Source: Salinivirgaceae bacterium
Lineage (GTDB): Bacteria > Bacteroidota > Bacteroidia > Bacteroidales > SZUA-534
Reading direction: 5' to 3'
DNA: 64,000 nucleotides
Assembly: GCA_017551905.1 (NCBI GenBank)
Contig: JAFZKK010000091.1
Span: 1 to 64,000, forward strand
This document shows positions 1-64,000 of this stretch, one piece after another. The notes beneath the pieces were generated by a model, which was given only the letters and a program-made list of their open reading frames with translations, did not search any database and was not told the DNA's origin. The translations under genes were made by a program, and so were the position numbers. How positions within the stretch are numbered: position 1 is the stretch's first letter; every line of letters begins with the position of its first letter.

Positions 1-29
1 AACACCCAACACCCATCAACACCAACAAT

Positions 30-323
30 CTACACCGTAGCTTCAACATTCCAAACAAACGCCCGCACGCCCACTTCCAAGTTGCGGTTGTCCAAGCGTT
101 TGATGCGGCTCAAGAGTTCGGGAACAATCTCGTCCTCGACAACGGTGATGATGGCCGAGTTCATTTCGGGCCAGGTGTGAGTGCCGCGGCGCGGCTCACC
201 GTCAACCGAGCCTTGTCCCTGAACGTCTTCCCAATAGGTGAAACCCTTTATGCCAAGGCGGTCGAGCATATACTCAACACGCTCTGTATTAGCCTGATTA
301 TATACTATGAATACTGCTTTCAT
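30..323 (-). CDS. small PII-like protein at the end of the efflux operon
   Basis: A 97-residue protein with no signal peptide or membrane segment. The alternating pattern (MKAVFIVYNQANTERVEYML at the start, then a long-loop region and an AIITVVEDEIVPELLSRIK segment) resembles the ferredoxin-like fold of PII-type signal proteins, and small PII-like proteins of the DUF3240 kind are found beside RND pumps in other bacteria. It is the last gene of the leftward efflux operon, 38 bases after the pump gene, so it may sense a ligand or modulate the pump. The family call rests on pattern and context only; the ligand is unknown. The canonical PII uridylylation or nucleotide-binding motifs are not obvious. 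Confidence 0.55.
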   Translation of the reverse strand: MKAVFIVYNQANTERVEYMLDRLGIKGFTYWEDVQGQGSVDGEPRRGTHTWPEMNSAIITVVEDEIVPELLSRIKRLDNRNLEVGVRAFVWNVEATV

Positions 324-361
324 TGTCGTTTCAATTATTCGTTATTCAATCCTTCAATCAA

Positions 362-3300
362 TCATTTAATGACTTTTCTTTCGAGTCGGCTGTCGTAAAC
401 CGAATCCTCGTCCATATCGAAGAAGATGAACGACTTACGCACTTCGTCTTCCTTGTCACGTTCGCCGTGGCGCGACATAATCGAGTAGAGCACAGGCACA
501 ACTAAAAGCGTTACCACCGTCGAAACTAAAAGGCCGCCGATGACCACAATACCCATTGGAATCCACATTTCGGAACCTTCGGACCTACTCAACGCCATTG
601 GCAGCATACCCAGAATGGTGGTGGCGGCGGTCATAAGCACGGGGCGCAGACGCGATTGGCCCGAAAGGGCGATGGCCTCGTTTAGCTCGTAGCCGCGGTC
701 GCGCATAAGGTTGATGTAAGCGACAAGCACAATACCGTTCTTCACCACAATGCCCACAAGCATTACAACGCCCAGAGCGCCAACCAAATCGAGTGTTGTG
801 TTGGTTATCCACAGGGCGATAATCACGCCCGAAATGGCGAACGGAATGGCCATCATAATGATGAACGGCTTTTTGAGCGACTCGAACTGCGACGCCATTA
901 CAATGAATACCAGCATTATAATCAGCGCCAGCAACATTCCCATATCGCCGAATGACTCTTGCTGTTCCTCGTAGTCGCCGCCCACTTTCACCACAATGCC
1001 TTGCGGAATGGTGATGTTGGCGATTTTCGACTTCACGTCTTCGGCAAGCTCGCCAAGCGATGTCTCGTAGGGGATAACGCTCACTGTCACAATACGTTGG
1101 CGGTTGCGGCGGTCAATCTGCGGCGGTCCCCAGTATTCCTCGACGGTGGCCAACTCTTTCAGTTTGATTTGCGCGCCCGTGGCCGACGGAATTGTCAGAT
1201 TCTCAAGGTCGGTTATCGAGTTGCGGTTTTCCTCTTTCAGGCGGACAACAATGTTGTACTCGTCGCCGTCCTCTTTCAGGAATCCCACGGTCATTCCGTT
1301 CACGCGGTTGCGGACGTAGGTGGCAACGGTGGCCGATGTGAGTCCGTGCAGCGCAAGTTTCTCTTTATCAACAGCGATATTCAATTCGGCGCGGTCTTCC
1401 TCGCGGCTCACTTTCACGTCGCGGGCGCCCTGAACGCTGTCGGCAATAATGTGGCGGATTTCTTCGGCCAGAAGGTTCGTTTGGTCGAAATCGTAGCCGT
1501 AAATCTCAACGTCAACAGTCTGTCCGCCCATTCCGCGGCCCGCCGTCGAACAGAAGGCCTTGTTGATTTCGGGGTAGTTCTTCATTTCGTTACGCAAGAT
1601 TTCCGAAATCTCGAAGATGGTGCGGTCGCGCTCATACATTTTGGTGCAGCGCACAATCATTGAAATCTTGTTGTTGTTGGTCGACGAGAAGAGCGCGCCC
1701 ACGCTTGAGTTCTCGTTTGTTCCAGCCGATGTCGAGAGAATGACCAAATCGTCGCCCAGAAGTTCGTGGAAGCGTGCCTCGAGTTTGCGGGCGGTTTTCA
1801 GTGTTTCCTCGATGCGTGTACCGCGCTGTAATTCAACGGTTACGGTCACGCGGCCCTCGTCGGACTGTTGCATAAAGTCGGTGCCGATGTAGCCCATAAT
1901 GGCAGGCAGCAACGACGCCGCAAAGAACAGTGTGATGCACGCCATTGTCGTCTTTTTGTGGCCAAGGCAGACGCGAAGCAAGCGGGCGTACAGAAGGTCG
2001 AGTTTGTCGAGAAAGCGCACCACGGTGTTCTCGTACGACCATTTCTTCGGTTCCTTCTTCTTCTCAACAATCTTGCCGTTCTCGATAACCAGATTCTTGC
2101 CCTTCAGCATAAGCGACGCAAGCATTGGCGTAAGCGATATGGCCACCGTTGTCGATGTGCAGACGGCTATCGTCACAATCCAGCCCAACTCTTTGAACAG
2201 GATTCCCGACAGGCCAGGAAGCATTGTCAGCGGCACAAACACGGCCACAATCACAAGGGTGGTGGCGATAACCGAAATCCACACCTCGTTGGTGGCGTAG
2301 ATGGCGGCTTCGCGCGGATTAGCGCCGCGGTCGATGTGTTTGGTGATGTTTTCAAGAACCACAATGGCGTCGTCGACCACCATACCGATGGCCACCGTGA
2401 GCGAGCAAAGCGATATGATGTTGAGCGAGCTGCCCACAGCCAGAAGGTAGATGAAGCCCACAATCAAGGCGATAGGGATGGTCAGGCCGATGATGATTGT
2501 GGCGCGCCAGCGGCCCAGGAAGAAGAGCACAACCAGCACCACAAACAGCAATGCGTACATAATTGATTCGGCAAGGCTGTTGATGGCGTTCTGAATCTCT
2601 TCCGACGAGTCGTAAATCATTTCGATTCCAAGGTCGGTCGGCAGTTGCGGCTTGAGTTCTTCGAATGTTTTGCGAACGTCCGCGCAAATCTGCACCGTGT
2701 TGGCGCCCGATTGTTTGGCGATAATCATACGCACACCGTCGCGGCCGTTGATTTTCTCGTCGAGCGACAAGTCTTTGATGGTGTCGCGCAGTGTGGCGAT
2801 GTCGCGCACAAAAATCTGCTTTCCGTCGGGTGTGGTCGAAACCACAATATTGTTGATTTCGGCGCTCTCGGCATACTCGCTGCGCACCTGAAGCGCGTAC
2901 TGCTCTTTTTCCATTTTCACGCTTCCCGACGACATATTCAGGTTGTTGCTGCTGATGGCCTGCCCCACAAGTTCGAGCGGGATTCCGTAGGCGTCAATCT
3001 TCTCTTGGTCGATGTCGATATAGACATACCTTTCGGGTGCACCCGACACCGAAATGTTACCGATGCCGTTCACGCGGTTCAGTTGCGGGATAATATCGTC
3101 GTCGATAATCTTCTCAAGGCCCGAGTAACTCTCTTTGGCCGTGATGGCGTACTGCATAATAGGCATTGCGCTCGAACTGAACTTGAAGATGAACGGGGTG
3201 GAACAGCCGTCGGGAAGGTTGTCCTTCACCATATCAACATACGACCGCACGTCGTTCACAATGTCCTCAAGGTTCATTCCCCACTCAAATTCCATTGTCA

Positions 3301-3571
3301 CAACCGAGATGTTGTCCTTCGACACGGTGTTCAGTTCCTTCAGTCCGTCGACCGAGTTCAGCGTGTTTTCCATAAGTTTCGACACGTTGGTCTCAATCTC
3401 GCTTGCGTTGGCGCCGCCGTAGGTGGTCATAACCATTACGTAGGGCGGGTCCATTTCAGGGAATTGGTCGATTGGCAACTGCTTTAGCGAGAACAGGCCA
3501 ATCACCATTACTGCCACAAAAATCAGCGATGTGGTTACAGGATGGTTTATTGATGTCTTGTAGATACTCAT
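362..3571 (-). CDS. RND efflux pump, inner-membrane permease (AcrB/MexB type)
   Basis: At 1,069 residues this has the usual length of a hydrophobe/amphiphile RND permease, the proton-driven subunit of a tripartite pump. The first transmembrane segment follows the MSIYKTSINHPVTTSLIF start. The proton-relay motif of TM4 is intact (GMVVDDAIVVLENI, with the paired Asp) and the TM10 lysine partner is present (GIVVKNGIVLVAY). Two large periplasmic loops separate the membrane halves. It should export drugs, bile salts or similar amphiphiles through the adaptor and TolC protein encoded just upstream. The gap to the adaptor gene is 36 bases, so all five genes are probably on one transcript. Substrate cannot be told from sequence. 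Confidence 0.95.
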   Translation of the reverse strand: MSIYKTSINHPVTTSLIFVAVMVIGLFSLKQLPIDQFPEMDPPYVMVMTTYGGANASEIETNVSKLMENTLNSVDGLKELNTVSKDNISVVTMEFEWGMNLEDIVNDVRSYVDMVKDNLPDGCSTPFIFKFSSSAMPIMQYAITAKESYSGLEKIIDDDIIPQLNRVNGIGNISVSGAPERYVYIDIDQEKIDAYGIPLELVGQAISSNNLNMSSGSVKMEKEQYALQVRSEYAESAEINNIVVSTTPDGKQIFVRDIATLRDTIKDLSLDEKINGRDGVRMIIAKQSGANTVQICADVRKTFEELKPQLPTDLGIEMIYDSSEEIQNAINSLAESIMYALLFVVLVVLFFLGRWRATIIIGLTIPIALIVGFIYLLAVGSSLNIISLCSLTVAIGMVVDDAIVVLENITKHIDRGANPREAAIYATNEVWISVIATTLVIVAVFVPLTMLPGLSGILFKELGWIVTIAVCTSTTVAISLTPMLASLMLKGKNLVIENGKIVEKKKEPKKWSYENTVVRFLDKLDLLYARLLRVCLGHKKTTMACITLFFAASLLPAIMGYIGTDFMQQSDEGRVTVTVELQRGTRIEETLKTARKLEARFHELLGDDLVILSTSAGTNENSSVGALFSSTNNNKISMIVRCTKMYERDRTIFEISEILRNEMKNYPEINKAFCSTAGRGMGGQTVDVEIYGYDFDQTNLLAEEIRHIIADSVQGARDVKVSREEDRAELNIAVDKEKLALHGLTSATVATYVRNRVNGMTVGFLKEDGDEYNIVVRLKEENRNSITDLENLTIPSATGAQIKLKELATVEEYWGPPQIDRRNRQRIVTVSVIPYETSLGELAEDVKSKIANITIPQGIVVKVGGDYEEQQESFGDMGMLLALIIMLVFIVMASQFESLKKPFIIMMAIPFAISGVIIALWITNTTLDLVGALGVVMLVGIVVKNGIVLVAYINLMRDRGYELNEAIALSGQSRLRPVLMTAATTILGMLPMALSRSEGSEMWIPMGIVVIGGLLVSTVVTLLVVPVLYSIMSRHGERDKEDEVRKSFIFFDMDEDSVYDSRLERKVIK

Positions 3572-3607
3572 TTTCTATCTTGTTTGAAATCAGATATTTA
3601 ACTGATA

Positions 3608-4624
3608 TTATTTCACAACGTCGAGTTTCGAGCCGTCGTTCACGTGACCTTGGCCCACAACTATAAGTTCGTCTTTTTCAGTCAGTTCGTCGCTGATAAT
3701 CTCAACATTCTCGTCGAAGCGTTGTCCCATTCTCACTGCCACGCGCTTGGCGGTGCCGTTGTCGTTCACAAAAACGTAGCGGTCGTTCGAGCCAATCTGC
3801 TTCATAACAGCCTGATAGGGGGCGATGATGACTTCCTGTTTCGATATCGGCATTGTTGAGCGCACAAACATTCCAGGGCGCAGGTAGTTGGCCTTGTTGT
3901 CGATTTTGATTTTGGCTTGGAACGTGTGGCTTGCGGCGTCAATCGTGGGGTGTACAATCTCAACGGTGGCCTTGAATTCCTTGTCGGGATAGATTTCCGA
4001 CTTCAGCGTCAGCGCCATTCCCTCTTTGATGTGTGGGAAGTACGATTCGGGGATGTTGATGTAGGCCTTCAGCACGTCAATCTGCGTCAGCGTCAGGATT
4101 GCGCCGCCCGCGTAAAGTTCGCCGTCCTCGTAGTTCTTGGCCGATATGCTGCCCGAGAATTTCGCCTTCACGTAGGTGTTTTGTTGCAGAAAATCAAGGT
4201 TTTGCTTGGCCTGCTCGTAGCCAACTTTCGTTTGGTCGTAGGTCTGTTGCGACACGTTGCCGCTCTCTTTCAGCGCGTCCATACGCTGCATTTCGGTGGT
4301 CAGATTGTCGAAGGTGAGTTTGGCCGTTTTGTACTGCGTTTGGTCCATACGCACAAGGTCTTGGCCCTTGTTCACCTTGTTGCCAATTTCGACAAAGATG
4401 TGCTCGATGGTTCCCGTCAGCGACGGCGCGATGTTCATTGTCTCGTAGCCTTGCAGCGTTGTCGAAACCTCGTACACGCGGTCAATCGTAACCTTCTCGA
4501 GTTTCTTCACCTTAACCTTTTCAACACGGGCCATAGCGGCCTTTTTCTCTTCTTTTTTGCAGCCTGCCGCCGATAAAGCCACGCCAGCGATGATTGCAAA
4601 ACTGATTAAATTTCTGATTTTCAT
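3608..4624 (-). CDS. RND periplasmic adaptor (membrane fusion protein), lipoprotein
   Basis: A 338-residue HlyD/AcrA-type adaptor that links the RND permease to the outer-membrane channel. The N-terminus is a lipoprotein signal ending in a lipobox (LSAAGC, Cys22), so it should be lipid-anchored. The lipoyl-like half-motifs flank a coiled-coil hairpin (about residues 95-150), followed by the beta-barrel domain (about 180-260) and the membrane-proximal domain. The length is typical. It sits 20 bases after the tolC-like gene and 36 before the pump gene, within the tetR-led operon. Confidence 0.93.
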   Translation of the reverse strand: MKIRNLISFAIIAGVALSAAGCKKEEKKAAMARVEKVKVKKLEKVTIDRVYEVSTTLQGYETMNIAPSLTGTIEHIFVEIGNKVNKGQDLVRMDQTQYKTAKLTFDNLTTEMQRMDALKESGNVSQQTYDQTKVGYEQAKQNLDFLQQNTYVKAKFSGSISAKNYEDGELYAGGAILTLTQIDVLKAYINIPESYFPHIKEGMALTLKSEIYPDKEFKATVEIVHPTIDAASHTFQAKIKIDNKANYLRPGMFVRSTMPISKQEVIIAPYQAVMKQIGSNDRYVFVNDNGTAKRVAVRMGQRFDENVEIISDELTEKDELIVVGQGHVNDGSKLDVVK

Positions 4625-4644
4625 TTTCTTGTATGTTTATTTGA

Positions 4645-6000
4645 TTATTGATTATTGTCGTTGTTCAAAAGTTTCTCGAGTTCGATTTGAGCGGTTACGA
4701 GTTCCATAAGTGCCTGAACGTAACTGCTTTGCGCCGAAATCAGGTTGGTGCCTGCGTTTGTCACGTCAAGGCTCGACGCCACGCCCTGTTGGTATTTCTC
4801 GCTCGTCTTGTCGAAAACGCGCTGCGTAACCTCGGTGTTCTGCTTCTGCGCCTCGTAGGTCTCGAAAGCCGAAGCCAGATTGTAGCGCAGTTGGCTGTGC
4901 TGAACCAGCAAGGCGTTGGTGGTGTTCTCAACGGTGTTCTGCTGTTCCAAAAGGCTGATTTTGGCCTCTTTATGCTTGAACCAGCGGTTGCTGCTCGACG
5001 CAATCGGAATCGACAGGCTTGCGCCGAACATATTCGGTGGCGTCATATCGAAGCCCGCCTCGCCAATGTATTTCTTTTTGGTGTACGAGTAGTGCACCGT
5101 GAGCGACGGCGCAAAGTTCCATTTGGCCAGCGTCACCTGTTTCTTGTAGATGTCGGTTGTCTGCTCAAGTAGTTGATAGTCATAGTTTTTGTTGATGTCG
5201 AAATCCTCGGTCAGAAGTTTCGTTGCCACGTCGATGTTCAGCAAATCGTCGATTGTCTGCGTCAGTTCGATTTTGGTGCTCACGTCAGAGCCGAGTTGAA
5301 GGCGCATAGCGTTGTAAATCATTTCCAATGAGCGCTTTGTCGAACTGATGGTGGTTTGCATTGTCAGCACCTGCACTTGCAGTTTGTCGGCGTCAATCTG
5401 TTCCGAAACGCCCACTTTCACAGCGTTTTGCGTCGATTCGAGCAACTTGTTCATATTCTCAAGGTTCTTGTCGAGCAACGTCACCGTCTCTTCCATAACC
5501 AGCGCCGAGTAGTACAGGCTCTTCACTTGGTTGCGGATGTCCTGTTCCGATTTCTTTTGGCTGATTTCCGACATTTCCACCGACATTTTGCTAATCTGCC
5601 ACCCGATGAACTGCGCGCCGCTCAAGGCCACAGCCACTTGCGCGCCCATTGTCAGGTAGGGGTTCATTGCGATTTGCATTCCTTGGAAATTCATTTTGTA
5701 GCCCAGCATATTGGTGTAGTCCACCGATGCCGAGATTTGCGGCAGCATAGTCGACAGCGACTGCCATTTGGCCGCTTCGGCCTTCTGCACGTCGAGCGAC
5801 GCGTTCTGCATTGTGTAGTTGTGCTCAATGGCGTACTGTTGCGCCTCTTTCAGCGAGAGCCGCATTGTGGCGGCGGTGTCGGCTTTCACGGCCTCGGCCG
5901 ATGGTACCGCGCTGTTGGCCACGCTGTCGGCAGGTTCCTGCGCCACCGCAAGGCTCACCGCCATTGAAGCCAACGTTGTTATTAAAATTCTCTGTTTCAT
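4645..6000 (-). CDS. TolC-family outer-membrane efflux protein
   Basis: 451 residues with a signal peptide (MKQRILITTLASMAVSLAVA). The mature protein has the two internally repeated long alpha-helical halves of the outer-membrane efflux family, each with heptad-rich stretches (for example LTMQTTISSTKRSLEMIYNA and the C-terminal DVTNAGTNLISAQSSYVQAL). It forms the trimeric exit duct of the RND pump encoded downstream. The start lies 27 bases after the regulator gene, which supports co-transcription. The C-terminus ends in a Gln/Asn-rich tail with no further domain. Confidence 0.93.
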   Translation of the reverse strand: MKQRILITTLASMAVSLAVAQEPADSVANSAVPSAEAVKADTAATMRLSLKEAQQYAIEHNYTMQNASLDVQKAEAAKWQSLSTMLPQISASVDYTNMLGYKMNFQGMQIAMNPYLTMGAQVAVALSGAQFIGWQISKMSVEMSEISQKKSEQDIRNQVKSLYYSALVMEETVTLLDKNLENMNKLLESTQNAVKVGVSEQIDADKLQVQVLTMQTTISSTKRSLEMIYNAMRLQLGSDVSTKIELTQTIDDLLNIDVATKLLTEDFDINKNYDYQLLEQTTDIYKKQVTLAKWNFAPSLTVHYSYTKKKYIGEAGFDMTPPNMFGASLSIPIASSSNRWFKHKEAKISLLEQQNTVENTTNALLVQHSQLRYNLASAFETYEAQKQNTEVTQRVFDKTSEKYQQGVASSLDVTNAGTNLISAQSSYVQALMELVTAQIELEKLLNNDNNQ

Positions 6001-6027
6001 TGTTTTATAAAGATTAAATTAGTGTTG

Positions 6028-6645
6028 TCATTTTTTTTTGTGTTCGCAGATTTTGGCGCTCACCTTGTCCAGCTCGGTAAGTCCTTCGGGCGTGCTGATG
6101 CCGCGGAAATAGGGCAGAAACACCGTTCGGAACACTTCACACGGATTGATGTGGTAGTTGTCAATCAGTTTGATGGCGAATTCGAAGAAACGGTCAACCA
6201 GCAAGCTTGCCACCTCAATGTTGGTGTCGTTGCGGAACTGCCGCCCGTCGATGCCCGTTGTGAACAGCCGCTTGAGTAGCGTCAGGCTCGCGTCCTCGCT
6301 CTTGCGCTTCGACTCGGCCAGCAGGGCAGAGTAGTAGCGGTGCAAATCGTCGAAAAAGACGGGGTTCACGCCGTTCAGCTCGTCGTGCTGCAAGAGTGCG
6401 AATTGGTACATAACTTCGTACACGTTTTTATTGGTGTCGAGAATTTTGTGTCGCCGCGCCAGACCGTCGGTCGAGAGTTTGAGCAGGCAGGTTTCAATCA
6501 GCTCGTTCTTGTCGCGAAAGTTCTCGTAGATGGTCCGCTTCGACATACCCAAAGACCGCGCCAGTTCGTCCATTGTTACACTTTTCAGCCCTTTCTGTCT
6601 GAAAAGTTTCACGGCCCCGTCAATAATGCTGTCTCGTGCGTCCAT
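6028..6645 (-). CDS. TetR/AcrR-family repressor of the efflux operon
   Basis: 205 residues. The N-terminal 60 residues hold the TetR helix-turn-helix (MDELARSLGMSKRTIYENF); the rest is an all-helical ligand-binding domain with no close signature. As first gene of the operon it is transcribed with the channel, adaptor and pump it likely controls. A perfect 10-bp inverted repeat with an 8-bp spacer lies 36 bases upstream of the start codon and directly next to a TAnnTTTG box, as expected for an autoregulating TetR operator. The inducer cannot be predicted. Confidence 0.92.
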   Translation of the reverse strand: MDARDSIIDGAVKLFRQKGLKSVTMDELARSLGMSKRTIYENFRDKNELIETCLLKLSTDGLARRHKILDTNKNVYEVMYQFALLQHDELNGVNPVFFDDLHRYYSALLAESKRKSEDASLTLLKRLFTTGIDGRQFRNDTNIEVASLLVDRFFEFAIKLIDNYHINPCEVFRTVFLPYFRGISTPEGLTELDKVSAKICEHKKK

Positions 6646-6671
6646 TTTAGTGCGTTTCGCTTATTAGAGCC

Positions 6672-6708
6672 GCAAAAGTAGAAAACTTTAGGGCTCTTTA
6701 AAGTTTTC
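6672..6708 (-). promoter_or_regulatory. efflux operon promoter with TetR-type operator
   Basis: Reading the minus strand, a perfect inverted repeat GAAAACTTTA / TAAAGTTTTC (6681-6690 and 6699-6708, 8-base spacer) is followed one base later by TACTTTTG (6679-6672), a match to the Bacteroidota -7 box TAnnTTTG. A bound dimer would block sigma factor access. The next promoter-like site is the divergent nadE start 180 bases away, so control of nadE by the same site is less likely. No clear -33 TTTG is seen at ideal spacing. Confidence 0.7.
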
Positions 6709-6889
6709 GCAACGCAAATAATAAATATTATGTATCAACTGCCCGATTTTATCGCCAAACAGACTTAAGATAACGTTGATTTATAACGGAGTTTAAAAAT
6801 GGAAACGTTTGAGTGAAAAGTGGGTTGATGTGAAAAAACAATTTTAAAAATCATTCTTACTTTTACGGCACTTGAAAAACCGTTGAACT

Positions 6890-8812
6890 ATGAGCAAGAC
6901 AAATTTTGGATACGTAAGAGTTGCAGCCGCGGTGCCGTTGGTGCACGTGGCTGATTGTCAGGCAAATGTTGAGGAGTGTTTGGCGCTGATTCGTGAGGCG
7001 GCAAAGCAGCAGGTGCAGATAATCTGTTTTCCAGAGCTGGCCGTTACGGGTTACACTTGCGCCGATTTGTTTCACAATCAGCAACTTATTGCCGATGCCG
7101 AAAATGCCTTGCAATGGCTCGCGCAGCAGACCACGGGGCTTGACATTATCGTAATTATCGGATTGCCTGTGCGTTGCGGCAACTCGCTGTTCAATGCGGC
7201 GGCGGTTTTGCGCAAGGGCACAATTGTAGGCGTCAACGCCAAGACGTGGCTGCCCAACTACAACGAGTTCTACGAGCACCGCTGGTTTGCCCCTGCGGTG
7301 AGCGCCATCCGCGACAGCATAACGCTTTGTAATCAGACGGTTATGTTTGGTCGCAACCTGATTTTCGATGGTGGCAGCGTGTCGTTTGCCATTGAGATTT
7401 GCGAGGACCTCTGGACGCCGATTCCGCCAAGTTCGGTGGAGTCGTTGGCGGGCGCGCACCTCATTTTCAACCTTTCGGCAAGCGACGAGGTGTTGGGCAA
7501 GCACCGCTATCTGCGCAGCCTGATTGAGCAACAGTCGGCACGCTGCATCGCAGGCTACATCTACGCTTCGAGCGGTTTTGGCGAGTCGAGCACCGACCTT
7601 TATTTCGCAGGCAACGGCCTGATTGCCGAGAATGGAACAATGGTGGCCGAAAGCCGTCGTTTCAGTATGGATAAGCAGTTGGTTGTCAGCGATATCGATA
7701 TCGAAAAATTGATTGCCGACCGTCAGAAAAACTCAACATTTATGACAGGGGCGGGAGTGGTGCGCAGCGAGTTGTACACGGTTGTCCCGATTCATTTTCC
7801 CGAGAATAAAACCACTGATTTACAGCGCACTATCGATGCAAGTCCGTTTGTGCCTTCGGTTGAGGCCGACCGCCAAAAGAACTGTCAAGAGATTTTCAGC
7901 ATACAGACGGGCGCACTTGCCCAACGCTTGCGCCACATTGGCTGCAAACGCGCTGTGGTGGGCATTTCAGGCGGTTTGGATTCCACTTTGGCGTTGCTCG
8001 TAACAGCCAAAACTTTCGACCAAATCGGCATCAGCCGCAAGAATATCATTGGCATAACAATGCCTGGTTTTGGCACCACCAATCGCACCTATAACAACGC
8101 CGTGGCAATGATGCGCGCGTTGGGCGTCGATTGCCGCGAGATTAGCATCCGTGCGGCTTGTGAGCAACATTTTGCCGACATTGGCCACGACCAAAACGTT
8201 CACGATGTGACATACGAAAACTCGCAAGCGCGTGAGCGTACGCAAATACTTATGGATGTGGCAAATAAAGAAAACGCCATTGTCATCGGCACGGGCGACT
8301 TGTCAGAGCTGGCGTTGGGGTGGTGCACCTACAACGGCGACCAAATGTCGATGTATGGCGTAAACGCTGGCGTACCCAAAACGCTTGTCAAATACCTTGT
8401 TAAGTATGTGGCTGATTTTGAGATTGATGCCGATGCCAAACCATATCTCTACGATGTCATTGACACGCCCATCAGCCCCGAACTTCTGCCCGCCGACAGC
8501 GACGGCAACATTGCGCAGAAAACCGAAGATTTGGTCGGCCCGTACGAGTTGCACGATTTCTTCATCTATCACTTTGTGCGCAACGGTTTCGCACCTGAAA
8601 AAATCTTCTATTTGGCCCGCAAAGCCTTTGCTGGCACCTACACCGACGATGTTATCGACAAGTGGCTGCGAGTGTTCGTGCGTAGGTTCTTCACGCAACA
8701 GTTCAAGCGCTCGTGTATGCCCGACGGCCCCAAAGTGGGTTCGGTATCGCTCTCGCCCCGTGGTGACTGGCGTATGCCGAGCGATGCAGCTTGGAAGTGG
8801 CTGATGAAGTAG
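6890..8812 (+). CDS. nadE: glutamine-dependent NAD+ synthetase
   Basis: 640 residues with two domains. The N-terminal nitrilase-type glutaminase (about 1-290) has its Glu in FPELAVTGYTC, Lys near GVNAKTWLPNY and the nucleophile Cys in FAIEICEDLW. The C-terminal synthetase (about 330-640) has the ATP-pyrophosphatase loop GISGGLDST and the LGTGDLSE-like segment IGTGDLSELALGW. It amidates nicotinic acid adenine dinucleotide to NAD+ using glutamine as ammonia source. The length matches the long two-domain form. It is divergent from the efflux operon. An imperfect box TACTTTTA lies 25-30 bases before the ATG. Confidence 0.95.
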   Translation: MSKTNFGYVRVAAAVPLVHVADCQANVEECLALIREAAKQQVQIICFPELAVTGYTCADLFHNQQLIADAENALQWLAQQTTGLDIIVIIGLPVRCGNSLFNAAAVLRKGTIVGVNAKTWLPNYNEFYEHRWFAPAVSAIRDSITLCNQTVMFGRNLIFDGGSVSFAIEICEDLWTPIPPSSVESLAGAHLIFNLSASDEVLGKHRYLRSLIEQQSARCIAGYIYASSGFGESSTDLYFAGNGLIAENGTMVAESRRFSMDKQLVVSDIDIEKLIADRQKNSTFMTGAGVVRSELYTVVPIHFPENKTTDLQRTIDASPFVPSVEADRQKNCQEIFSIQTGALAQRLRHIGCKRAVVGISGGLDSTLALLVTAKTFDQIGISRKNIIGITMPGFGTTNRTYNNAVAMMRALGVDCREISIRAACEQHFADIGHDQNVHDVTYENSQARERTQILMDVANKENAIVIGTGDLSELALGWCTYNGDQMSMYGVNAGVPKTLVKYLVKYVADFEIDADAKPYLYDVIDTPISPELLPADSDGNIAQKTEDLVGPYELHDFFIYHFVRNGFAPEKIFYLARKAFAGTYTDDVIDKWLRVFVRRFFTQQFKRSCMPDGPKVGSVSLSPRGDWRMPSDAAWKWLMK

Positions 8813-8879
8813 GGCAGAGATGATTAAAAATTGGGTTATTCACAAACTCGCCTTATCTTCGCATAAATAATAGGTGCTT

Positions 8880-9686
8880 ATGGGTTTATTGTTTGTTACC
8901 TTTCGGTTTGTCGATTTTGTTGATATTGTGCTTGTTGCATTCATTTTATATCAACTCTACCGACTGGTGCGCGGAACGGTGGCCATAAACATATTCATCG
9001 GCTTGCTACTCTTATATGTGGTTTGGCTTGTGGTCAAATTTTTGAATCTCAGCCTGTTATCCACAATTCTTGATTCGTTCATCAGCGTTGGCGTGCTGGC
9101 TGTCATAATTCTGTTTCAGCAAGAAATCCGAAAATTCCTTCTGCTAATTGGTAACAGCGATTTTATGAAGCGCAATTTCGCTTTGGGGCATTATTTCAGC
9201 AAATCGAGCATCACGGCCAGCAACAACACCTTGCGCGAGATTAGCCGCGCTTGCCGCAGCATGTCAGCAACCAAGACCGGCGCGCTGATTGTCTTTACAA
9301 CACGTTCTGAATTAGTAACTTACGTTCAAAGTGGCGATACGCTTAACGCCGATGTCTCGCAACGTTTGATTGAGAGTATCTTCTTCAAAAACAGTCCGAT
9401 GCACGATGGCGCCATGATTATTATCGGCGACAGGATAAAAGCGGCGCGCTGTGTGTTGCCTATAAACGACAATCTTGTGCTTCCGCCAAATCTGGGATTG
9501 AGGCATCGTGCGGCGCTGAGTATGTCGAACGAAACCGATGCGGCTATAATTGTAGTGTCGGAGGAGACAGGCACAATATCTTTTGTGCAAAATGGCGAGA
9601 TTCGCTACGATATAACCCCCGAACAGCTTGTTGCGGCTTTGCGTAATGAGTTTATGGTGGATGATACTAACGATAACGATAACTAA
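8880..9686 (+). CDS. cdaA: diadenylate cyclase, membrane-bound (CdaA type)
   Basis: 268 residues from the ATG at 8880; an in-frame GTG six bases earlier is possible but less likely. Three hydrophobic helices (about 10-90) are followed by the DisA_N catalytic domain with the DGA motif (MHDGAMIIIGD) and the RHR motif (LGLRHRAALSMS). It makes c-di-AMP from two ATP at the membrane. The extreme C-terminus (VDDTNDNDN) is translated from the low-complexity AACGAT-type array that continues beyond the stop, so these residues are probably not part of the ancestral protein. It lies 67 bases after nadE and may be co-transcribed with it. Confidence 0.94.
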   Translation: MGLLFVTFRFVDFVDIVLVAFILYQLYRLVRGTVAINIFIGLLLLYVVWLVVKFLNLSLLSTILDSFISVGVLAVIILFQQEIRKFLLLIGNSDFMKRNFALGHYFSKSSITASNNTLREISRACRSMSATKTGALIVFTTRSELVTYVQSGDTLNADVSQRLIESIFFKNSPMHDGAMIIIGDRIKAARCVLPINDNLVLPPNLGLRHRAALSMSNETDAAIIVVSEETGTISFVQNGEIRYDITPEQLVAALRNEFMVDDTNDNDN

Positions 9687-9856
9687 AAACGATAACGATA
9701 ACACTGACGAAAACACTAACACTAACATTAACACTAACGAAAACACTGACACTAACACTAACGATAACTAAAACTAAAACGAAAACACTAACGCTGACGA
9801 TAACGATAACGAAAACACTGACACTAAACACTAAACTTCTAACCCTCTAAACTTTT
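9663..9856 (+). repeat. low-complexity hexamer array, cdaA to surface protein 1
   Basis: About 190 bases made almost entirely of six-base words such as AACGAT, AACACT, AACGAA and ACTAAA, fading into ACTAAACTTCTAACCCTCTA next to the following ATG. It begins inside the last codons of cdaA. The coding-sense strand is rich in A and C, nearly free of GG, and unlikely to fold. It contains no gene. Related arrays occur at five other junctions in this window, each in the same sense as the flanking transcription. Confidence 0.85.
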
Positions 9857-9862
9857 AAAAAT

Positions 9863-12436
9863 ATGAGCAAAATCCGAAACTTAATGTTGGCATTTGCAGC
9901 TGTGCTTGCAGCCACAACAACAATGGCCCAAAGCGGCTTCAATTATCAAGCAGTTATCCGCAATAATGGCGAAGTTATTAGCAACCAGGATGTTACGCTT
10001 CGTATTAGCATTATGAATGGTAACGAGGTATGCTATCAAGAAACGCAAAAGACAAAAACCAATGCCTACGGCAACATAACCGTCAGTGTTGGCGGCGGAA
10101 CGGCTACCATTGGAACTTTCAGCGCTGTGCCTTGGGCTACTATGCAGCTGACATTGAAAACCGAAGTTGATACGGACGGCTCCGGCAATTTTGTTGACAT
10201 GGGACAAACACCTATTCAGCCCGTGCCGTTTGCTCAATACGCCAAGAAAACCAGCGAGATAGACAACCCCAGCGAGATTCAGATTCAAGCTAAAGCCAAC
10301 ACCGGCGACGACGAGGCGCTGTTTGCTGTTAAAGACGAGGACGGCAACGTTGTTTTTGCAGTTTATAAAAACGGTGTCCGCGTGTATGTTGACGAGAACG
10401 ATGCGAAGGCTGCCAAAAGCGGTTTTGCTGTGGCTGGCCGCTCAGGAAAAGCCGATGAAGGCAATCAGTTTTTTGTTGTAAACAAAGAAGGCACAAAGGT
10501 TTATGTTGACTGTGAGAACGACAAAGCAGCTAAAGCCACATTTGCAGTGGCGAGCGTTAGAAAAGGAAAAACTGCAGAGGATAACATGCTCGTAATCAGT
10601 GAGGAAGGTACAAAAGTTTATGTTGACGGTGAGAACGACAAAGCAGCCAAAGCCACATTTGCCGTGGCAAGTGTAAGGAAAGGAAAAGCCGCAGAAGATA
10701 ACATGCTCGTAATCAGTGAGGAAGGTACAAAAGTTTATGTTGACGGTGAGAACGATAAAGCAGCCAAAGCCACATTTGCAGTGGCAAGTGTAAGGAAAGG
10801 AAAAACCGCAGAGGATAATGTGCTCGTAATCAACGAGGAAGGCACAAAAGTCTTTATCGATGATGATGCCAATGGCAAAGCCGCCAAGGCCACGTTTGCT
10901 GTGGCAAGTGTGAAAAAAAGCAAAGACGGCCAAACAGCCAACTCAAACTATTTGCTCATTGATTCCGACAGCACCCGTGTTTACATTGACGAAGCCAACG
11001 ACAGCAAAGCCGCCAAGAGCGGATTTGCAGTTGCCGGAAAGAGCGCAAGCAAAGCTGGTGAAACACGCAATCTTTTCAATATCGACCTTACAAAGAATGC
11101 CGAAACTCTCGATAGCGTAAACCGCATTTATTGGTATCCATCAAAGAACGCTTTTATGGCTGGTAATCTGAAAGTTGACAGTGCCGCGCAGGTTGGAACA
11201 AACTCATTTAATGCCGGTTTCCAAAACACAGCCAAAGGCGAGTATTCTCAAGCGCTGGGATATAAATCCACAGCCATTGGCGATTACTCTACCGCCATTG
11301 GCCGTGAAGCCTACGCAGGAGCCGACAATGCATACGCTTTTGGCGATTCAGCACAGGCTCAAGGCGAAGGAAGTTACGCATTTGGTACTGGAGCATTAGC
11401 TACTGGTAAAGCAAGTATTGCTTTTGGCAGTGAAAGTTGGGAAACATTTCCTGGATATAGCTGGCGCAAATATAGAGCTCCCGCCAAAGCCATTGGCGAC
11501 TATTCTTATGCTATCGGTTCTGGTGCCATAGCTATGTATGGCTCATTGGCATTTGGAATAAACGCAAATGCATCATCCGAATTGTCAGCAGCAATAGGAA
11601 TGGAGACAACTGCCAGCGGACATAATTCCACTGCTATTGGATATGGTGCAAACGCTATTGGAAATAGTTCTTTTGCCATTGGATTTGGTGTTAATGCCGT
11701 TGGAAATAATTCTACAGCAATGGGGTCTTCTACAACAGCCAATGGAGAAACTTCTACAGCAATGGGTTATTATACAACAGCTAAATCATCTTATGAAGTG
11801 GTGGTAGGAAAACATAATACCGACTATACACCTAATGCAGGGCAATCACCCGGAATACCTTATTGGTATGAAAATGACAGATTGTTCGTTGTTGGTAATG
11901 GTAAAGATGATTTAACTCATAGCGACGCTTTGATAATCTACAAAAACGGCAATGCAGAATTTAGAGGCAACATATATCCTGCTACAACAAAATATAATTG
12001 GCAAAGCGTAATGCCAACATACACTTTAGGCACAAATACTAATCGCTGGGATACGGTTTATGCCAACGTTATTAATGCCACAAATGGCACAATCCAAACC
12101 TCCGACCAACGCCTGAAAACCAACATCAAACCGCTTGAGCGCGCATTGGATAAAGTGCTAACACTCAACGGCGTAACCTACGAGTGGCGCGTTAAGGAGT
12201 TTCCCAACAAGAATTTCGATAGCAACCGCCACGTGGGCGTTCTGGCGCAGGAGCTTGAGGCTGTTCTGCCCGAGGCCGTTGAGACTGGCGCAGATGGTTA
12301 TAAATCGGTCAATTACAGCAACATAACACCACTGCTCATTGAGGCCGTAAAAGAGCTGAAAGCCGAGAACGATGAATTGAAAAAAGAGATGGCCGAGGTG
12401 AAGAAAATGTTAGAGGAATTGATGAAGAAACAATAA
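9863..12436 (+). CDS. repeat-rich surface protein 1 (39-aa repeats, YadA-like head, S74 tail)
   Basis: 857 residues, apparently secreted: a signal peptide ends at TMA (residue 22). Residues 23-140 form a conserved N-terminal domain (SGFNYQAVIRNNGEVISN) shared with two paralogues here. About 169-410 hold six tandem 39-residue repeats built on EGTKVYVDGENDKAAKATFA. About 449-640 are YadA-head-like repeats of the STAIGYGANAIGNSSFAIG kind. A peptidase S74 (endosialidase chaperone) domain begins at TSDQRLK with the Ser747/Lys752 self-cleavage dyad, and a C-terminal coiled coil follows (about 825-857). Trimer formation is therefore likely. There is no YadA membrane anchor and no obvious type IX sorting domain, so the route to the surface is unknown. 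Role in adhesion is inferred. Confidence 0.85.
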   Translation: MSKIRNLMLAFAAVLAATTTMAQSGFNYQAVIRNNGEVISNQDVTLRISIMNGNEVCYQETQKTKTNAYGNITVSVGGGTATIGTFSAVPWATMQLTLKTEVDTDGSGNFVDMGQTPIQPVPFAQYAKKTSEIDNPSEIQIQAKANTGDDEALFAVKDEDGNVVFAVYKNGVRVYVDENDAKAAKSGFAVAGRSGKADEGNQFFVVNKEGTKVYVDCENDKAAKATFAVASVRKGKTAEDNMLVISEEGTKVYVDGENDKAAKATFAVASVRKGKAAEDNMLVISEEGTKVYVDGENDKAAKATFAVASVRKGKTAEDNVLVINEEGTKVFIDDDANGKAAKATFAVASVKKSKDGQTANSNYLLIDSDSTRVYIDEANDSKAAKSGFAVAGKSASKAGETRNLFNIDLTKNAETLDSVNRIYWYPSKNAFMAGNLKVDSAAQVGTNSFNAGFQNTAKGEYSQALGYKSTAIGDYSTAIGREAYAGADNAYAFGDSAQAQGEGSYAFGTGALATGKASIAFGSESWETFPGYSWRKYRAPAKAIGDYSYAIGSGAIAMYGSLAFGINANASSELSAAIGMETTASGHNSTAIGYGANAIGNSSFAIGFGVNAVGNNSTAMGSSTTANGETSTAMGYYTTAKSSYEVVVGKHNTDYTPNAGQSPGIPYWYENDRLFVVGNGKDDLTHSDALIIYKNGNAEFRGNIYPATTKYNWQSVMPTYTLGTNTNRWDTVYANVINATNGTIQTSDQRLKTNIKPLERALDKVLTLNGVTYEWRVKEFPNKNFDSNRHVGVLAQELEAVLPEAVETGADGYKSVNYSNITPLLIEAVKELKAENDELKKEMAEVKKMLEELMKKQ

Positions 12437-12441
12437 AACGC

Positions 12442-12471
12442 GGTAGAGACGTGCCATGGCGCGTCTCTACC
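12442..12471. repeat. REP palindrome, family 1, copy a
   Basis: A 30-bp near-perfect palindrome centred on GCCATGGC with arms GGTAGAGACG and CGTCTCTACC, five bases after the stop codon of surface protein 1. Three more copies cluster around the RAYT transposase at 36.3-37.1 kb. The single asymmetric position (GACGTGCC...GCGCGTC) gives each copy an orientation. As a strong hairpin it may also stop transcription or protect the mRNA 3' end, although only an A-rich stretch follows. Confidence 0.85.
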
Positions 12472-12610
12472 AAAAATAAATTATAAAACCATAACAATCA
12501 GGGCTTTATAAAAATTGTTAATAACATTGCCGTCGAAATAATTGTTTATTTAATCGTATTTAATTTTTTTTGTGTTTGTTATTTCTGAACATGTTGAAAA
12601 AACAGAGAAT

Positions 12611-13366
12611 ATGAAATTGAAATTATTATCAGTGGCTTTGGGCTTGCTTTTCTGCACCTCGGCAATGGCGCAGGTCAAAGGCGGACACAATCTGAAGTTA
12701 GCCAAGCTCTACACATCAGGCAAGTACGAGATTTGTCTGTTCAAGGCCGAAGACCTCTGCAACGACCCTGCAGCCGGCCGCGAGTCGGAGCCTTACTTGT
12801 ATGCCGCAATGTGCTACATAAAACTCTACGAATCGACCGACCCTGAGGTGGCCGCCGATTACAAAGACGGTATGCGTCAGGCAGTTAAATACACCACAAA
12901 GTTTGTCCGCAAAGACACCGACGGCGAGCTTTACCGTCAGAACACCGATTTTATCGACGTCATTAAGAAGCACTTGCAGAAGGAAATGAAAACCTATTTG
13001 TCGAGCGAGAACTACACCAAGGCATCGAACTCGGCGCGCAACTACGAGAAACTCGCCCACAAGCCCGATTATCTGTTCCTATACTACTCGGGAATGTTGA
13101 AGTGCATGGCCAACAACAGCGTCCAGGGCGAGCACGATATGGCCGAGGCGCGTCCGCAGTTGGCCGAACAGGTGATGAATGGAACCGTAAAGGTTGACCC
13201 GATAGTTAAAAGCCTGATTATCGACGGTTTCCTGAAATATTCGATGCAGCTTGTGAACGAGAAACGCAAGAAAGACGCCGAGGCCGTCATAACCCTTGGC
13301 AAGAAGATATTCCCCAACGACGGCTACATCAGCGTGCAGTATAACATGATTGTCGGCAAAAAGTGA
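12611..13366 (+). CDS. secreted TPR-like protein, function unknown
   Basis: 251 residues from the ATG at 12611. This start gives a clean signal peptide (MKLKLLSVALGLLFCTSAMA); an upstream in-frame start would put 13 polar residues before it. The mature protein is helical with TPR-like pairs (KLYTSGKYEICLFKAEDLC, YTKASNSARNYEKLA, MLKCMANNSVQGEHDMAEA). I recognise no enzyme motif. It is probably periplasmic or exported. It follows surface protein 1 in the same direction by about 170 bases that include a REP palindrome, so shared transcription is uncertain. Confidence 0.75.
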   Translation: MKLKLLSVALGLLFCTSAMAQVKGGHNLKLAKLYTSGKYEICLFKAEDLCNDPAAGRESEPYLYAAMCYIKLYESTDPEVAADYKDGMRQAVKYTTKFVRKDTDGELYRQNTDFIDVIKKHLQKEMKTYLSSENYTKASNSARNYEKLAHKPDYLFLYYSGMLKCMANNSVQGEHDMAEARPQLAEQVMNGTVKVDPIVKSLIIDGFLKYSMQLVNEKRKKDAEAVITLGKKIFPNDGYISVQYNMIVGKK

Positions 13367-13393
13367 AGCGCAATATAATTAATTGATAATCAG

Positions 13394-13424
13394 AAAAAGT
13401 GGGCCGCAATGGTTCACTTTTTTT
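13394..13424 (+). terminator. terminator after the TPR-like gene
   Basis: An eight-base stem AAAAAGTG (13394-13401) pairs with CACTTTTT (13415-13422) across a 13-base loop and runs into a T tract. It lies 28 bases after the TPR-like gene's stop codon and is well placed to end that transcript. Confidence 0.7.
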
Positions 13425-13448
13425 GTTGTCGGAGACGATTGAAACCGA

Positions 13449-13571
13449 CAAAAAAAGACGGTCGTTATTGGCGGCCGTCTTATGAACTTCGGGATTCTGA
13501 GAATCCGTCGGTAGCAACTAAAAAACCATTATGAGAAAAGTACTATCTGTTTTACTAACGCTGCAAATGTA
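13449..13571 (-). ncRNA. candidate small RNA on the minus strand
   Basis: On the minus strand a TACATTTG box (13571-13564, matching TAnnTTTG) is followed by about 60 bases, a small hairpin GGATTC/GAATCC, and a terminator-like hairpin whose arms AGACGGTCG and CGGCCGTCT (13456-13480 on the plus strand) are followed by seven T on the minus strand. That is the layout of an intergenic small RNA of roughly 100 bases. No -33 element is seen at good spacing and no known family is recognised. On the plus strand the same region contains a 13-codon reading frame from 13531 (MRKVLSVLLTLQM), probably chance. Confidence 0.3.
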
Positions 13572-13685
13572 GGTTGAGAGATAATCACTTATGGTTAAGG
13601 CAAGGTTAAAAACCGTTAACAATAAGTTAAAAGCAATGATTTGCCCGCAACTTTGACTATTTTTGACACATCAAAAAAACGACAA

Positions 13686-15236
13686 GTGAAAAAACAACGA
13701 TTCTCCGGCATTTTGGCGCTGATGATAATATCGCTGTTCGGCATCATCGCCGTTCAGATAATATGGGTTCGCAAGGCCATATCGGTCCGCGACGAACAGT
13801 TTGCTCAGCACGTCAACCATGCGCTGCAGAACGCCGCCTACCGCATCGAGCGTAACCAAAACGCCTTCTGGATTTCGAATTTCATGTCGGGGTGGAGGGG
13901 CAAGGCCCGCGACAGGCAGGAGGAGTCGCTGATAATGTCGCTGAGCGATTTCAGCCGTCCGCGCCGCACCGAGCACGTCATCGACCTTGCCAATGTCAAA
14001 ACCGAAAAGAAAGGCGACACCGAGATAACAACCTACAGCATTGATACTCTGTTCGATAACGGCAGCCTGTCGTTTCAGGCCTACTCATCGGTTACCAAAC
14101 CCGACGGCAACACCGACCGCAGCCGCATAAACGACATTATGGAACAGATGCTGTTCGAGTTCAACATCAAAGACCGGCCCATTGAGGAGCGCATCGATTT
14201 TTCGGTCATCAAGCCGACGCTGACATTCGAGCTGCGCAACGCCGGCATCGAGCTGCCCTTTGAGTTCGCCGTAACCGACAGCAAGGGCAAACCGTTGCAG
14301 CCGCTGGCCTCCAAGGGCTACAAGCGCCAGAAGCACACCTTCTGCACAAGCCTTTTCCCCAACGACATAGCCCAGCACGACGAGATGCTGTCAGTTTATT
14401 TCCCCGACCGCCGCAACGCGCTCTACGGCTCGGTTATGCTGCCCATTTCGGCATCGGTTCTGTTCACCATAATAATACTGATAACTTTCTGGGTGACAAT
14501 TCGCACCATGGTCGACCAGAAGCGCATTTCGGAGGTCAAGACCGATTTTGTGAACAACATGACGCATGAGTTCAAGACGCCGCTGGCAACCATTCAGCTT
14601 GCCGCCGATTCCATAGCCTCGCCGTCGATAATTGCCGAGCCCGAGAAAGTCAAGCGGTTTGTCGGCATAATAAAAGAGGAGAACCGCCGCATGAACCGTC
14701 AGGTTGAGTGCGTTCTGCAGATGTCGATGCTCGACAAAAAAGATTTCAATCTGAATCTGCAACCCACTCATATTAAGCCGATTGTGGAGACGGCTGTGGG
14801 CAACATCAGCCTGCAGGTTGAGCATAAAAACGGCACAATAAAATTCACCGACAACTCGACAAACGATTTTGTGAAAGTTGACCAATCGCATTTTATCAAT
14901 GTGATTTACAATCTGTTAGACAACGCCAACAAATACTCGCTCGATGCGCCGCCCGAGATAACCGTAACAATGCGCAACATCGGAACTGATTTGCTTATCT
15001 CAGTGAGCGACAAGGGGATAGGCATGGACAAAGAGACGCAGGAGAAAGTGTTCGACAAGTTCTACCGCCACCCGACGGGAAACGTGCACACAGTCAAAGG
15101 TTTCGGGCTTGGTTTGAGCTATGTGAAGGCCATTGTGCTGTCGTGCAAGGGCGAGATAAAAGTGTCGAGCCAGAAAGGGCAGGGCAGCACCTTCGAGATT
15201 TGGCTGCCGGTTATTAACGAAACATCTGAATCATAA
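13686..15236 (+). CDS. sensor histidine kinase of a two-component system (RprX-like)
   Basis: 516 residues from a GTG at 13686, giving MKKQRFSGILALMIISLF, a normal membrane start. A TTG at 13641 would add 15 residues, but a TATTTTTG promoter-like box at 13658-13665 falls inside that extension. TM1 (about 8-28), an extracytoplasmic domain to about 250, TM2 (about 252-275), HisKA with the phospho-acceptor His294 in NNMTHEFKTPLATIQ, and HATPase with N box LLDNANKYS, G1 DKGIGMD and G2 GFGLGLSY. The response regulator starts 9 bases downstream. Domain layout resembles Bacteroides RprX; the signal is unknown. Confidence 0.9.
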   Translation: MKKQRFSGILALMIISLFGIIAVQIIWVRKAISVRDEQFAQHVNHALQNAAYRIERNQNAFWISNFMSGWRGKARDRQEESLIMSLSDFSRPRRTEHVIDLANVKTEKKGDTEITTYSIDTLFDNGSLSFQAYSSVTKPDGNTDRSRINDIMEQMLFEFNIKDRPIEERIDFSVIKPTLTFELRNAGIELPFEFAVTDSKGKPLQPLASKGYKRQKHTFCTSLFPNDIAQHDEMLSVYFPDRRNALYGSVMLPISASVLFTIIILITFWVTIRTMVDQKRISEVKTDFVNNMTHEFKTPLATIQLAADSIASPSIIAEPEKVKRFVGIIKEENRRMNRQVECVLQMSMLDKKDFNLNLQPTHIKPIVETAVGNISLQVEHKNGTIKFTDNSTNDFVKVDQSHFINVIYNLLDNANKYSLDAPPEITVTMRNIGTDLLISVSDKGIGMDKETQEKVFDKFYRHPTGNVHTVKGFGLGLSYVKAIVLSCKGEIKVSSQKGQGSTFEIWLPVINETSES

Positions 15237-15245
15237 ATAGTTACT

Positions 15246-15941
15246 ATGGCAAACAAACGCATTTTCTTGGTTGAAGACGATGTCAATTTCGGCTCGGTTC
15301 TGAAGTCGTTTTTAGAGATGAACGACCTTGATGTTGATTGGGTTGATGACGGACAAAACGCTGTATCAACTTTCAAATCAAACACATACAACTTATGCAT
15401 ACTTGATGTCATGCTTCCGCACGTCGATGGATTCACAATTGGCGCCGAAATAAAGCGGTTGAGCCAGGAAACGCCGATTATCTACCTGACAGCCAAGAAT
15501 ATGAAGGAGGATATGATTAACGGTTACAAAATTGGTGCCGACGATTATATCACTAAACCATTTGATTCAGAGGTGCTTATCTACAAGATTAAAGCCATTT
15601 TGAAGCGTCAACAGAGCGATGCGAAGGCTGTTGTGGAGGACATTATGAAAGTGGGCCGCTACGAGTTCAACCAACTGAGCCGCACGCTGACTTTCGAGGA
15701 CGGAACGCTAATCAAGCTGTCGCCAAAAGAGGCCGAGTTGCTGAGTTTCCTTATGGCGAATGTCAATCATGTGGTTGACCGCAACCTGACGCTTGAGAAG
15801 ATTTGGGGCGAGACGGGCTATTTCACCGCCCGCAGCATGGATGTTTACATCACCAAGCTGCGCAAATACCTGAAAAACGACCCCGACATTGAGATTACCA
15901 ACGTTCACGGAACGGGCTACATTTTGGGAATAAAAGGTTAG
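15246..15941 (+). CDS. OmpR-family response regulator (RprY-like)
   Basis: 231 residues. The receiver domain (1-120) has the acidic pair at 11-12, phospho-acceptor Asp54 (CILDVMLPH), the conserved Thr in YLTAKN and Lys in ITKPF. The winged-helix DNA-binding domain (about 135-230) ends in TNVHGTGYIL, the typical OmpR/PhoB turn. It is paired with the kinase ending 9 bases before it. The segment LTAKNMKEDMINGYKIGADD closely recalls Bacteroides RprY. It likely regulates envelope genes, but no target is visible. Confidence 0.92.
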   Translation: MANKRIFLVEDDVNFGSVLKSFLEMNDLDVDWVDDGQNAVSTFKSNTYNLCILDVMLPHVDGFTIGAEIKRLSQETPIIYLTAKNMKEDMINGYKIGADDYITKPFDSEVLIYKIKAILKRQQSDAKAVVEDIMKVGRYEFNQLSRTLTFEDGTLIKLSPKEAELLSFLMANVNHVVDRNLTLEKIWGETGYFTARSMDVYITKLRKYLKNDPDIEITNVHGTGYILGIKG

Positions 15942-15971
15942 CGGAGCGGGGGAGAGCGTCGGAGATTAAAA

Positions 15972-17228
15972 ATGGCACAGATGAACTCAGGCATTGTCAA
16001 GAATACATCGAAACTGCTGGTTGCCAATGTTATAGCGCAAGTGGTGGGCTTTGCCGTTTACCCCATTCTCACGCGCCTTTACTCACCCGACGACTTCGGT
16101 GCCCTGAACATTTTCTTGACAATTGGTGGCATTGCCACTCTGTTTGCCACGGCAGAGTACCAAAACTCGATTATGCTGCCGAAAAGCGAGAAAAGTGGTG
16201 TGGCCTGTTTTCATATTGGGTTCATTATCACGCTGATAGTTACGCTGTTATTTGTTTTGTCGATTCCGTTTGCTGGCCCAATCGCCAATTTGCTGAACGT
16301 TCCGCAGTTAAGCGCAAGTTATTGGATGCTACCAATTTACATTCTTGTCATTTCGCTTTGGACGCTGCTGAACTATTGGCATACCCGCAACGAGCGGTTC
16401 ACGTCGGTAAGTGCCTATCAGATAACGCAAAGCGTCACTGGCGCTGGTGTTAAATGGGGTTTGGCGCGGTTCGCAAGCAACGGCCTGATTATCGGCTCGG
16501 TGGTTGCGCCGCTGATTGCTCTCGCAACAAACATTGCGGCCACTTTCCGCACAGCAATCCGCCCTCTGCTCACTTTCGACAAGGACGAATGCCGCCGAAT
16601 GGCCCGCGAGTACGTGAATTTCCCGAAGTTTTCGTTGCCGCGGACGCTCATCAATAATTTGAGCGGCAATCTGCCCATTTTGCTTCTCGCACCATTTTTC
16701 GGCGCAAGCTACATTGGTTTCTTCGGAATGGCGCTTTCGCTGGCATTTCGTCCGCTGAATATTGTGTCAGCATCGCTTTATCAGGTATTTTTTCAGCGGG
16801 CTGCGGAACAAGTTCAACGGAAAGAGAGTATTAAATCATTCTTTATCAAGTTCATACGTAATGCCACGTTGGCGGTGATTCCTTGTTTTGTCGCATTGTA
16901 TTTCATTCTGCCCAAGCTGACCGAGTGGTTTTTAGGCGCAGGCTGGAATGTCACGGCAGAGTGCATCCAGCTGATGTTGCCGTGGTTGGCTGTGGTTTTC
17001 GTCGGCTCAACCATCGCCTTTATCCCCGATATTTTTCAAAAACAGCGGACATCGGCTATTATCGAGGTTATCTATCTTATATTGAGGACTTGTGCGCTTT
17101 TGACAGGCATCTTGATGAACAATTTTTTGCTGGCCGTTTTGCTATATTGCACGGTGGGATTTTGCGTGGTTGGCTATCAGATTGTCTGGTATATCGGCAT
17201 TATCAGACAGTACGAGAGGTCGTTATAG
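15972..17228 (+). CDS. polysaccharide flippase (Wzx/MOP superfamily)
   Basis: 418 residues with about 12 predicted membrane helices and the start typical of O-antigen flippases (SKLLVANVIAQVVGFAVYPI, then LTRLYSPDDFGALN). It should translocate a lipid-linked glycan across the inner membrane. It starts 30 bases after the response regulator, and its last six bases overlap the end of the convergent asparagine-synthetase-like gene. With the next two genes it forms a small surface-glycan locus that leads into lptD. Confidence 0.88.
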   Translation: MAQMNSGIVKNTSKLLVANVIAQVVGFAVYPILTRLYSPDDFGALNIFLTIGGIATLFATAEYQNSIMLPKSEKSGVACFHIGFIITLIVTLLFVLSIPFAGPIANLLNVPQLSASYWMLPIYILVISLWTLLNYWHTRNERFTSVSAYQITQSVTGAGVKWGLARFASNGLIIGSVVAPLIALATNIAATFRTAIRPLLTFDKDECRRMAREYVNFPKFSLPRTLINNLSGNLPILLLAPFFGASYIGFFGMALSLAFRPLNIVSASLYQVFFQRAAEQVQRKESIKSFFIKFIRNATLAVIPCFVALYFILPKLTEWFLGAGWNVTAECIQLMLPWLAVVFVGSTIAFIPDIFQKQRTSAIIEVIYLILRTCALLTGILMNNFLLAVLLYCTVGFCVVGYQIVWYIGIIRQYERSL

Positions 17229-18956
17229 GTTCAGATACCTGATGCCCGCCAGCAACGAAATCACCTGCAATTTCTCGAAAGAAGTGCCGGTATCGTAAAA
17301 ATCGCTAATTGTTTCTTTCATACCGATTTTGTCGCACCTGTCGATATTTGCCTTGAAATAGTTGTCGATATATTCGCGAAGTGATTGATTTCCAGCGAGC
17401 CACGAATCAATCGGATTCATCGAGCGGCCGCTTTCAAGTTTGTCGTAATTGTGGATGTGCGTTTTTTTCAAGACGAACATTGCCATTCGTGCCGGCAGGT
17501 CTTTCAGCGGAATGCTTTTGCCCATAACCGGAACCATTCTCATCTTTTTACCGATTGTGCGTTCGCCGTTATGTTTCCAACGCGCGGCTTCGGGATATTT
17601 TGTCAGAATCCAGCGGTCATATATCTCATTTCCAAACCGTTGCGATAGCGGAATGGTATATGCAAATTCGAGCAAATCGGTATCATAAAAAGGCGAAAAC
17701 GACTCTGTAAATTCCTGAAAGACAAGCGGTGAGCCAAGGTTAGCGCAATTGAATCCGCGCACATACAGATAATAAATCTCACGGTTCGGGAAATTTTCAA
17801 GCAACCGGTTGTCCGCCTTTTGCTGCAAAAGGGGCAGAAGTTTTTTCGACAAAGCGCCGTCGCCAAACTTAAACGGCTGATTGATATCGTTTTGTGTGTA
17901 TCCAGTGCCGACAATTATATCGCCGAGCATTCCGGTCGCAACAACGCCAATTGTGTCTTTATCGCTTAAATCGTCAAAGCTATCAATCACTTGAGCCGCG
18001 CCGCTGTAGTTGACCAAACCAGATGTGAGTTGAACCGCGCGGTCAACATTTTTCAGATAATCGCCGCCGTCGAGTGGCTTGAAGTGCATTTTGTCGCCTA
18101 AAGTTTTGGCAATTTCTTTTGGTGTTGTTTCGTCGTAATATCCACTCTGTGAGTATGTTACATTTTCAATCGGTTCGTCGGTAAGCTGTCGGGCAACCCA
18201 AACGGTCATTCGCGAATCGAGGCCGGCGCTCAATGGCATCACGTTACGGTAGCCGTACTGTTTGTTTTTGTCCAAAATGCGCCCCACAGCCTGCCGGAAC
18301 AAGGCATCGAGTCGCTCAATGTTTGTCTTCTCGTCGTTCTGATTCGGATTGTTCGCAAAACGGTGGTAGCGGATTTCTTCCATTTTTCCGCCCGAAATTC
18401 TTAAATAACAGCCAGCAGCAACTCGATTGATACTTTTTATAAGTGTCTGACAATTTGGTGAATAGCCGTATGAAAGCATACTCAACACAAACACATCGTC
18501 GATTTTTCGCTCAAAAGAATCCGGCAACGTTTGGACAAGCTGTTTTAAATCTGTCGAAAAATAAAACGATTCATCAGCTTGTGCGAAAAAAATCATCCGG
18601 TCGCCGATGTGGTCGTTGTAAATCAGTAAAATATCACTTTTTTTGTCGTAGAAGACACCCGAAAACGAACCTCGAAACTCGTTGAAGAATTGTTCGCCTT
18701 GTTGCTCGTACATCAGCGGAATCAGTTCTTTTAAACCGCTCGCACTGTGCGATTTACACATTTCGGCAATGTTAAAAATGACACCGTCGGTCAGAAAAAA
18801 ATACTTCTCGGTATCCTCGAAAACCTTGTCGTCGCTGAATTTGGGCATTGGTGAGAACGCGATTCGAACTTTCTCATTTTCAAACGACAAAGCCGACGAA
18901 TCGCTGTCATTTTTCGTGAAAGAACCAAAACCATATTTTCCCCAATACCAGAACAT
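17223..18956 (-). CDS. asparagine synthetase-like enzyme of a glycan locus
   Basis: 577 residues from the ATG at 18956 (MFWYWGKYGFGSF), 16 bases after the glycosyltransferase stop; a longer frame would overlap that gene. The C-terminal half has the ATP-pyrophosphatase loop MPLSAGLDSRMTVW of the asparagine synthase domain. The N-terminal half looks like a GATase-type fold (GSFSGVFYDKKSDILLIYND), but residue 2 is Phe, not the catalytic Cys, so it probably cannot release ammonia from glutamine. Homologues in polysaccharide loci are thought to amidate or otherwise modify sugar or amino-acid substituents; the substrate here is unknown. Confidence 0.8.
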   Translation of the reverse strand: MFWYWGKYGFGSFTKNDSDSSALSFENEKVRIAFSPMPKFSDDKVFEDTEKYFFLTDGVIFNIAEMCKSHSASGLKELIPLMYEQQGEQFFNEFRGSFSGVFYDKKSDILLIYNDHIGDRMIFFAQADESFYFSTDLKQLVQTLPDSFERKIDDVFVLSMLSYGYSPNCQTLIKSINRVAAGCYLRISGGKMEEIRYHRFANNPNQNDEKTNIERLDALFRQAVGRILDKNKQYGYRNVMPLSAGLDSRMTVWVARQLTDEPIENVTYSQSGYYDETTPKEIAKTLGDKMHFKPLDGGDYLKNVDRAVQLTSGLVNYSGAAQVIDSFDDLSDKDTIGVVATGMLGDIIVGTGYTQNDINQPFKFGDGALSKKLLPLLQQKADNRLLENFPNREIYYLYVRGFNCANLGSPLVFQEFTESFSPFYDTDLLEFAYTIPLSQRFGNEIYDRWILTKYPEAARWKHNGERTIGKKMRMVPVMGKSIPLKDLPARMAMFVLKKTHIHNYDKLESGRSMNPIDSWLAGNQSLREYIDNYFKANIDRCDKIGMKETISDFYDTGTSFEKLQVISLLAGIRYLNL

Positions 18957-18972
18957 ATTAATTTTCAAAAAG

Positions 18973-20130
18973 TTACTGTTTCGCTTGGCAAAGATTTTGA
19001 TAAATGTCGTACAGCCGTTTTCCGACAGCATCGTAAGTGTAGCGTTGTGCCGTTTTGCGGATTTCTGCGGCATCGAAAACTACCTCATTATCAATCATCC
19101 ACGACATTTTTTCGCACAAAGCCGATTCGTCGCCCGGATTTATCAGAATGCCGCATTGCTCGTTTACCATATCGGGAATTCCGCCAACATTGGTCGAAAT
19201 TACCGGCGTGCCTGTCGCCAACGATTCCGAAATGACAACCGGCGCGTTTTCGTAGTTCGAGAACATCACAAACGCATCACTTTCAGCAAAATAGCGGCAA
19301 ACTTCGGTTGGTGTCAACTCGCCGGTGAAACGCACAAAATCGCCAAGTTCCAACTCTTTGGCATAATCAACAGCCGACTGCCAATCCTGCCCGACGCCGA
19401 CAAGAATCAATTCAAAATCAGTACGTTGCAGCGATAGATTCTTTACGGCGCGTAATATTCCCTTAACGTTTTTAGGCCTCTCATCGAAGCACGAAACGTG
19501 CAGGAAACGGAATTTGTGTTTTGTTCCTTTGCTTTTTTCTGCCGAGAAGAAAAAGTCATCTACAACATTATCAATCAGTTGAAAGTTGCTATTGACAAGC
19601 CCATAGCCTTGCATAGCCTCGCGTAATTTGCCGCTGACAGCAAGCACACAGCCTGCGTCGGCAACACATCTGCGTGTCATTATTTTTCTTGCACATCCTT
19701 TATAATTAAAGTTTTGCGGCAGATAGCGCGACCAATGTTCCACTATTATATATGGTATGCCGAATTTTCGTTTGAGCCAATGCGCCAAAACACCGCTGCG
19801 TGTCAGCACGTTGGCCTGAACCACATCGGGCAAACCAAATTTCTGCCGAACAACCGCAAAACCGCGCCAAAAAGCCCTAACGTAACCAACAGCCTTTGTC
19901 AGCTGGCGCAAAACGGGCGTTTTCGCAAACGGATAATAGACGTAAATCTCTCGCACACTGTTGGTTGACTGTTCAACAATATCGAATTGGTTAACGTGCT
20001 CATCGGCCATCAGATAAAGCACGCACACATCGCAAAAGTGCGAGGCGGCCTCGGCGTGCTTACGCACAAAAAGCCCCGACATTGCATCGTAACGATGTGG
20101 ATACCAAGCCGATAAATAAAGCACTTTCAT
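18973..20130 (-). CDS. glycosyltransferase family 4
   Basis: 385 residues with two Rossmann-like halves. The N-terminus (MKVLYLSAWYPHRYDAMSGL) binds the acceptor; the C-terminal donor-binding half has the GT4 signature VISESLATGTPVISTNVGGI with the retaining-enzyme Glu. It transfers a sugar from a nucleotide donor during glycan assembly. Only one base separates its start codon from the lptD stop codon, so it is almost certainly transcribed from the lptD side. Donor and acceptor are not predictable. Confidence 0.92.
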   Translation of the reverse strand: MKVLYLSAWYPHRYDAMSGLFVRKHAEAASHFCDVCVLYLMADEHVNQFDIVEQSTNSVREIYVYYPFAKTPVLRQLTKAVGYVRAFWRGFAVVRQKFGLPDVVQANVLTRSGVLAHWLKRKFGIPYIIVEHWSRYLPQNFNYKGCARKIMTRRCVADAGCVLAVSGKLREAMQGYGLVNSNFQLIDNVVDDFFFSAEKSKGTKHKFRFLHVSCFDERPKNVKGILRAVKNLSLQRTDFELILVGVGQDWQSAVDYAKELELGDFVRFTGELTPTEVCRYFAESDAFVMFSNYENAPVVISESLATGTPVISTNVGGIPDMVNEQCGILINPGDESALCEKMSWMIDNEVVFDAAEIRKTAQRYTYDAVGKRLYDIYQNLCQAKQ

Positions 20131-20131
20131 A

Positions 20132-22792
20132 TTAGTTGTCGTACCAGCTGCGGTTCTTGTTGTATTTCAAATCCTGCAGCACCGCCGACTTGACAGCTAT
20201 GCTGAAACTGTAGCTTTGGCGCGCTCCGAACGGTATCAGACTCAGTGTGGCGGCCCAACAATGCAGGTCACGCGACAGACTGAAACGGGTGTATGTGAAT
20301 GATTTTGAATCGAAATCGAAGCCAGAGCTGTAGCCAATCTTCCATTGTGGCGTCAGGCTGAAATCGCCGCTGAAGCTGAGCGACTGCGACAGTTTGCCCT
20401 CTTTGCCGGGCTTTGAGTAGGAGAGGCTGTAGCTGAAATTGACGCTCCACGACATATCAAAATAGTCATATTCGCCAGCGTCGATATCATCTTCATCATC
20501 ATCCGTCTTTTTGTTTTTGTCTTTCTTGCCGAACAGCTTATCTGAATCAATGCTGTAACCGGTTGACATCGAGACGTTTGTCAAACGGAAAGGCCTGCCC
20601 GAAACCTCATGTTCAAACACCTCGATGCGTTTGCCCAGCGAGTCGATTGCGTAGAAATTTCCTCGTGCGCTAACGTTGATTCCCAGCGTTTTAAACAGTG
20701 TCGTCTTGGCCGACATGCTCAGGTCGCTCCACTTAAATTCTTCGGCAATAGTATTGTACGATGTGCTTAGGTTGAACGACTCCAGCAATGCCACTTTGCG
20801 CTCGTGGTTCACCGTGTCGTTTTTGTCTTTCACCTTCATTTCCAGTTTGTTGCCAAGCGAGAACGATACGGTTCCACTTTTACCTTTACCCGGCACGCCG
20901 TAGATGCCGTAGCGGTAAGGCGAGTAGAGCGATTTGCCGGTTGTGTCGCGTGGGTCAACCTCAAAGAATCCATATTTCTCCTGTCCGAAATCAGGCCGCC
21001 AGCTGTAGCTCACCGACGGTGTTACAACGTGCCGCAAAGCTTTCACAGGACCTTTTTTGAACAGGAACATTCCGTATAGCGTGGTGTTGACGCCTGCGCC
21101 AAAACTGTAGTCGTAAACGCGGTAGAAGCCCGTTTCCTCGCGCTCGCTGTAGTTCGTCTTTGAAATGGGAGTGGTGTCGTTCAGTGGCTCAATGAACGAG
21201 CGGGTGAAATACCAACGCTCGCCGTATGTCACGCTTGGCGAGAAATTGAAGTATTTCAGCACTTTAAACGATTTCGAAATAGTGGGAGAGTGCTTGGCTC
21301 CGTACACAAATTTGTCGAGCGTCTCGCTGCGGAACAGACTGTCGATGTGCGTTTTGACAGTGTTGCGGAATGTGCCGCTGTAGCTGAAACCAATGTCCTC
21401 GTACCAGCGTGCGCGACCAACGCCGTTTTTGCGCTTGAAAGGCTGTATGCGGCTCATTGTCAGCGTAAAGTTAGGCAGTGTCAGGCTGATGCTCGAGTCG
21501 CGGGTGTTTTGCGTGTGCTGCAGGTTTGCCGACACGCTGAACGGCGAGTTGAGTATCTTGCTCAGTTGGTACGAAATGCTTGACGATGTGGTGTTTGTCA
21601 GATAATCTTGCGAGGCCGTGGTGTTGTATTTGTTGTATTGGCTCGACGAGAAGTTGACGCTTGCGCTGAACGTGCTGTTCGGCCTTGCCTTGGCGTCTTG
21701 CGAGTGCGTCCAGCGGATGCTGTATTGGTTTTGGTTCACGTAGTCGCTCAGGCCTTTCTCGCCGGCAATGGTCTTGGCAGAGGTCAGGTTGACATTGCCC
21801 GAGAACTTGTATCTCAGTCTATATCTTGAAGTTACGTTGGCCGACCACGAACCTTTTGAGTACATGCTGCCTTTCAGCGTCAGATCCATATAGTCGTTTC
21901 CGGCAAAGTAATAGCCGCCGTCCGACAAGTAGAAACCACGGTTGTTTTCCTCGCCCACGCGCGGCATTATGAATCCCGATGTCCGCGTTTTGGTTATTGG
22001 GAAGTAGCCGAACGGAATGACAAGCGGCAGCGGAATGTCGGCCAGCACCATATACGACGGTCCGGCAATAATGGCCTTGTCGGGGATGTATTTGCCTTTG
22101 GTCAGCTCAAGGTAGAAGTGAGGGTCCTCAAGCTCGCAGGTGGTGTACTTGCCGTGAATCATGTTGATTGTATTATCTGCCTCTTTTTTAGTTAGTTCGC
22201 TATGCAGATAACCGTCTTCTTGTTCGGTGTAGAGCCGCTCAATGTAGCCGCGCTTGGTGTTCACATTGTAGGTCAGATTTATGGCTTTCATCTCGTCGCT
22301 GCCTTGCTTGAAAACCGGCTGCCCCTCTATGTTGCCGAGCGAGTCTGTCACGCCTTCGGCATATATTATGCCCTGGTCCATGTCGGCCTCAATATAGGCG
22401 GCTGTCAGCTCGATGTCCTCAAACTCGATTTTTGCGTCGCCAAACAGAAAAACCTTCTTGCCGTCGATGGAGAAAATGGTTGAGTCAGTAGCGCTTGTTT
22501 TGACGTCGGATGTCAGAATTTGCTTTTTCGATTTGGGCTTTGTTTCAGCCGTGCTGTCGGCAACAGCGGTAGTGTCGGCAGGCGCTGTCGCTGTCGGTGT
22601 GTTTTTGTCAGTGAGTGATGTATCAGATTTTGCAACATTGCTAATTGTGTCATTGCCAATATTTTGCGCCACGGCACTTAAATTGACAATTAAACATATT
22701 AATATTGTTGCAAGAAGCCCTTTTGTTTTCAAACCGAAATAGAAAAATATGCTATTTTTGTTACGCAATTTTCTAATGAAAATTGTTGCCAA
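20132..22792 (-). CDS. lptD: LPS assembly protein LptD (outer-membrane beta-barrel)
   Basis: Up to 886 residues. After a signal region (GLLATILICLIVNLSAVA) and a Thr/Ala-rich linker comes the OstA/LptA-like jellyroll (about 95-230: KIEFEDIELTAAYIEADMDQ, MIHGKYTTCELEDPHFYLEL) and then the large LptD barrel. It inserts LPS into the outer leaflet. The ATG at 22792 places 21 basic and aromatic residues before the hydrophobic core; a TTG at 22732 would give a more standard signal peptide (MKTKGLLATILICL) and would leave the divergent amidase promoter outside the coding region. The glycosyltransferase gene follows at once. Confidence 0.88.
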   Translation of the reverse strand: MATIFIRKLRNKNSIFFYFGLKTKGLLATILICLIVNLSAVAQNIGNDTISNVAKSDTSLTDKNTPTATAPADTTAVADSTAETKPKSKKQILTSDVKTSATDSTIFSIDGKKVFLFGDAKIEFEDIELTAAYIEADMDQGIIYAEGVTDSLGNIEGQPVFKQGSDEMKAINLTYNVNTKRGYIERLYTEQEDGYLHSELTKKEADNTINMIHGKYTTCELEDPHFYLELTKGKYIPDKAIIAGPSYMVLADIPLPLVIPFGYFPITKTRTSGFIMPRVGEENNRGFYLSDGGYYFAGNDYMDLTLKGSMYSKGSWSANVTSRYRLRYKFSGNVNLTSAKTIAGEKGLSDYVNQNQYSIRWTHSQDAKARPNSTFSASVNFSSSQYNKYNTTASQDYLTNTTSSSISYQLSKILNSPFSVSANLQHTQNTRDSSISLTLPNFTLTMSRIQPFKRKNGVGRARWYEDIGFSYSGTFRNTVKTHIDSLFRSETLDKFVYGAKHSPTISKSFKVLKYFNFSPSVTYGERWYFTRSFIEPLNDTTPISKTNYSEREETGFYRVYDYSFGAGVNTTLYGMFLFKKGPVKALRHVVTPSVSYSWRPDFGQEKYGFFEVDPRDTTGKSLYSPYRYGIYGVPGKGKSGTVSFSLGNKLEMKVKDKNDTVNHERKVALLESFNLSTSYNTIAEEFKWSDLSMSAKTTLFKTLGINVSARGNFYAIDSLGKRIEVFEHEVSGRPFRLTNVSMSTGYSIDSDKLFGKKDKNKKTDDDEDDIDAGEYDYFDMSWSVNFSYSLSYSKPGKEGKLSQSLSFSGDFSLTPQWKIGYSSGFDFDSKSFTYTRFSLSRDLHCWAATLSLIPFGARQSYSFSIAVKSAVLQDLKYNKNRSWYDN
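22753..22760 (+). promoter_or_regulatory. probable promoter -7 box of the amidase gene
   Basis: TATTTTTG matches TAnnTTTG and lies 62 bases before the amidase ATG. It overlaps the first codons of lptD if that gene begins at 22792, which favours the later TTG start for lptD. No well-spaced -33 TTTG is present. Confidence 0.45.
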
Positions 22793-22822
22793 AACTAATC
22801 AAAATTAAAGTGTCAGTGAAGC

Positions 22823-23911
22823 ATGAACCAAAAAATTGTATTTGCAACAGCACTAATATATCTTTTCAGTTTGGCCGGTTTTAGCGCAAGCGCCCAACAG
22901 TCCGGCAAACACACTGTGGTATTGGACGCTGGCCACGGCGGCCACGACACCGGCGCCATAGGCAGCAAAGGTAAGGAGAAAGACGTGGTGCTGGCTATCA
23001 CGCTTAAGGTGGGCGAGTACATCAAAAAGAACATGCCCAACACCAATGTCATCTACACCCGCGACGCCGATTTCTTTGTTCCGCTCGACCAGCGCGCCGC
23101 CATTGCTAACAAGAACAACGCCGACCTGTTTGTATCGATACACGCCAACTCCAACAAAAATTCAGCGCCCTATGGCACCGAGACCTTTGCAATGGGTTTG
23201 CACAAGTCGCAAAGCAACTTGGACGTGGCTCAGAAGGAGAACTCAGTAATTGTGCTGGAGCAAGATTACAACACCAAATACGAAGGTTTCGACCCGTCGT
23301 CGGCTGAGTCGTACATCATCTTCTCGTTGATGCAGAACATCTACCTTGACAAGAGTCTGACTCTTGCTTCGATGATTCAGACCGAGTTCCGCGAGCGCGC
23401 CAAACGTGCCGACCGTGGTGTCAAACAGGCTGGATTTTTGGTTTTGTGGCACACAAAAATGCCCAGCGTGCTCATCGAAACCGGATTTATCTCGAATCCG
23501 AAAGAGGAGCAATATTTAATGTCGAAAGATGGGCAAGATTACCTTGCTTCAGCCATCTATCGTGCTGTGAAAGAGTATTTTAACGACCTTAGCGAAGAGG
23601 AGCAAGAAGTAGAGAAAGCAACCTCCGGCGCACAACAGCCGACCAACGATTTATGCTATCGGTTGCAAGTGGCGACAACATCGGCGCCGGTTGCTCAGCC
23701 AGCCGAAAAATTCAAAGGGCAGAGCGACATCTATGAGTACAAAGACGGCAACAAATACAAATATATGATAGGTCGTTTTGCGACTCTTGCTGAAGCCAAG
23801 AAGTTCCGCGAGTCGATAAAGAAAACCTATCCCGACGCCTTTATTGTGCCTTTCAACGGCGACAAGAAGATTTCGCTCGGCGAAGCCAAAGATTTGGAGA
23901 AAAAACAGTAG
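22823..23911 (+). CDS. N-acetylmuramoyl-L-alanine amidase (Amidase_3)
   Basis: 362 residues with signal peptide (start MNQKIVFATALIYLFSLA, cleavage near SASA). The zinc-amidase domain (about 28-245) has the metal His in VLDAGHGGHDTGA, the second His in LFVSIHANSNKN and the catalytic Glu in PSVLIETGFISN. A C-terminal SPOR-like segment (about 275-350: YRLQVATTSAPV, YKYMIGRFATLAEAKKFRES) suggests targeting to the division site. It cleaves the peptide stem from peptidoglycan in the periplasm. It is divergent from lptD. Confidence 0.92.
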   Translation: MNQKIVFATALIYLFSLAGFSASAQQSGKHTVVLDAGHGGHDTGAIGSKGKEKDVVLAITLKVGEYIKKNMPNTNVIYTRDADFFVPLDQRAAIANKNNADLFVSIHANSNKNSAPYGTETFAMGLHKSQSNLDVAQKENSVIVLEQDYNTKYEGFDPSSAESYIIFSLMQNIYLDKSLTLASMIQTEFRERAKRADRGVKQAGFLVLWHTKMPSVLIETGFISNPKEEQYLMSKDGQDYLASAIYRAVKEYFNDLSEEEQEVEKATSGAQQPTNDLCYRLQVATTSAPVAQPAEKFKGQSDIYEYKDGNKYKYMIGRFATLAEAKKFRESIKKTYPDAFIVPFNGDKKISLGEAKDLEKKQ

Positions 23912-24317
23912 CGTTAGGTCGAAAATCGGAGAGGAACGCGGACAAAAAATCGTTGCGAAATTCATTTTTCAACACTCAAAAAATCCATCTCGCGGTCAGC
24001 GGTTTCTATTTAACAATAATCAGTGCTTTTTTGCCATTTTTTTGACGAAAAAATTGTCGATTTTTTCACTTAAACCAATCTGAAAATAGTAGTGATTTAG
24101 TTTTCAATGAGTTATAAAGTTTATTTGTAGTCGGTTGATTATCAATATGATAAAAGAAATTTCAAAAAAATTTTAAAAATTTTTAATTTTTTTTTGATTG
24201 ACAATTAGAACAATATCGTCTTCGTGAATTTTGCAATAGCGATTTGCATTTTTTTTTCTCTTTTTTTTTAACAATGTTTGTCAAGCGAAAGCAAAAAATA
24301 TAAATCATTTTAAATCA
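23912..24317. other. AT-rich intergenic region upstream of dnaA
   Basis: About 400 bases without a gene, strongly AT-rich, with long T and A runs (for example 24180-24200 and 24250-24270). A short palindrome TTATCA-ATA-TGATAA lies near 24138-24155. I searched for DnaA boxes (TTATCCACA-like) and found only matches with two or more mismatches, such as TTTTCAACA near 23970. It may be the dnaA promoter region or part of an origin; the sequence does not settle it. Confidence 0.4.
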
Positions 24318-25739
24318 ATGGATAAAGACTACAAACAAGTTTGGGACAATTGTCTGCGTTTTTTCAAAGACAATATTAAAGCATCAGAGTACAGAACGTG
24401 GTTCGAATCGATAGAACCGGTTAAGTTGAACGGGAAGGTGCTGACAATCCAAGTTCCGAGTCATTTTTATTATGAGTATCTGGAGGAGGTCTACATCGAC
24501 TTGATGAGCAAGGCTTTGCAGGCCGAATTAGGCCCGGGTGCAGGGTTGGAGTACATTGTTGTTATGGAGAACCCGATGCCGCACTCGCAGCCGCGTATCG
24601 CCAAGATGCCCTCTAATAATAAAAAGGACATCTACAACAATCCGATGATGCCGAATGATGACCATACGAATATTAAGAATCCGTTTATCATCCCCGGAAT
24701 CCAGAAGTTGCAGATTGACCCCAAACTGAACAACCGTAACACTTTCAACCGGCTTGTCGAGGGCGAGTTCAACCGCCTGGCGCGTTCGGCCGGCTACGCC
24801 ATTGCCACAAATCCCGGACGCACATCGTTCAATCCGCTGTTCATCTACGGTGGCTCGGGTCTTGGCAAGACACACCTGGCTCAGGCTATCGGCATCGAGA
24901 CAAAGGAGCGTTTCCAGGACAAGGTGGTGCTTTATGTTACCGGACATGAGTTCGAGACACAGTTTGTCGACGCCACAGTGAACAACAACCGCAACGATTT
25001 CATGCACTTTTATCAGATGATTGACTTGCTCATTATCGACGATATTCATGAGTTTGCGGGTAAACCAGGAACACAAAATTGCTTCTTCGAGATATTCAAC
25101 CATTTGCATCAAATGGGCAAACAGCTGATTATCACTTCCGACAAGGCACCGGCCGATTTGCAGGGCATTGAGGAGCGTTTGCTGTCGAGGTTCAAATGGG
25201 GCTTGTCGGCAGAGCTGACAAATCCTGATTATGAGTCGCGCAAAGCCATTCTGAAGCAATACGCCTATAACGAGGGCATCGATATCAGCGATGACATTAT
25301 CGATTATGTGGCCGCACATATCACCAACAATATCAGAGAGTTGGAGGGAGCGCTGATTTCGCTTTTGGCTCACTCGACACTCAACCGCGAAACCATAACC
25401 ATTGAGCTGGCTCGTCAGATTATCGACAAGCTGGTGAAGAACACCACACGCGAGCTGAGCGTTGGCTACATACAGAAGGTTGTCTGCGAGTTCTTCAACC
25501 TGAATCCGGAGGCCATAACCTCAAAAACACGCAAACGCGAGATTGTTCAGGCCCGTCAGATTGCCATGTATTTTGCAAAGGGCATGACCAAGCTGTCGCT
25601 CGCAACAATTGGCGCGCAGATAGGCGGAAAAGACCACGCTACAGTGCTTCATGCCTGCAAAACGGTCAACAACCTTATCGACACCGACCGTCAGTTTAAG
25701 GGTTACATCGACGAGATTGAGAAGAAACTTAAGATTTGA
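24318..25739 (+). CDS. dnaA: chromosomal replication initiator DnaA
   Basis: 473 residues with the four DnaA domains: domain I (1-80), a short linker, AAA+ domain III with Walker A GGSGLGKTH (178-186), Walker B LLIIDDIHEF and sensor motifs, and domain IV (about 380-473) with the box-binding signature GGKDHATVLHACKTV. It binds origin boxes and opens DNA for replication. Length is normal. A clear terminator follows, so it is transcribed alone. Confidence 0.97.
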   Translation: MDKDYKQVWDNCLRFFKDNIKASEYRTWFESIEPVKLNGKVLTIQVPSHFYYEYLEEVYIDLMSKALQAELGPGAGLEYIVVMENPMPHSQPRIAKMPSNNKKDIYNNPMMPNDDHTNIKNPFIIPGIQKLQIDPKLNNRNTFNRLVEGEFNRLARSAGYAIATNPGRTSFNPLFIYGGSGLGKTHLAQAIGIETKERFQDKVVLYVTGHEFETQFVDATVNNNRNDFMHFYQMIDLLIIDDIHEFAGKPGTQNCFFEIFNHLHQMGKQLIITSDKAPADLQGIEERLLSRFKWGLSAELTNPDYESRKAILKQYAYNEGIDISDDIIDYVAAHITNNIRELEGALISLLAHSTLNRETITIELARQIIDKLVKNTTRELSVGYIQKVVCEFFNLNPEAITSKTRKREIVQARQIAMYFAKGMTKLSLATIGAQIGGKDHATVLHACKTVNNLIDTDRQFKGYIDEIEKKLKI

Positions 25740-25760
25740 ACCGAGTAATAAATCAACTTG

Positions 25761-25794
25761 AAATCCCGTACATTTTCTGTGCGGGATTTTTTTT
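25761..25794 (+). terminator. intrinsic terminator of dnaA
   Basis: An 11-bp stem (AAATCCCGTAC at 25761-25771 with GTGCGGGATTT at 25779-25789, one G-T pair) with a 7-base loop is followed by a T run, 21 bases after the dnaA stop. Confidence 0.9.
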
Positions 25795-25825
25795 GCCCAA
25801 ACATTTAGTTACTTTGTTACTTTTG
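25792..25825 (+). promoter_or_regulatory. promoter of the LysM gene
   Basis: TTTG (25792-25795), 22-base spacer, TACTTTTG (25818-25825): a good match to the Bacteroidota -33/-7 consensus, 20 bases before the ATG at 25845. It overlaps the T run of the dnaA terminator. Confidence 0.65.
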
Positions 25826-25844
25826 CAATTCAAAACAGATAATA

Positions 25845-27911
25845 ATGAATGTTCTGAAAACAATACCATTGCTGGTTATGCTGTCATCGTTGCTTGTGCA
25901 AAACGTTGACGCTCAAGACGAAAGCGTTAAGCACCCGAACAACAAAATCAGCCTTAACGGCAAGGAATACTACATGCACATTGTCCGCAAAGGCGAGACA
26001 CTGAGCGCCATAAGCCGTGCCTACGAGATTCCTGTCGATACGATTATTGCTGACAATCCGCAGCTTACCTATCAGATTTATCCCGACCAATATATCAAGG
26101 TGCGAATTAAGCCGGAGCCGAAACAGACCGACAGCTACAACTATCACCTGATAACCAAAGGCGACACGCCGTACAACATTGCCAAACGCTACGGAATAAG
26201 CATCGATGAGCTTTACCGCCTGAATCCAGGCTCAGAGCTCGGCATTAAGATTGGCGACCGCCTGAGGATAAAAGCCGACGACAAGAAAGCGCAAACCGCT
26301 GCAAAGGAGACAACCGAGACTGATACGGCTTTCGTATTGCACAAGGTGGACAAGAAAGAGACGCTTTTCGGCATCGCCCGCAAATATCACACCACGCCGG
26401 CCGAAATCGAGAGGCTCAATCCCGATATTGTCGGGCGGTCAATCCAGATAGGCGAGACGCTCAAGATACACGTAACCGACGCTGTGGCCGAGGAGATAGC
26501 CGAAGGCAGCTTCGACCTTTACAAGGTGCAGAAGCAGGAGACCGTCTATGGCATCACGCATAAATTTGACATCAGCGAGAAGGCGCTGTTCAAACTCAAT
26601 CCCGACCTGAAGAACCGAGGAGTGCAGGAGGGAGAACTGATTCGTGTGCCCAAAGGTTCGATAAAAGCCGACGAGCAGCAGGCGCAGCAACCCGAGGTGG
26701 AGCAGAAGCCCGTCATTAGCGAGGCTGAGCAGAAGCGCATTGCCGATTACGAGGCCGACAACAAGAAGATGCACGAGGCGCAGGACGCGCAGTTCGATAA
26801 GACAAAAACATACAAGATTGCTTATTTTCTGCCGCTTTACTACAGCATGAACGACACCACAGGCTGGAGCGCTAAAACCGGCAAAGTGTATGAGAAATCG
26901 AAAAGCTATATCGAATTCTACATTGGCTCGATGCTGGCACTCAACGAGTTACGCAAGCAAGGCGTTTCGTTCAACGTGCAGGTTATTGACACCAAGGGCG
27001 ACAGCCTCTACATAAGCAACTACATGCGTCAGCACGACTTGTCGGACTACGACATGTTCATTGGACCGGCGTTCAGCAGCGAGCTTCAGGCTGTGGGTGA
27101 TTATGCGTGGGAGCACAGGATAAATATTGTGTCGCCGCTGTCGGTCAAAAGCACCTTCATCGACCACAATCCGTATGCCTTCCAAGTCTGCCCGACGCTT
27201 GAGATTCAGATGAAATACATGGCCGATTTTCTGAACCAGATTGACACCAAAAACTACATTGTCATTCACAACGGCAACGTGCAGGAGCAGGACTACATTT
27301 CGGAGTTCAAACGGCAGCTCTACTCGTCAATCCATAACGACAACCTCGACCAGGTGCGCTACAACGAGTATTACTACTTCAACACCAGCGGCGACATTCT
27401 GAACAGCGCGTTCATCAAGGGGCGCGAGAACATTGTCATCATTCCTTCGACCGACCGCGCCTTTGTCACCGACGTTATGGGCAAGCTCAACGGCTATTCG
27501 TATGAGTATAACATCAAGATTTTCGGACAGCCGCGCTGGAAACGCTTTGAGAGCATCGACATCGACAATTTCCACAACACCAACACGCACTATCTGTCGA
27601 ACTCATACATCGATTACGACGCGCAGCCGATTATCGATTTTGTGCGCAACTACCGCAATCTGGTCAACACCGAGCCCGACCTAATGGCTTTCCAGGCCTA
27701 TGACATAACAATGTTCTTCTGTTCGGCGCTGAACAAATTCGGCAAAGATTTCCGCCACTATATAATGTACCATAAGGCACCGTTGCTACAAACCGAATTC
27801 AACTTTGTGCCATACAGCGACCAAGGCGGCTATCAGAATACGTCGGTTTATATCTTAAACTACGCTAAAGATTATACTATCAAGAAGATAGCGACTTATC
27901 CGTTGAAATAA
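25845..27911 (+). CDS. LysM-repeat periplasmic protein with binding-protein-like domain
   Basis: 688 residues with a signal peptide ending near VDA (residue 23). Four LysM domains follow: about 43-90 (YMHIVRKGETLSAISRAYEI), 97-145 (HLITKGDTPYNIAKRYGISI), 165-212 (LHKVDKKETLFGIARKYHTT) and 222-270 (LYKVQKQETVYGITHKFDIS), so it binds peptidoglycan. Residues about 320-680 resemble type I periplasmic binding proteins (YKIAYFLPLYYSM, MFIGPAFSSELQAVGDYA). This LysM plus Leu-binding-like layout is common in Bacteroidales; its function is not known. It is likely transcribed from its own promoter. Confidence 0.85.
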   Translation: MNVLKTIPLLVMLSSLLVQNVDAQDESVKHPNNKISLNGKEYYMHIVRKGETLSAISRAYEIPVDTIIADNPQLTYQIYPDQYIKVRIKPEPKQTDSYNYHLITKGDTPYNIAKRYGISIDELYRLNPGSELGIKIGDRLRIKADDKKAQTAAKETTETDTAFVLHKVDKKETLFGIARKYHTTPAEIERLNPDIVGRSIQIGETLKIHVTDAVAEEIAEGSFDLYKVQKQETVYGITHKFDISEKALFKLNPDLKNRGVQEGELIRVPKGSIKADEQQAQQPEVEQKPVISEAEQKRIADYEADNKKMHEAQDAQFDKTKTYKIAYFLPLYYSMNDTTGWSAKTGKVYEKSKSYIEFYIGSMLALNELRKQGVSFNVQVIDTKGDSLYISNYMRQHDLSDYDMFIGPAFSSELQAVGDYAWEHRINIVSPLSVKSTFIDHNPYAFQVCPTLEIQMKYMADFLNQIDTKNYIVIHNGNVQEQDYISEFKRQLYSSIHNDNLDQVRYNEYYYFNTSGDILNSAFIKGRENIVIIPSTDRAFVTDVMGKLNGYSYEYNIKIFGQPRWKRFESIDIDNFHNTNTHYLSNSYIDYDAQPIIDFVRNYRNLVNTEPDLMAFQAYDITMFFCSALNKFGKDFRHYIMYHKAPLLQTEFNFVPYSDQGGYQNTSVYILNYAKDYTIKKIATYPLK

Positions 27912-28002
27912 TCCATGCGATTTTTCAATAAAGAATTTATGGTTAGGGCACATGCTGTGTCTTAACTATAAACTTCTCAATATTTAATTGCCTACAACGC
28001 TA

Positions 28003-28031
28003 TTTGCCAACAAAAAACTTTTACTTTTGCC
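28003..28031 (+). promoter_or_regulatory. promoter of secA
   Basis: TTTG (28003-28006) and TACTTTTG (28024-28031), 17-base spacer, about 64 bases before the secA ATG. The -7 box is a full match; the spacer is slightly short. Confidence 0.5.
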
Positions 28032-28094
28032 TTATTTGCGAAACATAGTGTTATCTATCGTAAACAATTGAATAATAATTAATTAAAATACAAT

Positions 28095-31379
<3,285 letters not shown>

Positions 31380-31393
31380 TCTGCCATTATGGT

Positions 31394-31930
31394 ATGAAAA
31401 CCAAACGGTATAATTTCTTTAGGCTGAAAATGAGCAAGTTGCTTGTCGGAGAGCATGAGGCGCAACGCAACGTCAAGCCCTGCAATATGGGCAACGCAAA
31501 GAGTGCCGGTTTGCTTTTCGCCGTCAATTCCGAAACCGATGTGGCTGATGCCGAATACATATTCAACCACCTGAAAGACAATAATATATCGGTATCGGCA
31601 TTGGGCTATATAGTTGACAGCAAGAACGCTGGCAATTTTCGTCGGCCTACCTATTTCGATTTTTATACCGACAAGGATTTGGATTTCCTGCTCCGCCCCA
31701 AAAGCGAGGCTGCAAAAACATTCGCCGGCACTGAGTTCGATATTCTTATCGACATCAACTCGGCCGATTATTATCCCGCCAAACTGTTGTTAAACAGCAC
31801 AATGGCGCATTTCCGCATTGGCCGTTTCGCCGACAAACGCCCGTTCGACCTTATGATGTGCATTGCCGACGACAAAGACGTGCGATACTATTACGAACAG
31901 ATAATCTTCTACTTACAGAAATTTAACTGA
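31394..31930 (+). CDS. DUF6913-family protein
   Basis: 178 residues, basic N-terminus, no signal or membrane segment. I recognise it as the small conserved Bacteroidota protein found directly before dapA (DUF6913); its function is unknown. Visible features are a LLFAVNSETDVADAEYIF segment, a RRPTYFDFY motif and an FDILIDINSADYYPAKLLL core that look like an alternating alpha/beta fold. It lies 14 bases after secA and 8 before dapA, so it is translated with both. Confidence 0.75.
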   Translation: MKTKRYNFFRLKMSKLLVGEHEAQRNVKPCNMGNAKSAGLLFAVNSETDVADAEYIFNHLKDNNISVSALGYIVDSKNAGNFRRPTYFDFYTDKDLDFLLRPKSEAAKTFAGTEFDILIDINSADYYPAKLLLNSTMAHFRIGRFADKRPFDLMMCIADDKDVRYYYEQIIFYLQKFN

Positions 31931-31938
31931 CACCAACA

Positions 31939-32823
31939 ATGATACAGAAATTGAGAGGAGTGGGGGTTGCGCTTGTAACTCCATTCAATACCGATGGGAC
32001 AATTGACTACGATGCGCTTGCCAATCTAATTGAATTACAGATAAATGGCGGCACGAGCTATATTGTGGCGCTTGGAACAACAGGCGAGCCTGCAACGCTG
32101 TCGAAAGCCGAGAAAAGCGAGGTTTTGGAGTTCATCCTGAAAAAAGTCGCTGGCCGCATTCCCGTTGTGGTTGGCTGCGGAGGCAACAACACCGCCGAGC
32201 TGATAGCGCAAGCCAAAGAATATGAGAACGATAGCCGCATTACCGCATTGCTGTCGGTGGCGCCGTTCTACAACAAACCCAACCAAAACGGTGTTTACGC
32301 TCATTTCAAGGCTCTTGCCGACAATGTCAACAAGCCGATTCTGCTCTACAACGTGCCAGGACGCACCGGAATCAACATATCGGTTGATGTTGTTGTGCGG
32401 CTTGCCGGCGAATGCAAGAATATCATTGGCATCAAAGAGGCTTCGGGCAATGTGGCGCAATGCATGCAGCTTGCCAGCCGCTGTCCAAAAGATTTCGTCC
32501 TCATCTCAGGCGACGATGCGCTCACTCTGCCGCTCATCGCATGCGGTTTCTCAGGGGTAATCTCGGTGCTGCAAAACGCTTATCCTAAGCAGTTTAGCCG
32601 CATTGTCAGCTTAGCTCTCGATGGTCGTTTTGCCGAGGCACGCGCCGAGCATTACAAGTTCCTGCCCGTTATCGACACGCTGTTTGCCGAGGGCAGTCCG
32701 TCGGGCGTGAAAGCCTATCTTGAGCTGCAAGGCAAGGCGAAAAATGTGGTCCGTCTGCCGCTTGCAACCGTTAGTGATACGCTTTATGCTAAAATCAAGG
32801 CATTAAACGATAGCGTTAAATAA
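31939..32823 (+). CDS. dapA: 4-hydroxy-tetrahydrodipicolinate synthase
   Basis: 294 residues, normal length. The substrate-binding ALGTTGEPATL motif, the catalytic Tyr in LLYNVPGRTGI and the Schiff-base Lys in IIGIKEASGN are intact. It condenses pyruvate with aspartate semialdehyde in the first step of the lysine and diaminopimelate branch, so it feeds cell-wall synthesis. It follows the DUF6913 gene by 8 bases. Confidence 0.96.
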   Translation: MIQKLRGVGVALVTPFNTDGTIDYDALANLIELQINGGTSYIVALGTTGEPATLSKAEKSEVLEFILKKVAGRIPVVVGCGGNNTAELIAQAKEYENDSRITALLSVAPFYNKPNQNGVYAHFKALADNVNKPILLYNVPGRTGINISVDVVVRLAGECKNIIGIKEASGNVAQCMQLASRCPKDFVLISGDDALTLPLIACGFSGVISVLQNAYPKQFSRIVSLALDGRFAEARAEHYKFLPVIDTLFAEGSPSGVKAYLELQGKAKNVVRLPLATVSDTLYAKIKALNDSVK

Positions 32824-32881
32824 TTGTACGGCAACACGTTGCAACGATTTGAAAAAATATTTCAAAAAAGCGTTTCTTAAG

Positions 32882-32911
32882 TTGCAACAATTGAAAAAGT
32901 GCCTATATTTG
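32882..32911 (+). promoter_or_regulatory. promoter of tRNA-Arg(ACG)
   Basis: TTG (32882-32884), 19-base spacer and TATATTTG (32904-32911), an excellent match to the Bacteroidota consensus, 12 bases before the mature tRNA. Confidence 0.75.
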
Positions 32912-32923
32912 CAACCGCTTTAG

Positions 32924-32997
32924 GGCCCTGTAGCTCAACTGTATAGAGCATTTGACTACGGATCAAAAGGTTGTGGGTTAGAATCCCGCCAGGGTCA
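32924..32997 (+). tRNA. tRNA-Arg(ACG)
   Basis: Folds as a full cloverleaf: acceptor GGCCCTG/CAGGGTC (one G-T), D stem GCTC/GAGC, anticodon stem TTTGA/TCAAA with loop CTACGGA (anticodon ACG), T stem GTGGG/CCCGC. CCA is not encoded. The D loop has T at position 19 and the T loop is TTAGAAT with A at 56, so the nearly universal G19-C56 pair is replaced by U19-A56, and the 15-48 pair is A-U. The linked changes suggest a functional tRNA. Anticodon A34 would be edited to inosine by TadA. Confidence 0.93.
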
Positions 32998-33007
32998 CAA
33001 GTTTTTC

Positions 33008-33050
33008 AAACCTCTGTCAGACAATAGTTTGCAGGGGTTTTCCTATTTTT
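33008..33050 (+). terminator. terminator after tRNA-Arg(ACG)
   Basis: Stem AAACCTCTG (33008-33016) with CAGGGGTTT (33032-33040), one G-T pair, 15-base loop, then TCCTATTTTT. Confidence 0.65.
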
Positions 33051-33185
33051 GGGCGTAGAGTTTTTCATTTGTTGTGAATAAACTTTCACAATCCATGTTT
33101 CATTTTTCGTATTAATTTTCATACTTTTACAAATCAAAATCATAAGTGATTGATTTTAAATACTAAGTCATAACCAAAAAAAAGT

Positions 33186-36100
33186 ATGAAAATGAAAACT
33201 ATGAGATTTCTACTTGTGGCTGTTGCTTCTTTTCTTGCTGCAACAGCATCGATGGCTCAAAACGGCTTCAATTATCAGGCGGTAATCCGTGATGCTGATG
33301 GCAATCTTCTTGCCGGACAAAACATCGCCTTGCGCATAACGCTGACAAGCGAGAATGCCGACACCACCTACTATCAAGAGATGCAGACAAAGCTGACCAA
33401 CGCCTATGGTGTGGTTTCGATAGTTGTGGGCGAAGGCACGGTTCTGAGCGGATACTTCTCGAAAGTGCCTTGGAACAGCGGCAACGTGTATATGAAAACC
33501 GAGTTTGACCCCACAGGCGTTGGCACTGATGACTTGTTGGTGACTGTTGGCACTACACGGCTGCAATCGGTGCCGGTGGCCGAGTACGCCAAAAAGACCA
33601 GCGAGGTTGAAAACCCTAAAAACATTAAGATACAAGCCACAAACGAGACCGGAGAAGAAGAGGCTCTGTTTGAGGTGAAAGACAAAGACGGCAATGTTGT
33701 GTTTGCCGTGTATAACGACGGTGTCCGTGTCTATGTTGACGACACCAAGCCCAACAGCGGCGGCAAAGCTGCCAAAAGCGGATTCGCAGTGGCCGGACGC
33801 TCAGGAAAAACAGGCGAGGCCAACACCTATTTTGCCGTGAACGATGAAGGTACACGTGTTTACGTTGACGACGAAGGCCCCAACAAAGCCGCCAAAGCAA
33901 AATTTGCCGTTGCAAGTGTGGGCAAGAGCAAAACCGGCGAGAGCCTTGTCGATAACTATCTGGTTGTCAACAAGCAAGGAACAAAGGTCTATGTTGACGG
34001 CAATGAGAACGTTGGCGATAAAGCCGCCAAAGCCACTTTTGCTGTGGCAAGCGTACGCAGCAAAAAAGACACTGTGGCCGAGGATTTCTTTGTTATAAAC
34101 AACGAAGGAACCAAGGTGTATGTTGACGACACCGCCAGCGGCAAAGCCGCTAAAGCCACATTTGCCGTGGCTGGCAAGAGTGGCAAAGCCGACAACAACA
34201 ATCTGTTTGTTGTAAACCAGTCTGGTACAAAAGTTTACGTTGACGAAGCCGACAACAAAGCTGCCAAAGCTACATTTGCCGTGGCTGGCAAGAGCGGCAA
34301 AAGCGTTGGCGACAACTATTTTGTTATCAACGATGAGGGAACCAAAGTATATGTTGACGGTGTTAATGGCCAGAAGGCTGCAAAAGCCACATTTGCTGTT
34401 GCAAGCGTGCGCAACGGCAAAGCCGAAACCGCTGAGGATTTCTTCCTCATAAACAAAGACGGAACCAAGGTGTTTATTGATGAGGAGACGAACAATAAGG
34501 CCGCTAAAGCCACATTTGCTGTTGCAAGTGTGAAAAAAGGCAAAGACGGCCAAACAGCCAACCCCAATTATCTTATTGTTGACTCCGACAGCACCCGTGT
34601 CTATATTGAAGATGGTAGTAATGGCAAGGCCGCCAAGAGCGGTTTTGCAGTAGCAGGGAAGAGCGGTGGCAAAGACGGTGAGACGACTCGAAACCTTTTC
34701 AATATCGACCTTGCCAAGAGCGCCGAAGTGCTCAATGGCGAGAACCGCGTTTATTGGTATCCTGCCGAGGAAAAGAATGCTTTTATGGCTGGTAATCTGA
34801 AGGTTGACAATGCTAACGATGTTGGTACCAACTCGTTCAATGCCGGTTACCAAAACAAAGCCAGCGGCGACTTCTCGCAAGCATTTGGTTATAAATCGGA
34901 AGCCACGGGCGAGACATCAATAGCCATTGGTAACCAAGCCAAAGCCACGGGCAAAAGTTCATTTGCCTTTGGCGAGAACACAACCGCCGCAGGCGAAAGC
35001 TCGGTAGCCATTGGTGTTGACGCGCAAACTGGCTTAAATGCCAAAAATTCCTTTGTATTTGGAAAATCGGCAATAGCCACAAAAGAAAATGGTTATGCGT
35101 TTGGTGATGGAGCTAAAGCCACAGGAAACAATAGCTATGCATTGGGTGCACTAGCAGAAGCAAAGGGTTCTTATAGCTATGCTTTGGGTAGTGGGGTAAT
35201 AGTACCTCACTGGAATAGTCAAGGACAACTTATTCGTATTGATACTATGTTAGCACCAAAAGCATCCGGGGCTTATAGCTATGCCTTTGGACCAGGAGCT
35301 AAGACATCTGCTTCTTATGCATTTGCTTTTGGCTACAATACAACTGCCAGCGAATATAAATCCACAGCAATTGGAGATGGCACAACAGCTAGTGGACAGT
35401 CTGCCATAGCAATGGGAAGGGAATCCATAGCCAGTTCAGATGCTTCCTCCGCAATGGGAGGATACACCACCGCAAGCGGTGCTTATTCTACAGCAATGGG
35501 ATATAAGACCAAGGCAAGCCAATATGCATCCACAGCAATGGGATATCAAACCACCGCAAGCGGATACATTTCTACTACAATGGGATGTAAAACCACTGCC
35601 AGCGGATACTATTCAACTGCAACTGGCTATGGAACAACGGCAAAATCATATGGCGAGTTTGTTGTTGGTAGTTTTAATACAGATTATACTGTTAGTCAAT
35701 ATGGGCTTAATAATCCTTCGTCTTCTGACAGGGTGTTTGTTATAGGAAATGGTGGTAGTTTAATTTGGAACAATAGTACATCAAGATATGATACGACAAG
35801 AAGCGATGCAATGATTGTTTATAAGAGTGGCAGTTCACAATTTGGTGGTAGTGTGTATCCTATGACCACAAATAAATATAATTTAGGCACTTCAGCCACA
35901 CTTTGGGCCAAGGTATACGCTACCGGTGGAGTTCAAACAACCTCCGACCAACGCCTCAAAACCAATATAAAACCGCTTGAGCGAGCATTAGATAAAGTGC
36001 TGACGCTCAATGGTGTAACGTACAATTGGCGAGTTGCGGAGTTCCCCGAGAAGAATTTCGACAACTACCGTCATGTGGGCGTTCTGGCGCAAGAGCTTGA

Positions 36101-36302
36101 GGCTGTCCTGCCAGAGGCTGTCGAGACTGGTGAGGATGGTTATAAATCAGTCAACTATGCAGGAATAACCCCATTGCTCATCGAAGCCATCAAAGAGCAG
36201 CAGCAGATAATAAACACCCTGCAAAGCGAGAAAGACGCGCAGCAAAAGGAGATAGAAGAACTGAAAGCGCAGATGAAGGAGATTTTGGAGAAATTGAAAT
36301 AA
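33186..36302 (+). CDS. repeat-rich surface protein 2 (39-aa repeats, YadA-like head, S74 tail)
   Basis: 1,038 residues, the longest of three paralogues. The signal peptide ends at SMA (residue 24). The conserved N-terminal domain (NGFNYQAVIRDADGNLLAGQ) is more diverged than in proteins 1 and 3. About 179-505 hold eight repeats on the EGTKVYVD...AAKATFAVA theme, followed by YadA-head-like repeats (about 552-822, SAIGDGTTASGQSAIAMG kind), an S74 chaperone domain with Ser920/Lys925 (TSDQRLK) and a C-terminal coiled coil rich in Gln, Glu and Lys. It follows tRNA-Arg(ACG) and is not preceded by a hexamer array. Probably exported and trimeric; there is no membrane anchor domain. Head repeats and S74 are also typical of phage tail spikes, but no other phage gene is nearby. 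Confidence 0.85.
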   Translation: MKMKTMRFLLVAVASFLAATASMAQNGFNYQAVIRDADGNLLAGQNIALRITLTSENADTTYYQEMQTKLTNAYGVVSIVVGEGTVLSGYFSKVPWNSGNVYMKTEFDPTGVGTDDLLVTVGTTRLQSVPVAEYAKKTSEVENPKNIKIQATNETGEEEALFEVKDKDGNVVFAVYNDGVRVYVDDTKPNSGGKAAKSGFAVAGRSGKTGEANTYFAVNDEGTRVYVDDEGPNKAAKAKFAVASVGKSKTGESLVDNYLVVNKQGTKVYVDGNENVGDKAAKATFAVASVRSKKDTVAEDFFVINNEGTKVYVDDTASGKAAKATFAVAGKSGKADNNNLFVVNQSGTKVYVDEADNKAAKATFAVAGKSGKSVGDNYFVINDEGTKVYVDGVNGQKAAKATFAVASVRNGKAETAEDFFLINKDGTKVFIDEETNNKAAKATFAVASVKKGKDGQTANPNYLIVDSDSTRVYIEDGSNGKAAKSGFAVAGKSGGKDGETTRNLFNIDLAKSAEVLNGENRVYWYPAEEKNAFMAGNLKVDNANDVGTNSFNAGYQNKASGDFSQAFGYKSEATGETSIAIGNQAKATGKSSFAFGENTTAAGESSVAIGVDAQTGLNAKNSFVFGKSAIATKENGYAFGDGAKATGNNSYALGALAEAKGSYSYALGSGVIVPHWNSQGQLIRIDTMLAPKASGAYSYAFGPGAKTSASYAFAFGYNTTASEYKSTAIGDGTTASGQSAIAMGRESIASSDASSAMGGYTTASGAYSTAMGYKTKASQYASTAMGYQTTASGYISTTMGCKTTASGYYSTATGYGTTAKSYGEFVVGSFNTDYTVSQYGLNNPSSSDRVFVIGNGGSLIWNNSTSRYDTTRSDAMIVYKSGSSQFGGSVYPMTTNKYNLGTSATLWAKVYATGGVQTTSDQRLKTNIKPLERALDKVLTLNGVTYNWRVAEFPEKNFDNYRHVGVLAQELEAVLPEAVETGEDGYKSVNYAGITPLLIEAIKEQQQIINTLQSEKDAQQKEIEELKAQMKEILEKLK

Positions 36303-36331
36303 TGTAGGGACGCATCAACAATTATGTATGT

Positions 36332-36361
36332 TGTAGAGACGCGCCATGGCACGTCTCTACA
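36332..36361. repeat. REP palindrome, family 1, copy b (inverted orientation)
   Basis: 30-bp palindrome 29 bases after surface protein 2. The asymmetric positions (GACGCGCC...GCACGTC) show that it is in the opposite orientation to copies a, c and d. A half-copy of the second palindrome family (TAGGGACGC) lies just before it at 36305-36313. Confidence 0.85.
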
Positions 36362-36411
36362 TTTTTATGGAGCATTTGGAAATTATTTGTGCAACCGCAT
36401 ATTAATGCTTT

Positions 36412-36442
36412 TTTGTGATTGTTACATAATATGTTATATTTG
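36412..36442 (+). promoter_or_regulatory. promoter of the RAYT transposase
   Basis: TTTG (36412-36415), 19-base spacer, TATATTTG (36435-36442): an ideal Bacteroidota promoter, 27 bases before the ATG. Confidence 0.65.
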
Positions 36443-36469
36443 TTAGAAATCAATAAAATACCATTATAA

Positions 36470-37054
36470 ATGCCAAACGATTTGTTTAAAAACCGTTTCC
36501 GCATACCGTCGGCACGTGCCCAGTGGCACCATTACAATGGCGGGATGTATTTTGTAACCATCTGCACAGCCGGTCGGGAACATTTTTTCGGTGAAATAAC
36601 AAACAGCGAAATGAGGCTGTCGGCAATTGGGGAATATACTCGACAATGTATCGAAAACACATCTCAACATACCAAATACGCACAGGTGCCACTATATGTT
36701 ATAATGCCCAATCACTTGCATTTGATTGTCATTATTGATGACGCACAATTGGTAGAGACGTGCCATGGCGCGTCTCTACATGCAAATCATGGCGAATCTC
36801 TACAATGGCGTGTATCTTCGGAAGGCAAAAATCAAAAAATGCAAGATGTTGCAAACCATCAAGGTCGATTATCGGCAGTCATTGGTTTATTTAAACAATC
36901 CGTTACCCGTCATGCAAATGCCAACAATATTCCTTTTGCTTGGCAAACCCGGTTTCACGACCACATCATCCGCCATACCGATGAAATAAACCATTTTGCC
37001 GAATACATCCAAAACAACGTAGCCAAATGGGATACCGATGAATTTAATGTGTAA
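36470..37054 (+). CDS. REP-associated tyrosine transposase (RAYT, Y1/HUH family)
   Basis: 194 residues. The HUH pair is His82 and His84 in YVIMPNHLHLIVII, and the nucleophile is probably Tyr179 in FAEYIQNNVAKW; the N-terminus GGMYFVTICTAGREHFFGEI is typical of RAYT proteins. Such single-domain enzymes nick and join single-stranded REP hairpins and are thought to spread REP elements. Matching palindromes flank the gene on both sides. A third copy (36752-36779) is inside the reading frame, encoding about residues 95-104 (ETCHGASLH), between the HUH and Tyr motifs, and a degenerate half-copy follows. The frame stays open across the insert, so the protein may still work with an extra loop. Confidence 0.88.
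   Translation: MPNDLFKNRFRIPSARAQWHHYNGGMYFVTICTAGREHFFGEITNSEMRLSAIGEYTRQCIENTSQHTKYAQVPLYVIMPNHLHLIVIIDDAQLVETCHGASLHANHGESLQWRVSSEGKNQKMQDVANHQGRLSAVIGLFKQSVTRHANANNIPFAWQTRFHDHIIRHTDEINHFAEYIQNNVAKWDTDEFNV
36752..36804. repeat. REP palindrome, family 1, copy c, inside the transposase gene
   Basis: A full 28-bp palindrome (36752-36779) followed by a decayed half-copy (CATGGCGAATCTCTACA, 36788-36804). It keeps the transposase frame open. Orientation is the same as copies a and d. Confidence 0.85.
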
Positions 37055-37081
37055 ATTGATATTTGAACGTTGTGTTGTTAT

Positions 37082-37111
37082 TGTAGAGACGTGCCATGGC
37101 GCGTCTCTACA
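37082..37111. repeat. REP palindrome, family 1, copy d
   Basis: 30-bp palindrome 27 bases after the transposase stop, with T-rich sequence following. It is inverted with respect to copy b, so the transposase gene is bracketed by oppositely oriented REPs. Confidence 0.85.
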
Positions 37112-37227
37112 TTTTTTTGTGGCGCATATTCGGGCAACAATCAACATTTTCTTGCATTTTATTTTAGCTTTGTAAAAATCAAAAACAATTACTACGAAAA
37201 CCAATACAAATCTAAAACACTGAAAAT

Positions 37228-40149
37228 ATGGGACTTTTCGATAAATTCAAGGCAAAATTCAATTTCGGCATGGGCGTTGCCTTCGAAACGGGAAAAGGCA
37301 TTGCGCCCGATTTTGGCGAGGCCGTTAAATACTACACCAAGGCGGCCGAAGCAGGCTACGCCGATGCGCAGAACAACCTGGGCGTGTGTTATCTGAACGG
37401 GCGCGGAGTGGCGCAGGATTACGCAAAAGCCGTGGAGTGGTTCGAGAAAGCTGCTGCACAAGGAATCGCTTTAGGGCTGAATAACTTGGGATTATGCTAT
37501 CAAAACGGAACTGGGGTGCCGCAGGATTCTGCCAAAGCCTTTGAATTGTTTAGCCAAGCGGCTGCACAAAACAATGCCATGGCGCTATACCACATGGGTG
37601 TATGCTATGAAATCGGCTCGGGTGTGAAGCAGGATATGGCAAAGGCCATTGAATGGTTCGAGAAGGCGGCAACACAAGGAAACGTGACGGCGCAAGGCCG
37701 TTTGGGTTACATTTATTATGTCGGGCAGGGCGTGGAGAAAGACTATGCCAAATCGGCCCAATGGTACACCAAGGCGGCAGAGCAGGGCGATGGCTACTCA
37801 CAATTCAACCTGGGTATATGCTATGAATTAGGAAACGGCGTGGAGCAGAATATGGAGAAAGCCGTTGAATGGTACACCAAAGCGGCCGAACAAGGCGACC
37901 TCAAGGCCATAAACAACGTTGGAGTCTGCTATTTAAATGGGAAAGGCGTTGCGCAGGATAGCACCAAAGCCGTGGAATGGTTCACTAAAGCGGTTGAAAA
38001 AGGCGATGCGTCGGGACAATTCAATCTGGCCAGTTGCTATGAGTTTGGAAGTGGTGTTGAGCAGGATTACATGAAGGCCGCCGAGTTGTTCGGAAAAGCC
38101 GCCGCACAAGGAAACACCGATGCTAAAGCGAAACTGGAATATCTGCAAAAAAATGGGTTGGGCGAGCCTATGAACGTCGAATTGCTGACCAAAGCCGCCA
38201 ATGAAGGCAACGCGGCCGCGCAATGCAATCTGGGTTATTGCTGCAAGATGGGCGAAGGCGTGGAACAAGATTACGTGAAAGCCGTTGAGTGGTACACCAA
38301 AGCCGCCAATCAAGGCGACGCAGCCGCACAATACAATCTGTCCATTTGCTACGCCAACGGGCAAGGCGTTGAAAAAAATGACGAGTTAGCCACTCAATGG
38401 CTTGAGCAGTCGGCTGGCAAGGGATACGCACTCGCACAAAAGAAAACACGGGAAGTGTTTGAATGCTTCTTGACAAGTGCCACGTTAGGCTATGCCCACG
38501 CACAGTGCGTTGTGGGCGACTGTTACCGAAAAGGCTGCGGTGTGCAGCAGGATTTTCAGAAAGCCTTTGAGTGGTATACCAAAGCGGCTGAGAAGGGATA
38601 TGCCGAGGCGCAAAACAGGTTGGGAATCTGTTATTCCGACGAGATGGGTGTTGAACGTAATCTCGAAAAAGCCGTCGAGTGGTACACCAAATCGGCTGAA
38701 CAGGGATTCGCACCAGCGCAGAGCAATTTGGGCGTTTTCTATTTAAACGGATATGGAGTTGAGAAGAATCCTAAAAAAGCAGTCGAGTGGTACACCAAAG
38801 CAGCCGAACAGGATTATGCTACCGCACAATACGACCTGGCTCGGATTTATGAGGATGGCAAGGTTGTCAAGCAGAATTACAAGAAAGCATTCGAATTGTA
38901 CTCCAAATTGGCCGAACAAGGCAATGAAGCCGCGCTTCACAGTATGGCACAGTTTTATGAAGAAGGAAAGGGTGTGGAGCAGGATTATGAGAAAGCCATT
39001 GAGTTGTACACAAAATGCTTAGAGCAGGGAAGCGATTTGATGAAAAGTATGACGAAAATGAGTTTGCACTTCTGCACCGAAAAGTATAACGAACAGAAAA
39101 GAAAAGCTTCGCAGAAAAAGTCGGCAGAGCAAGGTGATGCTGAGGCGCAATTCGAAATGGGCAAAAAATACTATTATGGTATTGGTACTGAACAAGATAA
39201 AAAGAAAGGCATTGAGTTGCTCACCAAAGCAGCCAAGCAGGGGCACGCTGAAGCGCAATATCATTTAGGTCTCTTTTATTCGTTAGAGGACAGCGAATTT
39301 TTCGATTCTGAAAAATCAGTCATGTGGACCACCAAAGCCGCCGAGTTAGGGCTCGATGCGGCACAATACGTTTTAGGCAGTTATTACGCCGAAGGAAACG
39401 TTGTTGAGCAGGATTACGAAAAAGCCCTCGAATGGTACACCAAAGCAGCCGAGCAAGGAAACTTTGGCGCACAATACAGCATTGGTTATCTTTATGAGAA
39501 CGGTTTAGGCGTTGAACAGGATTTACAGAAAGCCTTTGAATGGTACACTAAAGCCGCTGAACAAGACTATCCCGACGCTCTATGCCGGCTGGGCTTCCTC
39601 TATAACGATGGAGAAGGCGTGGAGCAGGATTATCAGAAAGCATTTGAATGGTTCTCCAAGGCTGCCGAACAGGAATTCGCTACGGGACAAATATGTATGG
39701 GAATGTGTTATGAAGGAGGGAAAGGCGTTGCCAAAGATTACAAGAAAGCGTTTGAATGGTACTCCAAGGCTGCCGAGCAGGGAGATATTGTAGCACAAAC
39801 ACGTGTTGGCTTCTTCTATTTTGTCGGAAATGGAGTCGAAAAGAATTACGAGAAGGCTCTCGAATGTTATTATAAAGCCGTTGAACAAGATGAATGCGCC
39901 AATGACGCAATATCGAGCATTGCCATTATGTACAAAAATGGAAAAGGCGTTGCCCGCGATTATCAGAAAGCCTTCGAATGGTTCTTAAAAGCTGCCGAAC
40001 TTGACGATGATACAGCACAATTCGATGTCGGCCTGTGCTACGAGAAAGGCTATGGCGTTGCAGTTGACCTTGACGAAGCCTTCCGCTGGTATGAAAAGGC
40101 CGCCGAACAAGGGCATAAAGGTGCGGAAAAGAAATTGGAAAATAAATGA
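37228..40149 (+). CDS. giant Sel1-repeat protein
   Basis: 973 residues, almost wholly made of about 25 Sel1-like repeats of 36 residues (consensus NLGVCYENGxGVEQDYxKAVEWYTKAAEQG-type). Two repeats carry insertions, near residues 405-425 and 605-635. There is no signal peptide or membrane segment, so it is probably cytoplasmic. Sel1 repeats form alpha-solenoids that bind proteins and often act in signalling or host interaction; the partner is unknown. A TAGCTTTG box at 37165-37172 is a likely promoter. A palindrome of the second REP family follows the stop codon. Repeats differ at DNA level, so the array is older than the 39-residue repeats of the surface proteins. Confidence 0.88.
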   Translation: MGLFDKFKAKFNFGMGVAFETGKGIAPDFGEAVKYYTKAAEAGYADAQNNLGVCYLNGRGVAQDYAKAVEWFEKAAAQGIALGLNNLGLCYQNGTGVPQDSAKAFELFSQAAAQNNAMALYHMGVCYEIGSGVKQDMAKAIEWFEKAATQGNVTAQGRLGYIYYVGQGVEKDYAKSAQWYTKAAEQGDGYSQFNLGICYELGNGVEQNMEKAVEWYTKAAEQGDLKAINNVGVCYLNGKGVAQDSTKAVEWFTKAVEKGDASGQFNLASCYEFGSGVEQDYMKAAELFGKAAAQGNTDAKAKLEYLQKNGLGEPMNVELLTKAANEGNAAAQCNLGYCCKMGEGVEQDYVKAVEWYTKAANQGDAAAQYNLSICYANGQGVEKNDELATQWLEQSAGKGYALAQKKTREVFECFLTSATLGYAHAQCVVGDCYRKGCGVQQDFQKAFEWYTKAAEKGYAEAQNRLGICYSDEMGVERNLEKAVEWYTKSAEQGFAPAQSNLGVFYLNGYGVEKNPKKAVEWYTKAAEQDYATAQYDLARIYEDGKVVKQNYKKAFELYSKLAEQGNEAALHSMAQFYEEGKGVEQDYEKAIELYTKCLEQGSDLMKSMTKMSLHFCTEKYNEQKRKASQKKSAEQGDAEAQFEMGKKYYYGIGTEQDKKKGIELLTKAAKQGHAEAQYHLGLFYSLEDSEFFDSEKSVMWTTKAAELGLDAAQYVLGSYYAEGNVVEQDYEKALEWYTKAAEQGNFGAQYSIGYLYENGLGVEQDLQKAFEWYTKAAEQDYPDALCRLGFLYNDGEGVEQDYQKAFEWFSKAAEQEFATGQICMGMCYEGGKGVAKDYKKAFEWYSKAAEQGDIVAQTRVGFFYFVGNGVEKNYEKALECYYKAVEQDECANDAISSIAIMYKNGKGVARDYQKAFEWFLKAAELDDDTAQFDVGLCYEKGYGVAVDLDEAFRWYEKAAEQGHKGAEKKLENK

Positions 40150-40155
40150 TAAATG

Positions 40156-40181
40156 TAGGGACGCGATTAATCGCGTCCCTA
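40156..40181. repeat. REP palindrome, family 2 (perfect)
   Basis: A perfect 26-bp palindrome with arms TAGGGACGCGATT / AATCGCGTCCCTA, between the convergent Sel1 and wbqC genes. It could serve as a two-way terminator. A close relative is at 51683-51702. Confidence 0.85.
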
Positions 40182-40203
40182 TAACAAATTTATAACTAGA
40201 ATT

Positions 40204-40842
40204 TTACACACAACTCTCTTTCAGTATCGTCACAGCCTCCGGTCCGCAGTTCATAACAAGGTCGATAATCGACAGATTTGGAATGAACCCAAAACGCTCG
40301 TCGAAGACCTGAGTGTAGGGCTGAGGCTCAAAATGCTCATCGGCAACGCAATGCGACGGCTTTGGGTGGATTGTGTTGCGATAGTCAGCACAATCGGGCG
40401 TGCGTGTGTAATCGGTTGTCAGAAGCGTGTTATCTGGCATTTTCAGCCATTTTAAGCACACTTCGAGTATCGCGCGGTTATAGTCAAGCAAAAAATCAAA
40501 ACGTTGCGTGTAGAACGGCTCAATGTCGTCGGCGTAATAGTCATAGAACGGCGATGACTTGTAGAGCGAGCGGATGGTGTAAAAATGGTTCTTCTGCCAC
40601 GGCGTTTGGTACGATATGCGGATGTCGCGCGTCATCGGGTTGTGTGTATCGCCCTTTAAGATAGGCACTTGCAGCGTCTGAACACAATTCGGGCCGTAGA
40701 GCGCGCAGCGGTTGCGGTAGCTCTGTTTTGGGAAGGTCTCGAACTGTTCAATCAGCACCTGCCGGTGGCTGACAATCTTTGTAAACCACTGAACGGGCGG
40801 CCAATAGGCGGTGCTCAACAGGCAAATATCGTTATCTGTCAT
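40204..40842 (-). CDS. WbqC-family protein
   Basis: 212 residues, cytoplasmic. It has the WbqC start (LLSTAYWPPVQWFTKIVSHR) and the conserved PILKGDTHNP and ISYQTPWQKNHFYTIRSLYKSSPFYDYY blocks. WbqC-like proteins occur in O-antigen loci of some bacteria and as stand-alone genes in Bacteroidota; biochemical function is not established, though a role in sugar-nucleotide or amino-sugar modification has been suggested. It stands alone here, convergent to the Sel1 gene. Confidence 0.85.
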   Translation of the reverse strand: MTDNDICLLSTAYWPPVQWFTKIVSHRQVLIEQFETFPKQSYRNRCALYGPNCVQTLQVPILKGDTHNPMTRDIRISYQTPWQKNHFYTIRSLYKSSPFYDYYADDIEPFYTQRFDFLLDYNRAILEVCLKWLKMPDNTLLTTDYTRTPDCADYRNTIHPKPSHCVADEHFEPQPYTQVFDERFGFIPNLSIIDLVMNCGPEAVTILKESCV

Positions 40843-40909
40843 TTTTCGATGTTAAAATTTCGGTGTCGTTTCCGACGGCAAATAAACTAACTTTTTTATT
40901 CTATAATTG

Positions 40910-40939
40910 TTGTAATGGAATGATAATGGCTTATTTTTG
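40910..40939 (+). promoter_or_regulatory. promoter of tRNA-Arg(TCT)
   Basis: TTG, a 19-base spacer and TATTTTTG (40932-40939), 20 bases before the tRNA: a strong consensus match. Confidence 0.7.
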
Positions 40940-40959
40940 CAGCCGCAAAAGCGAACTAT

Positions 40960-41036
40960 GGTTCCGTAGCTCAGCTGGATAGAGCAACAGCCTTCTAAGC
41001 TGTGGGTCTTGGGTTCGAATCCCAACGGAATCACCA
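40960..41036 (+). tRNA. tRNA-Arg(TCT)
   Basis: Standard cloverleaf: acceptor GGTTCCG/CGGAATC, D stem GCTC/GAGC with AGCTGGATA loop, anticodon stem ACAGC/GCTGT with loop CTTCTAA (anticodon TCT), T stem TTGGG/CCCAA with TTCGAAT loop. CCA is encoded (41034-41036). It reads AGA and AGG codons. Confidence 0.97.
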
Positions 41037-41037
41037 T

Positions 41038-41073
41038 AAAAAATCCCCGGTACCATTGGCATCGGGGATTTTT
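41038..41073 (+). terminator. terminator after tRNA-Arg(TCT)
   Basis: Stem AAAAATCCCCG with CGGGGATTTTT around a 13-base loop. The A and T tracts on both sides would also let it end the leftward direction. Confidence 0.85.
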
Positions 41074-41094
41074 CGTTACTAATTCTATCCTCAA

Positions 41095-42525
41095 TTATTT
41101 CTTCTCAATAGGAGTGTAGCGGCCGCTCAGGTGCATCAAGGCGAACAGGTTGAGCAAGCCGTCGTAGTAGGCGTCGAAATAGCCGTCTTCGTATGGCTCG
41201 TGCTTTGCGTTCCACAGCTCATCGATGAAGTCGCGGCTGTTGCGCAGCGGCTGTGTCAGCGATACGGCGGCAACAGTGCCCACAAGGCCGATAGAGTGGC
41301 GCAGAGCCTTGTATCCGCCGGCAGCGGCAATGTTCTCAACCGGTGTGCCGTCAAGGTTGTACTGGTCAACAAATGTGCTAACGCCCTGGCTGCGGAAGAA
41401 CGTCTGGATGCGGTATCCGTAGTCGAACTGCCAGTCGGCGTCGGCGCCGCTCCAGGTGTAATCAAGAGCGATGTTCATTGGCACGCGCCACGAGTCGAAG
41501 CGGAATTTTGCGCCCCAGTCGCCACGCATCGGCGCCATTACCGAGCCGTCGTAGTTCGAATAGTCGGGGTTAAGGCCGGTTATTGAGTCGCAAGCCTTGT
41601 GCAGATACTCGCGCGATTTGCGTGCGCATTCCATCCAGAAGTCGGAGCGGCCGTCTTCGGCATATTTAGCCCAAATCTCGTAGAAGGCCGGAATGTGGTA
41701 CGACGGGTCGGTGTAGCTTGCGCCAAAGCCGTCGGGCACAAAGGTTATAAGCATCTCTTTTGTGTTGATAAGGTTCAGAATCTCAGGCTCTGGGAATTTC
41801 ATGCCGGGGCGGAAAGCTGGCATCTGTGGAGCCTCGCCTGGCTTGTGTTGTGGGCCTTCGCCGGGTTTGCGGTCTGGCTTTTGGCCTTCGGGCTTCTGGC
41901 CGTCGGCTATTTGCGGCGGACGCTGCCCAAACGGACGGAATCCCGGATTCTCATTATAACCTTTGTGCGAGAACATAGCGTTCAAGATGCGTTGCGCCTC
42001 GCCTAAATAGTTGAATTCGCCATCGTTGCCCCACTGGTTCGAAGCCAGGATGAGCGAGGTGATGAAATACAGCTCGCCGTCTGATGCCGAGCCGGGCGAG
42101 TTCTGTTCGCCGGTTATCTTGCAGCTCCAAGCAAAATAAGCCTCGCGCGGGCCGCTCTGATGTTGCATATATTTCTTTGTCCATCGCCATAACTTGTTGA
42201 ACATCTCTTGTTTATCCCATTGCACGGCAATCATCAGGCCGTAGCTCATGCCTTCGGTGCGCACGTCATGGTTTTTGATGTCGGAGATGTAGGCCATCGA
42301 GTCGTCAACCTCAAAATAGATTTTGTTTTCGCCTTCGAACAGATTGTAGAAAGTCTCGTTCAGCTTGGCGTCGATTTGCTCCTGAGTGTATCCTGCCTCA
42401 AGAAGCATATTGCGGCACTGTCCGGGTTGCGGTTTCAGCGCCGGGTCCGATGTCGGGTTCACCTTGTTGCATGCAGTCACCATCAAGGTCAGAGCACATG
42501 CCATAATAATGTTCGATTTATTCAT
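41095..42525 (-). CDS. glycoside hydrolase family 8 lipoprotein
   Basis: 476 residues from the ATG at 42525, which gives a lipoprotein signal (MNKSNIIMACALTLMVTAC); an upstream in-frame start adds 24 residues with no signal character. The GH8 fold is marked by the proton-donor Glu in VRTEGMSYGLMIAV and the SASDGELYFITSLILAS block with the catalytic Asp. GH8 enzymes cut xylo-oligosaccharides, cellulose or chitosan; the sequence is closest in style to the exo-oligoxylanase group, but I cannot fix the substrate. An unusual insert of about 45 residues, rich in Pro, Gly, Gln and Lys (near 200-245), sits in the middle of the domain. No SusC/SusD pair is nearby. Confidence 0.88.
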   Translation of the reverse strand: MNKSNIIMACALTLMVTACNKVNPTSDPALKPQPGQCRNMLLEAGYTQEQIDAKLNETFYNLFEGENKIYFEVDDSMAYISDIKNHDVRTEGMSYGLMIAVQWDKQEMFNKLWRWTKKYMQHQSGPREAYFAWSCKITGEQNSPGSASDGELYFITSLILASNQWGNDGEFNYLGEAQRILNAMFSHKGYNENPGFRPFGQRPPQIADGQKPEGQKPDRKPGEGPQHKPGEAPQMPAFRPGMKFPEPEILNLINTKEMLITFVPDGFGASYTDPSYHIPAFYEIWAKYAEDGRSDFWMECARKSREYLHKACDSITGLNPDYSNYDGSVMAPMRGDWGAKFRFDSWRVPMNIALDYTWSGADADWQFDYGYRIQTFFRSQGVSTFVDQYNLDGTPVENIAAAGGYKALRHSIGLVGTVAAVSLTQPLRNSRDFIDELWNAKHEPYEDGYFDAYYDGLLNLFALMHLSGRYTPIEKK

Positions 42526-42763
42526 ATTAATGTGATTTAATTCGCTCGCTAATATCCGACAAAAAAGTTTCAATTCATTTTCTGATAGACGAAACACGAT
42601 GTTTTTCTCAATAAAATTGGATTTTTTATCGGTTAGCGACGCTGTAATTAATGCCGATTTTTTGTTTGCGCCGTCATATTCCGATTTTGGTTTCCGATTT
42701 TTGTTTACGTTTACGTATTCTGTTTATGTTTTGAAACCGATAATGTAAATCGATACTAATATT
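42526..42763. other. intergenic region between divergent GH8 and transporter genes
   Basis: 238 bases with no gene. It has several repeats of CCGATTTTT-like words (42650-42720) and a near-match promoter box TATGTTTT around 42725. Nothing else is seen. Confidence 0.4.
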
Positions 42764-42913
42764 ATGGCAGACAATTATTTAGAGCGACATTACGAGGAGT
42801 ACGAGGCTAAAAAAGCCGCGTGGGAGAAGGCCAAGAAACTTGGCAAGTACAAACCGAAGAAAGCCGCGCCGCCACGTCCGAATAATCAATCAACAATCGA
42901 AAATCAAAAATAA
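42764..42913 (+). CDS. small Lys/Ala-rich protein before the nucleoside transporter
   Basis: A 49-residue frame starting MADNYLERHYEEYEAKKAAW and continuing with Lys and Pro-rich sequence (GKYKPKKAAPPRP). Its stop is one base before the transporter ATG, which suggests translational coupling. The last ten residues (NNQSTIENQK) are translated from an AATCAAAAATC-type low-complexity array. Short proteins starting MxDNYLE are common in Bacteroidales, but I know no function. It competes with a frame that would extend the transporter N-terminally; the coupled layout and the transporter's normal start favour this gene. Confidence 0.6.
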   Translation: MADNYLERHYEEYEAKKAAWEKAKKLGKYKPKKAAPPRPNNQSTIENQK

Positions 42914-42914
42914 A

Positions 42915-44201
42915 ATGAACTCAGCTTTATTAAAATCTCGCTTGATAGCGATGAACTTCCTGATTTTTGCCGTTTGGGGCGCTTATCTATGCTCGCTGGG
43001 CATCTATCTGGGCAAAGTGGGAATGGGGCCGCAGATTGGCTCGTTTTTCGCCATTCAGGGCATAGTGTCACTTTTTATGCCGGCGCTCATCGGCATTGTG
43101 GCCGACAAATGGATTCCGGCGCAGAAACTCTTAGGCATCTGTAACGCTCTGGCTGCCTTGTTTATGGCCTTGGCCGGATACATGGGTATGCATTATGGCG
43201 ACAGCGTCACTTTTGCGCAGCTGTTTCCGTTCTATGCCGTCAGCGTGGCGTTTTTTATGCCGACAATAGCGCTTGGTAACTCGGTGTCGTACAATGCTTT
43301 GACACGTGCCGGACTCGACACCGTGCGCGATTTTCCGCCCATTCGCGTCTTCGGCACCATCGGCTTCATCATCTCAATGTGGATAGTTGACCTTACCGGC
43401 TTCAAAAACAACTATATGCAGATGTTTGTGTCGGCAATATGGGGTGGGGTGCTGGCCGTCTATTCGTTCACGCTGCCCGCTTGCCCGGTCAATGGCGGCA
43501 AGTCGTCGGCTTCGATAGTAGAGGCGCTCGGGCTGCGCGCGTTCACGCTTTTCAAACAGAAAAAGATGTGCCTTTTTTTCATCTTCTCGTTCCTGTTGGG
43601 CATGTGCTTGCAGGTAACTAACGGATTTGCAGGCACTTTCCTTGGCGATTTCGGCAAAAATCCGGTTTATGCCGACTCGTTTGCCGTTAAGCACAACATA
43701 ATGCTGAGCTCGCTTTCGCAGATATCTGAGACGCTTTGTATCTTGCTGATACCGTTCTTTTTAAAACGATTCGGCATTAAGAAGGTGATGCTCATATCGA
43801 TGCTGGCCTGGGTGTTCCGTTTCGGTTTCTTCGGCCTTGGCAACCCGTCCGACGGCGTCTGGCTTTTCATCTTGTCGATGATTGTCTATGGCGTGGCGTT
43901 CGATTTCTTCAACATCAGCGGCTCGCTTTTCGTCGACCGTAACACCGACGAGGGCATCCGCTCGAGCGCGCAGGGTGTGTTTATGATGATGACAAACGGA
44001 CTTGGAGCCACCATTGGTTCCTATTGCGCCAGCGCTGTTGTCAATCATTTCGTCTATCAGCCGGCTGCGGCCAATCAGCAGTTCGATGTCATGGGCGGCT
44101 GGTCGACAGCATGGTACATCTTTGCCGGATTTGCGCTTGTTGTGGCAGTCGTTTTCGCCATAACATTCGATTATAAACATGAGGAAGAACGAAAACACTA
44201 A
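42915..44201 (+). CDS. nucleoside transporter (NupG/XapB-like MFS)
   Basis: 428 residues from the ATG at 42915 (MNSALLKSRLIAMNFLIFAV), with 12 membrane helices. The start WGAYLCSLGIYLGKVGMG and later SLFVDRNTDEGIRSSAQGVFMMMTNGLG are characteristic of the nucleoside:H+ symporter family. It imports nucleosides across the inner membrane. A longer frame from 42840 would overlap the small gene before it. Its last codons (ERKH and the stop) lie in the start of a hexamer array. Confidence 0.88.
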   Translation: MNSALLKSRLIAMNFLIFAVWGAYLCSLGIYLGKVGMGPQIGSFFAIQGIVSLFMPALIGIVADKWIPAQKLLGICNALAALFMALAGYMGMHYGDSVTFAQLFPFYAVSVAFFMPTIALGNSVSYNALTRAGLDTVRDFPPIRVFGTIGFIISMWIVDLTGFKNNYMQMFVSAIWGGVLAVYSFTLPACPVNGGKSSASIVEALGLRAFTLFKQKKMCLFFIFSFLLGMCLQVTNGFAGTFLGDFGKNPVYADSFAVKHNIMLSSLSQISETLCILLIPFFLKRFGIKKVMLISMLAWVFRFGFFGLGNPSDGVWLFILSMIVYGVAFDFFNISGSLFVDRNTDEGIRSSAQGVFMMMTNGLGATIGSYCASAVVNHFVYQPAAANQQFDVMGGWSTAWYIFAGFALVVAVVFAITFDYKHEEERKH

Positions 44202-44318
44202 CACTGACGGAAAACGATAACGATAACTAAAACGTAAACACTAAACTTCTAAACTCTAAACTCTAAACTCTAAACTCTAAACATTTACCTCTAATCATTT
44301 AACTTTAAACTTTAAACA
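44188..44318 (+). repeat. low-complexity array, transporter to ROK kinase
   Basis: Hexamer words AACACT, AACGAT and AACTAA, then four to five CTCTAAA units (44245-44282), then AACTTTAAACTTTAAAC before the next ATG. It supplies the transporter's last codons and stop. No gene and no hairpin. Confidence 0.85.
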
Positions 44319-45275
44319 ATGAATCTTTCTGTTGGAATTGATATAGGCGGCACAAACACCGCTTTCGGTCTTGTCGATAAAAATGGCAAAATATATGCTC
44401 AAGGTTCGGTGAAAACTCAGACGCACGAGAGGGTCGAAGACTATGCGAATGAGGTGTTCGGGCAAATTATGCAGGCCGCTGCGCAGATTGCCGAAAAGCC
44501 CTGCGAGATAGTGGGAGTGGGCATTGGCGCCCCCAACGGTAACTATTACAACGGTTGCATCGAGAATGCCGCAAATTTGCGTTGGAAAGGTAAGGTTGAG
44601 ATTGCTACAATGTTCAAAAAACTGTTCGGCAAACCGGTTTTTCTGACTAACGACGCCAACGCCGCAGCCATTGGTGAGATGGTTTACGGAGCGGCCAAAG
44701 GCATGAAAAACTTCATCGAGATAACGCTTGGAACCGGGCTTGGCAGCGGCATTGTTGTCAACGGCCAACTGCTTTACGGACACGACGGTTTTGCCGGCGA
44801 GGTGGGGCATATTGTTGTTTGCCGTGGTGGCCGCGACTGTGGCTGCGGACGCAAAGGCTGCCTTGAGACCTATGTTTCGGCTACGGGCGTGGTGCGTACC
44901 GCCACCGAACTGCTTGCCACACGCAACATCGACAGCGAGCTGCGCCGCATTCCCAACAGCGAACTGACAGCCCTTATGGTGTCGCAAGCGGCGGGCCGTG
45001 GCGACGCTATTGCCCGCGAGGTGTTTGAGCGCACCGGAGCCATTCTGGGGCAGGCTCTTGCCGATGTTACAACCGTTACCAGCCCCGAGGCGTTCATCAT
45101 CTTCGGCGGACTAGCCAAAGCCGGCGACATCTTGCTTGAGCCAACACGCCGCCACATGGAGCAGAATATGCTCAACATGTTCAAAAACAAAGTGAAAGTG
45201 CTTCCCTCGCAACTCAGCGACGATGCCGCCATTCTCGGCGCCAGCGCGCTTGTGTGGAATGAGCTAAGTGCGTAA
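44319..45275 (+). CDS. ROK-family sugar kinase (glucokinase-like)
   Basis: 318 residues. Phosphate-binding GIDIGGTNTAFGLVD, catalytic Asp in FLTNDANAAAIGE and the ROK zinc motif in HIVVCRGGRDCGCGRKGC with ETYVS following. It phosphorylates glucose or a related hexose in the cytoplasm. ROK kinases and ROK repressors share this core, but there is no DNA-binding N-terminus, so it is an enzyme. Arrays lie on both sides; the following one begins two bases after the stop. Confidence 0.93.
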   Translation: MNLSVGIDIGGTNTAFGLVDKNGKIYAQGSVKTQTHERVEDYANEVFGQIMQAAAQIAEKPCEIVGVGIGAPNGNYYNGCIENAANLRWKGKVEIATMFKKLFGKPVFLTNDANAAAIGEMVYGAAKGMKNFIEITLGTGLGSGIVVNGQLLYGHDGFAGEVGHIVVCRGGRDCGCGRKGCLETYVSATGVVRTATELLATRNIDSELRRIPNSELTALMVSQAAGRGDAIAREVFERTGAILGQALADVTTVTSPEAFIIFGGLAKAGDILLEPTRRHMEQNMLNMFKNKVKVLPSQLSDDAAILGASALVWNELSA

Positions 45276-45277
45276 GA

Positions 45278-45432
45278 ACGATAACGAAAACGAAAACACT
45301 AACACTGACACTAACACTGACGCAAACACTAAACACTAAACACTAAACTCTAAACTTTTAACTTATCACTTATCACTTATCACTTGTGCCTTATGCCTTT
45401 TCAACTCTAAACTTCTAACCCTCTAAACATTC
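45278..45432 (+). repeat. low-complexity array, ROK kinase to menA
   Basis: AACGAT, AACGAA, AACACT and ACACTAA words, then a run of CTTATCA repeats (45361-45385), then AACTCTAAACTTCTAACC. Coding-sense A/C-rich as in the other arrays. Confidence 0.85.
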
Positions 45433-45435
45433 ATC

Positions 45436-46332
45436 ATGAAACTAAAACTCTGGATTCAGGCTGCGCGGTTGCGGACATTGCCGCTTTCGGTTTCGGGCAT
45501 TATTGTTGGCTCGGCATTAGCTTTTAGCCGTGTCGGTTTCAATGCGTTGCTGTTTGGCCTTCTGATGCTGACAACAATTTTGCTGCAAGTGTTGAGCAAT
45601 TTCGCCAACGATGTAGGCGACTTTGAACATGGCACCGACAACGCCGAGCGCGTGGGGCCGCAGCGCGGATTGCAGGCTGGCGGATTGTCGCTCAAAGAGA
45701 TGAAATGTGGAGTGGCTGTGGCGGCTGTTGTGGCCTTCCTTTCCGGTGTGGCGATGCTCTACACCGCTTTCGGCATCGACGCCAACTTCTGGGCTTTTCT
45801 GGCCTTCGGAATCCTCACAATCATAGCGGCGCTGCGCTACACCATGGGGCGCAACCCATACGGCTATCGTGGTTTGGGTGATGTTATGGTGCTTGTGTTT
45901 TTTGGTTGGGCAACCACTATCGGCTCGTATTATATTATCTGTCAGCAGATTACGTGGCAGATATTAGTTCTTGGCTTCGGCATCGGTTTTCTGTCGATGG
46001 GAGTGCTGAATATCAACAATATGCGCGACGCCGAGACAGATGCCAAGACCGGCAAACGGACCATAATTGTCAAGTTGGGAGTGAAGTTCGGACAAGTTTA
46101 TCATCTGATATTGTGCGTGTTAGGCGTATCGGCTTTCGCTGTATGCATTTTGGCGGACCGAAAGCCTCTTGCGCTCTTGTGGATTCTGCCGCCAGCCGTT
46201 TTGCTAATAATGCACGGCATACGCATCTTCACCTGCAGCAACGTCAAAACCATCGACCCCGAACTGAAAAAACTGTCGCTGTCAACACTGCTGATGGCGG
46301 TGTTGTTTGGCTTGTGTGTCGTTTTTGGCTGA
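45436..46332 (+). CDS. menA: 1,4-dihydroxy-2-naphthoate polyprenyltransferase
   Basis: 298 residues, eight to nine membrane helices. The two Asp-rich motifs of the UbiA superfamily are present (NFANDVGDFEHGTD and NNMRDAETDAKTGKRT). The start LRTLPLSVSGIIVGSALAF is typical of MenA. It attaches the prenyl tail in menaquinone synthesis at the inner membrane. It stands alone here, with no other men genes in the window. Confidence 0.93.
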   Translation: MKLKLWIQAARLRTLPLSVSGIIVGSALAFSRVGFNALLFGLLMLTTILLQVLSNFANDVGDFEHGTDNAERVGPQRGLQAGGLSLKEMKCGVAVAAVVAFLSGVAMLYTAFGIDANFWAFLAFGILTIIAALRYTMGRNPYGYRGLGDVMVLVFFGWATTIGSYYIICQQITWQILVLGFGIGFLSMGVLNINNMRDAETDAKTGKRTIIVKLGVKFGQVYHLILCVLGVSAFAVCILADRKPLALLWILPPAVLLIMHGIRIFTCSNVKTIDPELKKLSLSTLLMAVLFGLCVVFG

Positions 46333-46404
46333 TAATCTATTGTTAGTTATTAAATTACATTTTTCAAAAAATTCGTATATTTCGCGTTTGATAATATGTA
46401 GCGA

Positions 46405-46540
46405 ATAAAAAACGAAAAACGATAACGAAAACACTAACACTGACGAAAACACTGACGCTAACATTAACACTAACGATAACGATAACGATAACGATAACGA
46501 AAACATTAAACCTGTTAAACTTGTTCAACTTTAAACTCTA
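46405..46540 (+). repeat. low-complexity array, menA to surface protein 3
   Basis: Hexamer words AACGAA, AACACT, AACATT and a run of five AACGAT units (46470-46500), ending in AACCTGTTAAACTTGTTC. Surface proteins 1 and 3 are both preceded by such an array; protein 2 is not. Confidence 0.85.
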
Positions 46541-46545
46541 ACAAA

Positions 46546-49378
46546 ATGAAAAAGATGCACAGATTTATTCTAACTTTTGCCATGGCATTGTGCTCAATGG
46601 CAGTTTTAGCCCAAAGCGGCTTCAATTATCAGGCGGTTATCCGCAATAATGGTGAAGTGATTAGCAACCAAGATGTTACGCTGCGCATTAGCATTATGAA
46701 TGGTAACGAGGTTTGCTATCAGGAAACCCAAAAGACAAAAAACCAACGCCTACGGCAACATAACTGTCAGTGTTGGCAGCGGAACGGCTACCATTGGAAC
46801 TTTCAGCGCTGTGCCTTGGGCGACAATGTTGCTGACATTGAAAACCGAAGTTGATACGGACGGCTCCGGCAATTTTGTTGACATGGGTCAAACACCTATT
46901 CAGCCTGTGCCGTTTGCTCAATACGCCAAGAAAACCAGCGAGATAGACAATCCCAGCGAGATTCAGATTCAGGCTAAAGCCAACACCGGCGACGACGAAG
47001 CGCTGTTTGCTGTTAAAGATGAGGACGGCAATGTTGTTTTTGCCGTATATAAAAACGGTGTCCGCGTGTATGTTGACGAGAACGATGCGAAGGCTGCCAA
47101 AAGCGGATTTGCTGTGGCCGGCCGCTCAGGAAAAGCCGATGAAGGCAATCAGTTTTTTGTTGTAAACAAAGAAGGTACAAAAGTTTATGTTGACGGCGAG
47201 AACTACAAAGCAGCCAAAGCCACATTTGCCGTGGCAAGTGTAAGGAAAGGGAAAACCGCAGAGGATAACATGCTTGTAATCAGCGAGGAAGGCACAAAAG
47301 TTTATGTTGATGGTGAGAACGACAAAGCAGCCAAAGCCACATTTGCGGTGGCAAGCGTGAGAAAAGGAAAAACCGCAGAGGATAACGTACTAGTAATCAA
47401 CGAGGAAGGCACAAAAGTCTTTATCGATGATGATGCCAATGGCAAAGCCGCCAAGGCTACATTTGCCGTGGCAAGTGTGAAAAAAAGCAAAGACGGCCAA
47501 ACAGCCAACTCAAACTATTTGCTCATTGACTCCGACAGCACACGTGTTTACATTGATGAGGCTAATGACAGCAAAGCTGCCAAAAGTGGTTTCGCAGTAG
47601 CTGGAAAGAGTGGTGGCAAAGCCGGCTCAAACGACCTGTTTAACATTGACCTTGCCACAACCGCCAAAACTCTTAACGAAGAAAACCGCGTTTACTGGTA
47701 TCCTGAAAAGAATGCCTTTATGGCTGGTAATCTGAAAGTTGATAGCGCCGCCCAAGTGGGGACAAACTCATTCAACGCTGGTTTCCAAAATAAGGCTATT
47801 GGCGAGTATTCGCAGGCATTGGGTTTCAAATCGGTTGCTAAAGGCAATTATACAACGGCAATTGGACGCGAGGCCAAAGCCGACAAGGAAAACGCATACG
47901 CTTTCGGTAGCGAAGCACAAGCCAAAGGCGAGGGCAGTTATGCCATTGGCGCTGGTGCCATAGCATCCGGCACAAGCAGTTATGCTTTTGGTAGTGTAGG
48001 TAAAGATTCGGTAGGTAATTGGATGCCAGCCGCTGCCGCCACAAACGATTTTGCATACGCCATTGGAGCAGGAACAAAAGCTTCGGGCAGAGGTTCTATG
48101 GCTTTGGGTGTTGGAACAACAGCAAGCGGCCCATATTCCACATCATTGGGTTATTATACAAATTCCGATGGATGGTTCTCGTTGGCAATGGGCCAGCAAA
48201 CAACCGCCAACGAGTGGTGTTCTTTTGCTATGGGATATAAATCCATAGCCAAAAAAGGAAATTCTGTTGCAATAGGCGACAGTACAATAACCGACGAGTA
48301 CTGCGCCGTTGCCTTGGGGCAAAGGACTGCCGCAACAGGTTGGGCATCTTTTGCAATGGGATACGAATCTCTTGCTAGCCATTGGAATTCAGTTGCAATT
48401 GGATATAGAGACACTGCCAGCGGCGCGCAATCTGTTGCAATGGGTGCTGAATCCACGGCGAGCGGAGACTGGTCGGTGGCAATGGGTGGTAATAGCACTG
48501 CCAGCGGCGCTCACTCTTTTGCAATGGGTAGTGAAACTCTCGCTAGTGGCGACGGGGCGTTTGCTATGGGCGCGAACACTGAGGCTAATGGCAACGTGTC
48601 GTTTGCTATGGGCGCGAATACTGAGGCTAATGGCTATTGCTCGTTTGCCTTAGGCCGTGGTGCTAAAGCAAATGGTGGCGGTTCTTTTGCTTTAGGCGAA
48701 GGTACTTCTACAGATGCCAAGTGTTGGAATTCTATGGCTTTTGGATGGGGAACAGTTGCCAATGTTAATTCAGAGGTGGCAGTCGGAAGTTTTAATACAG
48801 GCGAAAAGGCATTGTTTGTTGTCGGAAACGGAGGTGTTCGTTGGGACAATGCCACACAATCATACACTGACGACACAACAAGAAGCGACGCATTTATTAT
48901 ATATGAAGATGGTACGGCAAAGTTTAACGGCTATTTGACGTGCGCTGCCGGAACAAATATTGATTCCGATTTGCGTTTGAAAAAAGATGTGAATACCATC
49001 AACGGTGCATTGGATAAAGTGCTGAAACTGCGTGGCGTAAACTACTATTGGAAGAACCGCGAGGAGATGGCCGCCGCCCGTGGCAAGGATGTCAAAAATA
49101 TGAGCTACGGCTACAGCGACAAGCTGCAAACAGGCGTTATAGCACAAGAGGTTGAGCAGGTTATGCCGGAGCTTGTCAGCACCGATAAAGACGGCTTTAA
49201 ATCAGTTGATTATGTCAGCCTGACACCGGTTTTGATTGAGGCCATCAAAGAACAACAACAGATTATAACAAGCCTGCAAAGCGAGAAAGATGCGCAGCAG
49301 AAGGAGATAGAAAACCTGAAAGCCGCCAACGACAAAATGCAGCGCCAGATAGATGAAATTTTGGAGAAATTGAAATAA
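46546..49378 (+). pseudogene. repeat-rich surface protein 3, frameshifted (phase-off or broken)
   Basis: Paralogue of the protein at 9863, nearly identical over the first part. The frame from 46546 (signal peptide, then SGFNYQAVIRNNGEVISNQD) stops after 102 residues. At 46737-46742 there are six A where protein 1 has five; removing one A joins the frames into 943 residues. The corrected protein has five 39-residue repeats, a long YadA-like head (MALGVGTTASGPYSTSLG kind), S74 domain with corrected Ser807 and Lys812 (DSDLRLK) and a coiled coil. The long second frame is undamaged for over 2.6 kb, so the shift is recent, switchable, or a sequencing error. A strong terminator follows. Confidence 0.85.
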
Positions 49379-49388
49379 TGCATACGGG

Positions 49389-49406
49389 GACGTGGCGTGC
49401 CACGTC
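49389..49406. repeat. REP-like palindrome after surface protein 3
   Basis: GACGTGGC-GT-GCCACGTC, 18 bp, ten bases after the stop. It differs from families 1 and 2 in sequence but occupies the same position as copies a and b behind the other two paralogues. Confidence 0.65.
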
Positions 49407-49416
49407 TGCAACAATG

Positions 49417-49449
49417 GGCCGGGAATCATTTGGTTTCCGGCCTTTTTTT
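49417..49449 (+). terminator. terminator of surface protein 3
   Basis: Nine-bp stem GGCCGGGAA with TTTCCGGCC (one G-T pair), 8-base loop, then seven T. Confidence 0.88.
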
Positions 49450-49462
49450 GTTTGCAATTGTT

Positions 49463-49635
49463 GTCATGCTACTTGTCCCGATGGCTATCGGGACCACATC
49501 TTTACCAATAGCATAAGATTCCTACATCCGTCAGAATGACAAAATTCATGTCATGCTGAACTTGTCCCGATGGCTATCGGGACCACATCTATACCAATAG
49601 CATAAGATTCCGATTTCCATCGGAATGACAAAATT
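49463..49635. repeat. two tandem copies of a GTCAT...ATGAC hairpin element
   Basis: Copy 1 (about 49463-49546) and copy 2 (about 49550-49635) share CTTGTCCCGATGGCTATCGG and ACCAATAGCATAAGATTCC. Each is bounded by GTCAT and ATGAC inverted ends and contains the hairpin TCCCGAT-GGCT-ATCGGGA. Copy 2 has a second intact hairpin (TTCCGAT/ATCGGAA) that is decayed in copy 1. Similar elements ending in GTCAT/ATGAC are widespread in bacterial intergenic DNA and look like non-autonomous mobile units. No gene is present between 49450 and 49762. Confidence 0.75.
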
Positions 49636-49733
49636 CCAACTGTCAAACAACCATTCTTCTACGTGCCCCACGTATCCCCGACAATTTTCTCGAAAAAATC
49701 CGCCCGGCGGCGAACAACCTTGCAAATTCCTAT

Positions 49734-49741
49734 TACTTTTG
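49734..49741 (+). promoter_or_regulatory. promoter -7 box of the aromatic operon
   Basis: TACTTTTG, a full match to TAnnTTTG, 22 bases before the leader peptide ATG. No TTTG is seen at ideal -33 spacing. Confidence 0.6.
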
Positions 49742-49762
49742 CGCCGTTAAAAAACAAAGAGA

Positions 49763-49813
49763 ATGTATAACGCATCATTTTTCGCTTATTACTTTTACTA
49801 CTTCAAGAGTTGA
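49763..49813 (+). CDS. Phe/Tyr-rich leader peptide of the aromatic operon
   Basis: Sixteen codons: MYNASFFAYYFYYFKS, then TGA. Nine residues are aromatic (five Tyr, four Phe), including the run YYFYYF just before the stop. It lies between a TAnnTTTG box and an intrinsic terminator in front of pheA, the classic layout of a ribosome-mediated attenuator leader. A ribosome stalled on the aromatic codons would cover the end of the frame and change the folding downstream. The composition is far from chance expectation. Confidence 0.85.
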   Translation: MYNASFFAYYFYYFKS

Positions 49814-49879
49814 GGCGGGGTGATGTTTGTATGACGATATTAATGAATTGAGCCCCGCAGAAAACGGGGCTTTTTTTTT
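49814..49879 (+). promoter_or_regulatory. transcription attenuator before pheA
   Basis: The terminator is AGCCCCG (49851-49857), loop CAGAAAA, CGGGGCT (49865-49871), then nine T. The segment GCGGGG at 49815-49820, starting two bases after the leader stop codon, is complementary to CCCCGC at 49853-49858, so it can form an alternative antiterminator that removes the 5' arm of the terminator. When Phe or Tyr is short, a ribosome stalled on the leader would leave 49815-49820 free to pair and let transcription continue into pheA; when both are plentiful a ribosome at the stop codon masks it and the terminator forms. The pairing is seen in the sequence; the mechanism is inference from known attenuators. 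Confidence 0.8.
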
Positions 49880-49883
49880 GAAA

Positions 49884-50711
49884 ATGAGTATGAAAATAGC
49901 GATTCAAGGTGTTAACGGAGCATTCCACGAGATTGCGGCGCGGCAGTATTTCGGCAGCGACGTCGAGACGATTAACTGCGACCAATTCCGCGATTTGTTC
50001 CTGGCTGTTGAGGACGGCGAGGCCGACTTTGGCATTGTGGCCATCGAGAACACCATTGCGGGCAGCATTCTGGAGAACTACCTGTTGCTGAAAAAGTCGA
50101 AACTGAAGGTGATTGGCGAGCTCAACCTGCACATCACGCAGAACTTGCTGGCCTTGCCTGGCACGCGGATTGAGGACATTACCGAAATCTACTCGCATCC
50201 CATTGCCATTCAGCAGAGCAAGGATTTTTTGGACAACTACCCGAAAATCAAGGCGATAAACTGGTCCGACACGGCATCGGCGGCAAAGAAGGTGGCCGAC
50301 GAGCATCTGACGCACACCGCCGCCATTGCAAGCGAGTATGCGGCCGAACTCTATGGCCTTCAGGTGATTGCGGCGCAGATTCAGACGCACAAGAAGAATT
50401 TCACCCGCTTTCTGGCCATCAGCCGTTCGGCGGTTGACGCGCCCGACAACAACAAGGCGTCCATCTGTTTCGAACTGACGCATCAGCCTGGCTCACTTGT
50501 CGACGTGCTGGCCGAGTTCAAGAACAACAACATCAACCTGACCAAGATTCAGTCGCTGCCCATCATCGGAAGCCCGTTCCAATACTCGTTCTACGTCGAT
50601 TTGGAGTGGAGCGACCGCCGCAATTTCGACCGCGCCATCAGCCGCGTGCTCACTCTGGTATCAAATTTGTCGGTTTTGGGCGAATATCGCGGTGCGAAAA
50701 TTAGTAATTAG
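49884..50711 (+). CDS. pheA: prephenate dehydratase
   Basis: 275 residues from the ATG at 49884 (a second ATG at 49890 is equally good); the longer frame from 49827 would start inside the attenuator. The catalytic domain (1-180) starts KIAIQGVNGAFHEIAA and has the TRF motif (KKNFTRFLAIS). The ACT domain (about 195-270) has PGSLVDVLAEFKNNNINLTK but reads QSLP where Phe-regulated enzymes have ESRP. There is no fused chorismate mutase; that activity is on the DAHP synthase gene. First structural gene of the aromatic operon. Confidence 0.94.
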   Translation: MSMKIAIQGVNGAFHEIAARQYFGSDVETINCDQFRDLFLAVEDGEADFGIVAIENTIAGSILENYLLLKKSKLKVIGELNLHITQNLLALPGTRIEDITEIYSHPIAIQQSKDFLDNYPKIKAINWSDTASAAKKVADEHLTHTAAIASEYAAELYGLQVIAAQIQTHKKNFTRFLAISRSAVDAPDNNKASICFELTHQPGSLVDVLAEFKNNNINLTKIQSLPIIGSPFQYSFYVDLEWSDRRNFDRAISRVLTLVSNLSVLGEYRGAKISN

Positions 50712-50819
50712 GAGTTAGGAATTAGAATTTAGGAGTTAGGAATTGTAGGACGTCATATTATGGCGTCCGAATCAAAAATCGAAAATCAAAAATCAACAAT
50801 CAAAAATCAATAAATAATT
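50712..50819 (+). repeat. low-complexity spacer with palindrome, pheA to tyrA
   Basis: TTAGGAGTTAGGAATTAGAA words, then a REP-like palindrome GGACGTCAT-ATT-ATGGCGTCC (50748-50768), then AAAATCAAAAATC words up to the tyrA ATG. No gene. A hairpin inside an operon could alter mRNA stability. Confidence 0.7.
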
Positions 50820-51662
50820 ATGGTAGTAACAGTTATAGGATTAGGTTTGATTGGCGGCTCGACGGCCATCGACATTCGCCGCCACAAGTTCGCCGACCAC
50901 ATCATCGGTGTTGATAACGACCCGATTAACGCGTCGGGGGCGCAACACATCGGCATTGTCGACGAGATTTGCGAGTTTGAGGACGGTGTGCGCCGCGCCG
51001 ATTTGATTCTGGTGGCCGTGCCCGTCAACGCAGCGCTCAAGGTGCTGCCTGCGGTGCTCGATATTATCAATGATAATCAGGTAGTTGCCGATATGTGTTC
51101 GGTGAAATCGAAGTTGGGCGATTGGGTGAAATACCACCCCAAACGTCAGCGCTATGTGGCATCGCACCCAATGGCGGGCACCGAATATTCGGGTCCGTGG
51201 GCGGCCAAGGCCAATATGTTCGAGGGCAAGGTGGCCATTCTGTGCGACACCGAGGAGAGCGACGTGGCCGCTGTCAGCCTTGTGCGCCGAATGTACGAGG
51301 CAATGAATATGCGCATCATCTATATGAACAGCGCCAACCACGACGTCCACACGGCTTACGTGTCGGCAATTTCGCACATCAGTTCGTTCGCGCTCGCGCT
51401 GACGGTGCTCGACAAGGAGAAGAACGAGAAGCACATTTTCGACCTTGCGTCGGGCGGTTTCGACTCGACGGTGCGTCTGGCCAAGAGTTCGGCGGCAATG
51501 TGGCAGCCGATTTTCGAGCAGAACAAAGACAACGTGCTCATCGTGCTCGACACCTATATCAAATATCTACAGGAATTTAAGAAGAATCTGGAGGCCGACG
51601 ACAACAAAGCCGTTTACGATATGATTGACCAAGCCAATAAGATTCGTAGAGTGTTGAAATAG
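50820..51662 (+). CDS. tyrA: prephenate dehydrogenase
   Basis: 280 residues. Rossmann start VVTVIGLGLIGGSTAIDI, then the TyrA signature SHPMAGTEYSGPWAA with the catalytic His, and an all-helical dimerisation half (HDVHTAYVSAISHISSFALA). It makes 4-hydroxyphenylpyruvate for tyrosine. No ACT domain is attached. The aminotransferase often found between pheA and tyrA in Bacteroidales is absent here. Confidence 0.94.
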   Translation: MVVTVIGLGLIGGSTAIDIRRHKFADHIIGVDNDPINASGAQHIGIVDEICEFEDGVRRADLILVAVPVNAALKVLPAVLDIINDNQVVADMCSVKSKLGDWVKYHPKRQRYVASHPMAGTEYSGPWAAKANMFEGKVAILCDTEESDVAAVSLVRRMYEAMNMRIIYMNSANHDVHTAYVSAISHISSFALALTVLDKEKNEKHIFDLASGGFDSTVRLAKSSAAMWQPIFEQNKDNVLIVLDTYIKYLQEFKKNLEADDNKAVYDMIDQANKIRRVLK

Positions 51663-51841
51663 AAGGCATTAGGCATTAGTAGGGACGCGATTCATCGCGT
51701 CCGCCAACACCCAAAACCTAACACCAAACACAAAAAAAATGGAATTAACAATTAATAATTAACAATTTAGGCTTCGATTAACCGATTGGCCGATTCACCA
51801 AAAACGGTAGTCAGAAGTCTGAAAATCAAAAAAATAGCGAT
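51663..51841 (+). repeat. spacer with family 2 REP palindrome, tyrA to DAHP synthase
   Basis: Contains the palindrome GGACGCGAT-TC-ATCGCGTCC (51683-51702), AATTAACAATTAATAATTAA words and one CCGATTGGCCGATTCACC run. No gene. Confidence 0.75.
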
Positions 51842-52927
51842 ATGAACACAAACGAAAGCCCGCTTGCAGAGTGGGGAATATTGAAAAACACAAAGCGTCC
51901 TGTGGTGATTGCAGGACCGTGCAGCGCCGAGACCGCCGACCAAGTGCTGGAGACGGCTCGCGGCCTGAAAGCGATTGGCATTGAGGTTTTCCGCGCAGGA
52001 ATCTGGAAACCGCGCACCCGTCCGAACTCGTTCGAAGGCGTTGGTTCAGAGGGACTTGAGTGGCTGAAACTGGTGAAATCGGAGGTTGGAATGCTCACCG
52101 CCACCGAGGTTGCCAACGTAAAGCACGTTTACGAGGCCCTTCGCGCTGGAGTCGACATTCTGTGGATTGGCGCCCGCACATCGGCCAACCCGTTTGCTAT
52201 GCAGGAGGTCGCCGACGCGCTGAAAGGCGTTGATATTCCTGTATTTGTGAAGAATCCCGTCAACCCCGACGTCGAACTTTGGGTGGGCGCCGTTGAGCGC
52301 GTTTTGGGCGCAGGCTTGAAGAAAGTTGGCGTTATTCACCGTGGTTTTTCGTCGTTCGAGAAGACGCGTTTCCGCAACGTTCCGCAGTGGCAGTTGCCCA
52401 TCGAGTTCCGCCGCCGAATGCCTGGAATACCAATGATTTGCGACCCGTCGCACATTTCGGGCTGCACCGAGTTGCTGCAGGAGGTTTCGCAGAAGGCGCT
52501 CGACCTGAACTTCGACGGACTCATCATCGAGAGCCACCGCAATCCCGCCGAGGCCTGGAGCGACGCCAAGCAGCAAGTGACGCCCGCCGAGTTGGATAAG
52601 TTGCTGAAATCGTTGGTGTTGCGCGACGTTGAGGTTAGTCAGTCGCTGAAAGAGACTTTGGACGACCTTCGTTTGAAAATCGACAAGTACGACGACGACC
52701 TTCTGAAGACTCTCGACGCCCGTATGAAGATTGCCGAACAGATTGGCCAATACAAGAAAGAGCACAATATCACCATTTTACAGCCCACTCGTTGGGACGA
52801 AATCATCAGCAAGATTGTGGCCAAAGGCGCCGAGCACAACTTGAGCGCGGAGTTCCTGTCCACAGTCTTCAAGGCCATTCACCAAGAGTCTATCAATAAG
52901 CAAAATAAGATAATGAATGGGGAGTAA
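51842..52927 (+). CDS. DAHP synthase fused to chorismate mutase
   Basis: 361 residues. The N-terminal 265 form a type I-beta DAHP synthase (VVIAGPCSAETADQ, WKPRTRPNSFEGVG, MICDPSHISG), the first step of the shikimate pathway from PEP and erythrose 4-phosphate. The C-terminal 90 form an AroQ-type chorismate mutase (LDDLRLKIDKYDDDLLKTLD, ARMKIAEQIGQYKKE). Fusion of the entry and branch-point enzymes allows feedback through the mutase domain. This order of domains is common in Bacteroidota. It supplies the mutase that the separate PheA and TyrA lack. Confidence 0.93.
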   Translation: MNTNESPLAEWGILKNTKRPVVIAGPCSAETADQVLETARGLKAIGIEVFRAGIWKPRTRPNSFEGVGSEGLEWLKLVKSEVGMLTATEVANVKHVYEALRAGVDILWIGARTSANPFAMQEVADALKGVDIPVFVKNPVNPDVELWVGAVERVLGAGLKKVGVIHRGFSSFEKTRFRNVPQWQLPIEFRRRMPGIPMICDPSHISGCTELLQEVSQKALDLNFDGLIIESHRNPAEAWSDAKQQVTPAELDKLLKSLVLRDVEVSQSLKETLDDLRLKIDKYDDDLLKTLDARMKIAEQIGQYKKEHNITILQPTRWDEIISKIVAKGAEHNLSAEFLSTVFKAIHQESINKQNKIMNGE

Positions 52928-53011
52928 CCGACGTTGAATCGGTCAACTGGTTAATCGTTTAATCGATTGTCCGATTCACCGATTCACCGATTAAACAAAA
53001 CATTTAAAACA
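52928..53011 (+). repeat. CCGATTCACCGATT-type spacer before aroB
   Basis: Short tandem words (ATCGGTC, TTAATCGTTTAATCGATTG, then CCGATTCACCGATTCACC and GATTAAAC). Similar words occur before the DAHP synthase and aroC genes. No gene. Confidence 0.7.
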
Positions 53012-54031
53012 GTGAAAACCTTAACAATCCACGGGACGCAGGGCGATTCGCAGATTCTGATTGGCGAGAGTTTCCGCAATTTCAAGAAATATCTGCCGAC
53101 GGAGCAGGTGGTGGTCATCACCGACACCAACGTTAACCGCCTGTATGGCAAGTATTTCGCCGATTATCCGATAATCGAAATCGGGTTGGGAGAGAAGTCG
53201 AAAACTTTGGCCACCATTTCCGACATCATCGGCCGAATGCTCGAACTGAAAATCGACCGCAAAGGCTTTGTGCTGGCGGTTGGCGGCGGCATTGTCACCG
53301 ACGTGGCGGGATTTGCGGCGTCAATCTATCAGCGCGGCATTGCATTTGGCTTTATATCAGGCACTTTGCTCTCTCAAGTCGACGCAAGCGTGGGCGGAAA
53401 AAACGGTGTCAATTTCGAAGGATTCAAGAATATGGTTGGCACGTTCAATCAGCCGCGTTTTGTGATTTGCGACCCGCTGATTCTCAACACTTTGCAGCCG
53501 CAGCAACTCAACTGCGGATTTGCCGAAATTGTCAAGCACACGCTTATTGCTGACCGTCAAATGTTTGAGTATCTTGAAAATAACGCCGCCCGTGCATTGG
53601 CTCGCGAGCCCGAAGTGATTGAGGCGCTGGTCGAGAATTCGGTCAACATCAAGTCGGCCATTGTCAACCGCGACGAGAAGGAGCACGGCGAGCGCCGCAA
53701 ACTCAACCTTGGGCACACCTACGGCCACGCCGCCGAAAAGGTGCTTGGAGTGAGTCACGGCGAGGCTGTCAGCCTTGGACTGGTGGTGGCTGCGCGGCTT
53801 TCGGTCAAGCGCGGACTGTTGTCGCAACCCGACGCCGACCGCATTGTCCGTCTGTTGCAGTCGCTGAACTTGCCGACCGTCATAACTGGCGATAAACAAG
53901 CAATTTACAACGCTCTCGAACTCGACAAAAAGCGCGAAGGCACGCAAATCAACTTTGTGCTAATGCGCGGAATTGGCGACGTGGTGATTGAGAAAATTGA
54001 TATTAACGAACTGAAACAGATAGAGTTATGA
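53012..54031 (+). CDS. aroB: 3-dehydroquinate synthase
   Basis: 339 residues from a GTG at 53012 (MKTLTIHGTQGDSQILIGES). A TTG at 52967 would extend it by 15 residues that are read from the CCGATTCACC repeat spacer, so the GTG is preferred. NAD-binding VGGGIVTDVAGFAASIYQRG, metal and substrate residues in VDASVGGKNGVN and the HTYGHAAEKVLG and SHGEAVSLGL motifs are intact. The stop overlaps the aroD start (ATGA). Confidence 0.94.
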   Translation: MKTLTIHGTQGDSQILIGESFRNFKKYLPTEQVVVITDTNVNRLYGKYFADYPIIEIGLGEKSKTLATISDIIGRMLELKIDRKGFVLAVGGGIVTDVAGFAASIYQRGIAFGFISGTLLSQVDASVGGKNGVNFEGFKNMVGTFNQPRFVICDPLILNTLQPQQLNCGFAEIVKHTLIADRQMFEYLENNAARALAREPEVIEALVENSVNIKSAIVNRDEKEHGERRKLNLGHTYGHAAEKVLGVSHGEAVSLGLVVAARLSVKRGLLSQPDADRIVRLLQSLNLPTVITGDKQAIYNALELDKKREGTQINFVLMRGIGDVVIEKIDINELKQIEL

Positions 54032-54672
54032 CCGCACTTTGCCGTTCGATAGCGCAGAAGGGATTCGACAATATCCGCCACCTTGCAGAGGGCGCCGAAA
54101 TGGTCGAAATCCGCATTGAGGAGTCGGGCTTGACACCCGACAAAGTGCGCCAACTGTTTGGAACTCACCCGAATATGCTTGCAACTTGCCGCCCTATCGG
54201 GGTGTCGCAGAGCGAGCAGAAAGCGCTTTTGCAGGCCGCCATCGAGGGTGGCGCCGCGTGGGTCGACGTTGAGATTGAGGCCGACGACGATTACCGCCGC
54301 GAGATTATCGCCACGGCGCGCCGCCACAACTGCCGCGTGATTGTGTCGTACCACAACTACGACGAAACGCCGCAATTTCTTGAATTGCAGCAAATTGCTG
54401 ATATTGCTCACTCAATGGGAGCCGACGTTGTCAAGTTGGCTTGTATGTGCCACACAAAGGCCGACGTGCTCAATCTGTTGAATCTGTATAATGCCGATTA
54501 TCAGATACTTGCAATAGGAATGGGCAGCGTTGGCGCCGTCACACGGATTGCCGCCATAACAATGGGCGCGCCGTTCACTTTTGTGGCCAACGAGGCCGCT
54601 GGAGCCACCGCCCCTGGTCAGATTGACGAGGCTATAATGCTGAAAATGAAGAAAATGATTACTGCAAAATGA
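54028..54672 (+). CDS. aroD: type I 3-dehydroquinate dehydratase
   Basis: 214 residues, short but complete for the type I class. EIRIEESGL near the start, the catalytic His in VIVSYHNYDETP and the Schiff-base Lys in VVKLACMCHTKADV are visible. It overlaps aroB by four bases and aroA by four bases, so the three are translationally coupled. Confidence 0.92.
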   Translation: MTALCRSIAQKGFDNIRHLAEGAEMVEIRIEESGLTPDKVRQLFGTHPNMLATCRPIGVSQSEQKALLQAAIEGGAAWVDVEIEADDDYRREIIATARRHNCRVIVSYHNYDETPQFLELQQIADIAHSMGADVVKLACMCHTKADVLNLLNLYNADYQILAIGMGSVGAVTRIAAITMGAPFTFVANEAAGATAPGQIDEAIMLKMKKMITAK

Positions 54673-55919
54673 ATCTTACAATAAAACCGTCGAAAGTTGC
54701 TGGAACGGTGACAGCGCCGCCGTCGAAAAGTTATATGCAGCGGGCCATTGCGCTTGCCGTGCTGTCGGCGGAGCCGACCGAAATCAGCAATCTGTCGGAT
54801 TGCAACGACTGCCGCGCGGCTGTTGGAGTGGCTCGGAGCCTTGGTTGCGAGGTTTTGGAAGCCGACGGACGGCTGACCATTACGCCGCCCGCTAACGGAT
54901 TGAACGGCAACCATTTGCATTGCGGCGAATCTGGGCTTGCGCTACGAATGTTCACCCCAATCGCGGCACTTTTGGGCAGCGCGGTGCAAATGACAGGCGA
55001 AGGCTCGCTCACGCAGCGGCCTGTGGGTTTTATGGCCGACACGCTGCGGCAGTTGGGTGCCCGTTTCGAGTGCGCCGACGGCCTTTTGCCAATCACGGTT
55101 TGCGGTCCAATGAAAGGTGGCCGCGCCACTGTCGACGGCTCGGTCAGTTCGCAGTTTTTGACTGGCTTACTTATTTCATTGCCAACCGTTTGCGCCGATT
55201 CAACGCTCGTGGTCGATAGTCTGACAAGCCGCCCATACATTGATATGACTTTGCAGATTATGCGCGACTTTGGTGTGGCGGTTGAAAATGCTAATTATGA
55301 GCAATTTACAATAAAAGGCGGACAGCAATATCGTTGCGCCCATTATCGCGTTGAAGGCGATTGGAGTGGGGCGGCGGCGCTGATTGTGGCCGCAGCTATT
55401 GCTGGCGACCTGAAAATCAGCGGTTTGAACCCGCAATCGGCTCAAGCCGACCGTGCCATTCTCAAGGTTTTGGAACTGACAGGCACGCGATTCACTTTTG
55501 ACGCCGATAATAATTTGATTGTCAATAAAAACGCTAACTTGCAGCCGTTCCGTTTCGACGCCACCAACTGCCCCGACCTTTTCCCTGTTCTGGCGGCTCT
55601 GGCGGCCAATTGCAGCGGAAAATCGGCAATCCGCGGCGTGCACCGTCTCACCCACAAGGAGAGCGACCGCGCCACGGCCATTCAGCGCGAGTTGGGCAAG
55701 TTGGGCGTCGGCATTGCGCTCGACGGTGACGAAATGATTGTCAGCGGCGGCTCGATAAGCGGCGCTGTGGCTTCGGCCTGCAACGACCACCGAATGGCTA
55801 TGTCGTTGGCATTGTGCGCGTTAAATGCGTCGGGTGCGGTAACAATCGAGGGCACGGAGTGCGTCGGCAAGTCGTACCCTGGATTTTTTGAGGATTTGGA
55901 GAGTGTGATTGAAAGGTGA
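54669..55919 (+). CDS. aroA: 5-enolpyruvylshikimate-3-phosphate synthase
   Basis: 416 residues. PPSKSYMQRAIALAVL binds substrate, LHCGESGLALRMFTPIAAL matches the GNAGTAMR-type region, and LTHKESDRATAIQRELGKLG and CNDHRMAMSLALCAL are the C-terminal signatures. It joins PEP to shikimate 3-phosphate. The LHCGESGLALR form differs from the classic NAGTAMRP, as in other Bacteroidota enzymes. Overlaps aroD by four bases. Confidence 0.94.
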   Translation: MNLTIKPSKVAGTVTAPPSKSYMQRAIALAVLSAEPTEISNLSDCNDCRAAVGVARSLGCEVLEADGRLTITPPANGLNGNHLHCGESGLALRMFTPIAALLGSAVQMTGEGSLTQRPVGFMADTLRQLGARFECADGLLPITVCGPMKGGRATVDGSVSSQFLTGLLISLPTVCADSTLVVDSLTSRPYIDMTLQIMRDFGVAVENANYEQFTIKGGQQYRCAHYRVEGDWSGAAALIVAAAIAGDLKISGLNPQSAQADRAILKVLELTGTRFTFDADNNLIVNKNANLQPFRFDATNCPDLFPVLAALAANCSGKSAIRGVHRLTHKESDRATAIQRELGKLGVGIALDGDEMIVSGGSISGAVASACNDHRMAMSLALCALNASGAVTIEGTECVGKSYPGFFEDLESVIER

Positions 55920-56089
55920 ATGAAAAATTAACAATGAACAATTAAAAATGAAAAGGCGATAAGGCAAATGGCAAAAGGGATAAGTGATTGAATGACTTTA
56001 GGTTAAACCATTAAACTTTAAACTAAACACTAAACACTCACCACTTACCCTTCGATTCACCGATTCACCAATTAAACAAAATATTGATT
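55920..56089 (+). repeat. low-complexity spacer, aroA to aroC
   Basis: ATTAACAATGAACAATTAAAA words, then TTAAACTTTAAACTAAAC and CACTAAACACTC, then CGATTCACCGATTCACC. Three of the word families seen elsewhere in the window meet here. No gene. Confidence 0.75.
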
Positions 56090-57073
56090 ATGAATACTTT
56101 CGGACGAATTTTCAGAGTGAGCATTTTTGGCGAGTCGCACGGCGCGCAAGTGGGAGTGGTGATTGACGGCTGCCCCGCTGGAATCGCGCTCGAAAAGACC
56201 GATTTCGACGCTGACCTTGCCCGCCGCAAAAGCGGCGCAAAGGGCACCACGCCACGCACCGAGGCCGACGAGCCCGAGATTGTGTCGGGTGTTTTCAACG
56301 GCCACACAACGGGCACGCCCATTACCATTTTGTTCAAAAACTCGAACACGCACTCGTCGGATTATGCCAATCTTGTGGCGCAACCGCGTCCTGGCCACGC
56401 CGATTTTACGGGCCGTTGCAAGTATCAGAGTTTCAACGACTACCGTGGCGGCGGTCATTTTTCGGCGCGCATCACGGTGGGCATTGTTGCGGCTGGCGTT
56501 GTGGCAAAGAAAATTTTGGAAGGTATTGATATTAAGGCAAATATCCGTGAAGTTGGCGGTCAAACCGACATTGAGGTCGCTGTGGAGCGCGCAATGGCGC
56601 AGAACGACTCGATTGGCGGCATTGTCGATTGCCGTGTTACGGGGCTGCCCGTCGGGCTTGGCGAGCCGTTCTGGGACTCGGTTGAGTCACTCATCAGCCA
56701 CGCAGTTTTTGCCATTCCCGCCGTCAAAGGCATCGAGTTTGGCAGCGGTTTTAAGGCCGCACAAATGCTTGGCTCTGAACACAATGACGCCATAATCGAC
56801 GCCAAAGGCACCACCGCCACCAACAACGCTGGCGGCATCAACGGCGGCATCACCAATGGCAACGAACTCTATTTCAGCATTGCCGTGAAGCCAACATCGA
56901 GTATCAGCCGCGAGCAGCAGACCTTCAATTTCGAGACAGGCAAGGTTGAGCCGCTGCAAGTCCGTGGCCGCCACGACGCCTGCATCGCCCTGCGCGTGCC
57001 GCCAATCCTTGAGGCAATGACGGCCATTGTGCTGGCCGATTTGAAGTTGATTGCAAAGGCTATCAAACTGTAA
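56090..57073 (+). CDS. aroC: chorismate synthase
   Basis: 327 residues from the ATG at 56090; a TTG two codons earlier is less likely. Signatures: GESHGAQVGVVIDGCPAGI, the RPGHADFTG block, YRGGGHFSARITVGIVAAG, and RHDACIALRVPPILEAM near the end. It makes chorismate with reduced FMN. It is about 25 residues shorter than the usual 350-360, with no motif missing. Last biosynthetic gene of the operon. Shikimate dehydrogenase and kinase genes are not in the window. Confidence 0.93.
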   Translation: MNTFGRIFRVSIFGESHGAQVGVVIDGCPAGIALEKTDFDADLARRKSGAKGTTPRTEADEPEIVSGVFNGHTTGTPITILFKNSNTHSSDYANLVAQPRPGHADFTGRCKYQSFNDYRGGGHFSARITVGIVAAGVVAKKILEGIDIKANIREVGGQTDIEVAVERAMAQNDSIGGIVDCRVTGLPVGLGEPFWDSVESLISHAVFAIPAVKGIEFGSGFKAAQMLGSEHNDAIIDAKGTTATNNAGGINGGITNGNELYFSIAVKPTSSISREQQTFNFETGKVEPLQVRGRHDACIALRVPPILEAMTAIVLADLKLIAKAIKL

Positions 57074-57096
57074 AATAGTTATTTATAACATCCGTC

Positions 57097-58071
57097 ATGG
57101 CAAGAAAAAACGAACAGTTGCCCGATGTCAAGTTTTCGTCGATAGCTGTGCTTATCGATGCGGAAAATGTTGACCGTCAGAAAGTTGAGGCCATATTGAC
57201 TAAACTTGGACAATTGGGCACCATAACAACCAAAAGGGTTTATGGCGATTGGTCGCAGGAGAAGCTGCAGGCATGGAAGGATGTGGTGTCGATTTGCGCT
57301 TTGCGTACAATGCACCATTTCGTCCACAGCACGCAGAAAAACACCACTGACATAGCTTTGGTCATCGACGCCATGGATTTGCTGCATACGGGCAATTACG
57401 ACGCTTTTGCAATAGTTTCGAGTGACGGAGATTTCAGCAATCTTGCCGTCAGAATCCGCAACGAAGACAAAGTTGTGATAGGCGTAGGTCAACACAAAAC
57501 CAACTATAACTTTGTGAGTATCTGCAACATATTCATCAATCAGGACAAACTTGCATCGTCGGTTGACACGGCAAACCCGATGCGGCTGAAGAATATGGTT
57601 GAAACGCTGAACTCGAAAATGGCCGAAAGGGACAAAACCATTAAGGCTCAGGCCGTTAAGATAAAAGATAAGAACAAGGCCATGACCGATTTGCGGAAAG
57701 AGCTGTCGAGCGTGAAAAAAGAGCTGCGCACGGCAACCAGCGACAACAAAAAGATTGAGAAACAGCTTGCCAAACTTCAAAAATCGAACGACAAGCTGAA
57801 GGCGAAGTCCGACAAATCGAAAGGCGAACTCATTGCTAAATTTGCCGTCTTGCTTCAGAAAGCCATTGAAGGAGAGGAGATTGCGCCAAACAAGTATCCG
57901 CTCGACGTTATCGGCAAGAAAATCAGAGACGATGTGCCGGAATTCAAGCCGTCGGACTATGGATTCTCGTCGCTGTCGAAACTGGTGGCATCAACACCAG
58001 GTGTCAAGGTATCGACAGAGCAAAACCGCGTCATGTTCAGCATGAACGACGATTTAGCCAAATTGAATTAA
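57097..58071 (+). CDS. NYN-domain ribonuclease-like protein with LOTUS/OST-HTH domain
   Basis: 324 residues. The NYN (LabA/DUF88) domain at 10-155 has the acidic residues of a PIN-like nuclease: VLIDAENVDRQK, DIALVIDAMDLLHTG and FAIVSSDGDFSNLAVRIR. A Lys-rich coiled coil (about 170-245) leads to an OST-HTH/LOTUS RNA-binding domain (about 250-315, YPLDVIGKKIRDDVPEFKPS, YGFSSLSKLVAS). It probably binds and cuts RNA in the cytoplasm. It starts 23 bases after aroC in the same direction and may be expressed with the aromatic operon, though no functional link is known. Confidence 0.87.
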   Translation: MARKNEQLPDVKFSSIAVLIDAENVDRQKVEAILTKLGQLGTITTKRVYGDWSQEKLQAWKDVVSICALRTMHHFVHSTQKNTTDIALVIDAMDLLHTGNYDAFAIVSSDGDFSNLAVRIRNEDKVVIGVGQHKTNYNFVSICNIFINQDKLASSVDTANPMRLKNMVETLNSKMAERDKTIKAQAVKIKDKNKAMTDLRKELSSVKKELRTATSDNKKIEKQLAKLQKSNDKLKAKSDKSKGELIAKFAVLLQKAIEGEEIAPNKYPLDVIGKKIRDDVPEFKPSDYGFSSLSKLVASTPGVKVSTEQNRVMFSMNDDLAKLN

Positions 58072-58075
58072 ACAA

Positions 58076-58804
58076 TTACTGCATCGACTTCTTCTGCACA
58101 AACTCGTAGAAATCGTCTTTGTATTTGTCTGCGATAACAATACACTGATTGTTTATCATGACGCTGTTGCGCTCGATTGATTTTATCTCGTTAAGCGAGA
58201 TAATGTACGACCTGTGCACGCGCATAAACCTGTCGGCAGGCAGATTCTCCTCAAGCGTTTTCAGGCTCATCAGCGTCAGAATGGGGCGCGGCTTCGATTT
58301 CAGCCAAATCTTGATGTAGTCTTTCAGGCCTTCGAAGTACAGAATATCGTCATAATCAATGCGAATCTGTTTGTAATCGGCCTTCACAAACATATAATCG
58401 TTGCTTATTGTCGGTTTGTTGTTGCTGCCGCGCTGCAGTGTGAACCATTCAAGCGCGCGGTTGGCGGCCGTCAGAAACTCGTTGTAGTCGAATGGTTTAA
58501 GCAGATAGTCGAGCGCTTCGACCTTGAAGCCAGCAAGCGCGTATTTGTCGAAAGCGGTGGTGAATATCACGCGGTTCTTCTTGCGCAGCGTCTTCGACAG
58601 CTCAAGGCCATTCAGTCCGGGCATCTGAATGTCCAAAAACAGAAGGTCGATATCTTCTTCCTTGGCCAGCAGGTCAAGCACCTCGAAACCGTTGGTGCAT
58701 CGGCCTTTAAGCTCCAAAAAAGGTGTTTTGTTGACGTAGCTTTCAATCAAATCCAAAGCCATTGGCTCGTCGTCGGCAATCAGGCAAGTTATTTTCTGTT
58801 CCAT
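58076..58804 (-). CDS. LytTR-family response regulator
   Basis: 242 residues from the ATG at 58804; an upstream start adds eight residues. Receiver domain with acidic pair Asp11-Asp12 and phospho-acceptor Asp58 (LLFLDIQMPGLNG), then a LytTR DNA-binding domain (about 140-240, ILYFEGLKDYIKIWL, FMRVHRSYIISLNEI). It pairs with the LytS-type kinase that ends 71 bases before it. Targets unknown. Confidence 0.93.
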   Translation of the reverse strand: MEQKITCLIADDEPMALDLIESYVNKTPFLELKGRCTNGFEVLDLLAKEEDIDLLFLDIQMPGLNGLELSKTLRKKNRVIFTTAFDKYALAGFKVEALDYLLKPFDYNEFLTAANRALEWFTLQRGSNNKPTISNDYMFVKADYKQIRIDYDDILYFEGLKDYIKIWLKSKPRPILTLMSLKTLEENLPADRFMRVHRSYIISLNEIKSIERNSVMINNQCIVIADKYKDDFYEFVQKKSMQ

Positions 58805-58875
58805 AAAATCGCTCTTTTGAGTTTTCAAGCATAAAGATAATAACTCCTGCGAAAACCAAAGCTGATTTTTCGGTT

Positions 58876-59937
58876 TTATGCTTCAATCGACAGATAGGCG
58901 ATGAATTTGCCGTTTTCGATTTTGGTGTAGAATTCCGATTTGTCGGGATAAATCAGGTTCAGCCGGCGTCTGATGTTCTCAAGGCCGATTGACGAGCCGC
59001 CTGTCAGATTGCTGCCAACCTCCTCAAAATATGGATTGCTGGTTTGGAAGATAATCTTCCGGCCTTCGATTTTCATGCTGAATTTCAGCTCCGACTTGCC
59101 TTGCGGCAGTATTCCGTGCTTGAACGAGTTTTCGATTAGCGAGATGAACATCAGCGGTGCCACTTCAATGCCGTTGGTGTTCTCGGGGAAGTCGTATTCG
59201 ACAACGGTTGTGGCCGCCGAACGCAGTTTCATCAACTCAATGTATTTCGACATAAAGGCTATCTCGCCGTCGAGCGGAACAAGCGAGCTGTTGGTCTCGT
59301 ATAGCAGATAGCGCATCAGCTTGCTCAGATTGTGTATAGTCTCTTTTGCGCGCTCCGGCGATATGTCAACCAGCGAGTAGATGTTGTTGAGCGAGTTGAA
59401 GAAGAAGTGCGGTTGTATCTGATACTCAAGATGTTTCAATTCAGTTTGCAGTTGCTCGGCGGCACTTTTCTGGTGTTTGGTTTCAATCTCCTGCCAATGC
59501 TCGTAGATGCGAATGGCTATGGCCATAACCATTGGCAGTACCATGCTGAACATTGTGCTGAAACAATACCAATAAATGAATTCCATGTGGTGTGGAACCG
59601 CCCGCCAGTTGAAAAACACTATTCTGATTGACAGACTGACACAAGCTAATGCGAATAGTATCAGTATGTTGGCTCCGAAGAACAGAATCTTTTTCTTACC
59701 GAAGAACAACTTGTCAACCATTGTTAAATAGTTGATATAGAAGACTATCGCATATAGGAATATCGACACCCACCAGCGTTCGACTATATGTATGAAATGA
59801 AATTCGTGATTTGCGTTATTAGTTGACAGCAGTATTGGCATACATAATAGGAATACCCATATTACGCTGTGTATCAATATCTTGAAAACCTGAGGTTTTT
59901 TGCTGATATTGTTGTCCATGGTTTCGATAGTGCTCAT
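58876..59937 (-). CDS. LytS-type sensor histidine kinase
   Basis: 353 residues from the ATG at 59937 (MSTIETMDNNISKK); a start ten codons earlier is possible. Four membrane helices (about 17-150), then the His_kinase domain with the phospho-acceptor His in LEYQIQPHFFFNSLNNIYSL, and an HATPase domain (LIENSFKHGILPQG, GGSSIGLENIRRRL). There is no extracytoplasmic sensor domain of size, so the signal may be membrane-related. It lies upstream of its LytTR regulator. Confidence 0.92.
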   Translation of the reverse strand: MSTIETMDNNISKKPQVFKILIHSVIWVFLLCMPILLSTNNANHEFHFIHIVERWWVSIFLYAIVFYINYLTMVDKLFFGKKKILFFGANILILFALACVSLSIRIVFFNWRAVPHHMEFIYWYCFSTMFSMVLPMVMAIAIRIYEHWQEIETKHQKSAAEQLQTELKHLEYQIQPHFFFNSLNNIYSLVDISPERAKETIHNLSKLMRYLLYETNSSLVPLDGEIAFMSKYIELMKLRSAATTVVEYDFPENTNGIEVAPLMFISLIENSFKHGILPQGKSELKFSMKIEGRKIIFQTSNPYFEEVGSNLTGGSSIGLENIRRRLNLIYPDKSEFYTKIENGKFIAYLSIEA

Positions 59938-60206
59938 GACAATAGTTGCTTTGATTTTACGATGCAAATATTAAATCTATTCATCGCAACCAAAATAATT
60001 CATAGAAGAATATGCGTTTATTCTTCCCAAACTGCCTTTTTTATCCGACAAAGCAATTACGGATTGTCTGATTGACAGATTAAATAAAGGATTGACTTAT
60101 TGAAGGATTGAAGGAGGAAAGAATCTTCGGAATCTTACTGAAGCGCTTGACCGTGTTAGTGTTAGTGTCAGAGTCAGTGTTAGTGTAAGCGTTAGTGCCA
60201 GCGTTC
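59938..60206. other. intergenic region with array behind plsY
   Basis: The left part (59938-60090) holds the kinase upstream region with an imperfect box (TAATATTTG on the minus strand). The right part (about 60151-60225) is a hexamer array that, on the minus strand, reads AACACTAACACTGACTCTGA and continues into the last codons and stop of plsY. No gene. Confidence 0.7.
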
Positions 60207-60225
60207 TCAGTTTACGTTCTCAACC
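60151..60225 (-). repeat. low-complexity hexamer array at the plsY 3' end
   Basis: On the minus strand: AACGTAAACTGAGAACGCTG and then AACACT and ACTAAC words. The first of these contains the plsY stop codon. The A/C-rich strand is again the coding strand. Confidence 0.8.
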
Positions 60226-60851
60226 TTCTTCTTAAACGAAAACTTATTCTCTTCGTGATGTATCAGTCTGACAATGTTCTTTTTATGCGTGATAATCAGC
60301 AGCACGGCTTCGGCCACGGCAAACACCATTAGCGATACGATATGAATCTTGAGAACGAAGATAATCATAATGGGGAAGGTGAGACCGCCGAGCATTGAAC
60401 CCAGCGACACATATTTGCTGATAAGCAGCACAATGACGAATACCACAAAGCACGCCAGCGCCGCAAGCGGACTTAACGCTACGGCAATGCCAAGCAGTGT
60501 TGCAACGCCTTTGCCGCCTTTAAAATGCGCATAAAGTGGGAAGATGTGCCCCAGAACGGCGAACACACCGAGCAGCAGTTGCAGGTTGACAAACGGCTCT
60601 GTGCCGCACTCGTAACTCGAGAAATGCGCCATACAAACGGCTAAAAAACCTTTCAGCAAATCAATTGCAAAGACAATCAAGCCCGGTTTGGTGCCCAGCA
60701 CGCGGATGGTGTTGGTTGTACCGGCGTTGCCGCTGCCGTGCTCACGCACATCGATGCCGTAAAAACCTTTGCCAATCCACACCGATGTGGGTATCGAGCC
60801 AATCAGATAGGCCGCCACACACAAAATTCCGCACAAAATATATTCGTTCAT
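60207..60851 (-). CDS. plsY: acyl-phosphate:glycerol-3-phosphate acyltransferase
   Basis: 214 residues, five membrane helices. The three PlsY motifs are present: YLIGSIPTSVWIGK, GSGNAGTTNTIRVLG and HIFPLYAHFKGGKGVATLLG. It makes lysophosphatidic acid from acyl phosphate at the membrane. The final residues (VENVN) and stop come from a low-complexity array. Another array precedes the start. Confidence 0.95.
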   Translation of the reverse strand: MNEYILCGILCVAAYLIGSIPTSVWIGKGFYGIDVREHGSGNAGTTNTIRVLGTKPGLIVFAIDLLKGFLAVCMAHFSSYECGTEPFVNLQLLLGVFAVLGHIFPLYAHFKGGKGVATLLGIAVALSPLAALACFVVFVIVLLISKYVSLGSMLGGLTFPIMIIFVLKIHIVSLMVFAVAEAVLLIITHKKNIVRLIHHEENKFSFKKKVENVN

Positions 60852-60985
60852 TTTTAATGTTTAGAGTTTAGAAGTTTAGAGTTTAGAAGTTTAGAGGTAA
60901 GTGTTTAGTTTAAAGTTGAAACGCTGCGCTGTTTAACAGGTTTAAGGTTTAGCGCTTCGCTGTTTAGTTTACTCAACCAACTCAA
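60852..60985 (-). repeat. low-complexity array upstream of plsY
   Basis: On the minus strand: AACTCTAAACTTCTAAACTC words, CTAAACAGCGAAGCGCTAAA and ACTTTAAACTAAACACTTAC. It lies between the pckA terminator and the plsY ATG and runs in the direction of transcription. Confidence 0.85.
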
Positions 60986-61046
60986 CTCACTCAACCTTCT
61001 CAACATTACACTTTACACATTCCCCTTTACACAAACCAACATATAA

Positions 61047-61074
61047 ACAAAAACCCCGCCAAACGGCAGGGTTT
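61047..61074 (-). terminator. terminator of pckA
   Basis: On the minus strand AAACCCTGCC, loop GTTT, GGCGGGGTTTTTG: a 10-bp stem with one T-G pair and a T tract, 28 bases after the pckA stop. Confidence 0.88.
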
Positions 61075-61101
61075 CTGAATAAATATTTTCGAACAGCCCG
61101 A

Positions 61102-62715
61102 TTAGAGTTTCGGACCTGCAGCAACGAGTGCCTTGCCAGCTTCGTTGGTTGTGTATTTGTCGAAATTCTTGATGACGCGGGCAGCCAAATCCTTTGCTTT
61201 TGCTTCCCATTCCGATGCGTTTGCATAAGTGTCGCGCGGGTCGAGGATAGCAGGATTAACTTTCGGCAGAGCGGTCGGAACTTCGAAGTCGAAGAATGGA
61301 ATCTTCTTGGTTTCAGCCTTCAGGATTGAACCGTCGAGGATGGCGTCGATGATGCCACGAGTGTCAGGAATCGAGATACGTTTGCCAGTGCCGTTCCAGC
61401 CAGTGTTAACCAGGTAAGCCTTTGCGCCCGATTTTTTCATTTTCTTAACCAGCTCTTCAGCATATTTTGTCGGGTGCAGCTCAAGGAATGCCTGACCGAA
61501 GCAAGCCGAGAATGTCGGAGTCGGTTCGGTGATACCACGCTCTGTACCAGCCAATTTAGCGGTGAAGCCGCTCAAGAAGTAGTATTGAGTTTGTTCAGGA
61601 GTCAGGATTGAAACCGGAGGCAGAACGCCGAATGCGTCAGCTGAAAGGAAGATAACGTTCTTTGCAGCAGGACCTGCGCTCTTGCCAGCCACTTTCTTAA
61701 CAATGTTCTTGATGTGGTCAATCGGGTAAGAAACGCGGGTGTTTTCGGTTACGCTCTTGTCGGCGAAATCGATTTTGCCGTTCTTGTCAACAGTAACGTT
61801 CTCAAGCAGAGCGTCGCGTTTGATGGCGCCGTAGATGTCAGGCTCGTTCTCTTTCGAAAGGTTGATAACCTTTGCGTAGCAGCCGCCTTCGAGGTTGAAC
61901 ACGCCTTCGTCGTCCCAGCCGTGCTCGTCGTCGCCGATAAGCAGACGTTTCGGGTCGGTTGAAAGGGTGGTCTTGCCAGTTCCTGACAAACCGAAGAAGA
62001 TAGCGGTGTTCTTGCCTTCCATATCGGTGTTGGCCGAGCAGTGCATTGATGCGATGCCCTGAAGAGGCAGGTAGTAGTTCTGCATTGAGAACATACCCTT
62101 CTTCATTTCACCGCCGTACCAGGTGTTGATGATGACTTGCTCGCGGCTCTTTGTGTTGAAGGCAACGCAAGTCTCAGAGTTCAGGCCAAGTTCTTTGAAG
62201 TTCTCAACTTTAGCCTTCGATGCGTTGTAAATCACAAAGTTAGGCTCAAAGTTCTTCAACTCTGCTTCTGTCGGTTGGATGAACATATTCTTGATGAAGT
62301 GAGCCTGCCAAGCAACTTCGAGTACAAAGCGTACAGCCAGGCGGGTAGCTTCGTTAGCGCCGCAGAATGCGTCAACAACATACAACTTCTTGTTAGACAG
62401 CTCTTTGATGGCGATGTCTTTAACTTTTGCCCAAACAGCCTCGCTCATTGGGTGGTTGTCGTTCTTGTAAGCGTCCGATGTCCACCAAACGTTGTTGTGG
62501 CTCTCGTCGTTGTCAACAATGTATTTGTCCTTCGGCGAACGACCAGTGAAGATACCAGTCATAACGTTTACTGCGCCAAGTTCAGTTTCCTGACCTTTTT
62601 CGTAGCCTTCAAGAGCAGGATTGATTTCTGCCTTGTAGAGTTCTTCGAACGAAGGGTTGTGTGCGATTACAGTTGAGCCTGCAATGCCGTACTTTGTTAA
62701 ATCTAAATTGCTCAT
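61102..62715 (-). CDS. pckA: phosphoenolpyruvate carboxykinase (ATP)
   Basis: 537 residues. Kinase-specific signatures: the P-loop [16 protein letters not shown], metal site [16 protein letters not shown], and RVSYPIDHI. In Bacteroidales this ATP-type enzyme usually works toward oxaloacetate, fixing CO2 onto PEP and conserving ATP on the route to succinate. A promoter-like TAAATTTG box lies 46 bases upstream. Codon use is strongly biased, as expected for a highly expressed gene. Confidence 0.97.
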
Positions 62716-62760
62716 AATTAATATTTTAAAAAGTTATAACTATATTTTGCTTTTTTGCCG

Positions 62761-62790
62761 CAAATTTAGCCGTTTTTAAGCAAAAATCAA
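62761..62790 (-). promoter_or_regulatory. promoter of pckA
   Basis: Minus strand TTG (62790-62788), 19-base spacer, TAAATTTG (62768-62761): a full consensus match, 46 bases before the ATG. The rest of 62791-62954 shows no gene or repeat. Confidence 0.7.
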
Positions 62791-62954
62791 GCCGAACTTT
62801 TTAAATAAATTCTTTTAAGTGAAATTCGTAGAAGAATTTTTGGGGGTTGGAGTAAACGACTGATAGTCAAAGATGTTTAATACGTAAAAATACGTGAATT
62901 AATATAACTATTACCTATTTTTATATTCATTACACTTTGTTCAACGACCATCAA

Positions 62955-63959
62955 TCACACATCAACCTCACGTTTCTTTCCCACAACAGTCAGATAAACA
63001 AGGCAAACGGCGCCAACAATAAGGCAGAATCCGTTGTTGGCGGTGTGGCTGATTAGTGCGAAGATTTTGCCGTCGGCAAGAGCCACGCCGTAGAGTGCAA
63101 GTGTCTCATAAACCATGAAATGCCATGGCCCGATGCCGCCTTGCACGGGTGCCAGCATTGCAAGGCTGCCCATGGTGAAGGTGGTTACTCCGGCTCCAAA
63201 CGACAGATTATCGGTCGGGCCGAAGCTGTGGAATGTGGCTATAAGCATCAGAAAATAAGTAACATAGATAAATAGCGACTCTGCAATGAAAACCATTGGG
63301 CGCTCAAGGTGGGCAATAGATTTAAGGCCGTCGCCAAATTTTATGAGCAATCCAATCATCGGTTGCATGAATCGGACGCGCGCAATGTTGTTACGATAGC
63401 GCCAGATGAGATAAACCACTGATATTCCTGCAATTATCCCGATAACCCAAAACCAGGGCGAGAACAAAAAACTGATTTTATCTAACATTCCTTCGTGTCC
63501 GGGAACGGCGAAAAATCCTTTCAGGAAATCGATTTGAGCCACAACCACAACTGCCACCAAAGCAAGCATCAGCACTGTATCGACGGTGCGCTCAACAACC
63601 ACGGTGCCAAGTAGCACGGCAAACGGAATGTTATCGGTGCGGGCAAGGGCGGTGCAACGGACAATCTCGCCTCCTCGCGGAATTATCAGGTTTGTGAAAT
63701 ACATCGACATAACCGAGCAGAAAGTGCGCGGAAGGCTTGCTGTGTGACCGGTCGAGGTTATCAGCATCTGCCAGCGCATCGAGCGCGTTATGTGGCTCGC
63801 CAATCCTGCGGCTATCGATGCGCCAATCCACCACCAGTTAATGTTATTTATCTGTGCCTTAAGCGTTTGCAAGTCAAATTCCTTGTAGATATAGTAGAAG
63901 ATGGCCACGCCTATGGCAAGAAAAATCACGTATTTTATCGCATTGATGAATTTTTTCAC
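62955..63959 (-). CDS. lysylphosphatidylglycerol synthase-like membrane protein (UPF0104/AglD type)
   Basis: 334 residues, about eight membrane helices. Typical motifs are WWWIGASIAAGLASHITRSM near the start, the TNLIIPRGGEIVRCTALAR block and PVQGGIGPWHFMVYETLALYG near the end. Members of this family include the flippase domain of MprF and AglD; most likely it moves or modifies a membrane lipid, but the substrate is unknown. There is no soluble synthase domain. A TATATTTG box (63986-63979, minus strand) lies 20 bases upstream. Confidence 0.85.
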   Translation of the reverse strand: MKKFINAIKYVIFLAIGVAIFYYIYKEFDLQTLKAQINNINWWWIGASIAAGLASHITRSMRWQMLITSTGHTASLPRTFCSVMSMYFTNLIIPRGGEIVRCTALARTDNIPFAVLLGTVVVERTVDTVLMLALVAVVVVAQIDFLKGFFAVPGHEGMLDKISFLFSPWFWVIGIIAGISVVYLIWRYRNNIARVRFMQPMIGLLIKFGDGLKSIAHLERPMVFIAESLFIYVTYFLMLIATFHSFGPTDNLSFGAGVTTFTMGSLAMLAPVQGGIGPWHFMVYETLALYGVALADGKIFALISHTANNGFCLIVGAVCLVYLTVVGKKREVDV

Positions 63960-63978
63960 ATCCTATTGTTTTGAGTTG

Positions 63979-63986
63979 CAAATATA
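63979..63986 (-). promoter_or_regulatory. promoter -7 box of the last gene
   Basis: TATATTTG on the minus strand, a full match to TAnnTTTG, 20 bases before the ATG at 63959. The -33 region is beyond or at the window edge. Confidence 0.5.
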
Positions 63987-64000
63987 TTCGAATAATCGGC

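Follow-up and report, generated by a model that had tools for sequence, protein, structure and literature searches.

The window (the whole 64,000-nucleotide stretch of DNA analysed here) contains, at 36470-37054 on the plus strand, an open reading frame for a protein of 194 amino acids. The original prediction took this protein to be a RAYT (TnpAREP), and both family and fold comparisons agree. It matched the NCBIfam model REP_Tyr_transpos (NF047646) with an E value of 1.7e-15, at a score of 57 bits that lies under the curated cut-off of 80 bits, and its AlphaFold2 model, built from a 79-sequence alignment (mean pLDDT 85), had as its best solved-structure match in Foldseek 4er8 (E 4e-07), the E. 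coli RAYT in complex with a REP hairpin. A Pfam search with the full-length protein returned no matches, and PHROGs returned a single weak match whose own function is unknown. On its IS200/IS605-type fold the protein carries the HUH motif, the tryptophan and the single catalytic tyrosine of a RAYT; these residues (H82-L-H84, W158-Q159 and Y179) occupy alignment columns that are invariant or nearly so.

Four copies of a palindrome of 28–30 bp, GTAGAGACGTGCCATGGCGCGTCTCTAC or its inverse, occur in the window, compared with 0 in 100 dinucleotide shuffles. Two flank the RAYT gene: a left REP (36332-36361, minus strand) and a right REP (37082-37111, plus strand), each followed by a T run and predicted to form an RNA hairpin (z = -3.9 and z = -4.9, respectively). 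Over 30 nt, each is the exact reverse complement of the other, and an asymmetric T.G position marks the left copy as inverted and the internal copy as oriented like the right one. This internal REP (36751-36780, plus strand) falls between the HUH and Tyr motifs, is translated in frame as residues 95-104 (VETCHGASLH), and is followed after 7 nt by a decayed half-copy, CATGGCGAATCTCTACAA (about 36788-36806, plus strand), which is read in the same phase and encodes HGESLQ where the intact copy encodes HGASLH. Folded as RNA, the internal REP region was more stable than 200 of 200 shuffles (z -4.1). The fourth copy is dispersed (12442-12471, plus strand), 6 nt 3' of the stop codon of a YadA-head/S74-type gene. 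The number of copies, the inversion of the left one and the in-frame placement of the third beside a half-copy are as originally described.

The internal REP lies in a linker that joins the HUH domain to helix C (residues ~89-121; 36734-36832, plus strand), the subclass-wide site of in-frame REPs. Residues 100-115, which include the half-copy and some of the REP-encoded residues, had pLDDT values <50 and are predicted to form a disordered loop, in line with the surface loop that the original prediction proposed to look for. All four copies in the window carry GTAG at one end and CTAC at the other (double-foot). In this they differ from the one-footed REPs of enterobacteria, to whose REP pairs the original prediction had likened the flanking copies. 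In a BIME or REPIN, two inverted REPs move as a unit; the flanking REPs here are inverted, yet 720 nt apart with a gene between them.

These observations support the gene being a RAYT that has cognate REPs in inverted orientation on either side and another within it. By sequence, it probably belongs to TnpAREP subclass 2.4 (Quentin et al. 2018, PMC6006769), which is RAYT group 4 of Bertels et al. 2017, and would form the REPtron of a Bacteroidales bacterium. This subclass is found in Cyanobacteria and Bacteroidetes, with a median protein length of 194 aa, and double-foot REPs are typical of it (PMC6006769). The motifs NHLH, WQ and YIQNNV and the length of 194 aa are near the subclass consensus (NH[IFV]H, WQ, YIxNNP, about 194 aa); close relatives of the window RAYT have NHIH and YIxNNP-like motifs.

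REPs and RAYT paralogues in the window genome

The palindrome recurs in the rest of the genome, as the original prediction expected. Across 3.15 Mb in 161 contigs, the window REP was found in 17 copies at ≤3 mismatches, so that the GTAG-footed REPs beside the RAYT (36332 and 37082) belong to a dispersed family, and a reversed control pattern gave 0 matches in the same search. A wider class, GTASAGACGY...RCGTCTSTAC, has the same feet and numbered 59 copies genome-wide with several distinct cores; many copies differ in core from the window REP, with cores such as GATTAATC, TAGCGCGCTA, TTGCGCGCAA, GGCGCGCC and ATGTGCACAT. Most REP copies in this genome are single double-foot palindromes. The window RAYT itself is present once, its nearest paralogues in the same genome being 51-56% identical; multiple near-identical transposase copies, as in a mobile IS200/IS605 element, were not found in this genome, and PF01797 detected only two further Y1 genes. 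One paralogue, at C89 (52% identical), has a different linker palindrome, and one of its upstream flanking REPs shares the core of that palindrome, TAGCGCGCTA.

REPs with the core TTGCGCGCAA also lie in frame in other genes. On contig C77 (L061:1238-2905, minus strand), one such REP (VETLRATSLQ) is part of a 555-aa, DNA methyltransferase-like protein with an NPPY-type motif and no Pfam match. On contig C48 (L056:1428-2927, minus strand), another sits in the C-terminal sorting-like tail (VGRDVARNVSTIKI) of a BspA-type LRR protein, and on contig C49 (L057, minus strand) a third lies within a similar long ORF. REPs in frame in unrelated genes of this genome indicate that coding insertions are tolerated.

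Elsewhere in the same genome, L007 and L009-L015 contain many copies of a REP variant, GTACAGACGTGCCATGGCGCGTCTCTAC, with one foot GTAC instead of GTAG. Several of these variants share a left flank, TGCGTCCCTACATA or CGCGTCCCTACATA, that is the end of another REP half, as if composite units had spread jointly. Within the window, two related genes (9863-12436 and 33186-36302) each have a window REP 6-30 nt past the stop codon, and both encode many KAAKATFAVA repeats. By Pfam, the second encodes YadA head repeats and an S74 endosialidase chaperone; the REP and T run that follow it may have an additional role as a terminator. Adjoining the RAYT, 37228-40149 encodes a 973-aa protein that is nearly all Sel1 repeats (23 stretches).

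Linker palindromes among RAYT relatives

We assembled 164 distinct RAYTs from the same order and beyond, and counted a linker palindrome at ≥10 paired bases. Such a palindrome was present in 115 of them (70%). Palindrome density was 6.1 per kb in the linker, compared with 0.25 in the HUH part, 0.28 in the C-terminal part and 0.20 in the background; in the flanks it reached at most 3.3 per kb, in the best 100-bp bin. About a third of the relatives without a linker palindrome (~14 of 49) have inverted REP halves separated by a loop of 33-78 nt, and these halves outscore all codon shuffles of their own linker. In one sub-branch (L077, L079, L045, L046, L150 and L151), inverted arms GTAGGGCTGTC...GACAGCCCTAC, encoding VGLSYYGSR ... 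RLPQCDSPT around a loop of 33-67 nt, take the place of a single palindrome. We rejected the notion that palindrome-free linkers are simply shorter, as the median length was 40 aa without an intact palindrome and 43 aa with one. The same similarity makes it doubtful that the REP added about ten residues, as had been proposed.

In 45 of 73 loci, the internal core matched the core of a flanking REP at 17 or more of 18 bases; permuted flanks gave a mean of 2.3. The feet occur in two reading phases only (73 and 41, with 0 in the TAG phase), counts that partly reflect our choice of intact ORFs. The exact place of the palindrome within the linker is not conserved, and REP fragments, tandem copies and half-copies are frequent there. 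In keeping with the original prediction, homologues do not all share the same residues at this position: peptides and phase differ, and it is the palindrome that is present in most of them. A cyanobacterium, Planktothrix rubescens (L097), has the window's exact 28-mer, including the T.G mismatch, upstream of a 38%-identical RAYT and a one-mismatch form within the RAYT gene; that genome has 43 double-foot REPs. Because the palindromes came from a palindrome search, palindromy as such does not count as independent evidence, unlike core identity, tree signal and sole-copy status.

Conservation was examined on a FastTree tree built without the linker. The internal core required 16 changes, compared with 46 for shuffled labels (minimum 41); reading phase required 20, compared with 27.5 (minimum 23); and presence of the internal palindrome required 31, compared with 42 (minimum 35). 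Phase was common to 84% of pairs at 65-75% identity and to about 45% of pairs at large. Across the 68 same-phase pairs whose proteins were 65-80% identical, the REP 28-mer was identical at a fraction of 0.90, whereas the adjacent linker DNA scored 0.34 and third positions at identical residues 0.56. Conservation of the internal palindrome thus goes well beyond what coding alone would require. In addition, the window RAYT and a 67%-identical relative (L174) have an identical 28-mer in different reading phases, which shows that DNA, not peptide, is retained. In two orthologous pairs (L019/L026 and L125/L128, 86-87% identical) the cores have changed through paired substitutions by which the palindrome is preserved; exchange for another REP could also produce such changes. 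L180 is without the element despite 85% identity to L134, and in this pair, the closest available for defining the inserted unit from an empty site, linker turnover was too high to show the unit.

Of 34 gene/genome cases examined, 16 had no copy at ≤3 mismatches anywhere in the genome other than that in the linker (10 of 21 in the A[AG][GC]GCATGC core group and 6 of 13 in the CAAAATTTTG/CAATGCATTG core group). The sole copies were checked against RAYT coordinates and all lay inside the gene; examples are the genomes of Algoriphagus iocasae DSM 102044 and Massilibacteroides vaginae. A generic pattern that admits intact double-foot REPs whatever their core matched only the RAYT-internal REP in 12 of 62 genomes, and G396 had two such REPs, each in its own RAYT. 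G435, whose RAYT palindrome misfits the generic pattern, was omitted from the sole-copy count, and G136, which has an imperfect copy upstream of the gene, from the core-specific count. Draft genomes can miss repeats; several of the sole-copy genomes are isolates or at least 95% complete.

A proposed cognate site within the transposase gene

The original prediction read the locus as a transposase gene hit by its own substrate. Because the linkers of most relatives hold a cognate palindrome, and because it is the sole copy in so many of the cases tested, chance insertion out of a dispersed pool does not serve to explain the pattern in general; where a genome has no other copy, such an event cannot be the current situation. 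The self-hit reading is therefore too narrow, and retention of a cognate site built into the gene explains the cases better overall. With modest confidence, we favour the view that the internal REP is a recurrent element of the RAYT lineage, retained as DNA and fitting the protein's specificity, and would act in cis as the protein's own site. It looks maintained, not accidental. Under this proposal, the internal REP would be the single-strand hairpin site of the transposase, carried within its gene; the RAYT would bind, and could nick, the single-stranded internal REP or, alternatively, would bind the hairpin in its own transcript. Such self-binding would keep the RAYT level low, and the internal copy would preserve a template for re-seeding REPs. 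Attenuation or feedback via the internal RNA hairpin is plausible. We infer that the window RAYT binds its REP and that the internal copy has an autoregulatory or seeding role.

The same linkers can be read in terms of tolerated self-insertion (Quentin et al. 2018), by which a RAYT keeps spreading its REP and often inserts it in or close to its own gene, only hits in the flexible linker that keep the frame survive, and a functionless copy is refreshed by re-insertion. Several features fit this account: a linker that is disordered, lies outside the fold core and is littered with REP fragments, tandem copies and half-copies; frequent changes in presence of the palindrome; REPs in other ORFs of the window genome; and feet confined to the two open phases (73 and 41, none in the TAG phase, among ORFs selected as intact). 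However, palindromes are denser in the linker than in the unconstrained flanks, almost half of the cases (16 of 34) have no other copy to re-insert from, and agreement in phase, seen in 84% of pairs that are 65-75% identical as opposed to about 45% at large, favours descent over fresh insertion. We therefore consider tolerated self-insertion rather unlikely as the general account; tolerated, refreshed insertion is possible for REP-rich genomes such as that of the window, with its two flanking and many dispersed copies. For the window gene taken by itself, retention and refreshed insertion would be inseparable, and the case for retention is drawn from the family. Counting against retention, the element comes and goes frequently (31 changes in presence across the tree) and L180 lacks it, so the internal element is dispensable over time.

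It is improbable, in our judgement, that internal REPs are mainly hitch-hikers, carried as RAYT genes cross species, with the sole-copy genomes as recent recipients before decay or spread. The subclass is scattered over distant phyla, the same 28-mer REP lies beside the distant RAYT of P. rubescens, and many families include sole-copy genomes; but plasmids seldom carry RAYTs (3 of 72,556 records), and many RAYTs with near-identical palindromes are just 60-75% identical, so that recent transfer from a common source is no explanation for them. Selection on the REP-encoded peptide, VETxxxxSL or RDVxxxxVST, seems to us very improbable. These peptides recur within each phase and phase is partly inherited, yet the same DNA is kept in two phases with unrelated peptides, synonymous positions are conserved too, and the segment is predicted to be disordered; we rejected the peptide-level explanation because the two phases carry the same DNA.

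Retention of a built-in site would go further if the cognate hairpin were a permanent functional part of the RAYT coding sequence, and often the only site left. The main in vivo target of the protein would then be its own gene or transcript, for self-limitation or as a private seed, and dispersed REPs would be by-products. We offer this tentatively, and incline slightly against it. RAYTs are widespread, single-copy and long-lived, and what they do is a question of long standing. If a RAYT gene carries its target, and often its sole target, the role of the RAYT becomes testable in one gene.

Relation to known systems

The window RAYT shares with the E. coli RAYT/TnpAREP and its REPtron the same fold, an HUH motif with a single Tyr, and GTAG-footed REPs around the gene; E. 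coli REPs differ in being one-footed with bulges and belong with subclass 2.2, whereas the window copies are double-foot. In E. coli, TnpAREP binds REP in single-stranded form, cuts it at a CT dinucleotide beside the structure and requires the GTAG foot (PMC8266576). For subclass 2.4, binding, cleavage or expression data were not found in the literature searched. In-frame palindromes in protein genes are likewise known from the GTAG REPs that Di Nocera et al. 2013 (PMC3733652) listed inside many other ORFs and from Rickettsia palindromic elements. Those, however, strike diverse unrelated genes; here the host is the RAYT itself, and nearly always one linker.

The closest likeness is to subclass 2.4 itself, whose hallmark is that REPs lie mostly within tnpAREP genes, generally between HuH and Y and with the frame intact, a feature unique to this subclass (PMC6006769). 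With its protein of 194 aa, double-foot REPs and an in-frame REP between HuH and Y (36751-36780), the window locus is a new instance of this published pattern. What is new here is the set of measurements on 164 relatives. Quentin et al. 2018 (PMC6006769) regarded the insertions as tolerable, the region being peripheral; in contrast, the cognate match, the conservation at the DNA level and beyond coding, and the sole-copy genomes suggest that the element has been retained, probably by selection rather than by repeated re-acquisition.
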